From Tubulanus polymorphus (lineage: Eukaryota; Nemertea; Palaeonemertea; Tubulaniformes; Tubulanidae), in contig NC_134029.1 in the NCBI RefSeq assembly GCF_964204645.1, forward strand, positions 9,848,850 through 9,912,849: a DNA stretch of 64,000 nucleotides, in the 5' to 3' direction. Below the pieces are notes generated by a model. The model saw nothing but the letters and a program-made list of their open reading frames with translations. It had not been told where the DNA came from and ran no database searches. A program made the position numbers and the translations under genes. Positions 1 through 64,000 of the stretch are shown here, piece after piece; the stretch's first letter is position 1, and each line of letters begins with the position of its first letter.

Positions 1-415
1 TGCCTTTCATTTCTTGTAAATCCTCATCTTCCCATTTTCCTAGATTCTACACTCATCGGACCAAATAATGCTGTAGATATCGAAATGTATCGACCTTTCT
101 TTTATCTAGTAACTGCTGTGCGATAGGTTTACCTCTGCCATTTAGATATATACAATGACAGAGATAAGGAATGAGACTGACGGACTAAAATAGTTTATGT
201 CAACTGGAATTACGGTTCTGTATGTGTAGGTAAATAACCATATTCCCTCGCATGTTATGTCTTATCATCTGTAGGACCGCCGTGTGGACTTTGCCCCAAG
301 CATCGGAACTCGTCACAATTACTGTGTGAGCATATGAACAATCATATCGTCATAGCTTTACCATATCGCACACCGTTTTTATGTTTCGAGTTTCCTGCAA
401 TCGTTGTTGCTTACA
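1..415. other. Region upstream of caveolin
   Basis: No gene recognised. The caveolin frame is closed by an in-frame TAG at 353-355, so the coding region cannot extend further upstream without an intron. The stretch probably holds the caveolin promoter and 5' UTR, but I see no clear TATA box or other core element to anchor a start site. Confidence 0.4.
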
Positions 416-967
416 ATGATGAATGAAGGATTTGATCCCGGCGATGATACCGTCGTCACCACGACGGAGAACCGGCAAAATGTAAGTGACGTAGAGAAGA
501 GACCGCACACCCCGAGTTTCACGGTTGACGGAAAGCCAGTTGACGGAGTCGACATCGGAGACGTCGTCGTCGATATACACAATCGAGATCCGAACGATAT
601 CAATTCACATTTAAAAATCGAATTTGAAGAGATTTTCGCAGAGTCGAGACTGAGCACGTATAGTTTCGACAGTGTTTGGTCATTGAGCATCAAGTTATTC
701 ACATGTTCAAAATTATGGTGTTACAGGATAACGACGTGCATTTTTGTGCTCCCTCTGGTGATTTTGTGGGGAATATATTTCGCTTGCGTGGCGTTCTGTA
801 CGACGTGGTGTTACCAACCGTGTTTGAAGGCGTACGATCTCAACCTGTTCTGCTTAAAACAATTGTATAAGAAGCTATTGGAAGTGTTTTACGGACCGTG
901 TTGCGAAATGACAGGTCGTCTATTTTCGAACATCAAAATTACAACTAACACGAACCAAACGAACTAA
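416..967 (+). CDS. CAV: Caveolin, intronless coding region
   Basis: Caveolins are hairpin membrane proteins that oligomerise and, with cholesterol, shape caveolae and organise signalling at the plasma membrane. The protein is 183 aa (human CAV1 is 178). In order it has a variable acidic N-terminus (1-55); the conserved block RDPNDINSHLKIEFEE (57-72), followed by IFAES where the family signature usually reads FEDVIAEP; a scaffolding domain at about 85-104 (DSVWSLSIKLFTCSKLWCYR) with the expected aromatic spacing; a hydrophobic hairpin at about 105-138 with Pro113; and a Cys-rich C-terminus (Cys132, 136, 146, 162, 163) suited to palmitoylation. The ATG at 416 is the first Met after the in-frame stop; ATG 419 is an alternative. 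It converges on the SLC7 gene ending at 1335. It resembles CAV1/CAV3 more than CAV2, but orthology within the family is not settled. Confidence 0.93.
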   Translation: MMNEGFDPGDDTVVTTTENRQNVSDVEKRPHTPSFTVDGKPVDGVDIGDVVVDIHNRDPNDINSHLKIEFEEIFAESRLSTYSFDSVWSLSIKLFTCSKLWCYRITTCIFVLPLVILWGIYFACVAFCTTWCYQPCLKAYDLNLFCLKQLYKKLLEVFYGPCCEMTGRLFSNIKITTNTNQTN

Positions 968-1334
968 CTATTTGGGATAGAAAATGGCGGTGTAACAATA
1001 TTCTGGCATTCGATTTTCATTGAGGAGCTGAAATAGCTTTGAGATAAGATGATACAGTGACAGACAGTGAAAATGTCCTTGAATAACTATCAGATGCAAA
1101 GTCTCACAAAGTTCTGTTCGAAAATTCAGAAGATAATCGTGTTTATTTCTAACGAAAAATGATTTTCAAAATAGTTTTTTTGAAGGTATCTTCGGTGGCT
1201 GATAAGAACCATACGATTAATTTGTTTGCGCTAAAACGAATATCGTTTTCTGAAGGCTATGAGGGGTTCGGTGTTGGGTCTAATTAATCATATGGCCCTT
1301 TTCATCCCTCGTAGCTATTTGATCGTCAGATTCG
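968..1334. other. Intergenic gap between convergent genes
   Basis: A 367-bp gap between the caveolin stop (+) and the SLC7 copy 1 stop (-), so the 3' UTRs probably share or overlap it. The only clear signal is the minus-strand AATAAA at 1141-1146. No small gene seen. Confidence 0.5.
1141..1146 (-). terminator. Candidate poly(A) signal, SLC7 copy 1
   Basis: AATAAA on the minus strand, about 190 bp past the copy 1 stop codon. Its position is right for a short 3' UTR. Not proven by transcript data. Confidence 0.35.
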
Positions 1335-4300
1335 TCAAACGGTTTTATCTTGAGGAACAACCATCAAAAACTTTTGTAGAAAACGTGTTACTTGACCTGA
1401 AAATGATGGTTTCGCTATTCATTAGTAAATCATTGTGAATGTAAAATATTGGCACATTGATCATTTTTTCATCATCATTTTTCTTAATGACGAAAGAAAG
1501 AGTTGAGCTATACTTCTAAACGACGCCAACTGAGATAAGAGTATTGCAGTCAACCACATTCATTAAGCCGTTTCGATACTTTAAGTCGATTATAATTATT
1601 AACTAGTTGGTTTAATGTGGATTTAATGAATTGAATGTTTGCGGGGTTCTACACTAACAATTGATACTTGAAAATGTTACTGTTTTGTTATTCTACTGGA
1701 GACATGATGGGAAATAAATTCAACCGTTTGTTGAGATGGAGCAACAAACTTTGAATTGCGGCATTGCCAGAACGAGACAATTTGTTCCGTTCGTTTTCCG
1801 AAATTATTATGAAATTTTGAACAGCAAATCAAATATATTTGTAACGACTTTGGATACCTCGCTGGAGCCAATAGATTGCATTGGCGAGTCAATTATTCCT
1901 AAAATTATTGACATGAAGCGTTAAATGTTCATAGTTACGCAGTGCCTTTACATACCTCAGGTGACTGGGCATGTCCGATGAAAACATATCATATTGAATA
2001 TCTGGTTATAACACTTTCGGTTATTACTAACAAAATCAAGGTTGCTACATAAACGAATTAAATTTTCAAACATCTATTTGGTAGAGGTGTTATATGAATA
2101 TGATAGGGGAAATGCATTGCCAAATTGGTATAGGAGTGATGATAAAGTGGAAAGCAAGAGAGACCCCTAAACTCACTAATGATAAGTTTAGAATATGACT
2201 GGAATCTAGGTTTAGCCTGATAGGGCGGGGGACGTTTTCGAACTAAAAGGGTTGTACGGAGGAAACAAAGGGTAGAAATAGTTGATATTAATAGACTTAT
2301 AAAGTCGAAACGTTAACTTAATGAGTTGACTTCGATTGGCAAAAATGCATTTCACTGATCGCGATGTTCTTTCATACTTACTTGATGTTTTCATTAATGA
2401 AGTAGGTTTATTTTTCCAGGAAACGAAAATCCAATGTAATGGAATTGTTGAAGCCATGAAAGCCAGACAAATTCCACTGTCGACTGGTTTTTGATAAACG
2501 GTCAATATCATTATAGCGATACTCCACAGAAACAGAATTATCGGTAAAATAATGGGCATCTGGAAATAAAGTTGAAATGAAAAAGGTAACAAGTAGCAAC
2601 GTGTCTGATAGGACCCGTTTCCCATTTGACCTATTTTTTCGTAAAACGTTAGATGACGTATGCTATGGGGGTAATACAAGATCATTGATCGAATCGCCTT
2701 TGAAATTATCAGCGAAAACTTCACACGCGATCCCACACCTACGCATCTTCCCCTCTTATGCACTTAATCTCGGGGAACACCTACACCGCAAATGTAGGCC
2801 ACTCAATTTCTCAATGGTTTTTTATCGTTGTCGCGATGGAATTGATCGTCTATTAGCTAATGGTTTACCGGTAACGATAACTATGAAATACGGTGCTGAT
2901 TCGAGTCATCCCGAATTTTTTCGAGTTCGAGTACAAAAGCTATGAAAGCAAATTTCATAGTGAGAAAAACAATTATCACCACAAGAAATAGATAATTTGT
3001 TTTCTCACCCTAGATATTTTTTTCCCTCATTGATATTTTGGCAGGGTCGAGAAAACAAATATTTAGCGTGAGAAAACAAATGTCGATAAAGAAAAATGAA
3101 TAATTTGTTTTCTCGCGCTAATGATCTTTTTCTCGCCCTAAGGTTTTTTCTGTGAGGTCACGAAAACGAACGTTTGTTTTCTTACTATGAAATTTGTTTT
3201 CTTGCAACCAAATTGTCTCACGGTTTCTGGATTCGAAACGATCCAGCCACCTATTGCTTATATATACAAACTTTAATCGGCCGTGGCATCATTGGCCGTT
3301 TCCATCTTAGGTACAATTGCGAAGCGAGGCACAAGGCTACGATGGCAGCAAATCCAAATCCCATAAGTTCCAGCAAGTAGAATATATCCCCTACAGCTAA
3401 CATTATCATCGTGAGTATTGCCTATAATTGAAAGTATTGCCTAAACATAATTTACACGGCTTTAGACCGAAGGCGAATATTTTTTATTGGCAAGCACTGA
3501 CGGCTACATAGTGAAGGATAAATAGACACATTTTTCTATGAATCCGGAAAAGACAAAAAGAGAACACTATAGATAAAATCGGTCGGTCATCACAAAACCG
3601 GACTATGCTCATTGAATATTCACAGAATCAATTATTTTTGGATCAATTCGAAAGCCTTCTGTGGATAATGTTTTAGAGATAAATAAATGAATAACTTATG
3701 CCGAGTTTTTCTCAAGATGAATGCCTTTTCATATTTTGAATTGAGTTATTGTACGACTTATTATGTCAACATAAAATCCAATGTTTTTCATCTCATTTAA
3801 CGCTATATTCACTGCTTTTCAGGGGACGTATTCATTAATAATAGCTTTTTAATTTTGTCTTTTTATCATTTCATATCTATATATCATCTCAATTCAAATG
3901 CATGTATGTTTGAATTAGGGTAAACATTTTTTCAAAAGTTGGAACAAATCTTTCGTTTTAACGCAACGTCAAAACTTTTTTCGTTTTGATATCTCGTCAT
4001 TCCCGTTTTCACGCCACATTCGAACATATTTCTTAAAATAGTTTTTAATGACCACCGAGCAAAAAGTCGTACTAATTCAAAAATGAATTCATGCGAGAAA
4101 ATAACTTGAAACCATTTTTTCTAAAATGATGTACGTTTCCGTAGATAAATAGAACCTATTACAACAATAAGAAATACAAGGTAATACAGTGGCCAGTCCA
4201 TACAGGGCTAACTGAAAAATGGCACTGATTCTTCTTTTATTGCAATATTGATCCTCTATGCGCTAGTATACAATTTTGTCGGCACATGGTTTTCTGCAAA

Positions 4301-7235
4301 CTCGAAATCAAGTGTGATACAGCACGAAAGACTTACCATAGTAACCAGTGAAGGTACGGGTGTGTATCGAGTCACGTGTATCATTGACAGAAGCTCGGGC
4401 AACTGACCTTCTTCGCCGCCAATAAAGAAGACTCTAAAGGTATAAAAAAAAATTGAATATGCTGAATGAAATTATGAAACGTACCATGCATGACTAGTTG
4501 GAAGACTTAACGTGTTCATTAGATGATTCGTGAAATTTTACGGATATGTTGACGTTTTCGCTATGAAAAATGAACATAATACGGAGTACTAATTTTCGGG
4601 GAGGGGCGGTAACTAAGCAGTAAACTACCTCGAAAAGGCCAGGGTACCGCCATTCATTGCTCCGATAATTGATGCAGCGACAAATAATGGCATTACCCAT
4701 GACATCGGTCCCAGTGTGTGTTCAGCAAAACTCTAGAATGGATATTTTACTTAATAATTTTACTTCCGTTTATACGTTACAAAAATGTTTATCGGTGAGT
4801 ATAACGACATAATTTCAAATTATATCCGAAATGAGAGAGCAACTGTTAGAACATTTTATGAACATTTTAATGCAGTAACGATACATAAAGATCGCCTTTA
4901 TGCGTACTGTTACCTATATATTCATGCTGTCATATTGCCATAATCCATGCAAATGACTGATAAATGGTTTGGGAATTTTTCAGTCCTCGTTTATTTATGG
5001 TCAGCGGACAAGAGAACATAGATAGTATTCCCGACGGTGATCGAATCATTTTTATATAGATGAATGATTTTGATGGAATTAACAAAAGAAACGGTCGAGT
5101 TGAGTGTTTTATTTTGTTATTCTTACCACGGCAACTGCAGGTGATTGTAACATCTCATCTGTAGATAAAACTGTCATATACGCCACATTAGCCATAATGT
5201 AGACGACAGTCACTAGCGATATCGATATGATTATAGCTCGCGGTAAATTCCTGCCAAGCACAAAAACATTTCTATCGTCATTAGAAGCAATCAATGAGTG
5301 GTGACTCAATATCTTTTACACTAGTTTTTGCAACTGGCGCTAGGTCGGTGCCCTCTTTGAGTTTTCTCCCGCCATTCAGTAACGATTTCCTCTTTTGAGT
5401 CTACTCAAATGACTGACTTTTAGCATCAAGACCCATTCGGCTGAATCAATCTTGTTGAAAAGTGAGCGGCAGTTAGAAAAAAACTTACTTCTGAGGATCT
5501 TTCAGCTCATCTACCAAGAAGTTCAGATAATGCCTGCATTAAAAGGTATTCGTTAATCGGTTAATCTATCGGATCAATGGGGTGGATTAATTAACGTTTC
5601 ACTAGGAAGAGCTTCAAATTACCATCCGCCGAATGCCCAATATCCCGAATAAAAAGCCATTGCCAGCGAACCAGCCCTATAATCGCTGCCTTCGAACGGT
5701 TGTTTTAGATTATGTGTTTTTCCTGGAATTAGATGAACTACAATTACGTGTTATATCCTTCGAACCACGAACGTCTCTCAATCACGACACGAGGGACACT
5801 CACCTAGTCCGATCCAGACTAAACCTATGATGATTATACCGAACAGGGCTATCAGTTTACATGCGGTAAACACTACTTGTACCTGCGCCGCCCATTTTAC
5901 ATTTCGACAATTCACAGCTGTCAACAGTACTGATAGAAAAACAAACTGAAGTATGCAATGTGACATGCAGAGAAAATATCCCTGCTTAACATTTTTTTCT
6001 AATCAAATGGATGCTATTTCAATTGTTTTCATAAATCTCTGTATACCCCATGATATCAGAACGAGTTACATTATTAAATGCCTCTGACGTTGATTCTAAG
6101 AGACAAAATAATTTCATAGAACAAAATATACCAGATGGCGACAGTATGCCCTGATGCAAACCGCCGTATGTCGTTGAGGACTAATTAGGGGATATCAAAC
6201 GATTGAGGTTAACTTAAAAATTTAAGTGATGGACAAAACATTATTCAATAGATGCAGAATGAAAGGGATTTGGCGGGATTTCACCCAATTTTAGTTTAAG
6301 ATTGCATCTATTTGGTCTTGACAGAATGAGAATCTAATTTTAACTCTTTTAACACAGCCCTCACATCTTCCTCTTTTAACACTCTCCAGTTTAAACATAC
6401 CCAGTTGTTTAAAGCCAGTTTTTAGTCAGATCCAGTTGCACATTTGCTGGTTAGAGTGGACCCCGAGATAAAGTTTACTTTCACTGAGCTAACCCTGAAT
6501 CAAACATTAACTCAGAGCCGTGAAACTGGATCCTGTTAATCTTTCAATTAAGCCTTTGCTGCCTGGATTTTAAGTCGTATCAAATGAACCCAAAACTACT
6601 GAGACTTTTTGTTGTTGTGATGTTCAAATACCATGCTTAGTTAGATGCACTCCAAAATACCATATAGAAAAGATGACGTGCCATGTTCGACCTCAACCGA
6701 CAAATTTTTGTTTCATTTCATTTCCTCAGTGAAATCTTCAATTCTACTTACAGAATACGGACGCTCCAAGAAGTTTGATTGCTAAATTCGGCGGGTCACA
6801 GGTATCATACAATGGACGGAGGATATAGGTGCCGAGCGTCAGCGAAGACACCGACACAGGCGTCGGAGATATGATTATCAGATTCAGTAACAGAGATGTA
6901 AATGCAGGAATGCGGCCTAACCCTTCCATGATGTAAACATACTCGCCTCCAGAGCGGGAAATAGTTGTGCCCAACTCAGCGAAGCACAGAGCGCTCAGTA
7001 TGCTAGCTACTCCAGAAAGAGTCCAAATGATTAGTGATAATCCGACGGATCCGGATCGTTGTAGAACCCCGACTGGGGTTACAAATATTCCACTACCTAT
7101 GATAATTCCAGTTATAATGGCTACTCCGTGTAATAGAGTCAGATTTCGCTGCATTTTCACCTCAGTTGAGGTTTTCTTATTGTCCTCTTGTTCATCATTT
7201 GCATTCGTACTACTTTCATCGGGTGTAGGAACCAT
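1335..7235 (-). CDS. SLC7 heteromeric amino-acid transporter light chain, copy 1
   Basis: Light chain of a heteromeric amino-acid exchanger (SLC7 LAT/xCT group), a 12-helix APC-fold transporter that pairs by disulfide with an SLC3 heavy chain at the plasma membrane. Coding exons, 5' to 3' on the minus strand: 7235-6752, 5929-5804, 5722-5623, 5533-5489, 5250-5127, 4732-4629, 4433-4337, 3421-3272, 2559-2382, 1396-1335. Together 1470 nt, 489 aa; all phases fit. Visible: TM1 GSGIF (47-51), the helix-break substrate motif; Cys146 in DTCDPP, the conserved heavy-chain cysteine; [20 protein letters not shown]; tail [12 protein letters not shown]. Internal motifs look closest to xCT (SLC7A11) among vertebrate members, but the substrate cannot be assigned. 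Start ATG 7235; Met28 is an alternative. The exon 8 donor (AAA|GTTTGT) is weak. Tandem with copy 2 upstream. Confidence 0.92.
2945..3200. repeat. Degenerate repeat cluster in SLC7 copy 1 intron 8
   Basis: The motif GAGAAAACAAAT and its reverse complement ATTTGTTTTCTC recur at least six times in both orientations, separated by short AT-rich spacers. It looks like decayed foldback or inverted-repeat satellite DNA and lies between exons 9 and 8 of the transporter. Boundaries are approximate. Confidence 0.5.
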
Positions 7236-9585
7236 GTTAACGCTTAAATTGTGGCCGTTATTCTCTTTAGTTGGTAATTTTGGGGTATGTGTTTTATCTA
7301 AAAATCTAAAAACAACTTACAATAAGACTAAAATGGAAAATCAATATGAACAAATTTGTGTAACATGAATATTCAGGAACTCGATATTTGATATTGTTTA
7401 TAGGGATCAAGCACGACGGAGTAAATCTTGGTTGACTGTTTCAGCTTGTATTTTGGTTCCTTCGCGTCGTTGCATTTTAATCATGCTGATTATACAATAG
7501 ATATTTCTTATAGAATAAATCTGAGATCTGTTGAAATTCAAATGCAGAGGTTATAGCGTAGGCTAGTTAAAACGTTCAAACATTTTGATACGCATGATTA
7601 TTAGTATTACAACGATCGCCCAGTATAAAATTCAATGGAAGAAAATATCACCTATCACGGTGGTATTCAGGAAATACTATGATTAAATCCATCGAGCATA
7701 TTAAACAGTGTAAAGAACCATTAATTCTAAATGAATATTACACGTATGTCTTTTGTTTGCCGAACGAGGCTTTATTATGGACTAACTATAAATCAAGAAG
7801 AAGATAAATTTTGAAATCAAGTATGCAAAGGTCAAACATAATATGTAGTATTCATCCAAAATTTCCTGCGACCGAAAATACTTTACTCACGTCATATCTG
7901 AAGGGGATTACGCGACCGTGTTGTTGATTCCGGTAGTGTAACAGTAAGTCTATAAAGCGGCTTTCTGATCTAAGTTGAGGGCTGATGAAATGGACTGGCA
8001 CGTTCTCCCGTCGTGTACAAAATAAATGCAATACGTCAAGAAAACATGCACAACTATAGCCATTAAGAACTGACTGCATGGACCCTAATGTTCGTACGAG
8101 TAAATTTATCACGCCACATCTGTAAAGGAATACACACTATATACAAAGCCACGACGTATAGAACTCATAATAACAATATATGACGAATTATCCTTGTCTT
8201 GCATCATACCGTTTCTGTTTATTTTGCTTTTTTTCAGAAAAGGATAGGCCACTCAGCAATATGCGTTTTTGTAGAAAACGTCTTCTTTTTTTATCCGTTG
8301 TAAAAGCAATGTGACATTGCCACGGTCGCAGTAATGCTGCATACGTCAAAATGTCGTCGAATAAAGAAGACCACACACGCGATGAAGTATGGTTGTGACA
8401 AAGTGAGTTTGTAACTGAAAAATTACCTTATATTTTACATTATTCCTATTTTTACGGATAAAAAGTCAGTGATATAAAAGAATTTGCTCTCATAATAATT
8501 CGAAGCTTTGGAGATGATGGATGAATGGGATAGTGGGTAGAAATTCCCCACCTTTGAATGGAGTGCAAATAGATACAATCTTAAGGTCAGTTTTTTTAAC
8601 GGTACGTATATTCAATTTATTTATATCTTACTGTGCGCTTTTTCATGAATATCAAGAGCATAAAAGTTATTGTACAATTTGAATTAAAAAGAACTACAAA
8701 TTAAATGTTAATTTATAAATATCGCACGGTTTAATATATCACAAGACTGTAAAAGGTTTTACGCACAGTTCAAATAATTATATTACAACTTGAATTTTGA
8801 AAATATCTAAAATTAGAAGTTCATTCGTTCTTTTGAATTCATGTTAGCAAAAAGCCACAGACACACGAAAATGATAATTTGGAGAAATATCTTGCTTCGA
8901 AGTGTTCTTTAGAAATCGCCTGGGAGTTTTACCTCTTAGAAGAATTGGGGATTTTCATCGACTCACAACCTACAGTAAAAACGCCCGAACTTAAGCGATC
9001 CTGCGCACGACGAGGAACTAGTGAATCCTACATCAAGATCCACAGTGGGTACACAGGAGATCACTGCATGTGGAAACAACCACTTCCAGGACTAGATGAA
9101 GCGTACCCCAGCCAATTCCTTGCGGAATGCTTCGGGCTTTACAGGTACCACCAACTCGGTGAATTTTGAAGAGGGGCCTTTTTTGAAAAATTCCGATATC
9201 CTTGATTTTTTACTGCGTATGTATAACTGTGGTCAAGTATTTACGGTTCATTTATTATCTACAATAAGTAAGGCTGAGTGCCATTTTGATCAACGATGCA
9301 AGAATAATGTTCACCGAAAGCTATAATTCATTATTTGACATAGACGTCTGGCTCTACGGCAGAAAATGTGTATCTACACAAGTAAAATGTCACGAATTTT
9401 CAAATGTAAGCTTTTATTCTTATACGAACACGGGACACACAAATGACGCGTGAACAACAGTTTGTCTCAACTACAGATGCGTGTAATCGATTCGATAGCT
9501 CGGCACAGTCGCATCTTTGTACAACACTGCCAATTGAACGTCTGCTACGTGAAGGTTGTAATTGACACCTGTGCAACCTTCACCA
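7236..9585. other. Intergenic region between the SLC7 copies
   Basis: About 2.3 kb separating the copy 1 start codon from the copy 2 stop codon. It should contain the copy 1 promoter and the copy 2 3' UTR. A slightly GC-richer patch at 8950-9170 is open in one frame for 96 codons but shows no recognisable domain or splice context. No gene supported. Confidence 0.4.
9413..9418 (-). terminator. Candidate poly(A) signal, SLC7 copy 2
   Basis: AATAAA on the minus strand, 168 bp past the copy 2 stop codon. The spacing resembles the equivalent signal behind copy 1. Confidence 0.35.
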
Positions 9586-12500
9586 TCAGTCGGTTTTATC
9601 TTGAGGGACGACCATCATAAACTTTTGTAGAAAACGTGTCACCTCACCTGAAAGTACATAAAAGCGAGCCATTGAATCAGCTATTCATTTGTAGTTAGCA
9701 GCCTGCGTACATGTACGAGTATATATTACAGAAATTCGAACCTGTACAACAATTTTGCCAAACAAAAACGAAGACTGGTATTCTATTCTACATTGTGTAT
9801 GTACATGTTTATTGCTTCGAAACCGTAAAAAATATTGTGTTTGGCTTATTTCGATGTTCTGATACGCTCCTGGATCCAGTATGTCAGGGTTTCGCCTAAT
9901 CTTCCTGGGATCGCGCAAAACCCGAACGGGTTATTCGCACCAGTTGCTGTTAGTTCTGTTATGGGACCGAGATCAAATTCCAAATGGGAAAAGAGGTTCA
10001 CATCAGGCTTTCTTGTTCGGGCGTGATACTTACGTGTGGTATTTGTGAATGAAGCTGGCTTCTTTTGCCAAGAAACAAAAATCCAATGTAAAGGAATCAT
10101 CGAAGCCATGAAAGCCAGACAAATTCCACTGTCGACTGGTTTTTGGTAAACGGTCAATATCATTATAGCGATACTCCACAGAAACAAGGCTATCGGTAAA
10201 AGTATGGGCATCTACAAAATACATATTCAGTTAATTGGCGAGTAGGACTAAATACACTTGAATAAACAGGAATCCGTTGAAGGGTTACTGGAATTAAAGT
10301 AAACTGTAGAATTTTATTATCGCCATTTTTTCATTTCAAATTTTGTGAAAACTATCATTGGCGACATTTTTTTCCGGTGGCATTATTTCCTACAATCCAT
10401 TTTTATGTGCTTAGCATTTAAAAATTCTATCTTGATGACGTTCTCATTTGGATATATTTACTCTAATCGCTCGTGGCATTTCTGGATGTTTCCATCTAAG
10501 GTACAGCAAAGATGCCAGGGTCATCGCAAATATCGCCGAGAATCCGAATCCCATCAATTCCAGTAGGTAGAATATATCTCCAATAGTTAACATGATCACG
10601 GTCAGGATCGCCTAAACGAAATAATGAAGCGTTGGTGAGAAGTTGTCTTACGGTCGTTTTGTAACGTAAATGTTGAATATACTTGACCATTATAACTAGT
10701 GAAGGTACGGGTGTGTATCGGGTTACGTGTATCATTGACAGAAGCTCTGGTAACTGACCCTCCTCGCCACCGATGAAAAATACTCTTAAATGAATGAACA
10801 CAGTCCTAATTAACGATCTGATAGTTCGTCACCTTTAAATCTCAGTGTAAGGTCAGAAATGATATTCATTTGTCCGCAAGGGCACCAGTTCGTCATCTAT
10901 CGACCCAGCAACTTTTTTCTTGCAGATGTCCATTATACACAAACATATATACAAACAATACCAAAATTCAAGGAAACTGGTCGAACTTCAAGTGTCTTCG
11001 ATTCCATGACCGTTTCGAAAATACCCAAAAGCGCCGATTGGCTACGGTACAGGTGGCTGCCGGTCGGCTATCTTGATTTTGATTGGCCTTATTCTTAAGC
11101 AGGAGATATGCCTAGTACAGAATCATGCATGCACTATCAAGTTATTCCCAAAAACCCGATTCGGTCGATAAACTAATAAACGAGGCGACATACAAGTTGA
11201 CGCAGTTGCTCTAAGTGGGTTATCATTTGCATTCTCATGGAGCGTACCTTGATATAGCTAGGGTTCCGCCGTTCATCGCCCCAACGATGGATGAAGCCAC
11301 AAAGAGGGGCATTATCCAAGACACTGGTCCAAGCGTCCGTTCGGCAAAACTCTACAAGAGACAAGACACTTTTGAGCTAAGGCATGGCTGTTATGTAAGC
11401 TAGTACTGGCAATTTTTAACACAAAATATTTGTCAAACTGGCAGAGGTGGATAAGAATCACTTCTTTATGTTATCACTTACCACATTGGGGTCAGTTTCA
11501 AAGAAGGGTTGGGCCTTCATCGTTCCAGAGTCTGATATGCGTGGACCCCATAATTGGTATCTACGTTACAAATGCGTCTGACATCCCAGAAGAGAGGATT
11601 GGGAGGAATGCCCCCACGGATATTTTCCACGGAGTTTAGATTATTTCCCGACCAATTAGTTTAAAAGTAACAAAAATCCAAAATCAAACACCAGACTGTG
11701 CGGGACAATCGATGATGGGAAAATATCGTCAGAAAATGTACTCAGACAAAATGTTGTGGAACTCAGGATATGGCGCCTGAAATGGGCAAATTTGTCTCAG
11801 AAAAAGTTACGTTTTTTGAAAAAAGTGGTTTATGAACTGACGGGTGGTTGGATCCTCCCGAACGCCCCCTAGATCCGCCCTGCGAGGACTCTGATTCCAT
11901 TTTTATTGACATTTCACGTATGATTGAAATTCCGTAGACTACGTACATTATCTGGGTCACTACTGCATAGTTTAAACTTAAGAACTAGTTATGTTTTGCG
12001 TGATAATCTCTTATCTATGACTATTGTATAGATACATATTTTGGATACTAACATATCATAAATAAATAACATACTTAACGTAAATATACTCATAAAAGTA
12101 ACGGGAATGAATTTTATTTACCACGGCAACTGCAGGTGATTGTAAAATCTCATCTGTAGATAAAACTGTCATATACGCCACATTAGCCATAATGTAGACG
12201 ACAGTCACTAGCGATATCGATATGATTATAGCTCGCGGTAAATTCCTGCAATAAATAAGCGATGAAATTTTTACGGATGATTTTGTCGCATTAGGCGGGG
12301 TGATAATCTTCGTAACATGAAACTCAGCTTGCCTTTCTGGATCTTTCAATTCATCCACTAGAAAATTTAGATAATTCCTACAATATGAAAAACATGGTAA
12401 ATAACACAACTGAAACATATTGATGATTATGGAGGTAAATATCGTCATTTATTCTGAATGTAGTTTTCAAGAAAGGCAAATGCCGATACGGGTGCCCCGA

Positions 12501-14645
12501 TGAATGTAACATCGTAGGTCACTTCAAAAACGAATAGTTGGTGAATGATGTCAAAAGCCTTGAAAAGTGACACAGTTAAAGGAAGTATTTTGGTCAGTTT
12601 GAAACGCTAGGTGTATGTATGAATAATTGCTATGGATTTCGGGAAATAGTCACAATAGTAGGGAAGAGTTCTTGGGAACATGAGATACAAATCTGTCCGG
12701 AAAGTTCAAGCTACAACTCGTATGAAAATCGATTAATCAAACCGTAGAAATAAATTTCATAACATAAAACATTGTCGTCCTGGATTCGACCTATATAGAT
12801 AAATGCATGGTACGCTACCTACCATCCCCCAAATGCCCAATATCCAGAATAAAAAGCCATAGCCAACGATCCGGCGCTCAGATCACTACCTTCGAATGGC
12901 TGTTCAAGATTGTGTGTACGACCTGAAATAAATCAAAAAAGGGTTTTAGCTTCATTTAGATTGATCAATCAGCCCCGTTCTAAAGTAATATCATAGACAT
13001 GGAGTGAAAAGAGTAAAACCAGGAACAATGTTTCAATGCTGACATATCCAAGATTTAATTCTTAATTCCTTCACCGTAGCCCCACGTATTCTGTGTTTAA
13101 GTTAATTCCTTTTTGCTTGCATTTTTCTTTACCTTTTTACTAATTGACTCAGCATCGAAGCCAAAAATTTATACGCTCACCTTTTCCAATCCAGACTAAA
13201 CCTATGATGATTATACCGAACAGGGCTATCAGTTTACATGCGGTAAACACTACTTGTACCTTCGCCGCCCATTTTACGTTGAGGCAGTTCACAGCCGTCA
13301 GCAACACTAAAATAAACAGAGATCAGTCACATTCAAATACGAAACTAAGACATGAACAAATCTCGCAAAAGATAGGGAAAGTGTTCGTCCATCGACATAT
13401 GGATGATGATATTTGTAGAATGATCCAATGACTTGATTTTCACTTAGTTATGTTAACTGATTAGGGTTAATGAATAGGCAATAGTAACGGGATTTGCAAT
13501 ACAATCCCGGTCATTGGACAACGCACCGAACCATTCGCCTGGTAAGTATTCAGTGCTTGCTTGCTTGCTATGTTATTTTGTAGCTCATTTCGACGTCACA
13601 CGAACTGACAAATAGAAACTTCGAAGCTCTCCAGTTCCAGATCTAGCCAACCGATTTTAATGAACTTTAACGATGCGGAAGATAATATGTAATACTTTAA
13701 CAAACAAGAATATCTGGCATCATAAAAATGGCAAAAAAATTAACCCCCGCATGATAAAATTACAAACTGCTCATCTATTTAACAAAATCTCGCTATATTC
13801 GTCAATCGTGTTTAAATCTGGAGACAAGTTGAGCTACTTTCGGATCTAATGCTTATGGCCGATGACGTCATCAATTGAACGATGGCATAAACTCGCCATC
13901 GTGAGTTAAAAACCAATAAATATTTTCGAACTTTCGCTAAGAGTTCTATCACTGAAGATCGTCCTCATTCCATGATCAGAAATTGTCCTCTATTATTTAC
14001 TTCCAGCGACAACGGATTAAATCTTCTCGTATTTCAAGAATTAGTTTTGCTAATAGATAATGCGTTTCAACTGGCTAATGGCATCATGATATACACCGTA
14101 CACATGTTGTTATTTACGTGTAGGCCTACCCGTAACGAAATTATACTAATTTGATACATGTTTCTTTCTATGTTCTACTTACGAAATACGGTCGCCCCGA
14201 GTAGTCGAATGGCCATGTCGGGAGGGTCGCAGGTATCGTACAACGGACGGAGGATATAGGTGCCCAACGCCAAGGCAGATACCGACACCGGAGTCGGTGC
14301 GATTATTATTAGATTTAATATCAAACACATAAAGGCCGGGATGCGCCCTAAACCTTTCATTATGTATATATATTCGCCACCGGACCGGGTGATAGTCGTT
14401 CCGAGTTCGGCAAAACACAATGCGCTGAGAATGCTAATCAAGCCAGATATCATCCAGATTATGAGCGATAATCCAACGGATCTGGATCTTTGTAGCACGC
14501 CAACCGGGGTGACAAATATTCCACTGCCTATTATGATTCCAGTTATTATCGCTACTCCGTGCAATAGTGTTAAATTCCGTTTCATTTTTACCTCCGCTGT
14601 GGTTCCCGTAACGTTCGTTGCATCGTGCTTTGCTTTTGGGGCCAT
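9586..14645 (-). CDS. SLC7 heteromeric amino-acid transporter light chain, copy 2
   Basis: Tandem paralogue of the neighbouring transporter with the same architecture. Coding exons, 5' to 3' on the minus strand: 14645-14183, 13306-13181, 12922-12823, 12377-12333, 12245-12122, 11351-11248, 10784-10688, 10611-10462, 10211-10034, 9647-9586. Exons 2-10 match copy 1 in length exactly; the total is 1449 nt, 482 aa. Key residues: GSGIF at 40-44 (TM1), Cys139 in DTCDPP (heavy-chain disulfide), SGYWAFGGW, and a C-terminal VTRFLQKF tail. The N-terminus differs from copy 1 and is seven residues shorter. Intron 4 (12332-12246) starts with GC rather than GT, is only 87 bp, and is open in frame, so retention would add 29 residues. 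Exons 2, 5 and 9 contain tracts nearly identical to copy 1, while exon 6 is about 26% different. Both copies look functional. Substrate not assignable. Confidence 0.92.
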
Positions 14646-17335
14646 TTTGCCCTGCTTGTTTCTCGCAGCACCGACGGTTGTTAAATGCTTAGTAATCCTT
14701 CATTGAACTTTGTTTCATTTCATCGAAATCTGTAAATTCAATATATAAACATACATGTATATATATGCCGTTGTCTACAATTAGTAGGTTATCTCACGTT
14801 TATATTGGCAGGGTTAGCATTGATATCAGACGTGTTTTCAAAGCACTCTTCTGATAATTAACTGATTCGCAGAACGACATTAGAATCATCATGAAACCAA
14901 TATTTTTAAACCCATTCTTTAAAACCCATTTTCATACTTGCACATACTCTTTTAACTTGATTTTAAAAGAGCCGATCAAAAACTTAAACTTCCATTGGAT
15001 CTTCATATTATGATACAATAATGACACGACAAATCTAAAATGCATCCTGGTTTCATGAATCTCTATATATCAAACAGGCCGTCATAACTTTAACACCATC
15101 TTCTATTGGGCTTCATTAGATATCATCACATCTTTTCCACTCTTTACCTATATATATATATATGAAATGTTATGCATGACCATCTGTTGTAAGTTCTCTT
15201 GAAAATAGACTGTATATGCCTGTGCTTTACAATTTCCTTTCTTTTTACATAACTTAACTATACGATGTGCATCTAGACTAAGCTTTGAAAAAAATTAAAT
15301 TGACTCCAGTATACATTTTCACACAGTCGTCAACGTTTTACTGACAATCAACCTCCCATTATAATCATATAAGGTTTACAGTGGACGTTGACTTTCCATC
15401 TACTTATAACACCCCTTGTGCGTTCCAACGGTTCTAGATCGCGCAAGGGAGATAAGAGATCTAAGCGAGGGAGATTTATTCATTCTTTGTTGGGGATTTT
15501 CCCAGAAAACAAAGTTTAAAAGGAAAGTGGACTAACGACCTTTTTCAAATGAAAACAAAGATACCAAAGAATGTGGTATTTTAACGGTGCTAAAGGGTGC
15601 AACTGCAAACTAGGCGAAAGCGATAATATTTCTTTTCAAACCATGAGCCAACCGCATGGAAGATCAGTCGGTCGATTGGTATCATAATTCTAAACTTTGC
15701 TCTTTCGACTCTTTCAAAAATAAAAAGGGTTTATATATTTTCAAAGCATTCAATGATTGCGTGAATGAGACTTATTGATTCTTTATATGAACTTACAAAA
15801 TAAGTTCTGGAACAGACAGACATTAGAAGGTTTCAAGTTTACGAAAAGTAAACACTATCAATATTGTATAATTCGGTCAATATTTCCTTGAAGTAGGAAT
15901 GTTTCTAATCTTACAACTTAAGCTTTGAGTCAGCAATGTTACGTTAATTCGATAGTTTTGCAACAAAGCGTTGCGAGCAAGTAAGTTACCTTATCGACAA
16001 CGCGCATAAAATGGACATGTGAAATAATCTAACAATTGTATAATCAAAGTGAAAATACGTCCACCGTGAAAAATATCAAGTATTGCCATGTGATTAGTGG
16101 CTGTAGTTTTATGTCAATAACAAAAACTCTGAACCAATTCCAAGCTGTAGAACACAAGATATGCTGAGATATCAACGACGCGTCCAGTGATATAACACGT
16201 TTCATTGCCGGTGCCGGACACTTCATCATCTGTGGTTCTATGTACTATGCCTACCAAATGCTCCTAAAACTAAAAAATGTACCGTAGAAGAAAGTATTTT
16301 ACGTCGGGTTGTTATAACAACATCAAATTCATTTTTCAATTAGATTAGATATTTTTTATTCGATGTTTTATCATCATCTCAATATCAGTAAATAATTTTG
16401 AGTTGAATTTTTTTTCCGCAGCTTCTGTTGAGTTATTATATCAAAATGAATCCAAAATTGATCGTTTTGATTCCAAATTCTAAATTCACCGCCTATCGGG
16501 AGATGTATCTATCAATTACAATTTTTCATTTGTCTGGTAAATCAAGGTAATTAAGGTATTGTCTGTAAATGTTTGTCTCAATTTGAATTCACTTTTGAAT
16601 AAGGTATTTATACGATCGTTGAGATATTATCTAAATGTGAAATTGGGTGTATAAGAATGATACCTTAAATAAAAATTGTTTTCATGTTGTGAAAATGGCT
16701 GTCGGACGTAACCCTATTTCCTTAGGGCCCAGTTTCACTAAAAGAATTAACTCCTGAATCGATTTAAGATACGTATTGAATCATTGAAGAAGACATTTAA
16801 ACGATATACATGAGTTAAAGCTTTTGGTTAAGCTGTACCTTGGATGCTTCCTATTTACCGTTCATAAACATAGGAATTGGTCAGATCCGTATGATGCTCC
16901 CTCACAAATAGACCTGCTTTAACCAGCATAACTTAATGCAGGGTATGGAGATTGATACACGCCGCAGTATTTGGAAAATGTCCGGCAAAATTCAACAAAT
17001 AAGGATACATCTAATGATCATTTTATTTTTTGTCAATTTCTATAAAAGATTTCACTACCCTGGAAAAAAAACATGGAATAAATTTAATCAAATGGCTATA
17101 TATGACCTAAATTCTTAATTCCTAATTCTTCCTAATTTCGTTACATACAATATTCTTTAAGTGATATTTACAAGTCCATGATATATAAATTTTTCAATAT
17201 TCTTGAAGTTTACAGTATAAAAGAAAATGGGTTTCGTCGACAATAACTTTACAGCGATGGCAGTTACGGATTGAATGAGCAATGCCAAGTCTCCTTCCTT
17301 TTTCAATGGAAAGATGATGACAGGACACTATTTTT

Positions 17336-17377
17336 CACACACACGCACGCACGCACGCACGCATGCACACACACACG
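17336..17377. repeat. CA / GCAC compound microsatellite
   Basis: Short runs of (CA)n flank about five GCAC units, interrupted once by GCAT. Intergenic, probably polymorphic in length. Confidence 0.85.
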
Positions 17378-18349
17378 GAGTCGCTATTGACAATTACAAC
17401 GAATGTCTTTTAATTATAACCAATATGGTTCTAGCTAAAATTTTGATTTAACATTTCTGTTGAAGTTATAACGGCTGTGAGTTGGTCATCTAACATCATT
17501 GGTCCCTGAAATTCTGAATACAAGGAAAATCCTCCTTCATAAATCTACACACAATTCTAGTTGTTCTGGTTATATTTGGATAGTGTCTCATACACGATTA
17601 AGATTTCAGGCGGATAGTAGTTTTTAGATACAAGACACATAATCAAAGCAAGAGTGTCCGGCCGATGATTCATGAAAATATAACAAAAAAGATAAGGCAT
17701 CGAGTTTTTTTAAAACATTTTTCATGCAATTTAACCTATATTCAACAGAAGATGAAATTATTTCAATAAGTATTGGAAATTGGACGAGATCTCCAAGGAG
17801 AGGTAGTATATGTGATCTGTCAAATATGGGGTCCAAGCATAGGACGAAAGAATCGTTTAACTATTTTTTTGCATTGGATCAAGTTTGAAGATATCTCCGA
17901 TATTGTTTTTTGTCGTACGATTAGCTCCTTTTTTACATGTTTTGATGAACCATATGTAATTATAGGTTTGATGATGAATAATTGTGGTTGTTAGATAATA
18001 CCTAAATTTCTGAAGCCAGAAAGAAGATGTCTCCTGGAGCAAAGCAATTCAATAGAAATACTTCGTTGAAAGATTTGTTAAATTTTTACATTTCAAACTT
18101 TCTATATCATTAGGCCGTTTAGTGGTTTGAACGTCAGATTCGACGACTCAGCCCTAGAAAGTCAAGACATGTGTGCATTCTCATGGAGGAAATACACAGA
18201 GTTTGGTCCAAGTATTCACTTACGATAAGCAAAGTTTCATTTTACCTCCATAACTAATATCATCTTACACTCATAGATCACTTCGATCAGCTCAACATTA
18301 GACTTGCTGTTCATGTTCCTAAACGTTTGTGGCTCTATAGAGCAATTAT

Positions 18350-18600
18350 TTTCAACAGTGCATAGGGCTTTTGTGTTTTATACACCAAGGGATTGTCCAT
18401 CAGTTCATTGTTCCAACTCCGAGCTTAAAACCTATCTTTTTAAATTGGCTTATTTTTAAACTATCCATGCCGATTGCGTGGTTTGTTCTATGCCTTTTAT
18501 TTTCTAATGTGATGTAACGCGCGTTCTACGCTATATTAGTAAATAAATCATTATTATTATCATCATTATAAGTATTACCATTATCATAATTATTACTTGT
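18350..18600 (+). mobile_element. Non-LTR retroposon 3'-end remnant
   Basis: A short open stretch on the plus strand ends with ELKTYLFKLAY, which resembles the (F)K..LKTHLF..A tail of non-LTR retrotransposon reverse transcriptases. About 100 bp later it passes into AATAAATCATTATTATTATC and further ATT/ATC repeats, a typical low-complexity retroposon tail. Heavily decayed; family not assignable. Confidence 0.4.
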
Positions 18601-19835
18601 GAAACATGTAAAGTGATATGTGAAAGTAGAGGTATTATTGTCTATAACGCGTTCGTCGTCCGTTGGTCAACTGACTGACATCTTTTGCCGCGTAGAACGT
18701 TAAACAGTTCTTGATTTAACTTTCGACTCTATAACTGTGTCAAATTAGTTCATTTTCAATTAGTTAACTCTATAATAAGAGTTAAATTTTAAGTTATAAC
18801 TGTGGAACTGCTTCTGCTAGTTTACAAATTTTCATTAGTAAAGAACAGAACACGCCGCATAAATGATTTATAAAAAAAGAGAGAACAAAAAAACGATCAA
18901 AAAAATGAATCATTGATAAAAGGGGGGCTATGAAATATAAATTTCAACTGTAAAATGGATTATTGACGAGACTGACGCAAAATGGAGCTTCACACTGTTG
19001 CGCATGAGTTGCCGGTGCCCTTTTGGCCCTTGGCATGCTGGCAAACATAAGTTAGTAGCGCTTGACCTTCCATAACCCTCATTGCACCCTAATCCCCGCT
19101 CTGTTTGTAATCAATCCATTTAAAACATACAAAATAGCGCATTGTATTGAGTTAGCCTACGTCATAATAAAAACAGTACAGGAACGTGGTCATTGTGTGT
19201 GACAAACTATACACGGCATGCATAGACACATTGTCATTAATAATAATAACAACAAACGCGTATATCCATACTATAGTCGGAGTAAAGCGCTGTCTGGACA
19301 TAACACTGCTAGAAGTCTGTTTTAGATTGATTTTAAGTAATCAAGTAATCATGGTTGAATGTAAGTATTGATTTCGCTAGTTTTGTAAACGTGTTTTTTA
19401 AAATCATTTCCTTTTTACGTCTGTCCGATATCACCAACGGATAATTGATGGAATATGAATTAGGAAAAATTGAACACAATTCCAGGCACAGCTCAGAATT
19501 TGGAACTAGTTCCTGGACAGTAATTCCAACGAAAATTTTTCACCTAAAAGCAATTTGGAGTCAACCCGAACAGCGGAACTGGGTGGCGTTCCTGAGTGTT
19601 TTAGTTTTTGCTTTACCCGGTGGTTCAATTTCAAAATAAACAAATACACATCAATTGCTCGACTTCGTGTAGGTTACTTGTCGCTTACTTGAAATGAAAA
19701 TCTTAGTTTTCTCAAATTATAGGTTCATGAGTTCACTTGTTACGTCATCTCGGTAATAAGGAGGACCCAACTTGTTCGCTATAATTGATTCTAGTATAGT
19801 GATAGATACTAATACGTTTGAGTTCTATTTTTTAG

Positions 19836-20260
19836 CCGCGAATTTAGACCAAAATAGAAATTTAATCGACATGCTCAATCGACCAGTTTCCTCTCGGCCT
19901 CAATCGGCTATGTCGCGTAGGAATGGATTGGCAAATATATACACTGACATTGGACGAACAGCAGCCGAAATGCTGTACAAAACTGCTACCGACAACACAG
20001 GTCAGAAAAACCGCTCGAATTTAGCAAATCTGGCCAAAGCTTGGCGCCGCAATATGGTGCAACCAGCTGATGAGGTGATGGACAAACCGAGCTCACCGCT
20101 CCTGTCGAGGTTGGTGAACCGGCGAAGCGCAACGCCGGACCTATCGTTTGAATGGGAGTGGGAAGTGGCGTCTCAGTGCAGTCGATACAGTACGAGACGA
20201 AACGCGATCGGAAACGTACTTGGCGATTTAGACAAAGAAAACAAAGTACAATCGGATTGA
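19836..20260 (+). CDS. Hypothetical protein, probable terminal exon
   Basis: I do not recognise this protein. The frame is open from before 19836 to a TGA at 20258-20260. A pyrimidine-rich stretch ending in TTTTTTAG at 19835 is a good splice acceptor, leaving the exon to begin in phase 1. Alternatively translation could begin at the ATG at 19871 and give 129 aa. The product is basic and Ser/Arg/Asn-rich (RPVSSRPQSAMSRRNG near its start), with no membrane segment, signal peptide or known domain. Codon use looks more gene-like than the surrounding DNA. A candidate poly(A) signal AATAAA lies at 21249-21254, implying a long 3' UTR that ends before the colmedin gene. No upstream exon was found. 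Confidence 0.4.
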
Positions 20261-21627
20261 AAGAAACATCGTCGACCTCTCCGGCATCGACACGCTATGT
20301 AATATTTAGATACGGCATTCAACCAGTCAGCTTTTTTCCGGTGTATGAAATCGAGAGATCAAAGAAACACATATACATAATAATGAATAGGGTTCAATAG
20401 TTGTTCATTTTGAAATCTATGCCGTTGCACAACTGTATGCATTGTATATTCTTATATACATATATATAAGAAATTGAAATTCTAGATTTCATTCGTGGTG
20501 GCGAAGAGCCCTCGAGAGCGAGGAAGAGTGCTTCCATTATTTTGCGTAGCCAATTTCCATGGTTCGCTTCCGATTGTCTTTGTGATTATATGTTTGCATT
20601 GGATATTCATACGTTGTGCTTATATGAGTTCGATGAAAGTTTACCGCTTATCGGTTATACTTTCTGAAATAATAGTTTGTTCGTCTGCGTTGAAAGAAGA
20701 GAAAAACAGGTTGTGGACGGTTATCAAACAAATGAATGAAAATCCAATCGTTCTTGTTGAAGCTATTAATTGGCAAATGATTCTACACACAATGGGTTCC
20801 ACGTTTAACCGTCTATATGGACTTCGCTGAACATTGTACAAACTCAGAGCTGATTTACAGATTAGACGAAAAATTTCCCCGAAATTAGAACCAGTTAAAA
20901 TGAAAGTAAATTGTCAACCTATTTTTCAAGTGTATCATATTCATTATTAGTTAGCGTAAGATTACGAATTCAAATTGACACTGCTTGTAACGATATCAAA
21001 CGAACGTGATTTTAAAATGTCGATACAATTTGTGTATTTGTTCTTGAAATCGTGTGGGTTGTTAAATGTTAGATTTTAAAAAGCCGATGTACAAATTGAT
21101 TAAAAGGTTCAATTCATTATGGATTTTAAAGGTTATTGTTTCTTAATTTTTATTTTTTAATCTTAAACTTCTGTATAGTGGGCTCTTAATCATATATTCA
21201 TCCCGTCCAATTGTGGCGTCCAACTAGTTAAATATATTTAGATAGATGAATAAAGAACATAAATGCTGAATGATGTAGTTCATTTCATATCTGTCGTATA
21301 GCTCGAAAAAATGTATCATTATCAAATCAACTTTCGAAAGATGACAACGCACACATTTCTAAAACGCCTCGCTAAGAAATATCAAGAAAGAAAAATTAAA
21401 AGATATATCAAAGAATAATGTACACCATGATGCGATAGTGCTTCGCAATATCAAAAGGCTACGCACTTTCCAGCAAATTTGTACGAAGCCGAGTGGCGCT
21501 GTGCGAGTATCTTAACCCGTCCGCCCGCACAACTGCGCGTAATAACAATATTCTCTCATGGGAGATCGCAACGCAGCAGTCGCACCGCACTGGTTCTATA
21601 ACTTCTCGAGTTGCGGCGGAAACTAAC
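20261..21627. other. Probable 3' UTR, then colmedin promoter and 5' UTR
   Basis: No gene recognised. The first kilobase may be the 3' UTR of the hypothetical exon upstream, ending near AATAAA at 21249. The remainder, up to the ATG at 21628, must contain the 5' end of the collagen/olfactomedin gene; its frame is already open from about 21493 but without an earlier Met. Confidence 0.4.
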
Positions 21628-24600
21628 ATGAAGAATAAAAGCAAATTTAATGCGATTCTACACATCAAAATACTTTACGGAACGGCTATCTTATTGTTGA
21701 TTTTTGTATCGTGCGGTTTTTGGATAACGTTCACGGAATTGCAGCGTTTACGTAACGATGTCGACCACATCATGGCTAAGTACGCGCAAGACGATAACTA
21801 CGTAACGTTTAATACTACGGTACCGCCAGAGCAGAGGATTTTGCATCCGTATCGAGGGGGGACGAAATCTACCGATAACAATGAAGACAACAGTCACACA
21901 GACGAGCATAAAGCAAATCGACGTGTAAAACGACGGTCAAATCGGGATTCGAACTCACGATTCTCAGAAAAAACGCCTGCGGACAACGATTGGATGTGGA
22001 TGAGTTCATATTCACGAATACCGGTAAGTTGAAAATCAGGCAAGACCTTTAAGTACGATAGATACTTTTGAATATATCTCAAACTTTTAAAGCTGACTTT
22101 TGTTTGAAAAACCCTCAGAATAATTGATAAATAACAGATTACAGTTGCGAGGGAAATGGATTTTAATTTTGCAAAAGGGTGTGTTTGTTTACCGAGACAA
22201 TTATTCGTTACATACGAAAGACAGAATCTATTGATTTTGTTTGGAAATTTGTCTAACGGTGGTTGATACTAATCGCGATAGTGCGGACTTAAAAGTTTGT
22301 CAATAACATCTCGCCGAGAAACGGAGTAAATTCTAGAAATCGGTAGCGCAATTAGATCAAGGGCTTCTAAAAACGGGTGCAATGGCGCTTAAGAAAGCGA
22401 AGCTAAATCGAATTGAAGTACATGTATTCACTTGAAGTTATACCCCGTTGAAAAGCAAACTAAACTATCGCACTGTTTTCTCCGTGATCTACGCTCTCGG
22501 GACTTCTAGTGTCACTGCACACCGACTTTATTTTTATTTATTTATCCATTTATTATAGTGACATGTGCATCGTGTATGAATATGAATAGAACATATAGAT
22601 ATAGTACCCAGCCCAATATTATTACTAGAACATTATCAGTTACGTTTAGATCAAAATATGTTCTAGACGTTTGTGATAATCGCAACTATACACGTACCAG
22701 ATAGAATTCACAAATTCATGCTCAAATATTAGATGGGGTTATGATAAATGTTCACACTCAGCCCTGGTCAGTGCCATATGTCTGATGTCTGAGTGTGAAC
22801 ATATATAGTTGAAATCCATTTTATACGTATCATCTTTCATTGATTGCGCATGGCGGATTTCAACTTTCCTCGGTTTTCATCGTTTGCTTGAAAGCTATCT
22901 GTTTTTTTTAAACTAAGTGGACGGAACGAAAGGTTCGAGAAAACATTTAAGATGATTGAAACGCTCGTAATTGGCATCCAGCCATAAACAGTTGCAAAAC
23001 AAACATCCGCGTGTAAAACTGCAAACGCGTTCTCGCACGCACGTGTTCAATGATCGTTAATACGAAGCAAAGAACTTTCAAATAATTTCAAAACAACCAA
23101 TGTCCTCATTTCGTCGAGTGAAAAAATGTTTAGACCCGATACAAAGGTAAAAGCTTTATAATTTCATAGAATCAAATAAGCACCGCGTATCATATTGAAG
23201 CTATCAGTGCGTATGCAATCCCATCTGTCTGTACATCAACGATCGGGATAATACGCACGAAACGTAAAAAAAAGAAAACCACGCGTGTAACGCTGTTCGA
23301 ACTTAGCTGAATCGATGAACCACTAGATAACTGAATCGCAGAATTTCAAGATGATGATCAGGATTTTCCAATTTAACTCATTTTGTAAAAATATCTTTAA
23401 AAAACAACATACTTTTATATCAGAGGCACCATTTGACGAATTAAGCTCAGTTAGAGCATGATTAACGTTAACATTGAATTTGAATTTGGAAGCGGATCAA
23501 TGCGGACTAGGACCAATAAAAGTACCGACGCCGATACGGTATACAGAGAATCTTTTCCACAACGAAGTAAACAGTTGTAAATATCAGTTTCGATTCTATG
23601 TTTATGGTTACTGAAACATAGTTTGGCAAATTCATAAATAGAATCTTTAATGATATAGGTCGTCAATCGGAATTGGTAAATTTGGGGAAGTATATCCAAT
23701 CAAGATTTGAATATTTGATTGATGGGAATATTTGATTATATATGATTTGATGCTTGAAGTTATATTTGTACAGTACGGTTTTTGTCTCATGCACATGTAA
23801 ATATTTTTGTCCAGTAAATATTTTGCAATTCTGGTATTGAATATGTATTGTATATATTGTTCTGTTTTTCTAGTGATTCATTGTTCATTGACGATCATGA
23901 CATTTGATTATGATGAATAAACTAACTTGCAACTTGTAACTTGACCCGAACGCCGAAGGCCGTGACCGTTGTCCAACTGGAATTTTCTCTATTATCATAC
24001 GAAATTTCTTATTGCGATCACAAATTTGAAAGATTTCTTTAGGCTATATGTAAAATTCACATGGATTCAGCGTATTTTACAAAATAAATCTATGATTCTT
24101 CGAAATCAATCGATTCAGTAGTTCAGTGATCCATCGATTCAGTGAAGTTCGAACACCCCGTGTGAAAAGAATATAATCTGTTATTATGTATATGGCCTAC
24201 ACATATTCAAAGGTTGTCCTTTCAGGATTAATTACTGATGCAAGGCAATCATTTTCCTACAATTAATATCTCCTATGAATAGACATAGGCCCACACTACG
24301 TTCTAGGCTCACTCGGTGAATTCACGACCATAATTAATTACTTGACCGGCGAATCTTACGTGACGCAAAGATATGAGTATAACGTTTTTTCAATATAAGG
24401 TGTGGCGCAAAGACGCACTCGCGTTTGCAAATCGTACTGAATGCCGAGTGACAATGCAAAAAGTAGAAACATACATTTCAGCGGCGATACGGAGGAAAAC
24501 GCACCAACAATGATGAATTGATAAATGTTGTTGAATAAGGAAAAATTCGCAAGATAAGGGAGCAAGTGTTCCACAAGAGATCTTGTAATGAAAACGGACC

Positions 24601-27600
24601 ACCACAAATATTAATTGGTGTCGAAATTCCCGAGTCCTCCTTAATAAACACAGAGAGCATCCAGGTCTGTGATTATTTATTCCGCCAACGATGAGCTTAG
24701 GCTAAACAGGGAAGTGTGATGAGATCATCACACTTCCCTGGGCTAAATGAATTGTCTAATGATTTCATAGGGACCTTCAGCTTATTGTTGATTGCGTCTC
24801 TTGCACGGCGTAACTCCTCTTCATCGACCGTTTCCCCGCTTGTTTCGAAACAAGAAACATTGTTTACTTAAACGTAAATCCAGAAACTAACATATTGTTT
24901 CAGGATAGAAACTGTTTATATTTCAATTGTTGCGTGCTATGTAAGAATAGCTAATAATAACCGATAACACAATAACGGATCGACCCATAGTGACTGGCGA
25001 AGGCCTTTTTCCGTGGCCATTTTTTCCGTTCACCACCATGGGTAACGATGCCTAATGATTGGAATATATACTTAGCTTGCATCAATGTTACATTGAATTT
25101 ATGCTAAAACGTTTTTTTACCACTGAGGGATCCAACAATATTAAATGCAAACATCTGGGGAACTCTTACAATTAGATTAAGGAGAAAGGTAAACTGAACC
25201 ATTACTTATGGTTTCCGCAAAGCAAAATTTGTACCTGGGCCTAATCCCCGCCACAAATCAAAATCAAACAGAAATGCTTTTGTTTATTTGCTCATTAGGG
25301 CCTCCTTATGTATAACACTATTTTGATGTTTCCAAACGTATAGATTGTTCGCATGAATACAATACAAGTTTTTACTTAATCTAATCACTGACTAATCACA
25401 ATATACTCAAATGTCTAATCTATACGCCGATGCCTGGTACATTGCTGTAGCTGCGGCTATCATTAGCGACGGATAAATACTATCATACAATATAACGACA
25501 AACAAAGCAGGCAGTATCGGCGCTTCAATAACGCAGGGAATCAGAACCCAATACCACCATACTATGATCAACATTTTATGAATTATATACAATCAAGTAA
25601 ACATTGGTAACTATAATAAATACCTGTAAGCGGTATTTCTTGGATACAATTGTCGTGAGCGCAAATATCGATTGTGTGACTACGCAGTTATTGATATTTT
25701 CATTAATCAGACGATGTGATAGTTCAGGCGATTTTTCTTTGAAAGAGTCTTTTCAAATCGTCTATAGGCTGCGCGCTCGCTTTTCACCGTGTCACGAATG
25801 ATTTTGGAACGCAAACAACATAGATATGTTTTCTCCTCTGATTGATACAAGCGTCGCAGGCACGTGTTTCGCAGGTTTTCTTCTTCGCATGTTAGCCATT
25901 CACTGTTGACGGTATGGCATCGACTTCCTGCGCCAGGACCGGAAATATCTAGTACCCACAAATCTGAATAGGTGTCCAGAGAAAGCGTATAAATGCGTTC
26001 ATGAACTTTTTGTATTGGTATCGTGGCATCGTGTTACTTGACAAATATGATAGGGTTCAAATGTTCGATAATCAACGTTCTTACAAATTACAATTAGTGA
26101 AACGTATTGAGTGACGTATTTTCAAGAATATTTCATAGGGGAGATGATTGAAAAATGTTGCGGATATATTTACCTCTAATTGACCTTTAGTAGATAATCT
26201 ATTCACCAATAATCATGATTAAAGACGAACGTTATATACATAATTGCATCGACAAATCAAAAACAAGTTAAGCTTTTGATTGAAACCTATCGATTCGGGA
26301 AATCATTATCATCGCCAATACAAAGAACCATGGCAATCAATTAGATTTCGATTCGATGATGGCGATGCCCAATTACATCAAACAATATCCCGAAAGACAC
26401 CAAGACACCTCCCAAGCAGAATCGACATGATAGATGGTATTATTGTGGCTAACTCCGATCACACAATTTCAAATCAATTACGAAAGAAAATGTGCTTAGA
26501 ATTATAGCGGGTCATAATTACAGGCGGGTCACGGTCATGTAGTGCATCGCGTATTTTCATTAATTCTTAAAAAGGGTGTTACATGTATTAAGTTGGTATA
26601 ACACTGCTTACTTTTTTTACACAGTTATGCCTTTTAGTTAATAAGTTCCTCTTGGCACATAAAACTACTTCCTTCGAATGACAGGATTCCAAGCACAATA
26701 GACGACACGAATATCTGTAACTGAATTAACTATATTTAGTTGCTTTTCCTACGGGAAATAACCCGCATTAAAAGCTTACATGTGTGTAATGCCACCAACT
26801 CACGCCAGATAGGACGTATTAACGAGAGTTAATACGCCGATGCTCACACCAGAAAAAGGCACCTCATATATTTTATGACGATGACGTGACATGAGGCCAT
26901 GGACCCTTCTAGGCTTGAGTATGGTTACGGGCCGAGGTACATCACTGTGGGCCACAGGAAGCCCTCGATGCATGAATACCCACAGACACCACGTTATGAT
27001 TAGAAAATAAATTGAATACGAAACAAGTAACTTGAAACTTTATTGGCGCCTTGTTATATCAAGTCCCGGCCCTGGGTCAGCGACCTCCCTCACATTTTTA
27101 AGTAAGTCATGGTAACTCACATAGTGCTGCGTAAGGTAATTGCAGTGTTTTGCTCCATTTATAAAGATCTCATATAGATCGCACATAGATATGAATATTA
27201 CCACGCGAAAGGCATTACGTTACCTCGGGGTAATGAATAATCAAAATTTACACGTAGCTCATTAGGATGGACTGGTTATAAAATACGCTAACCTCCCTCG
27301 GCAACGTTTACCGGAATATTTTGGGTGTGGTGTTTGTGGGATAGTTTTGATGTACAAGGCGTCGTCAGTCATCAATTGAGCGTGAATGTTTTCAACGATT
27401 TCAGAATTAGACCGGCGATTGTAATTCGTTTTTTTACGAAAAGTAAAATGTCACCGCACGTAACGAAACGCCTGATTCCGTTTTGTCAATGAAACACAAT
27501 AGTTTATTGTTGAGCGATGATTTGTTTTTCTTCTGAACTTTCTTCGCGCCTGAACGTCATATGATCGACTAAGATATTTATGGACAATTTTTTATTCATG

Positions 27601-30600
27601 TTTATATTGATATAGATTAGGCGCCGCTAGTGGTAATATCATATTTGTATAGTAGTTATTGATCCAGTTAAATCGTGGTCTTGCGCTCAAAGCTTTGACG
27701 TGAGTGGGTTTCGTATATCCTACATGTAATTTCAATAAATATCGCTGTGGCAGGTTCTTAGAATTGTCTCCACTGTACAGATATTTGTATCTATTCATTA
27801 CTCATTACAATACTCATTACAAGAGTTGAATTTTGCATCAACTACTTATTATCGGGATGAAATCATATACACGTTTTTAAGTACTTTAGCAGAGAGATTG
27901 TTAACATTCAACTGAACAGATATCAATTAGGATCTATCTTTTAAAAGTTGCTTCCTTTTCGAATTCGGAATCATGGTATGTGGGTATAGGACAAATATCT
28001 GCATATGATCGCACTGTAAGCTAATATTTTTGTTACGGTACTTTGTTTTGGTTTTGGTTCTTTGACTGTGCAACTGAGCATATATTCATACAAATCATTC
28101 ATTAGAGCATTATCCATTCTCAAACCCCTATGAAGCTGAATTTTGAAAGACTGCCTCGTTAAAATTTATATGAGCTTTTCCGCGAAAATCTGAACTAAAA
28201 GATATCTGTTTTAAAAAGCCAATCAGAAAGCAAATACCCCGCTATGATCGGCATAGCCGCAGAGATCAGCCGGTGTTCACGTGAACCCGCGGTATGGTCT
28301 ACCGTTTTACTTCCGCGTTTTATTTTAACATCTAAAATTGTATTTCAAGATCGATTTCTGTGAAATCTTTAGTTGATTCGGTTTTTGGGAGGAATATTTT
28401 TTATTTGCACTACAGAAAATATTGACAATTATGCTAAGTCCGGGGAAAATAGCTTTTTCTCAAATCGTATGGATGACCTTGATATACTAATTAGCCATGT
28501 GCTCAAACTGCAAATTCAATCATATTTTATACTGCAAAAGAATATTAAAGCCAATTCAATTTTGCTTTATTGAACAAATAAAACATCAAATCCAGTTCCA
28601 TTTTGTTTTATTGAGCAAATTTCAGAAAATTTAATTGTATTCCGCATTCAAATCAATAAGACCAAGGGACAAGATTTATCTGAGGTATTTGTTCTTGCCA
28701 GCTCCAGTCGCTGTCTGTGCTACACATGAAAACAAGATTGTATTGTGTAAATGTAATGGTATGAGCTGGGAGTGGATTTTGACAAATATAACCCACAGAA
28801 TGCATCATTTGCCATTTTATGAAAATCTGACAGGCTGGCCATAGTGCCCCTTCGGGCTCTTGTTGTATGGGCGCTGACGTTAAGCGGCCTTTCTGGCTTT
28901 GCTAGGTCTGTGTGGATTGTATATAATGTTTACATATTGTATTCTATGCAAATAAATATATTGAATTGAATTGAAGTATTGCTTCCAGTCTATACCAATG
29001 GCATTTTTAACGCTTGAGCCCTGAAGGCCTGTTGCGAACAAAATGAATAACGGTTGACTTATCAGACTTGTTTTTTAAAGATTTAGTTTATCGGTACCAT
29101 TTCTTTGGAATGGTCATTAACCCTTAGCCCCAATTTTTTTTTTTTCACTTAACCTACCTCATTTGAAAATGGAAGCGGTCTTGAAATAGGTCTCGGTTGG
29201 TGAAGCCATTATTCATTAAGCGTCACATGTCCTTAATGACAAATTGCCAAGCAATTACTAAAAATGGAATAGATCTTTCTGAGTCTTTCTAGGCGGATCT
29301 AAAAGATACTTGAAAATTGCCAACTTCATATTGAGATTTATTGATGCAAGTCGTTTATAGTTATTATTCTTTCCCTCGTCTTGTTGGGTCATTTCATCGA
29401 CGTATAAAGTAGTTTATCGGTCCATGGTAGCTATCAATAGTCAATTTCCCTCCAGGAAACGTATTTTATGAAAACTATTCGCACCAGGTACGATCATAAA
29501 AAGTATTTGTTCGGATCGGCGTTACAGTCATCTTCCACAAATTCGTAAGAATGTCAGTTCGTACGTGGACTCTGGTTCATGCGTTCAGATGGAGTAGGCC
29601 TACTTTATTTTCGACAACTTTGGCAAAGGTGTTTGAATACATAACAGAAAACCTTAGACAGAGAACCTTATTAATGCAATTTCTGTCCGTAATTTCTCCA
29701 GTGGTATATCTGTACTGTAAATATATCGACAATCTTCGTAAATTTTAATGAGACACTTAATTGATATTCTCTAAAGCTTTTTAAACATACGTCAGATCGG
29801 GTACCCCAGGTCTGAAAAACCTATAGGACACTTGGCGTCTACTTATTGTTTTCATGTCGACCATTTTGTCGCCACAAGCAACAAGGTCGACAGATCTTGG
29901 GTGGAATATTGACTGCACATGTTATTCAGTGTTGCACTTGTTGTGACTGAAGTGCAATGTCTTAACGTCAAAAATATCAGCTTTTAAAGGTAAATGTAAT
30001 GAATCAAACGTCCTGACACTGATAAATTAAATGAGTAAGGCAATATAGAAAAAAAAATCACAACACTGAGATGCGACACGACGACAGCGGCTTTAAATCG
30101 TCAACTGACAAACGGAGGTACAAATTTTACGAGTTACCTTGGTACAATTGTACGAACTAGGTCGAAGAAAAAACATGTTCAACTGATCATCGGCGCGCTA
30201 ACAAGAAACAAGAGTTTGTTTACTGGAGTAAAAATCGACATCCGATTAGTGTCTGATGCTAAATATCAGTCTCGAAAGTTATCAGTCAAAAACAAACACA
30301 GCTTATATGCACGGCCGCCTAATTGAATTAAGGATATGCTTGCGTTTCTTTTTTAAAATTAGCATCGCCTACGGTGCGAGAAGTCTTGGCATTTCAACAA
30401 CTGTAAAGAAGCATTGAAAGCTTTTTGCTACAAAGCACAGCGTTGTCCAATCGATTTTCTAGCCATTCGTTTCGAATTTCCTTCTTCAACTTTTCCCTTT
30501 TATATATTCTTTGTTACTCTTTGCACTCCAACGCAAGAAAAGGTCAACGAATCCACAAAACTGGGATCATAAGTTGGCCGCAAGCCACATTCTGCAATTA

Positions 30601-33600
30601 GAGAATATTCGAAGACAACTTCCTATAAACGAAAACATATCGTGAAATGTCTGATCATTTTCGGTTCAAAATTTGATGGCATAAATACGCTTGTTATACT
30701 TATGATTACTTATAATACTTACACAATATAATCTTACATAACTGAAGATTTAGAAGTGAACCCGGTGATTCATATTGTGCTAAAGATCGAATAATAGAAC
30801 ACAGAAAAACTAAGTAAATTATCAGGCCGTTTTAGGCTTGTTCAAAAACAAGGTACATGTCATGAAATTCTTGTAAAGCGAAAAAAGAAACTTATGTCTG
30901 ACGCACGCATGTCCTTAACAAATTCTACGCATAACGTTTAGCCCTCTTTGGGACTAAAGTCCAAGCAGACTATTGCATTCACTTTTCGCCCGTCGTCCAC
31001 CATCCGTTCGATTGTCCGTAGACGGAATCCAGATATTTTGGATTCAGTAGTTTTAAAGACGCTTCGATGGGTTGTCTTGATATTTGGTCTATACATGACG
31101 TATCTACCTTAGACACTTCTGCAGCCCAATAACCTGGCCCGATCAGAATCTGGATTGCCGACTGGTAGCCATACATGACCGCTAAAGTCAGCACTTTTTG
31201 ACACATTTTCACACGTTTCAAGGGAAATTTTGAAGACGATTCACCTGTTGCTTTGATATTTCATATGGATATATGTAATCCTGGGATCCGTCACCATAGA
31301 AAAATTGGGTCGATTTAACATTTTAAGTACCCAAAGAGCTTATGGTATATTTTTCGTTGAAATTCGTTGATATTTTCGTTATTTTTAATTTGTTCACCAG
31401 GGGGCGTTGATTATTGAATTGACAGATTTTCAAGCATTTCACCGTGTCGGCATGGCGTCCCTGACAGGGCCCCAGTTGAAATTCTCAACGAGCCCAAACC
31501 CATCTGCGATCACCAGCAGATTTTTATGATTTCATTTTATATACAGTCACATAAGATAAAATTGCTAATGATAGATTCATCTCAAACACTAGCCGACTTC
31601 AAGCGTTAATGCGACGAAATACCCCCCGGGTGTCAGTGCTCTACGACAATGAACCGAGGTAACAATGCCACAGGTAAAAATTCCAAAGGTAAAAATTCAC
31701 CATAGGTAAAATGTCAGAAGGAAATATGCAACAATTAAAGTGAGCATGATCTTCTATTTACAATGGTCATACATTCTTATTTACACTGGTTGACAATTCG
31801 ATTATCAAATTGAATGCACAATACAGATATGACATACTTCTAGATTTATGAAAATTACAAAGTGAATGCAAAGTGATATATATATACTGCAGCAGAGTCA
31901 TTGCTTATTTTTAATGATCGGTCAAATTAAAAAGGTTTTGGTGGGATTGTACTTAAGTGAAATTTGAAAAGCTAGTGTGTCGTAATTTACAATATACAAT
32001 TTACAATCAAATGCATAGTTTATAAGAAAATCTGCCAAACGAGTGCACTGAAATTGATCAAATCAAACGTTTCGTTGAAAAAGCATTAAATCAAAATTAT
32101 GTATTGATTGTAATGAAATAATATTTAATTGTTAAATCTTACATAGATCACCGTCGAAATACATATCTATCATTTATGTGTATATAACCTACAGGCATTT
32201 TTACCTCTCGCACACTTTCTTCCTCTGGAATTTACCTCTGACATTTCTATCTATGGCGTTATTGCCTATAGCATTATCACCGAGACGTGGGGGTGTGCGC
32301 CCAGGTTTACATTTACATTTGTATATTGCCATGCAATCGAAGTAGATTGACGTAGTAGGAATAGTCCGAGTCTGCCTGTGTGTGCATTTGTGTGTGTGTG
32401 TATGTGTGTATGTGATTGCCAAAGCAAATTGAGCATATATTGACGACGTTTTGAACGTTTTTGTCCTCGTTGATATATCGCTTTTGTATCGAAGATACGA
32501 CATTCGCGGGAATTTATAGCCGCAGTCGGGCTGCTAGTAAATGTGATTATGCAAACGGTTGGATCAATCATCTGCGACCAGTCAATCACCAATAAATCTA
32601 TGTTGAATTAAGCTATCTACCTGCCTCACTGGAACAATTAATAAAGCGGCGTCCGTGAATTTGAGCGATTGCAACGCACCATGTCCGGAATGTCGCTTCC
32701 GATAAGGCCAGACGGATCGAGAGTCTTTGCACGCGGCCTCCGGTTAAAATTCATCTGTGCTGTGGTTTTTACTCGTCTTGAGGCCGAAAATCAGACCAAA
32801 TTTAACCATCGACATCCGGGAACTGAACGTTCCGGGAACATCCGGGTCCGAACTGGCAAGCTAGTTTTCAAATTGTCAACAAATAAAAGGAAATAACAAA
32901 TCCGAAGATAGTTAATTATATTCATTATTGGGATTGAATGATATTCGGCGCAATTATCATTCTTATTCACTTACGTCTTTAGGTTCAGATATTAATCATT
33001 CCTAGATTAGAATTAGATTTATATTCACATCTATTGCTCCAGAAACGTTTATAATTCATACGAGCACAGGATACAGAAATGTACAAGTTTACAGTTATAT
33101 GTGCGTAATTTTATACTGCAGATTTTATATTTCGCATCAAATAGCTACGTAGTTAATTACACAGCGATGGCTACATGAGGCTATCTGCCTTTATATTTAT
33201 GGCAGATAAGCTCCACCAGGTACAAGGCAGTTAGGTTAAAAAAGAAATCCACCATTAAAACTAAGAGAGTATTGACGTTATGAACAAATTTTTAGCCTTT
33301 TTCAATACGAAACTGGCTTACCGAGTTTAAACGTCGCTATTCTCTCGGTTTTCGTCATAAATTTGAATTTTTTCATCAATTGGACTTAAGTGACAGTGGA
33401 AACCGAGGTAGTCAGACTTTATGTATAGGGGAATTTTATACGCATGTTGTAGTCACAATTATGACCAAAGTGTCAGTCCGAACTGGCCCAAACGCGGATC
33501 GCTGATAAAAAAACTCCGTAGTAAATAAGGGCGTCAATACCACGGTAAACATTAGAACCAAATCGTTATAAAGATTAAAATCGATGATCGATGATCAACA

Positions 33601-36600
33601 AAAGTGAGACGGCAAGGACCCAACGCCGTCGAAAGCAAAATACGACTATAGTCCTCCTCAACTGTAATCAATCAACTACGTGCTTTAAACTCTATATGCA
33701 AGTAACGTCAATTTCTTCAAATCCCCTAAATCCACTTGGTAAGGCGCAAATCGTTTACCCAATCGAGTTAATCCCTTCAATTTGCGTAGAAATCTATTCG
33801 ATTTCACGTGTTTAATTTTTTACAATAATCTCGTTTCGTTGCAGGTTGCCGCGCTGGAAGGTTATTGTAGAGCAGCAAGAGAGTACTGCAATTCTGGGCA
33901 TACAGCAGCAGGTTTTTAAGTTTATATACATCACATTTCTCGTAATACTAACGATAAAACGAGCCAGTAAGCTCTGACGTTGGATACTCATTTGCAAAGT
34001 TGTTTATTTTTATGAAAGAGAAATATACCAATCTGTGTGTTATCAATCTATAGCCCACATATTCGATATATCGCCATTCTCCCAATTTTGATTATACAGG
34101 CTTCACATTCATTATCTTACCCAATTATTGATTGAAAAAAAGATTAATCGAATGAACTAAAAACACCTGACACCAGTCAAATCATCTCCGCATTGTGAAA
34201 TAGTGATCACGAATAGTAAATGTCTCATATGAATAAGGGGAGGGGGTGGTTCAGGTAAATTGAAGCCCACATAAAGCAAGCAAGACGTACTCGGCGGCAT
34301 TCACGTGTTCGAGTTTCACTGATCGGACAGAAATATTTGAAAGTGCAATAACTACGTATAACTACAGTAAAAAGTAGAATTGCATTAATATTCTACTCAT
34401 TAATCTCAGTTTTGCAGTTTAAATGACAAAAACGAAACCAAACGGGAATTCCTACAAAACTTAAGAATGATTCTCATTAATGGGTCCCGACATTAACAAT
34501 GCTTGGGTACGATACAGCCAGTGAAGAAAGGCCTGTAAAGTAATAAAAATCGCCATGTGAATGAATATCTACTCAAATATGTTTCAGAAATATTGTATGC
34601 GATTGTATATAATGGGAATTGTTGTGTATTTACACAACGATAGTTACACAACTAATGAATGAATTGAGTGAAAATAATATTTTTTCAGGTGTTGGCGGAA
34701 GAAGTACAATCAGAGCTTCGGCCAGACGAACATCAGGTAAAGCTATTAGTGAGTCACTTAAAGTGGAGTTTCTTATCGAAGTAAATTGATCCAATTCGAT
34801 CTGCACACTCGATTACGAACTTTAAGTGGCCAAAAACCAAGGATATTCACTTTCCGGAGATAGAGAATGAGAGAGGGGGTGAGGGCAAGAGTTGGATATT
34901 GAGAGGAGTTCCTCATTTCCTACGACGGGAAAAAACAAATTATACTTCGACGTTGAAATAACGTTAAGTGATTTTGGTTTGTCACTGAAAGTTCTAAAAT
35001 GTGAATTGTAACATGTTAACTAATTCACAGTGGGTCTTGATGCATTAATCAGCTAAAATTAAGAGTTCATTGTGAAATCTATAACAGTTTTACAACAACA
35101 ACAACAAACGGGCTGCATATCAGTGATCAATAGGAGAATAAAGCATATGAAATCATATTTCATTGCATCATCCGACCGTAGATTGCAGTCGCGTAATACG
35201 CAAATGTAATGAAAAAAACGCAATGAAAGCCATATACGGCAACAGTATATCACTGACTGGTCATCCAGAAACGAAAACAGTGATATCTTATAAGTTTTAA
35301 AACAAGCGGCCAGTCCATCTTGAATATTTAAAAGACTTGCCAATTCATGGCCTCATTTACAATACGGGTATGAATCTACCGCAAAAATCATGAACTCACT
35401 AAAATGATAATCCATACAGCTAAAATCAATTTTGAAAGAGAAAAATGCGATGCGTATGTATAGGCGCCTTTTAAATAGCGAACCTCACTCAGGCCCTCAG
35501 GTCTTTTCATGAATCATTTATTTGAGCATGAAGTTAAGCTAAACCACCTTCAAGTCGAATCTCGGAAATCTTAATAATCAGGTAATGATCTCCATATCCA
35601 AGCGAAAGGGGTAAAATAAGTAGCCTGAAGGTATTAACGATTTTTTGTGATCGCTTTATCATATATCCACACACAACGATAACAACCCGCTGTAGAATAC
35701 AGCAATATTGCAGACAAAAAGATCTATCATATCTGCATCGAGACTTCGACATTACCCAAAAGAAGCCTCAATTGCGTTTAAAATGGTTTCTTGTGAAATT
35801 GTCTAAATTGTCGCCACTTCAAAGGATCTGAGAATGAAGGCGTGCAAATAACTATAAATTGCGGGACAAAACCGATCGTGTCTACTAAGAGTGTACGCAC
35901 GATAAGTTAGATTCAGTGGTAACCGGTAAAATCCCCCCCCCAATTCAGTTTTTTAATTAGAATGGAGTTATTGGTTGTACATACTTGAATGGACTGATGA
36001 TTACTTCATCCGCTTATGAGGTTATGTTTTGCCCTCGTTCATCTGTAAGCAAAATCTTATCCGTGTTGGCAAAATAACTCAAAAAGTTATAAACGTGTGA
36101 AATCTTCTTCAAGAATTTCTCTTTACACGTCAAGTCTAAATCGGGATTTTGAATAAAAGATGCACCTCGTCATAATCTATATCTTTATGTCACTAAATCA
36201 GGATTCCACTTGAATAAGATATTCCATTTTCAAGTGATTGCCCTTAATTAGATAGTAGTTTGATTCTACACACTGACTTTGAATCATCAAATTCAATCAT
36301 CCAACTCGTATCCCTGGGAATTAAAATGTTGTCGCTAGAGTATGTATTCCTTCTTATGCTTTTGGTGATCACTGGCATAAGGAAGTAGCATTAGAATTGT
36401 GAAATCGAATTCTTTCATGATCAACACGAGAATACTGACAAATTTTGTTGTGAAATTTAACTTTTTCTTACTTTTTTCCCTACATTCCTTAGAAAAGACT
36501 CGGTGTAACCTACTGCAGTGTCCAGTCTTTGTTCTAAAGCTTCTAAAAATTTCAAGATTTTAGTATCGAACTTAAATTAAACGTATTTATTAAGTTCGGT

Positions 36601-39600
36601 CTTTGGCGTGGATTTAAGCCGACCTGTGCGCTTCCGACCGCGGCGTGAACACCGAATCTGAATGATGGTAAAAATCCCCAAATCCGACAAAGACTGCCTT
36701 GGATAGACCAAAGACCTACCAACGAAGTAGGTTATACTGAGCTTGTTCTTAATGGCACCTGTAATTTTTGCTCGTCGAGTTAAAAGGAATTTTCACGGTA
36801 TCGGAAGGAAATGCCATCAATAACAAAACCGATGAGTACACTACAAAGGTTTCGTTTTTCTGGACGATTTGAGTGATTGATGTCGGTGCAAGTGTGTTCC
36901 ATGCCGATTACGCAGAAACCAATTAAAACACCGTTAAAACTGCACTCTTAGACATTCCGAAGTTAATGAAGAAAACACCATAGAATACACGTGGGTTTTA
37001 ATTGTTGCAGGGTTATTTTCGTCGACAAATTCCTTATTCGAACAGGTTATCGAAAGGTAAACTAAGGAGATGAACAAACGTTTTATCAAGTAACCGGTAT
37101 ATGTAGGAATTAGACACCGGCATTTTATACAAATATATCTGGACCGACCCCACTATCGAATATGTATTATGTCAGCTATTCTAATAAATGTCTTAAAACT
37201 CCCGAATCAATTTTATCCCTTTAAAATATTCTTTTCTGAATTTGCATTATTTTATACCAATCCTTTAAATCTCATATATCTATAGCGGATGAACCAAGAG
37301 CTGCTGCAAAGCCTACTGACGGAAATTTGGGGCCACCTGGACCACCTGGCCCTCCGGGTCCACCAGGTGCTCCTGGCATAAAGGGTACGTGCAATAGACG
37401 CGTGTAAATGCGATAATCGGTCCTGACTTACGTCCTTTTTAGCAACCACTAATTGCATTATATTATATCATATAAACGAAATTAGGCCTAATGAGATCGT
37501 AGTCCAGTATAGTATTCGCTTTCTCTGACATTGTGCCGGTATGAGAATAAAATGCGCACGGATTTGCTGCCGAGCACAATGTGGATTCTCAACAGTAAGT
37601 CATACCCAATCTATCACGATATAGCCGTTGGTACCATAGCTAGTAATTCTAACGACTAGCTACGTTACTTCGAACCGGTCTCAGGAAAAGTCATTTTCTT
37701 CTACCTTAAATTAATCAGGCGACGACGGAGTACAAGGACCGATGGGTGCGAATGGTATCGATGGATTACCAGGACCAGTCGGACCGAAAGGCGAGCGAGG
37801 CGCAACCGGACGGCAAGGCAAACGAGGTGTGTATATAGACTGTTCCAAATAAGCGTGAGATTTTCAGCTTTGAAGATTTTTGGCTATGCCTTTAAACAGT
37901 ATTTATCATTAAGGCATGGCCCGAGACGTTCGATGATTTTATCTAGCATAGATGATGTGAATCTTCTTCTCAGCATGGAGCATTTTTGAGAATTTTGAAA
38001 ACTAAAAAGCATGAAATTTACTGTTTTCAATACTAATGCAGGTTCGCAAGGGCGGAAAGGCGAAAAAGGGCATCGCGGAATGAGAGGCTTAATAGGTTTC
38101 GAAGGACCAAGAGGTGTGGCATGTTAGAATTAGCTATGTATTAAGATGCACGCATTTAATCAAATAGATAAAAAAACGTAATTTAATTTGATATTGGATG
38201 GTTTTAAAGATTCTCAAAATTTAGTTCAAATTACAACTTTTCGAATACATTTCAAAATGTTCTTCATATCAAAGGTCATTCATTTCTTTTCAAATTCAAT
38301 TGACTATATTTGCCTGTAATATTCTAGGAACTGATGGTAAACCAGGTCCACTTGGTCCAGTGGGACATATGGGTTTGATGGGGCCACAGGGAAAACGAGG
38401 TCCGAGAGGACCACCAGGTACGTAGATCTCAATATCTTTTAGGGATGAATTTAGTAGAATCTCTACCTCTCATATCTAAATCATAATGAAAAATGTCTGG
38501 CCCTGAAATCTGAAATACGCTGATAGCCTGATACATAGTTGAAAGAAGTCAAACTGATGGTCATAGTGCATTTTATTGCTTGTTACATTTTTTATAACTG
38601 CAGAAGAAAGTTCGTAAAAATTACTGTATTTCTATTACCTCAAAGATTGTACATCTTAAAGCCCAAATGGAAGAATATACATTTTGCAAGGAAAATGACG
38701 TAAGACTAATGTATTTTATTTTCTACGTAACGAGCTTGAAAATATTGCGAAGCAGGAAAAATGTGAAGAATACGAATACTAATATTTATTGCGCTCCAAC
38801 CATTTCCATGGTATAATGGAGGAAAAAACATAATTTAGAATTAATGACATAAACGGTAGTAAAAGCTTTTAAAACTTGATAAACTGGGCTCATACTTATA
38901 TACATAATAAACTATTTTCAATACATATTACAACAAATATACTACCTGAGGGATTTATATACATCTAGACCTTGTTTGATAAATTAAGCCAAATTCAAAG
39001 TTGGATTTTAATAGATCTAAGTTCCGTAATGTATTTATATGAAAGTAGTTTCCATGGAATTCGGTAAGCAAATTACAATCGAAAATAAAAGGTAGTTCGT
39101 CTCCTAAAACGTTTCAGGCGGGGCATAGTCCATCGGTTCTGGGCAAATGAAGGTTTGATAATCTATTTACAGGTAGAAGATAAGATCCAATCCTTAATTG
39201 GAATAAACTGGTCACTAAATCGTCAACAAGCTGATTAATATATTTTTCAATTTTAATATTCTTCTTATATTGCCTAAAATTAATGTATAGCCAATAATTA
39301 TTCAACTTAAAAAATCTGTCGCTAGTACGTGCTGGTCACGGAGTATACATTTTCATTTCTTTGAGAATGTCATATAGTGTAAACTATTAATTGCTGAGTC
39401 CAAATATATGACAAACCGCATCAAAACCGTCATGAAAAAATGTGGCAGTCGAACGGTATTGTATAAAATAGCCATCATTACAGGATTTGACGTTTCACTA
39501 AGGGATTTTGACGGCCCATATGCATATGGTTGTAGAGCTTATAGTCAACGTTGCCGTTATACATGCTTGGGTTGAGTATCATTCTGGATTTGCTGGATTT

Positions 39601-42600
39601 TACTGGTTTGCCATCTAGGAACTGAAATCGAATCAGCACCGCACTATGGTCATCAATGGTCCTGAAATATTGGAAAGATTTTAACTACGGAAGCGTCCTG
39701 GGTCATAATTTAGGAAAAATAAAATTTTAATTTTTCGTCACGATACATCACATCATCTGAAATAAATATATTTTGATAGTTTCCCCCATTTTATGTCGAT
39801 TCATTATCTCAACATTAATTAATTTACGTTTGATAACAAATTTTGCCGATATTGTTTCGAGTTATCATCACGACATTAAATTCATTAACGATGAATAAAG
39901 TTTTGCTGATTTTATGTCGTTATTATCTCGAATTTTTATTTTCTATTTTTCGTAAATTATTGTATATCGATATAATAACTCAACACAAAATCCGGAACAG
40001 TTTTGATGAATCATAAATAATTTTGTGTTGAGATATATCTTAACGCAAAATCTGCAAAACTGTTTATCAATCATGAATGAAATTATGTCGAGATAATAAC
40101 TTGATAATAAATGAAACCTTTTTATTTTTCGTAAATGATGTACCCTAGACAGCAGTGAATCTAAATAAAAAATCGGATTTTGAGTTAAACAAGAACATTT
40201 CTGATTTAATGCCGATATTAATAACTCAATATGTGAAAGAATTGAAATTGAATGGTCACGTTTCCAATCGGACGAGGGGTCATATAATTCTGGTTCGGTT
40301 CGAGTTATTAGGTTATATCGAAGTTTCTCAATCGCGTGGAGTCATTATGCGCTGTGGAAACTTATGTAGAACGTATTTTTTTAAACTTCTTGGCTGTAAC
40401 CAGGACCCGATTCCATAGTTCTTGCTTAACGTTCGGGTTAACGCTCAAACTTTTTGACAATTTTGGAACTGAGCCCTGAGCGTAATTGATGTCATTACAA
40501 AATATGCAGGCACCAGTATAAACATACAATACCTTGCAATTTTGAATATTCTACTGCGATATTAATTCAAGTATTCATAAACCGCACTGCAAAATTTTCG
40601 TCCCCATCAGGCAGATTTAACAGTTACATAGTTAATGATTCCGTGAAAGTGACCATGTGCAATTACAAAATGTGCAAGGGTTACTAACACTAAAAATAAA
40701 GGAACTTAAAGAGATTAAAATCAAGTTAGCCTACATCCATCGAATCTAATGTTCATTCAGGATTCAACGGCACCGACGGCCTGCCTGGTCCGGTCGGTCG
40801 AATGGGTGACGTCGGCGAGCCAGGACAAATTGGACCCCCAGGACCATTGGGCCCGAAAGGGATGACCGGTAAACCAGGGCCTAGAGGACTTAAAGGTGAC
40901 CCAGGAACCTCGGCAAGTTCGTCTGGGTACTTTGCTGATATGCCGAACTGTACATGTAAGTTAGCGTGCTTGAAAAAAACAACAGCAACAATGAAATTGT
41001 TAGAAATTTGTTACCAATATTATTTTCTAAACATATCTATCAGGTAAAAAAGGCGAAAAAGGGCAACGTGGACTCATAGGATTTCGGGGATATCCCGGAA
41101 AAGAAGGTTTTTGCTTAAGATAAAAGCTTTCGATGTTGTCACCATATTTCCCCTGCATTAATCGATGTGAACAAATATGTATTAGAAATTAAATTCAAAT
41201 CTGACCATGACTGACAAAAGCTGTGAACGTACCCCGGTTTATGGACTTTTATAGGGTTCACTGATATAACTATAAGTTCATTGAGTTAACCCTATAGGAA
41301 TAAAATTAAAGCCGGTCTAGAAAACTGATCGTAGGAAACAAATACGAGTTCGTTATAACAGGGTCTACAGTATTTTTATAGTTCGTAGAACGTTGAGAGA
41401 AACCTGTAGAAGGGAGTGTGCGTGCTCAAAAAACCAAAATGATACAGCTTTGATTGTTCAGACTATAAACGTGATACATCTAGTTGTAACGGACTCGAAT
41501 CATCGCATGTTGCCAACAAAATCCTCGGATGATACAGATAAATGGTTCTAGAGTCTACTCTATAACAAGTCATTGCTAAAAATGTGTGTTGCACACTTCA
41601 ACCAAAACAAAAGTAAATTTTGTTATACGTTGTGCGTAGTTTAAAGAAACAGTTAATTCATCTAATGTTGTCCATTGTATCTATTTTGCATATCCATTTA
41701 TCATATTATTATCTATTTTCTATGTATCTATTTCATATTATCAATTTTGTTCAACTATCGTTACTTTTACAGGTCCCCCAGGCCCACCTGGACCTCCAGG
41801 TACGTAAACATTTAGATGATAATCTCACAGCATCTTGGCATTACAAGTTGGAAAGTCCCTTAACTAGGACTGAATAAAACAGAGAACATTGTTATTAATA
41901 TTCATATAGGGCCAGTGACGCATGGTTTGCCAGGAACGCGAGGGCCACGTGGTCACAAGGGTGAGAAGGGCGACAGAGGCCTCGACTGTAAGTAGGATAC
42001 ACGGTCATCAACGTTTCTGTTCGGTAGCATTCTAGATTCAGAGTTATTAATATACATATATTTCTAAGAAATGTTTTTCCTGTTCACGCGGCAGCGGTTC
42101 GAATCCCGCTAAAAATGAATGGATCAGCAAATAGGACATCGCCGTATCTGCACATTTATTTAATGTTTTTATGTTTGGTATGGTCATAAATGCAGGTAAA
42201 ATACGTATAAAAGTGTGTGTATGTTAATTGCCATCTTTCAAAACCAGTTTCAATTTTCAACGTTAAGTGTCGTAGGTCTAATTTTTGGTTCAGTATGTGT
42301 GTTTTTACCCCACAATACGTAGAGGAGATAAATGTGATATTGCCTAAATGAGCAATAAATGACCAAGTTCAAGCAAATTCATTCTCTATCAGGGGTTGAT
42401 TGTATATGAAAATTTTAAGCAAGTTATAATTCGACTCGGGTGTACCACCTTTTCTGGATTTTATATGACCACGTTTGTACTTAACATGTTTAATGTTTTC
42501 GTGACTGCTACGAAGACTTTGCGACTTCTCATCCGATTTCGATACTCCCCTTCTTAATTTAGCACGTTATATTTTACGTTCGTCATATGTTTTAATTTTT

Positions 42601-45053
42601 TCAAATGTTCGTTTTCGGCGTTATGGTACGATTTTGTACAGGTGGATTGGGTTTTTTAACTGAAAAATGCTAATCGTTTATTGGTACACGGTCACCGGTG
42701 ACTAGCATTTCCAGAGAATTTTCATAATATCCATGCGCCATCTATCGCACAACCTTCTTAGTATTTACGCTACTTTGTACTAAGTTGTTTCGAAATATAT
42801 TTTGTGGGTCAGTATTAATTGTTCTCTAATTGTGCGGGCTACCTAATTGCTACCTAAATCCATAATTTCTTTTATCCATGGGAATTTTACCATCAAATTC
42901 TCAGATAATCATCAGAACATACTGCAGAATTGAAAAGCAGGCTTTGTTAGGATTTCTGTATTTTATGAGATTTCTTTAAAATGAAAAACCATATAAATTA
43001 TGCTAATTAGGTCACGTGACGGACATAATTAGCGTGACAATTAATTTTTGAACACCAAAATGTTTGGCCACTTCGTTGCCCTCTCTGGGTTCAGTAACCT
43101 TTTCATAACTCTTATGGTATCTTTATACCAGGGGTTTTAGAAAATTCACCAACAATTTCTTCTGACTTCTGGCTCAGTACGGTGAGCGGGTATATGGCCA
43201 GTACTGAAAGGGTTAATGTTCAATCGTAAGAAAAAAACTGAGTTAAAATTGGAAACTACATGTAATTTATGTATAAGGATTTCACGATACATCAGTCTAC
43301 GAGTCCTGTACTTCTCCGTCCAGCTATACGTGTAGGCCTATAAGACTGCATTTTTCTACGGCCAATACGACGATAACTCAACTTTCAGCTCGTAAAAACG
43401 AGCTTTTGTATGACTTACCAAAAAGGCAACAAAAACGTGGGTCACACGTTAATCTTTGGACTCTTCTGTGATTCTATCGTGCAGAAACATACAAAAATAT
43501 CACTATAATGCATCAATTATTTTTTAGTGTTGACCATTAAACTTAGATGAATAATGTTTGATTTAAAAACTTTTTATATAATCTTTTTAATAGTTTGGTT
43601 ATTATTGGCAGATTGTCGTAGATGTATATGTCGGTTGAAAATTGAAACCTAAGCCAACAAAAATGATACCTTATTTCTCCTAATCGGCCGGGTCATCTTG
43701 TAAAATGCAACAAAATTTGTGATCAGTTCATTTCTAAAGCTGCCCGGTATGTTATGGTAAAATCGATCATTAAAAAACATTAATGTACAGGGTAGATGGG
43801 CGGCCGGCCGGGTGAATTTTCAAGCCAAGCAGAAATGAGAATCAAGGTATCAATTCTTCTTCCCTAAAATATTTTTCTGTCTGTAACTATACCAGAAAAT
43901 GGTTAGAAAAAATTTTCAATAAAAAATTACACAAGAAATTATTATATCAATATGTCCCAAGGATTGTCCGTTTGATGTGAGATGACCTAACATTCCAAAA
44001 TTATTTTCAGGTGGATCGACAGTAGCCCCTTACACAACCACAAGCGGTAAGCGAAAATAAATTCCAGCGTTTCCATAAAAACTGAAAAACTAGACAGGGC
44101 ACAAGTCACTTAGTTACTGTTAATGAGGAGTGAATATTCGATATTTTCATATTCTTTGCAGTTCCATTGACAACGACCATACCACCGACACTTGCTCCAA
44201 GAAAGAGAGGTAACAAATCTACGATATCTCATTTCAATCGTACATGCCTAAATGATCGATACGTATATACATGTACGCATGATCGATATTTTCAGAATGT
44301 AGAATACAACTAGTAGGAAAGCCCGTTTTTCAACGATACACGGGAATTTACTGGGGAGCCTGGATGAAAGACGCATCTCCGCCAAATGTGGCCGCGGCCA
44401 GTAAAGTATGGCTGACCAAACACTTTCACGGGCGATTTTTGCATGAATACAAAAATATGAATGACTTCATCGAAGATGAAGCTAGTAAAACATTTTCACT
44501 GCGGCATCGTTACCTCGGTACCGGCCACGTAGTGCACCGCGGTTCATTTTATTATCAAAGTTTCGGCGCGAACGTCGTGATCAAATTCAACTTGACCAGC
44601 GAAACGACCAGCGAAGTCGTAATACCGGATGCCGCCTATCGCAATCAAAAGTTCTTGTACAAAATGGAATACAACTATTTCGATTTTGCAATTGACGATA
44701 ACGGTTTATTCGTCATCTACGGCAGCAAAAGGAAAGAAAAGACGATGAAGGTGGTACAGCTTGATCCGGACACCCTTCAAATACTGGCCACTTGGAAACT
44801 GCGGCTGGATCACCGTCGCTACGGTAACGGTTTTGTAGTCTGCGGCATCCTGTATTTGATCAGAGACACGGAAACGCAGGACACTCAAATCAGCTACGCA
44901 TATGATTTGTATAAGAACGAAGAAATAACTGTCGACGTTCCGTTCTCAAATCCATTTGGCAAAAACAACATGGTGTCCTATTCGTACAGAGAAAATCGCA
45001 TTTACGCGTGGGACTTAGGAAATCAGTTGACCTATCCGTTACTGCTCGTCTGA
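21628..45053 (+). CDS. GLDN: Gliomedin/colmedin-type collagen and olfactomedin membrane protein
   Basis: Type II membrane protein of the gliomedin/colmedin family; vertebrate gliomedin organises neuron-glia contacts, while the role here is unknown. Exons: 21628-22023, 33845-33911, 34689-34736, 37286-37384, 37719-37826, 38042-38113, 38328-38417, 40761-40955, 41044-41106, 41773-41799, 41910-41987, 44011-44046, 44162-44209, 44296-45053. Total 2085 nt, 694 aa (human gliomedin 551). Order: cytoplasmic 1-14, TM 15-35, furin-like RVKR at 99-102, a [11 protein letters not shown] motif (122-132) followed by two Cys like the pre-collagen segment of gliomedin, Gly-X-Y repeats about 183-342, a Cys linker (NCTC), Gly-X-Y about 361-412, a Ser/Thr/Pro linker, and an olfactomedin domain 443-694 in one exon, with the paired Cys (ECRIQ and VVCGI). 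All introns from exon 2 on are phase 1. Further phase-1 exons could hide in the long introns. Confidence 0.92.
22748..22802. repeat. Short perfect inverted repeat (hairpin)
   Basis: ATGTTCACACTCAG (22748-22761) pairs perfectly with CTGAGTGTGAACAT (22789-22802) across a 27-nt spacer, inside colmedin intron 1. It could be a small foldback remnant or an expressed hairpin. Confidence 0.7.
24707..24740. repeat. 34-bp near-perfect palindrome
   Basis: CAGGGAAGTGTGATGA is followed, after a 2-nt loop, by its exact reverse complement. The arms are 16 bp. It lies in colmedin intron 1 and would form a cruciform or a tight RNA hairpin. Confidence 0.85.
28630..28985 (+). mobile_element. Retroposon 3'-end remnant with ATTGA tail
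   Basis: A GC-richer segment ends in AATAAATATATTGAATTGAA and further ATTGA units, a short tandem tail like those of CR1-like LINEs and related SINEs. No intact reverse transcriptase is present. The left boundary is a guess. Confidence 0.4.
31658..32290. mobile_element. Foldback-type element with iterated terminal repeats
   Basis: The left end carries three or four roughly 15-16-bp units of the form AGGTAAAAATTCC (31658-31720). The right end carries the same units inverted (ATTTTTACCTCT, AATTTACCTCTGACATTT, 32195-32275). The interior is AT-rich and non-coding. Iterated inverted termini around a short spacer are the hallmark of foldback DNA elements. Exact ends and target duplication were not determined. 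Confidence 0.5.
32377..32414. repeat. TG microsatellite
   Basis: An imperfect (TG)n run with two TATG interruptions, adjoining the right arm of the foldback element. Confidence 0.85.
38768..38895 (+). repeat. Dispersed repeat, copy A
   Basis: About 128 bp in colmedin intron 7 closely matches 53083-53210 in the same orientation, including TACGAATAC, TTTCC(A/G)TGGTATA, GGAGGAAAA and AACT(T/G)GGCTCA-like blocks. Two copies 14 kb apart in unrelated introns mark an interspersed repeat family. Confidence 0.6.
39780..40120. repeat. Degenerate repeat array with TCGAGATAATAAC-like units
   Basis: Units such as GTCGAGATAATAAC and inverted TTATTATCTCGA, mixed with TTTTG(C/T)GATTTTATGTCG, recur six or more times in both orientations within colmedin intron 7. 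It resembles low-complexity satellite or foldback DNA, comparable in style to the cluster near 3 kb. Boundaries are approximate. Confidence 0.45.
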
Positions 45054-45075
45054 TCCTCGCTTCCCAGCAACTTGT

Positions 45076-45081
45076 ATTAAA
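45076..45081 (+). terminator. Candidate poly(A) signal, colmedin gene
   Basis: ATTAAA 23 bp after the stop codon, the common variant signal. It would give a very short 3' UTR, so a downstream alternative is possible. Confidence 0.35.
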
Positions 45082-45454
45082 TACTTGGGCTGACCAGTTG
45101 TTTATAACTAGGTTTAAACTCAAATAGTTACTTATGACAATTGCGCACCAGCTGTCAATTTAAGAAGATAAGGTACTCAAGTAACAACATTGTCTTCAGG
45201 TGGTTTGAGGCGGCAAGCGAACCCATGCAATTGTTCGATGACACATGCTTTACAGAGACATAGTTTTTTTGTAGAAGCAAATTTGTTGATAGAGTACCGC
45301 CTTAACCTCCTTATTGCGCCGGAATATACAGGATCATAAAAAATCACTAGAGAAGTCTGTGATTGAAAATAACTGAAACATTTGATATATTGGCAAAGAC
45401 CAACAAGGATCACGCGGTTAAACTACGCAATGAATCGCGAGAGACGAGTAAAAC

Positions 45455-45757
45455 ATAAATCCCACAATTACGAGATCGAAAAAGTTTTTAAAATATCGTA
45501 TTAAAATTTATTTAGGACCCGAATTTTCGGGCCCTATATTATATCTATCAACAAGAACGACCCACTATTGCCTCTCTGGTCACTTTTAGTTTTATATGCA
45601 ATAGTGTGTGTCGTTCTGGTTGATATTGTCATACTTGCAGTTATTCCTTGGAAAAGGTTTTTAATGTAAAACCGAAAATTCGGGTTCTCAATAAATTTGA
45701 ATAGTTTCGATATTTCAAAAGCTTTTTCGATCTCGTGATTGTGGGATTTATATATTA
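45455..45757. mobile_element. Foldback (long hairpin) MITE
   Basis: The two halves are near reverse complements over about 130 bp each. Left end ATAAATCCCACAATTACGAG; the right end read inverted gives ATAAATCCCACAATCACGAG. The match continues through GATCGAAAAAG, a CCCGAATTTTCGG block and CAAC(A/C)AGAACGAC..CACTATTGC near the centre. It sits just downstream of the colmedin gene and codes for nothing. Confidence 0.75.
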
Positions 45758-45890
45758 CCAACAAGGGTTAATTTTCGCCGGATAAAAACTCAATTCTTTC
45801 TAATGATATTCATGTGATGACAACTAATCATTACTACGATTGCCCCCATTGACTTCACTTGCCTCAGACGAAATCAATGTGCGCCGTTAC

Positions 45891-46627
45891 CAGGGGCGGA
45901 TCCAGGGTCCAATTATGGCTGCCCTAAGAAAAAGGGCACATTATAGGAATAACCCCAACGACCAGTAGCAGTCATTTTAAACGATTTTTTTTTTGTAAAC
46001 GACCGGACTGTAACATGATGCCATTTGCATTTCACTTTTTTTTCTGTGACTTTTTCAACGCGCCCGTAGCTACGAGTTTCACATGACAGGCACAAACTTT
46101 GCCAGAAAAGGGCACATTCCTGCGCAAAAAATTAAAGCAGAAAACAGATGCTCTATTTTGCCCACTTACAGTAAAAGTAAGATTCAGACAGCAAATTCTT
46201 TTCTGACAGCGAATTGCCTTTTTATTTGAAAGCTACCTTTTTCGGCATACTCTCTGAATGAATGTGCTTCAAGGCAGGAAAATTCTAAAGGTTCTTGAGA
46301 TGTTCTTACTTTTCTTCAATTTTGATGCCTTCAATTTTCAACACATCATATTCAGTACCAATATATTCTATTCTTATATGCCCTTTTCACACATTTAGGC
46401 TGCTCTTTCCAGAAAATACTCAATACGTGCGATTGAATAGTCGAAACACCATTCAGGACCCTAAAGAAACAATTGTTTGAGGCACACCCTCAGGACCATG
46501 TGCCTGAAAAGACATTTGAAAAGTTTTCAAATTCATCTCGAATGTTTTCTCCCTTGATCCAAGATGGGCATTGCGGATTTTTGAGAGCCTCACGTGAGGC
46601 ATGTGAGGTACCCTAAATCCGCCACTG
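45891..46627. mobile_element. Non-autonomous hAT-like element, 737 bp
   Basis: The left terminus is CAGGGGCGGATCCAGGGT. The right terminus, inverted, is CAGTGGCGGATTTAGGGT, matching at 15 of 18 positions. Both flanks carry GTTAC (45886-45890 and 46628-46632), probably the remains of a longer target duplication. The CAGGGGCGGA start is typical of hAT termini. No transposase is present. Confidence 0.65.
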
Positions 46628-47922
46628 GTTACAACCGAGGCAAGCGTAGTCCAATGTCCATAACTAAACCTGAAACCTGAAACAGGGCAACCCCTGTAGA
46701 GTGTAGACAGCTTTTGAGTTATGATGTAAATCTTTGGCAATAATCCGTCAATTCCTTCCATGCACGGAAATATAGTAAGTAGTAGGGATACTAATTAAAA
46801 TATTATTAAAAAGGTTTATTGTTACTATTACATGATCATTGTACGTAGAAAGTTGATAATTGTACAGAAAAATTACTTTTATAAATACAAGAATGCCTTC
46901 GGGATATAATAATCCCAGGACTGAAATATATCAGATTTCGCTTGATAACTGTAGACAATCATTTCAGATGGATGGAATAGTGGAGTACAGACATAGGAAC
47001 AGTGGCAAATATTCATTTTTGGAAAAGTGCCTCATTAAACACACTGATTTCACGATTTGAACGTCTTAAAAACGTACATGAAAAAATTGATCTTAAATAT
47101 GTAAAAGTTGTAAATTTTCCTCAGTGCAAGAGAACTCACAATTGTTCCCTACTAGATATACGGCTGCTCCAATCCAAATCATTTCCTATGGCCCTGGATC
47201 ACGACCAAGTACAATATACATACATACTTACAATCATATCCAAGATTTATGACACTGCAGTCAGATCCGCCTAATTCAGATCATTTATATCTGGATTTTC
47301 ATTCGGATATTATTTACAGCCCATTGATACATGAAAAATATGTATGTAAAATATGATCTTCAAACCAGATTTCTCATAAAATATAAATTGAATCAGTCCT
47401 AACTGACCCAAATTATCGTAAGCGGGTGATTTTCACCAAGTGTCGTGGTGATAGAACATCTACAGCCTGGCATTTGTAGACAAATTTTCTAATATCGAAT
47501 CCCTAGTTCATTTCCTAGTGATTTATAAATTAAAATGCAATACGTGAAATTGTGAACCCGAATAGATAAGAAAATCGGAAGAATATTGATATTAAGTATT
47601 GAACATCATAGGGAATCGTTCCGGGTAGCATGTGATTGATGGATGCCTACCACTACATAAAGACAGTCAGATAATTTCAACTAACTTGAACTCGAATTCC
47701 CAATGGATGACAAAAAAAAGAACTTTTACAAGTTTCAACATAATAAAATTTATTCTGTCTTTATATTCTTCATGCACTATCTCTGAGACATCAGAAGCGA
47801 TATGAAACAACGCATCTCTCATACCAGATCAGCTGTGAAGTTGATTCGCTACTTTTCCGAGGACCACTTTGGTACAGTTCTCATTCTCGTAGATAATCCC
47901 GATGTAATTTAACAATTTCCTA
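46628..47922. other. Intergenic, no gene seen
   Basis: Between the hAT-like element and the WBP4 stop codon. Open frames here are short and unremarkable. The proximal part (47750-47922) should be the WBP4 3' UTR. Confidence 0.45.
47749..47754 (-). terminator. Candidate poly(A) signal, WBP4
   Basis: AATAAA on the minus strand, 169 bp beyond the WBP4 stop codon. Confidence 0.45.
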
Positions 47923-50900
47923 TCAATCTTCCTCATCACGTCTGCGTATATTCCGAGAACCGGCCATTTTGCGTTTTTTAAAACTAACCGGCTCTGTGAT
48001 AGCTTTAGCATTTTTTGATAAAGTTACTATTTTCTCTTTAAATTTGAATTTTGGAATATCTGGAGGTGAAGCCGACTGTTGAGGTGGGGCATTTACTTCA
48101 TAATTCGATTTTGGTAGCTGTAAATCTGGTAATTTCCTACAAGAAATCAAACAACTAATGTTATGCTTTTAGAAATTCTATTTCATAGACAGCAGACTTT
48201 CTTATCTCAAATGCTTTCAGAACAAATCATCACTTTAGCAATGTGAACTAAGTTCTATTGTCCAACTTAAATTGGAATTCACCTTACTCAAATGAAAATC
48301 ACTGTTTCCAATTGATTCAAGTTAGGAGTCTACTGTATATATTTGACATTGGACTGGTATGAGCAGTAGACAAATTGGGCAAGCACTGGGCCATCCCACT
48401 AGCAACAAAAAATAATTTTTTTATAATGTTCAGTGAGTATGGTTTGCTCACAGTAGTAACTGTAAGTCACAAGCAGTGATACTTGACAAATTCCGACATA
48501 CATGTAGATTCATTTGAAATTTAAGCTTTGAATCATCTAGTTTATTCTAGTTTATTTATGGGAATACAAATCTAAACCACATGGTCATTTACTGCTGCAT
48601 ACCGAATAAATAAACTGCATGTTTGATGTCCAGCTCAAGTGCTCTCAGATGCATTCAGGTATTTTTGAATGTGTAAATAAGTAAAACCATATAAGAAGAA
48701 AACAAGAAAACTAAGAACTTTTTGGCCCAAAAATCACGTGGCAGTTTCCAGATCAAGTTTTTAACAAGTGGAACCGGAGATAGAAATGTTGCCCTGGTTA
48801 ACCCTTTTAAGCTCAAGTTTTTTACACTGCGACTACCCTAGAAATTCAATTATTTTCGGTCATTGTTGCGCTTTTCGACAACTCATATTTGAAGCCATTA
48901 AGTTAAAAAACAATCAGTCCTATGGCTTAGCAGTGACATAAACAATTGTAGACAATATTATGACCTTTCATATGATACCAGGTTTGAGTATTTTAGTTAC
49001 ATAGCATTGGTCAGTATTTGCCAGATTCATCAGAGGCGGGGCCAGGACTTGGCCTTGAGAAGTGTTTGATTTTCGTTGTCTATATCATAAATATCATCTG
49101 CACTTTTTTATAAAGTCATTGGATTCACTGTCTATTAGTTCTAAATCATCGTCTCCAAACTCATCATAAGCAATGATTTATAATAAAACTTGATCTATAT
49201 TCATGATTTTACCTTACTTATTTCGAAAAAATGACAAATTTTGACTCAAAAACAATGAATTGCAACCATCAGAAATTTTTACGGCGAATAATAGACAGAA
49301 ACGCCATCTACCGACTAATGATGTGCTATGATGAAAACCTGTAGGTGAAACGACAATAATTTACACTTTTAACAGCGCACCTAGGGTCAAGCATGAACTT
49401 AAAAGAGTTAAGGTTGGCACTTCTTGTAAATTGGCACCTGAAAAAATTTTGCCTCTTTGTATTCTGAGCATACTATCACCCATTGGCTGTTGTGGTAAAT
49501 GACAAAGGATCATTGTTTCCCATAGTAATTGTAATGTTTGCAGGCGCAAAATATTTGAATTTTTTGTCGCAAAAGTTTGAATCATCGAGAGCCCGGGATA
49601 CAAAGAGACAAAATTCTTCTGGAATTGGAATTATCGGTGCATCTCATTACAGGATAAAGATTGATACTGAACCAATTTCAGAAATTGCCAGTAGTCCCGA
49701 ATTTTCGGGGTATATTTAAGAAGTATGGAGAAAGGTGTGTTTATCGCCTTTCTTTATAATATAGAATAGACAAGTGAAGCCCGTTGCATCATGAGTAAAT
49801 TCATTATGAAACATGGCAGATGATTGAAGTAGGGATAACATATCGTTGGAGAATTATTAAGCACTTCTCCATTATCAAAGCCCATATTCAAATGCCTGTG
49901 CAACGTTTTATGGAAATCCCATCAAAAATTGCAAGCCATATTGTGCTAACTAGAAATTCAAGGTGGCTGCACTGGTAGCCATTCCAGATGGCTGATAACC
50001 CCCACTTTCAATTAGGATGGACATCACACCTGTTCCAATCCTCGCTCCAAATTTCAGGAAAACCCATCAAGAATTGTGAATGTATCCTGTGGGATCTCAA
50101 GGAGATGGCAGACGCACATTTACTAATAAAAGATGGCTCTCCCAACCAATTTTGAACAAATATTTAACTGATCTAGATCATGGTTTTTTATTTCTTAGAA
50201 ACGTGTTATCCAGTTTATGTTCCTACATAATCAATTTTTCACTTGTGAAGGCCTTGATATCTCATTTCTCATAATATCGCTTTCTTTATAATATAGAATA
50301 GACAAGTGATGCCCGTTGCATCATGAGTAAATTCATTATGAAACATGGCAGATGATTGAAGTAGGGATAACATATCGTTGGAGAATTATTAAGCACTTCT
50401 CCATTATCAAAGCCCATATTCAAATGCCTGTGCAACGTTTTATGGAAATCCCATCAAAAATTGCAAGCCATATTGTGCTAACTAGAAATTCAAGGTGGCT
50501 GCACTGGTAGCCATTCCAGATGGCTGATAACCCCTACTTTCAATTAGGATGGACATCACACCTGTTCCAATCCTCGCTCCAAATTTCAGGAAAACCCATC
50601 AAGAATTGTGAATGTATCCTGTGGGATCTCAAGGAGATGGCAGACGCACATTTACTAATAAAAGATGGCTCTCCCAACCAATTTTGAACAAATATTTAAC
50701 TGATCTAGATCATGGTTTTTTATTTCTTAGAAACGTGTTATCCAGTTTATGTTCCTACATAATCAATTTTTCACTTGTGAAGGCCTTGATATCTCATTTC
50801 TCATAATATCGCTAAGCCGCCTGCATCACTCCCGAAAGACAAAATAAAAAGAAAATAAAGGCCAATGGTCCAGTAGCTCGCTAAACTAATGTAAAATAAA

Positions 50901-53900
50901 AAATTTGTCATGGAGGCTACTAGTAAGCAAAAATTCATTTCATTGAAAATTTAAAAAAAAGAAAAAATAAATCAAATAGGAATTTTGGTCAGTGATAACT
51001 GACTTTTTAACGAGAATGAAATCTTCGAAAAATTGATTATGGGAATTTTGTCTCAACAAATTAATGTTTATTGTAATACATCCCCGGAATGACAACAACT
51101 AAAACTATGAGTGACCAAGTTTATGCAAATTTGAGGCCAGTGCCAGTTACTAACGAAATAAAGTTTATTGACTGCCATTTTTTAGAATAATTTCACGATA
51201 GGATTGCTTTTAGTAGGCAGGCAAGCTTACATCTTCACTCAAGACAAATCATTGTTACGCGCGATATACACCGTAGCGCGCATTGACTGATACATACACG
51301 CAGTGAACAAGAGAGTATAAGGCGATATCGTATACGCGACTGTACACGACTGTTTTCAACGCAAACGCTCATCACTGTACTACGATTTACAAACTAATAC
51401 AAATAATCAGGCTCCAAAACGGATCGTCAATGCGAACGTCAATAAAATGACTTCAATGATGATAAAACAATTATTCCAGTCGTGTAAATATCAGACTCAT
51501 CTTAAAAAATTTGATGCTAACAGCTGATCAGTATCATCAGTGAATCAGCCGTGTGGCAAACACGGAAGTAAATTTCCGCAATTTGAAACCAGAATTTCGT
51601 CAGATATCTTGATGCAACGTTACCTTGTGAACGTGATTTCAAAACTAGATGAATCATTGAACACATCGCACACAATAAATCGTTATATCATACGCCTTGA
51701 GTATCAGTATTCATGAAACATTTTCATCAAATTACTTACACTTTCGGTTTCTGAACAGTAACCCAAGATCCATATGCACTGGACCGACTTTTTTTCGGAA
51801 CTGGTTCTGCAGTTTGTGTGGGAGTGACTTCGGCAGGAGAGGGTGTGACTGCTGGCATCTCTCCAGGAATCGGAATATCTTTTATTGATATCTCAACACC
51901 GATGATAGCTGCAGTAGCGCTGGCAACACTACTTTCTTCACTTCGCTCTTTTAAATCCACAGTAGGAGCAGTGTCTTCAACTTTTTCATCTCCATTGTCT
52001 TCCTAGAAAAAGGATCAGAACAATTAATATGCTCAGAGTTAGTATCATTCATGGCTTCATGGACATGTAGAATTACTTCAATGATTCAGTTTACCGTAGC
52101 TTTTGAATATGAGGTTTTATAGCAATCAAACACATCCTTATCTCAAGGTCAAGAATTAGTTATAAAGACAGCTCAACTGAGATTGTTTCAATAAAAGCAT
52201 AAAATATGCGTTCACAACATAAGTAGCTAGCCTCGACTAAGTGTCGGTGTACGTGGAGGGGGTACAGAGTTGACATTGACGGCTACATAAGGGCACCACC
52301 ATATCAACAGAGCTGATGGAGGCTAGACGCTGGGACCATCAATGAGCTGTCTACAGAAACTCCAGCCACAGCTTCCTGAAGCTTGCTTACTCGAGCCATG
52401 GATGTTCTAGAGCTCATAGCCCATACCCAGGTAAGTGAATTAGTGTGCCCACATCAGCTGAGACTTACTGAGACTCAGCTTACATGGAACCCTAAGTAGT
52501 GAATTAGGCCCTACGTCCATAGCTGAGGCATTTGCCTCCCAACATTCTTGAGCTGAGTTTGCTACTACTAATCAGTCGTCCAGGTAAACAAACAGATGAA
52601 TCCCCTGGACCGAAGCAGTGGCGTTGGGGGAACCTACCCTGGTAAGACTATCCAGGATAGATGTCACAGCAACAACAGCAGATTTAGGCAGACTGTCCTA
52701 ATCCGGTATCTGGGCAAATATGTGTGAACTCTGTGCATCCAGGCAACTGTGACTATAGCCGCCTTCTAACGACAACTAGTTAGACCGGTCTAAATGGGTC
52801 TGTACCTGGTCCAGTCCAAATTTAGACCAGACCAGAACACTTGTTGATAAAATCACTTGTCACCGGGCTCACAAGATGTCGCCATGTGCTAAAATATTAA
52901 CTAGGCCTGGATAAAGTCTTACTTCCAGATTCCAAGTAGAGCGAGGCATTCTTCATTTGACCAATTCGTTCCTCTGTTGGGTTAAGACATTTTTGACAAT
53001 TCGATATTATTCTATCACACCAAAACTCAGTGTCGTTTAAACACGATTCAAAACACGGAAATAAAACGGATGATGATTGCGACATACGAATACGAATATT
53101 TGTTACGCTCCGAACATTTCCGTGGTATAGGAGGAAAATACAGTACTTAAAATTAATTAATTACATAAAACCATTTAAAACTTAATAAACTGGACTCACA
53201 CTCTACCGCAGAAGTCGCGACATCGACCGCTGAGATTCAGAATTACGATTTAGACTGGACCTGGTACCAGTTTCTGTCCACACACATAGATTTAGACCAG
53301 TCCAAAATTTTGACAGGACCTGGTTCGCTCTTTTAGACCGTGCTAAATTAGACCGTCTAAACTAGAATCTTATTTGGAACAATATTTTTTCCCGTGTGAA
53401 TGCTTGGTCCGGTCTAAATTTCGTCGTGTGAACCCACCTTATGATCCACATGACATGGCGTTGCATGATAAGATGAGCTGAAGAGGGCTTAGCACTTGTT
53501 GCCCCATGCATAACAAAGAACTCATCAATCAGTGATGTAAACAACATATTACCTACAGGCTCAGTGAGTACCAAGTGGGATGGTGAATTAGAATGTCGTA
53601 GCTTACAGAAGTATAGGGGAGCTCCTGCAGTAGGAGGTAACCCATGAGGGGTTGAGACAGGAACGTCGCCTAATGAATTTCTTTTGCCCTCTGGAACAAG
53701 TTCTTCATTGAAATTTGAAACTACTTTAGCATCCAGAACATCATCAAGTCGGCCACCTTGATTGGAGCAGTTTTTGGGCTGTAGATGTTTCAAGGGCAAA
53801 AATGTATGATCCAAATATCAAGATAATCCACTGAAGTTTCTTCAAAAATTCTCAGGATAACTGAATTTCATATACGGACAGACAACAAAGAGTGAAGGCA

Positions 53901-56900
53901 ATAGCCCGGGGTTAAAATTTTTTGGAGCAATTTTTCCAAATTGTCAAGAAGTTTAAGTAAGCAGCATTATATTTGTGATAGTAGATTCCCGATACTTACT
54001 AATTCAGCAATTGAACTGTCTCTGTCTGTCTCCTGAATTGTTGACGATGGATTGTCTTCAGTAGCTGTTATATTTTCAATTCCTGGACTTTCAGTCTCGG
54101 CTGCTATCGAATCCAACATATGAACTATGCCACTTGTAGGTCTCTCCCATGTTGACTCTAAAACAGTAAAAATCACAAACAACTGTATTTTAGGTCCCTG
54201 CTAGAAAAGGGTGGCTCTAAATGCTTTCAAATTAACCATTGGTAATAAAAAATTGATGAGAATTAATTGATTATTAAATCATGTTGACAATTCAAAATCA
54301 TAAAATATAATTGATTACCAATTACAGTTTTCAAGAAGATTGATTGTTCATGAAACAAATCTCTCAACTTGCCGCACCCTAAAGCTATCAGTTGAAGGCT
54401 CACAAGAAATCTTAACGATGAGCATGAACTATTGGTGTTATCATTATCTAAAAATTATCAATTGGTGCAAGAACATCATGCCCACTCGGTGAAAAAGTCA
54501 ATATTCAACGCACCCTGGTGAACAAGTACAGTAATCAGTAACCTTGAAACTCATTGCAATCATGAATTTGTCATAGGCTGCAATTTTGAAATGTATTGTG
54601 GTTACAAGATATGCCTGGGTACCAACATACGTATATGGAAATACCATGTTATACTGTTTTTCATTACCCCCTGGTGAACATATACAGAAACTCATGTCCT
54701 TGGAGACCCTCACCCCCCTTTTTTCAACGGATTTCCATTGATCTGAGGAATGACAAGAGCCCCATGGGGCTTGACGCGGCAGCTTCAAAAATTATTAAAG
54801 ATCTCAAAGACCTGGGCTTCAATCATAATTTCATACTTCAAATGCTCGACGAACAGGCTTTTAAATCATTTCCAAGACTTTTTTGCCGAACCTTGAATTA
54901 AATGGAAATATCAAGATAAAGATTGCTCTTTACAAAATTATGTATGAATGATTTTTTTCAACGTGGTGTTTTGGCGGAATTTCAGAGGGAATCTGTGCTT
55001 CAAGTACATGTAGTTAAAAGCCTGTCTCCACTTAAACCAAGAAATTTTTTTCCGGGAAAGTTTTACGAAAATCCGTCAAATGAAACAATCTCAACGCACA
55101 TTACATCATGGAACTCATGAGTTCTATAATTAGATGTAAAAATCACACGACTCATCATCCCTAGAATCCTGATGAAGGAATCTAAGACTGAGATTGTTTC
55201 TGAACAGTCACGCACCAGTAGAGGAGAACCTCAAACCACAAAACGCGCGTAGATCTTCAAACAGTACCAAATTCAGAGCGTTCAGTACGAATACCGACAA
55301 TTCAAATTTTCGTTCTTTCCTAGAACTGCCACCCAGTGGAATCAGAGTACTAACGACGAGATCGACCTTACCTGTGCCACACCCCGTTGCACCGCTGAAC
55401 AATAAGCACCCACTCCCTGTGTCACCAATACGTGGTCAACGCAGTATCATAATCAATATCAAGAATATACGTGGTAGTTGGATTTCCCCAATGACTCTAA
55501 TAGACATCTTCAATCTGTACAATGTACGCCACCAGGATGCTGAACGATTTCATTTATTACATACACTGTGTATGAAATTGAAATGAAATCTGTTAGATGA
55601 TTCATTATAATTAATTAAACAATTATCACGATTCATTGCCCCTTTTTGATTTCAACATATTTGTTCATCAAGCCAATCAGTGCGCATTAAAAATATGTAG
55701 CCCGGGCGCGCTTGGTGGCTTCACACTTCACAGAGGTTCACGCACGGAGAAAATAGGCTGCCCCAATATTTCATCTATCGACGATTTTTTTTCCCTTTCA
55801 CATGTGAAACCTGGGCAATTTTACCTCCAATAACCATGGTCGGGCCTACCCAACCAATGTTTGCTACCGATGTGTCTGTTAGATGCGTGTTCTTTGATCA
55901 CAGGTGCTTCGACATGTATCACATTTACATTTACACGTTTGACATGTACATGTTACAGGATAAAAACCACCATGTTACAGGATAAAAACCACTTGCAGTG
56001 AAAAAACTGCAATTTTTGCTAATTTTTAGAATTGCATAAACGTGACTCATTGATCGAGCTTATCGACTTGGGGCAAAACTTTTGTCGAAAGATTTAAAGG
56101 ACAACTAGTTAATGACGATAATGCGTGTTTGAAATTAAATTTCAGTGGTTTTAGCAGCAGCTTAGCGAAATTTCGCTGATAGCATTTTATTATTGTGCAA
56201 AGCCATTGCAATGTACAAGCGGAGCTGCCGCTAATAAAAACTGATTGAAAAGGTGGAAATCCACTGATCGGCTGAAAATTATCATCCCTGCACTATTCAG
56301 AACTGGAAATTGGAAGCTATATCCGCTGTGTTTAGTTCATTAGGGCTTTCTGCTCCTTTTGCAGAAACCCTAGTGTTATTCTGCAGATTACGATTATTAC
56401 GGTTTTCTGTTGCAACCAAGGAAGATCCTTATTTACAGCTATATATATATAACAAACATGATATGTTTGGACAGCATGCGTGTTACCTTCCATTTTAAAA
56501 GTTTCAGCCCTATTCACCATAACGTTAGTCACGTGATCATGTGTTTATTAAGGAATTAACACATCGTGAGGTCGGTGTATAGTGCACCTTGAAATTAACT
56601 ATTCAATATCGATTCACCTGTACGGTGTGATATATGCAAATTAGTTATGCAAATCTTTTCCTGCAATTTTATGAATGTGATGATATCAACCTGAATGATT
56701 ATAGCAACAGCCCACTGGATATGCCACAAGTAGGCCAAAAACCATGCGTATTAAAGGTGAGAATGTAAATTTCCTCTAATATGAGCAAGGCACATATTTA
56801 CCAAAATTTTGGTGTGTAGCATGAGAGACCTAAGGTTGAATGATCGAATATTTGGAAATTCATGGCGATTGGTTGTAATTTATTACAAACCTGCGGAGAC

Positions 56901-58881
56901 ACTATTCCAGTAATAACTATAGCCTTCTTCAGTCTTAGCTTCAAACCATTCTTCCTGAACTTCCGGTGGCTTTGGAGCGGGGCCAAATAATTCATGTTTT
57001 TTCGGTTTTTTTGGTGGAGCTTGCGGTTTTTTAGGTGGAGCTGTCAGTGGTGCTTTTGCTGAAAATAAGACACAGACACAGTGGTTTAAAGTACTGCTAA
57101 CTGATAATGTTGAACCTGATAAAAGAGAATGTTGAAGTAACGCAGCAAGTTCTAAATCATTAAAAATCAAAAAATTCAAAACTGGAAATGTTACTGATTT
57201 ATTATTTTCTTTTCAAAATAGGACCGATTTGGTATGAAGAATAAAAGAGAGTGTGAAAGTGTAAAAGGCACACTGTGCAGTGTATTTGATGTCATAGGGC
57301 ATACATGGACTGAATCTTAAAACTCATTCCATGAGTAAATTTGAATTGGAAGTTTATATAATATGGTGCGGTTATCTGGAAACCCGGACTGAAAAAACAT
57401 ATAGATAATCTCAAGAGGGTCCATCACCATTTTACTAAGCTGCTTCCTGGCATGAGAAACCTGGCCTATAAACATCCGTATATTGAATCTCCCTACACTT
57501 AGCTACTGCCGTCGGAGGCGACATGATCAATGTCTAGAAATATTGCAAGAGATTGATGTTTCTATCCTCCTTACTTTAGACAACAATTACAGGCAACTGC
57601 GAGGCAACAGCCTAAAGCTGGTAAAACTGAAATGCAGGACTACTCGAATATTCTCCCGGATGATGTCCTAACCTCAACAACTGTGGATTGTTTCAAAGCT
57701 CACTTCGACTGTCATGCTAAGGCGACCAGCCATATTTTTGCTGTCTGATAGATACATCGCTTGCCACCAGACACCAATTGACAGTAAACTTGTAAAGTGT
57801 CAAATCTGGGAGTTGTTCTAGTTCTGATAAAATCACCAAGAGCTCAAAGCCCTGCGTCATTAGTGTTTGACCAATTAGAGCAAAATCATTTGTTCTGGGT
57901 CTATGGAAAAATCAGTTCCACTTGTGATTTCCCACAGGAAAATCTACATGGAATAAAATATTTGAATAAAATAGTGTGATGAAATAATTATTGGTCTACT
58001 ACAGTGAAGTGAGCCGAAAAAGGTAGAATTCCATGTATCCTGCGATGCCAATATTGAGAAAACCGTTTTCTGGTTTGATAGCCAGATCACTCTCAATAGG
58101 CTTAACAGTACAACAAATTATCACTATCAGGGGGGATATTTGAGCCATAAAATTCGATGAGATATGATACTGCCTGACAGCCGATAACTCAAGCGATTTG
58201 TTGAAAATACAATCAATCACATGAGAACAATTAAGAAATCGAAACTGAAGTGGTCTATTTTCAATTATTCCTAAAAATATCCTGCTTTAACACTGGGAAC
58301 TTTCATTTGTTTTTCATATGAACGCTAAGCAAGGAACCTCCAATACCTTTATACTTATCACGATACTTTGCAGCATTTTCTGGATCTTTTATCTTCACTC
58401 CATATAAAGCTGCCATTGATGGATCATTCACGACATCCCTCTTAAAGGCCGCCATAGCTGCCTAGAAAATTCATGAAATCTCATAAAAACTTAAAACATA
58501 TACGTCAACTCATCTTGTACAACAATTACAACAATTGTTGTTCCCATCAGATTATAAATAAGTACGCTTCACTCGTAGATGTGTGAGCGACAGTGGCGCT
58601 GTAATAAGACATTTTCACATAATCCCTAACCTTTTCCATAGCTTTAAAATCATCAGACTCTTGTTGCTTCTTTTTCTCAGTTTCCCCGCCTCTCTTTCGA
58701 ACCTGAGAGAAAAGATGAAATTTGATGATGAAGTTGTGCAGTAATTTGATTAATGACACGCTATTTCAAAAGAATATTAAACTGACTGCTGTTTGACATT
58801 TCAAAATCAATCATTTACCTCAGAAATTCTTTTACTGACATTTTCTTGATGTCTTTTGCCCTTCTCATGGAAATCAACACT
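47923..58881 (-). CDS. WBP4: WW domain-binding protein 4 (FBP21), 5' end missing
   Basis: Spliceosomal B-complex protein that binds proline-rich splicing factors through WW domains. Exons 5' to 3' on the minus strand: 58881-58819, 58702-58631, 58461-58338, 57058-56891, 54157-54000, 52002-51740, 48136-47923; 353 visible residues, all phases fit. Visible: second half of the matrin/U1-type zinc finger (FHEKGKRHQENV, both His); a basic, coiled helical segment (KRGGETEKKKQQ); a Pro/Lys tract (APPKKPKK); one WW domain split by an intron (EEWFEAKTEEGYSYYW, then STWERP, 22 residues between the Trp); an acidic Ser/Thr region; a SAYGSWVTVQ motif like NPYGEWQ in human WBP4; and a C-terminus with SFKKRK and RNIRRRDEED. 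Human WBP4 (376 aa) has two WW domains; I find one. The first exon, with the zinc-finger cysteines, was not found and probably lies beyond the window or behind the transposons at 59-64 kb. Confidence 0.9.
48802..49407. mobile_element. piggyBac-like non-autonomous element, 606 bp
   Basis: Flanked by TTAA on both sides (48798-48801 and 49408-49411). Termini are CCCTTTTAAGCTCAAG and, inverted from the right, CTCTTTTAAGTTCATG (13 of 16 match). No transposase coding. It lies in the last intron of WBP4. Confidence 0.65.
49749..50812. repeat. Direct tandem duplication, 2 x 532 bp
   Basis: Unit 1 is 49749-50280 and unit 2 is 50281-50812. By eye they differ at only two positions (GAAGCCC/GATGCCC and ACCCCCACT/ACCCCTACT). 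Each carries the same chance 64-codon frame. The unit has the feel of an interspersed repeat (GGTGGCTGCACTGGTAGCC). It lies in the last intron of WBP4. Confidence 0.95.
52230..52690 (-). mobile_element. DIRS-like retrotransposon remnant (reverse transcriptase)
   Basis: Minus-strand translation shows a GIHLFVYLDD block like the catalytic YLDD(W) motif of DIRS-type reverse transcriptases. It is followed, after stops and shifts, by pieces resembling the downstream region (FTYLGM, then VSKLQEAVAGVSVDSSLMVP). Several stops and frameshifts make it a dead copy. It lies in WBP4 intron 6, between the visible exons at 54000 and 52002. Confidence 0.5.
52740..53440. mobile_element. Inverted-repeat DNA rich in TAGACC/GGTCTA
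   Basis: Both edges carry ACCTGGTCCAGTC..AAATTTAGACC-type sequence in opposite orientation, and the right edge ends with CGTGTGAACCCACCTT. The middle includes dispersed repeat copy B. The structure suggests a MITE or a pair of MITE ends, but the exact termini and target duplication are unclear. Confidence 0.35.
53083..53210 (+). repeat. Dispersed repeat, copy B
   Basis: Matches 38768-38895 in the same orientation with scattered substitutions and small indels. Here it sits inside a larger inverted-repeat unit in a WBP4 intron. Confidence 0.6.
53433..53814 (-). pseudogene. Unrecognised coding remnant
   Basis: A minus-strand frame open for more than 120 codons inside a WBP4 intron. It contains HGLPPTAGAPLYFCKLRH and SSAHLIMQRHVMW and has no splice signals matching the WBP4 phases. 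It lies on the same strand as, and 5' of, the DIRS-like remnant, so it may be another part of that retroelement split by the inverted-repeat unit. Function not recognised. Confidence 0.25.
54158..56890. other. WBP4 intron 4, no supported gene
   Basis: A 2.7-kb intron. The plus strand has open stretches at 54700-55120 and 55194-55586 without start context, domain or partner exons. No second WW exon was found on the minus strand. Nothing else is supported. Confidence 0.4.
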
Positions 58882-59065
58882 CTACAAGGAAAAATCTATA
58901 TACTTATTGTTTAAGGATTATAATGCTCTACACCATCACATAAAAAGTAGTTGTTCAAACTACTCACTTGAATCAGGTATCATTCGATTCGGACAACTCT
59001 TGCATTATTATTTTATATTATATGTTTCATCTATGAGAATATTCGTAGTGTTAACCTGGTTTAAA

Positions 59066-59195
59066 ATAAGTGACGAGATGAGTAGTACTACATAGGTTAA
59101 CTATTTATTTGACGCACGAGCTTTCGCTTCTAATGTATAGAAGCTTCATCAGGTGAATGAGTCACCTATATAGTACTACTCGTCTCGTTACTTAT
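59066..59195. mobile_element. Short foldback element
   Basis: A 32-bp left arm (59066-59097, ATAAGTGACGAGATGAGTAG at its start) is inverted at 59164-59195 with about three mismatches, around a 66-nt centre containing GCTTTCGCTTCTAATG. Upstream of the first visible WBP4 exon. Confidence 0.6.
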
Positions 59196-59350
59196 GTTTC
59201 ATCTATTAAAGAGCAAATGCCATTAAAATAGAATATTGTGTAAAAGTCATTTTCAAATGTGATGTATTCACAAATGTCAAATATGCTACTGGTTTGAATT
59301 TAAGTTCAGACATTACTGAGAAATACGACTTTTAACCCTTTCACGACCTA

Positions 59351-59412
59351 TCCGGTATGACATACCGGATACAGAAAACACGAAACTGCCCAGTCCGGTA
59401 TGACATACTGGA
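59351..59412. repeat. Subterminal palindromes of the piggyBac element
   Basis: A perfect 7-bp-arm palindrome, TCCGGTATGACATACCGGA, is followed 24 bp later by a copy with one change in the second arm. Repeated subterminal motifs are often transposase-binding sites; that role is inference here. Confidence 0.6.
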
Positions 59413-59523
59413 TAGAGATATACTGTTCAAATCACCCGCTATTTTGGTTACTGTATGGTGCTGCCACTCGCAAAGTGATGTTGCACCAATGAGACACCGT
59501 ACTTCACAAAAACGAAAGTAAAA

Positions 59524-61526
59524 ATGGCTGCGCCCAGTAAAAAAGGCAGCGGTAACAGAAAATTATCAGCAAATGAAGTTTTAGATCGAATTTTAGCTGA
59601 CTCTGATTCTGATGACCAGGACATTGATGTCGGCGATGATTTAGAGTTCAGCAGGAACGAAAATGCAAGTGATGAGTACGATTCTGATTCAGATGAATTA
59701 TATGATGACAGTCTTTTAGATGATAGTTCACTTAGTGCCTATCCAGTTGCCATGGTTACGCATGAACACTCATCTGATGAAAGTAATGATTCTGTTGCTC
59801 AGCCTATAGCGAGAGGGCGTCCAAGACAGAGAACTGCAGGCCCAATTAGGCTCGTGGTATGGGACGTGGACGTGGCCGTGGTCAGGGACGTGGCAGTGGT
59901 GGAAATGTCGTTGTGCAACATGTAAGGCCTAATCCTTGGAACTGGACTGACACTGTGACTGGATATGCACCTAAAAATATTCCAGTTACAGCTGTAGAAC
60001 GTGTAAGGCATCGTTTTAACGAAAATGATAACCCTAAACCCATCGATTTTTACAATCTTTTCGTTACGGATGAACTTTTATATCTGATTATACGGGAAAC
60101 AAACCGGTACGCGCGTCAATACATAGCGGCCAACGGTGAAGAAGTGCCATTTGAATGGAAAGATGTGGATTTGCCAGAAATCAAACATTTATCGGTCTAA
60201 TGCTGATGGGAATAGACAATTTTCCGTCGATGCGGATGAATTGGAGTGCAAATGAACTTTTCCATACACCAATTTTTAGCCAAACAATGACGAGGAACAG
60301 GTTCGAACTCGTACTACGTTTCTTGCATTTCAATGATAATGATCAGATGCCAGACCAAGCAGATGCTAATCGCGACCGTCTATATAAAGTTCGCTCTCTA
60401 ATAGATTTCTTTCGACGCAAATTTCGTGCGATGCTTGAGCCCGGCCCAGATGTTTGTATCGATGAATCCTTGCTCCTCTATAAAGGTCGTTTACACTTCA
60501 AAGTTTATATTTAAAAAAAAACGAGCGCGTTTTGGGATGAAACTGTACAAGTTATGTACACCAAATGGTTACACAATTGACTTTTTGGTTTACTGTGGCT
60601 CTCCAGAGCCAAATGAGACATCAGGTTTTGAGGAACTTTCTGCAACTGAGAAAATTGTCGGTACTCTGATGGAACCACATCACCATATGGGTCGCTGTCT
60701 TATTGTGGACAATTATTATACCTCACCGCACTTGGCTAAATGGTTGTTAGATCAAGGAACTTACATTGTCGGAACTTGTAGGAACAATCGTAAGATGTTT
60801 CCAGCAGATTTGAAACTGTTGCCTGTGGACAAAGGTAAAACGGCATTCTCTGTTGAGAAGACGCGTCAAGTTTTAGCTATAAGGTTTCGAGGTATCAACG
60901 ATAAAGCTAGTGGTAAACCCAAAATTGTACATTTGCTATCAACAAAACACATGCCAGTTACAGAATTTGTAAAGTTTGACCACAAAAATAGAGAAATTAT
61001 AAAGCCAAAAGCGGTAATTGATTACAATCATAAGATGGGAGGTGTAGATCAAACCGACCAACAGCCCCACTCAATTCATACTGTTTGGAAAACGTACAAA
61101 TGGAGCACTAAACTAGCCGTTCACTTACTTATGCTAGCAGCCTTGAATGCTCACAAAGTTTGTAAGATGTCGTACCCGAGAAATGAGTTTCTTGGATTTC
61201 TCAAAGATGTTATAGCTATTCTGTTGACATCATCTCCGCGTCTCAGTGCCAATGTACTTCGGGATACTACCGTAACTCGTTTAACCGGACGCCACTTCCC
61301 GAGAGCTCGAGGCAACATCCCATCAGGTGCGAGGCGCAAAACTAAGATTTGTAGGGTTTGCTATGCCCGTGGATTTCGAACGGCTAATGGAAAACCAAAG
61401 GAAACTGTATTCATTTGTGTCAACTGCCCAGATCATCCTGGATTACACGTAGAGTCCGACTGTTTCTATGTCTATCACAATGTGCTGGACTATGGAGTAG
61501 AACCCGTGGACAATACAGACTATTGA
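59524..61526 (+). pseudogene. piggyBac transposase, frameshifted
   Basis: A cut-and-paste DDD transposase. The ATG at 59524 has good context (AAAATGG) and starts an acidic Asp/Ser-rich N-terminus typical of the family. The frame changes three times: near 59850 before a Gly/Arg-rich run, near 60180 (EIK to FIGLMLMGI, consistent with one lost base), and in the A9 run at 60513-60521. All three catalytic Asp are present: DESLLLYKG (codon at 60461), VDNYYTSPH (60708) and HKMGGVDQTD (61047). The C-terminal Cys/His-rich zinc-binding domain (CRVC, CVNC, then ESDCFYVYH) is also intact. Stop at 61524-61526. The copy is dead unless the shifts are sequencing errors. Confidence 0.88.
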
Positions 61527-62061
61527 ATGGATTATTGTGTAAGAATACAACTAAATAACATGAAAAAAGAACTGATAAGGTAGGATCTAACTTTTATTTC
61601 ACATTCAATAGGATAACAAAGTATGTATATAAGTTTTACAGATAAATTGCGCTTTTCGGTCAAACTTGAAAATCAGCTTACCTATGGTATAAGGGTATAA
61701 AAAGAAAACATAAAGAGATATTTATAAGGCATACCAAAGGTTCTTCTTCAATTCTAGGGGATTTATAGTGTTATTTCACTATTCTAAGATTAAAAGCTGT
61801 TAAATTTTGTGTGGGGTTCTATGTTTATTGTGATTTTCAGGTTTGACCCAGAAATAAGGGGGCGCGAAAAATATTTTCTTTTCAGTAAAAACTGAAATTG
61901 TTGATTTTTCCCATGTTTGATAGTTACAGTGCTGCTAGTAGACCAGTTGATGTTCAAAATAAAGTTTGTTTTATGTTGCTATAATTTTTTTTAGTTGTGA
62001 AGTGGTCGTTTCCGTATAATTTTAGTCGAAAAATGTTGCTTCCGCAGCCATATTGGATCAC

Positions 62062-62090
62062 GTGACCTTGACCTGGGGGGTCAAGGTCAC
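62062..62090. repeat. Palindrome of TCAAGGTCA half-sites in the piggyBac 3' region
   Basis: GTGACCTTGACC and its exact inverse GGTCAAGGTCAC are separated by 5 nt. Each arm contains TCAAGGTCA, the extended monomer site of ERR/SF-1-type nuclear receptors; the left arm plus one base also reads as two fused AGGTCA units. Binding is inference. Confidence 0.6.
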
Positions 62091-62263
62091 TAATTTTTTT
62101 GCAGGAAACGATAGCCCCATATGTTTTCTATGTAGATAGTATGTTCATACTAGCTGTCTGTAAGTCATTTCTTTTTCCTGGGATCATTATGTATACAGGT
62201 CAAATATGGGCAAAATACCTCCGGGCCATTAGAGAACATATAGTGCGGTCACGAAAGGGTTAA

Positions 62264-63049
62264 ATTGGCAATTTCAGGACGTGCTCACTATTATTGTTTA
62301 TGTAGGCAGGTGCATATTTCTGACGTCATCTCTGACAATAAGATCATAAATAGCGCCACAGCAGGTTGTACGTGAACTATATGCACAGAGTGAAAGATAA
62401 ATAAATGACACAATTTACGGCTAATTCGAGCAACTTTTTTCGATAAGTCAGATCTCAGGTCATTATATTTATACTCAAGTTTCTTCTGGTTAAGAAATCC
62501 CGTAAAGTTGCATTTGCCAGCATTTGCCCTTTAAGTGATTATCATTGGATATATTGGTGAAGTTTTAATGCTGGGTATTAATAGAGTTTTCTGACCTTCC
62601 CCAGAAAAGCCTCTTGTCTTTACTATTTCTTTTCCCCTTTCCGGCCAGAAAAATTTCATAAAATGTAACCTCTCTCAAATTCCACTACTAATCGGTAATA
62701 AGCGCTCTAATCAATGCGGTGATCATTATAGAGTTCTGAAAGCATGGGCTAAAATTAATTTCTAATCCCTAAATTCCGAATTTTACCTGACGGACGTGAC
62801 TTCTGGTTATGGATACTTGAAGTCCAAAATGCTCTTACAAACTGAAACCTCTTATGACCTTTATAAAATGTATTCGATCATGCATTCCAATGTCCACTAC
62901 TGGTTCACCAAATTTACAGATATCTACCACAAAGAATCACGAGAGTACTGAGATAGATAAAGCTGCTGAAAGAGCTATTTTACTGAAGAGTGGCGGAAGT
63001 AATGGTACTGATTGTGACACTGATTGACGAGGACAATTGTGAAATGTTA
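62264..63049. other. Spacer between the piggyBac and hAT copies
   Basis: About 0.8 kb of AT-rich DNA with no supported gene. I looked here for the missing first WBP4 exon on the minus strand and did not find it. Confidence 0.4.
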
Positions 63050-64000
63050 GCTTGTTCTATCTCTGATTATGATTTATTCCTTTTTCAAACTGTGTATATG
63101 ATTGCCAAGGAGCAGATGCCAAACGAAAAGATTAACCCAACTCTTCAATTACAAAAATTGAATTGAGTGAAAATTGACAATCAGAATATCTCTTTGCACA
63201 CAATCAGCGATATTGAAAATTGTCATTCTGATTCTTTAAAAGGTGACCTTGTTAAGTGTTTCAAAAAATCTCCAGCATTCGTTATGATGTTAGATGAATC
63301 TGATGATATATCTGTGAATACGAAATTGGCCATGTGTATCAGATATGTTGATAATAAAGGCAGTCCAGTGACTAAGTATTTGAGCACATGGATAAACATA
63401 CAACATTGTTAATAACGTAAAAGAGATCTTTGACCGCCTAAAATTATCAGAGTGCATGGGGAAGATACAGATGGCGCATCTACAATGGTTGGCCGTAAGA
63501 CATGTGTTGGTGTAGAGATGATAACGAAGTACTGCCCATTTTCTTTACAGACCCATTGCCTTGCACACTGACTAGCCTTAACTTGTGCAGACTCTTTTAA
63601 CCCTTTCATTGCTGACTAATCAATACCCTATAGTGCTAGAGATAATTTGAAAATTTTGAAAAATTCCACCCTAGCGTGTTGAATAATGGAAATACCACTA
63701 TAGTGCATCTACACCACTGCGCAGTGTGTTGTTAGTTACTAATATTTCACTATGTTTGACAGGTGCTAATATCTTTCAGTAGAGATAAAAACTAATTACT
63801 AATTCTATCAATACAACACAGTGGTCTAGACACACTGAAAAGGTTAAAGGAATGAAAGTATTGGAAACATTTCAGACCAATTTTTATTGTCTCTATAGAT
63901 TTTTAACAACTTATCTGTATGATCAGCCAACCTTGATAAAATGCAGGCAGTTTTGGATGACCCTTCTTTGAAATTAGAGGAAACTGCTTTTACTGGCTGG
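63050..64000 (+). pseudogene. hAT transposase remnant (ZBED/SCAND3-like), runs off the window
   Basis: Plus-strand fragments in family order: an AKEQMPNEK block, an SPAFVMMLDESDD block carrying the first catalytic Asp region, DGASTMVGRK, QTHCLAH, and after a 243-bp insertion ETFQTNFYCLYRFL. Stops interrupt it at 63164-63166 and near 63411, and a TGA follows THCLAH. It resembles the domesticated-transposase relatives ZBED5, FAM200 and SCAND3, but this copy is plainly dead. The 3' end lies outside the window. Confidence 0.75.
63601..63843. mobile_element. TTAA-flanked MITE (piggyBac type), 243 bp
   Basis: Flanked by TTAA at 63597-63600 and 63844-63847. Ends are CCCTTTCATTG and, inverted, CCTTTTCAGTG (9 of 11 match). 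Inserted inside the hAT transposase remnant; the hAT frame before it (CADSF) continues after it (GMKVLETFQ) when the insert and one TTAA are ignored. Confidence 0.75.

Follow-up and report, generated by a model that had tools for sequence, protein, structure and literature searches.

Near-identity confined to exons in a tandem pair of nemertean SLC7 genes: probable interlocus gene conversion

Two adjacent amino acid transporter genes of the palaeonemertean Tubulanus polymorphus are nearly identical in parts of exons 2, 5 and 9 and widely diverged elsewhere. Does this mosaic reflect the copying of sequence from one gene to the other, or selection on signals carried by the exons? The question was addressed in a window of 64,000 nucleotides, the whole stretch of DNA analysed (NC_134029.1, contig C5, 9848850-9912849; genome of 267.8 Mb). 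Positions given below are those of the window unless another locus is named. The two genes are:

1335..7235, minus strand: gene A, an SLC7 transporter of the LAT/xCT light-chain type; exon model of 10 exons, 489 aa
9586..14645, minus strand: gene B, tandem paralog of A; exon model of 10 exons, 482 aa

Both products match the AA_permease_2 domain (PF13520; E=2.7e-55 for A, E=3.1e-58 for B), and the nearest solved structures in the PDB, covering residues 8-480, are those of an xCT consensus protein, LAT1, xCT and LAT2. Judged by this similarity to LAT, xCT and b0,+AT along the whole length, A and B are SLC7 light-chain amino acid transporters, with transport and pairing with SLC3 as predicted properties. 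Open reading frames are intact in both genes and splice sites are valid, intron 4 of gene B having a GC donor. As had been claimed, the two copies share their junctions: the exon models agree at all nine introns in position and in phase. The pair represents an old tandem duplication. A genome search for a third copy of either gene, as a possible donor, found none. The intergenic region between them contains a repeat of about 310 bp (about 8532-8843) with at least dozens of copies in the genome, 68-77% identical.

Other features were noted in the window. A single open frame of 187 codons lies at 404-967 on the plus strand; its hydrophobic core looks caveolin-like, by eye only. At 40730-45053, plus strand, an exon with collagen repeats (PF01391) is followed by an exon with an olfactomedin domain (PF02191), which suggests a gliomedin-like collagen-olfactomedin gene. 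Segments 49742-50281 and 50275-50813 lie next to each other and are tandem duplicates of about 533 bp, 99.4% identical. A PiggyBac-like transposase frame with DDE_Tnp_1_7 and zf-Tnp_2 domains occupies 60405-61526 on the plus strand, with open frames upstream of it at 59479-60514.

Comparison of A with B exon by exon gave 13 differences in 126 bases for exon 2, 22/100 for exon 3, 13/45 for exon 4 and 1/124 for exon 5; the corresponding figures for exons 6 to 10 were 27/104, 14/97, 42/150, 25/178 and 8/62. Near-identity is concentrated in three tracts, listed here with two exons of A used for comparison:

5812..5900, minus strand: exon 2 tract of A, 89 bp with 1 mismatch (Q/K), 88/89 identical
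13189..13277, minus strand: exon 2 tract of B, counterpart of 5812..5900
5123..5254, minus strand: exon 5 tract of A, comprising the whole exon (5127-5250) and 4 splice-site bases on either side, with 1 mismatch (M/I)
12118..12249, minus strand: exon 5 tract of B, counterpart of 5123..5254, the exon being 12122-12245
2450..2534, minus strand: exon 9 tract of A, 85 bp with 1 mismatch (synonymous), 84/85 identical
10102..10186, minus strand: exon 9 tract of B, counterpart of 2450..2534
4629..4732, minus strand: exon 6 of A, serving as an unconverted reference, 27/104 bases differing from B 11248-11351
4337..4433, minus strand: exon 7 of A, the 3' portion of which has identical but weaker patches (silent-codon segment p=0.99)

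These values reproduce exactly the counts of the original prediction for exons 5 and 6 and for the 89-bp and 85-bp tracts of exons 2 and 9. For exon 5, identity is 123/124 over exon bases and 131/132 when the splice-site bases are included.

The three tracts differ from the rest of the coding sequence at silent positions as well. Per-exon dS (NG86) is 0 in exon 5 and 2.1, 1.7, 2.6 and 2.6 in exons 1, 3, 6 and 8, respectively; outside the tracts, silent sites are near saturation, dS reaching about 2 or higher in exons 1, 6 and 8. The claim that synonymous sites are conserved in the tracts was borne out: A and B differ at 1 of the 47 fourfold sites inside the tracts vs 88 of 154 outside, the expectation for random third bases being 74%. 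Among degenerate codons for the same residue, 0/38 differ in exon 5, 0/25 in the exon 2 tract and 1/24 in the exon 9 tract, the figure elsewhere being 155/288. The longest runs of identical silent codons measure 40 and 26, the maximum reached in 20,000 permutations being 25, and a silent-site scan (5,000 permutations) returned p<2e-4 for exon 5, 2e-4 for exon 2 and 0.007 for exon 9. A two-state model outperformed a one-state model by 41.9 log units. Once the three tracts are taken out, the order of the remaining sites is close to random. The two-state model also hinted at extra tracts in exons 7 and 10; these were rejected, since neither the scan nor permutations of the sites beyond the three tracts found them significant. 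Third-position GC, examined as a check on donor direction, is 0.43-0.44 in the tracts, 0.42 in A and 0.47 in B and does not single out either gene as the donor. Conversion is recognized by mosaic identity with sharp borders, in tracts whose length exceeds chance, and A and B show this signature.

The exon 5 tract spans offsets -4 to 127 of the exon and takes in 4 flanking bases at either end, which are only splice consensus (GCAG and GTAA). Identity therefore falls off within a few bases of the splice sites, as the original prediction had it. The exon 2 tract runs from offset 29 to 117 of the 126-bp exon, stopping 8 bases short of its 3' end, and the exon 9 tract from 25 to 109 of the 178-bp exon, 68 bases short. 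In both exons the remainder is at background level, with 12/39 differences in exon 2 (vs 1/87 inside the tract) and 24/93 in exon 9 (vs 1/85 inside). Hence, the notion that tracts stop at exon edges stood for exon 5 and failed for exons 2 and 9, where both borders are intra-exonic. Alignment of all nine intron pairs revealed no similarity between A and B above shuffled controls. The tracts are limited to alignable sequence, another property expected of conversion, and the exon 5 tract reaches no further than the splice sites since homology itself goes no further.

Inclusion of silent sites in the tracts, sharp borders inside exons and unalignable introns all support gene conversion, which had been put forward as the simplest cause. 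We consider it very probable that A and B have undergone recent or recurrent interlocus conversion, confined to exons since only exons keep homology. Their introns have diverged past alignment, and silent sites are near saturation in most exons, which leaves the exons as the sole sequence in which either copy could template repair of the other. Short patches (85 to about 130 bp) of exons 2, 5 and 9 would then have been copied between A and B in the recent past, once or repeatedly. Such copying would be non-reciprocal and probably proceed by synthesis-dependent strand annealing; we infer both this pathway and the number of events. The observed tracts (85-132 bp) fit the range of tens to hundreds of bases estimated for conversion tracts in a review (PMC3924818). 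What speaks against conversion is that the background exons, about 75% identical and without flanking intron homology, fall below the usual homology requirement: in yeast, identity over about 200 bp (PMC3924818); in E. coli, over 23-90 bp (PMC3758752). Given such low background homology, maintained or recurrent conversion is likelier than a single late event. This suggests that repeated conversion has maintained the similarity of the exons, as opposed to divergence followed by a single overwriting.

The main alternative is that selection for RNA or DNA signals within exons, such as splicing enhancers, structured RNA or an exonic enhancer, fixes every base of the tracts in both copies. The limits of the exon 5 tract, which follow those of the exon plus splice signals, speak for it; the borders of the other two tracts, lying within exons, speak against. 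We compared A and B with seven distant SLC7 paralogs from the same genome, a set for which z-scores ignore the kinship among paralogs. Observed over expected silent differences were 0.95 for the exon 2 tract, 0.81 for exon 5 (in comparison with A), 1.20 for the exon 9 tract and 0.99 for the rest. Divergence in exon 5 is therefore slightly below the expectation from codon usage, and A, B and 7/7 paralogs compared have two exon 5 codons in common (AAT, at the exon start, and TAT); among the paralogs alone, with A and B left out, the exon 5 ratio is 0.91. However, this paralog-wide reduction amounts to about 10-20%, vs 100% between A and B, and it is found in exon 5 only, the tracts of exons 2 and 9 having no reduced silent divergence across paralogs. 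Codons for the same residue differ in the distant paralogs at 60/95 positions in the exon 2 tract, 33/39 in the exon 9 tract, 101/180 in exon 5 and 657/978 elsewhere. In the closest SLC7 paralog (L042, C5:24.20 Mb), exon 5 has 28 codons for the same residue as in A, and 16 of these are different, similar to other exons. The tract exons have no unusual RNA secondary structure (z of -0.2, -0.4, -0.1 and -0.7), and a search for conserved RNA structure found none. A mild constraint on exon 5 is possible, but it is too weak to account for zero silent differences between A and B. Constraint may instead be private to the A/B pair. With silent codons scrambled in the paralogs, folding ordinary and two of three tracts ignoring exon edges, selection on exonic signals, which had been proposed as the competing cause, was not supported, and we regard it as quite unlikely.

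A different source of template might also be envisaged. If the template were spliced RNA or cDNA from one of the genes, tracts would be confined to exons automatically, and no tract enters an intron past the 4 consensus splice-site bases. Nevertheless, a genomic template gives the same borders where introns lack homology, nine introns are retained in both A and B, two of the tracts lie within single exons, and none of the data requires such a template, which makes it exceedingly improbable. A broader proposition holds that conversion persists on isolated exon islands of about 85-130 bp, in exons otherwise about 75% identical and without flanking homology, far under the homology requirement usually cited, and that it recurs genome-wide in transporter arrays; an RNA or cDNA template would then account for the confinement to exons as well as for the shortness of the homology. 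This reading, too, strikes us as very unlikely. Finally, the overwriting of part of one copy by reads of the other during assembly or polishing, conceivable for sequence taken from a single assembly, is extremely unlikely, considering that unrelated flanking introns should allow reads spanning the 124-bp exon to map uniquely, that each tract contains one differing base rather than zero, and that comparable mosaics exist at unrelated loci.

Other tandem transporter genes of this genome provide a context for conversion between A and B. Introns are still alignable, at roughly 70-90%, in younger SLC7 arrays at C2:20.56-20.59 Mb (five genes) and C3:4.21-4.22 Mb (two genes). In an old SLC6 pair at C2:28.05 Mb, one exon contains a significant silent-identical stretch (21 codons, 2 differences, p=0.007), the remaining exons being 49-79% identical. 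In a three-gene SLC6 array (L051 and L052, C6:4213500-4236400), exons contain stretches of 43-57 consecutive unchanged silent codons, with long stretches in exons 2 and 4. In this array L051 pairs with g2 in exons 1 and 7 (5/42 and 4/33 silent differences), and g1 pairs with g2 in exon 6 (5/42 vs 14/40 and 16/39). Such apparent switching of partners between exons is predicted by conversion and not by constraint. The exon frames of this array derive from translated-BLAST segments, one of which is misaligned (L051-g2 exon 3), and we take the pattern as supporting rather than primary evidence.

Two further SLC7 loci showed exon duplications of their own. L042 (C5:24199500-24208500) carries two different copies of exon 8, at 4994-5137 and 6028-6174 of the locus, both with an intact frame and AG/GT signals; they are candidate mutually exclusive exons. 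The same locus contains a recent local duplication (1701-1812 vs 1928-2039) comprising the end of intron 1 and the start of exon 2 (through GCAAAAGTCGCAGTA), the duplicated segment sitting upstream of an intact exon 2. At L046 (C2:26288300-26298200), three diverged copies of SLC7 exon 1 (9307-8873, 8180-7749 and 4494-4033 of the locus) precede a single set of exons 2-9 and are candidates for alternative first exons or partial gene duplications.

The A/B pair offers a clean case of conversion surviving in exons after introns have drifted apart. Phylogenies of single exons, or dating by dS, would be misleading here, exon 5 pointing to a very recent duplication and exon 6 to an ancient one. The genome as a whole spans young pairs with alignable introns to old pairs with exon islands only, and could be used to gauge how much homology conversion needs in animals.

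Similar situations have been described. Reports of conversion usually concern exonic regions, and the faster divergence of introns may impede the process (reviewed in PMC3966223). In the copepod genes GOT1Sd and GOT1Sr of Tigriopus californicus, conversion is largely exon-restricted, with GENECONV evidence, and the intron is too divergent to align (PMC3728101). A and B resemble this pair in showing exon-restricted conversion between paralogs beside unalignable intron sequence; they differ in that the coding regions of GOT1Sd and GOT1Sr are not substantially diverged overall, and population data exist for them, whereas A and B have three islands of 85-132 bp in a near-saturated background. Caenorhabditis paralogs undergoing concerted evolution (PMC3966223) share with A and B the exonic tracts, tandem copies and diverged flanks, but their compact introns often lie within tracts, while the tracts of A and B include no intron. 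Alternating islands of near-identity and divergence within coding sequence, as in A and B, are also found in GOT1p1/GOT1p2 (PMC3728101) and in the Drosophila pair CG18281-CG17637 (PMC2588116); there, islands of divergence stand in a converted background, and in A and B the proportions are reversed. Exon-restricted conversion beside unalignable introns is thus already published, and the comparison gives good support to the view that A and B are a new example of a known process.
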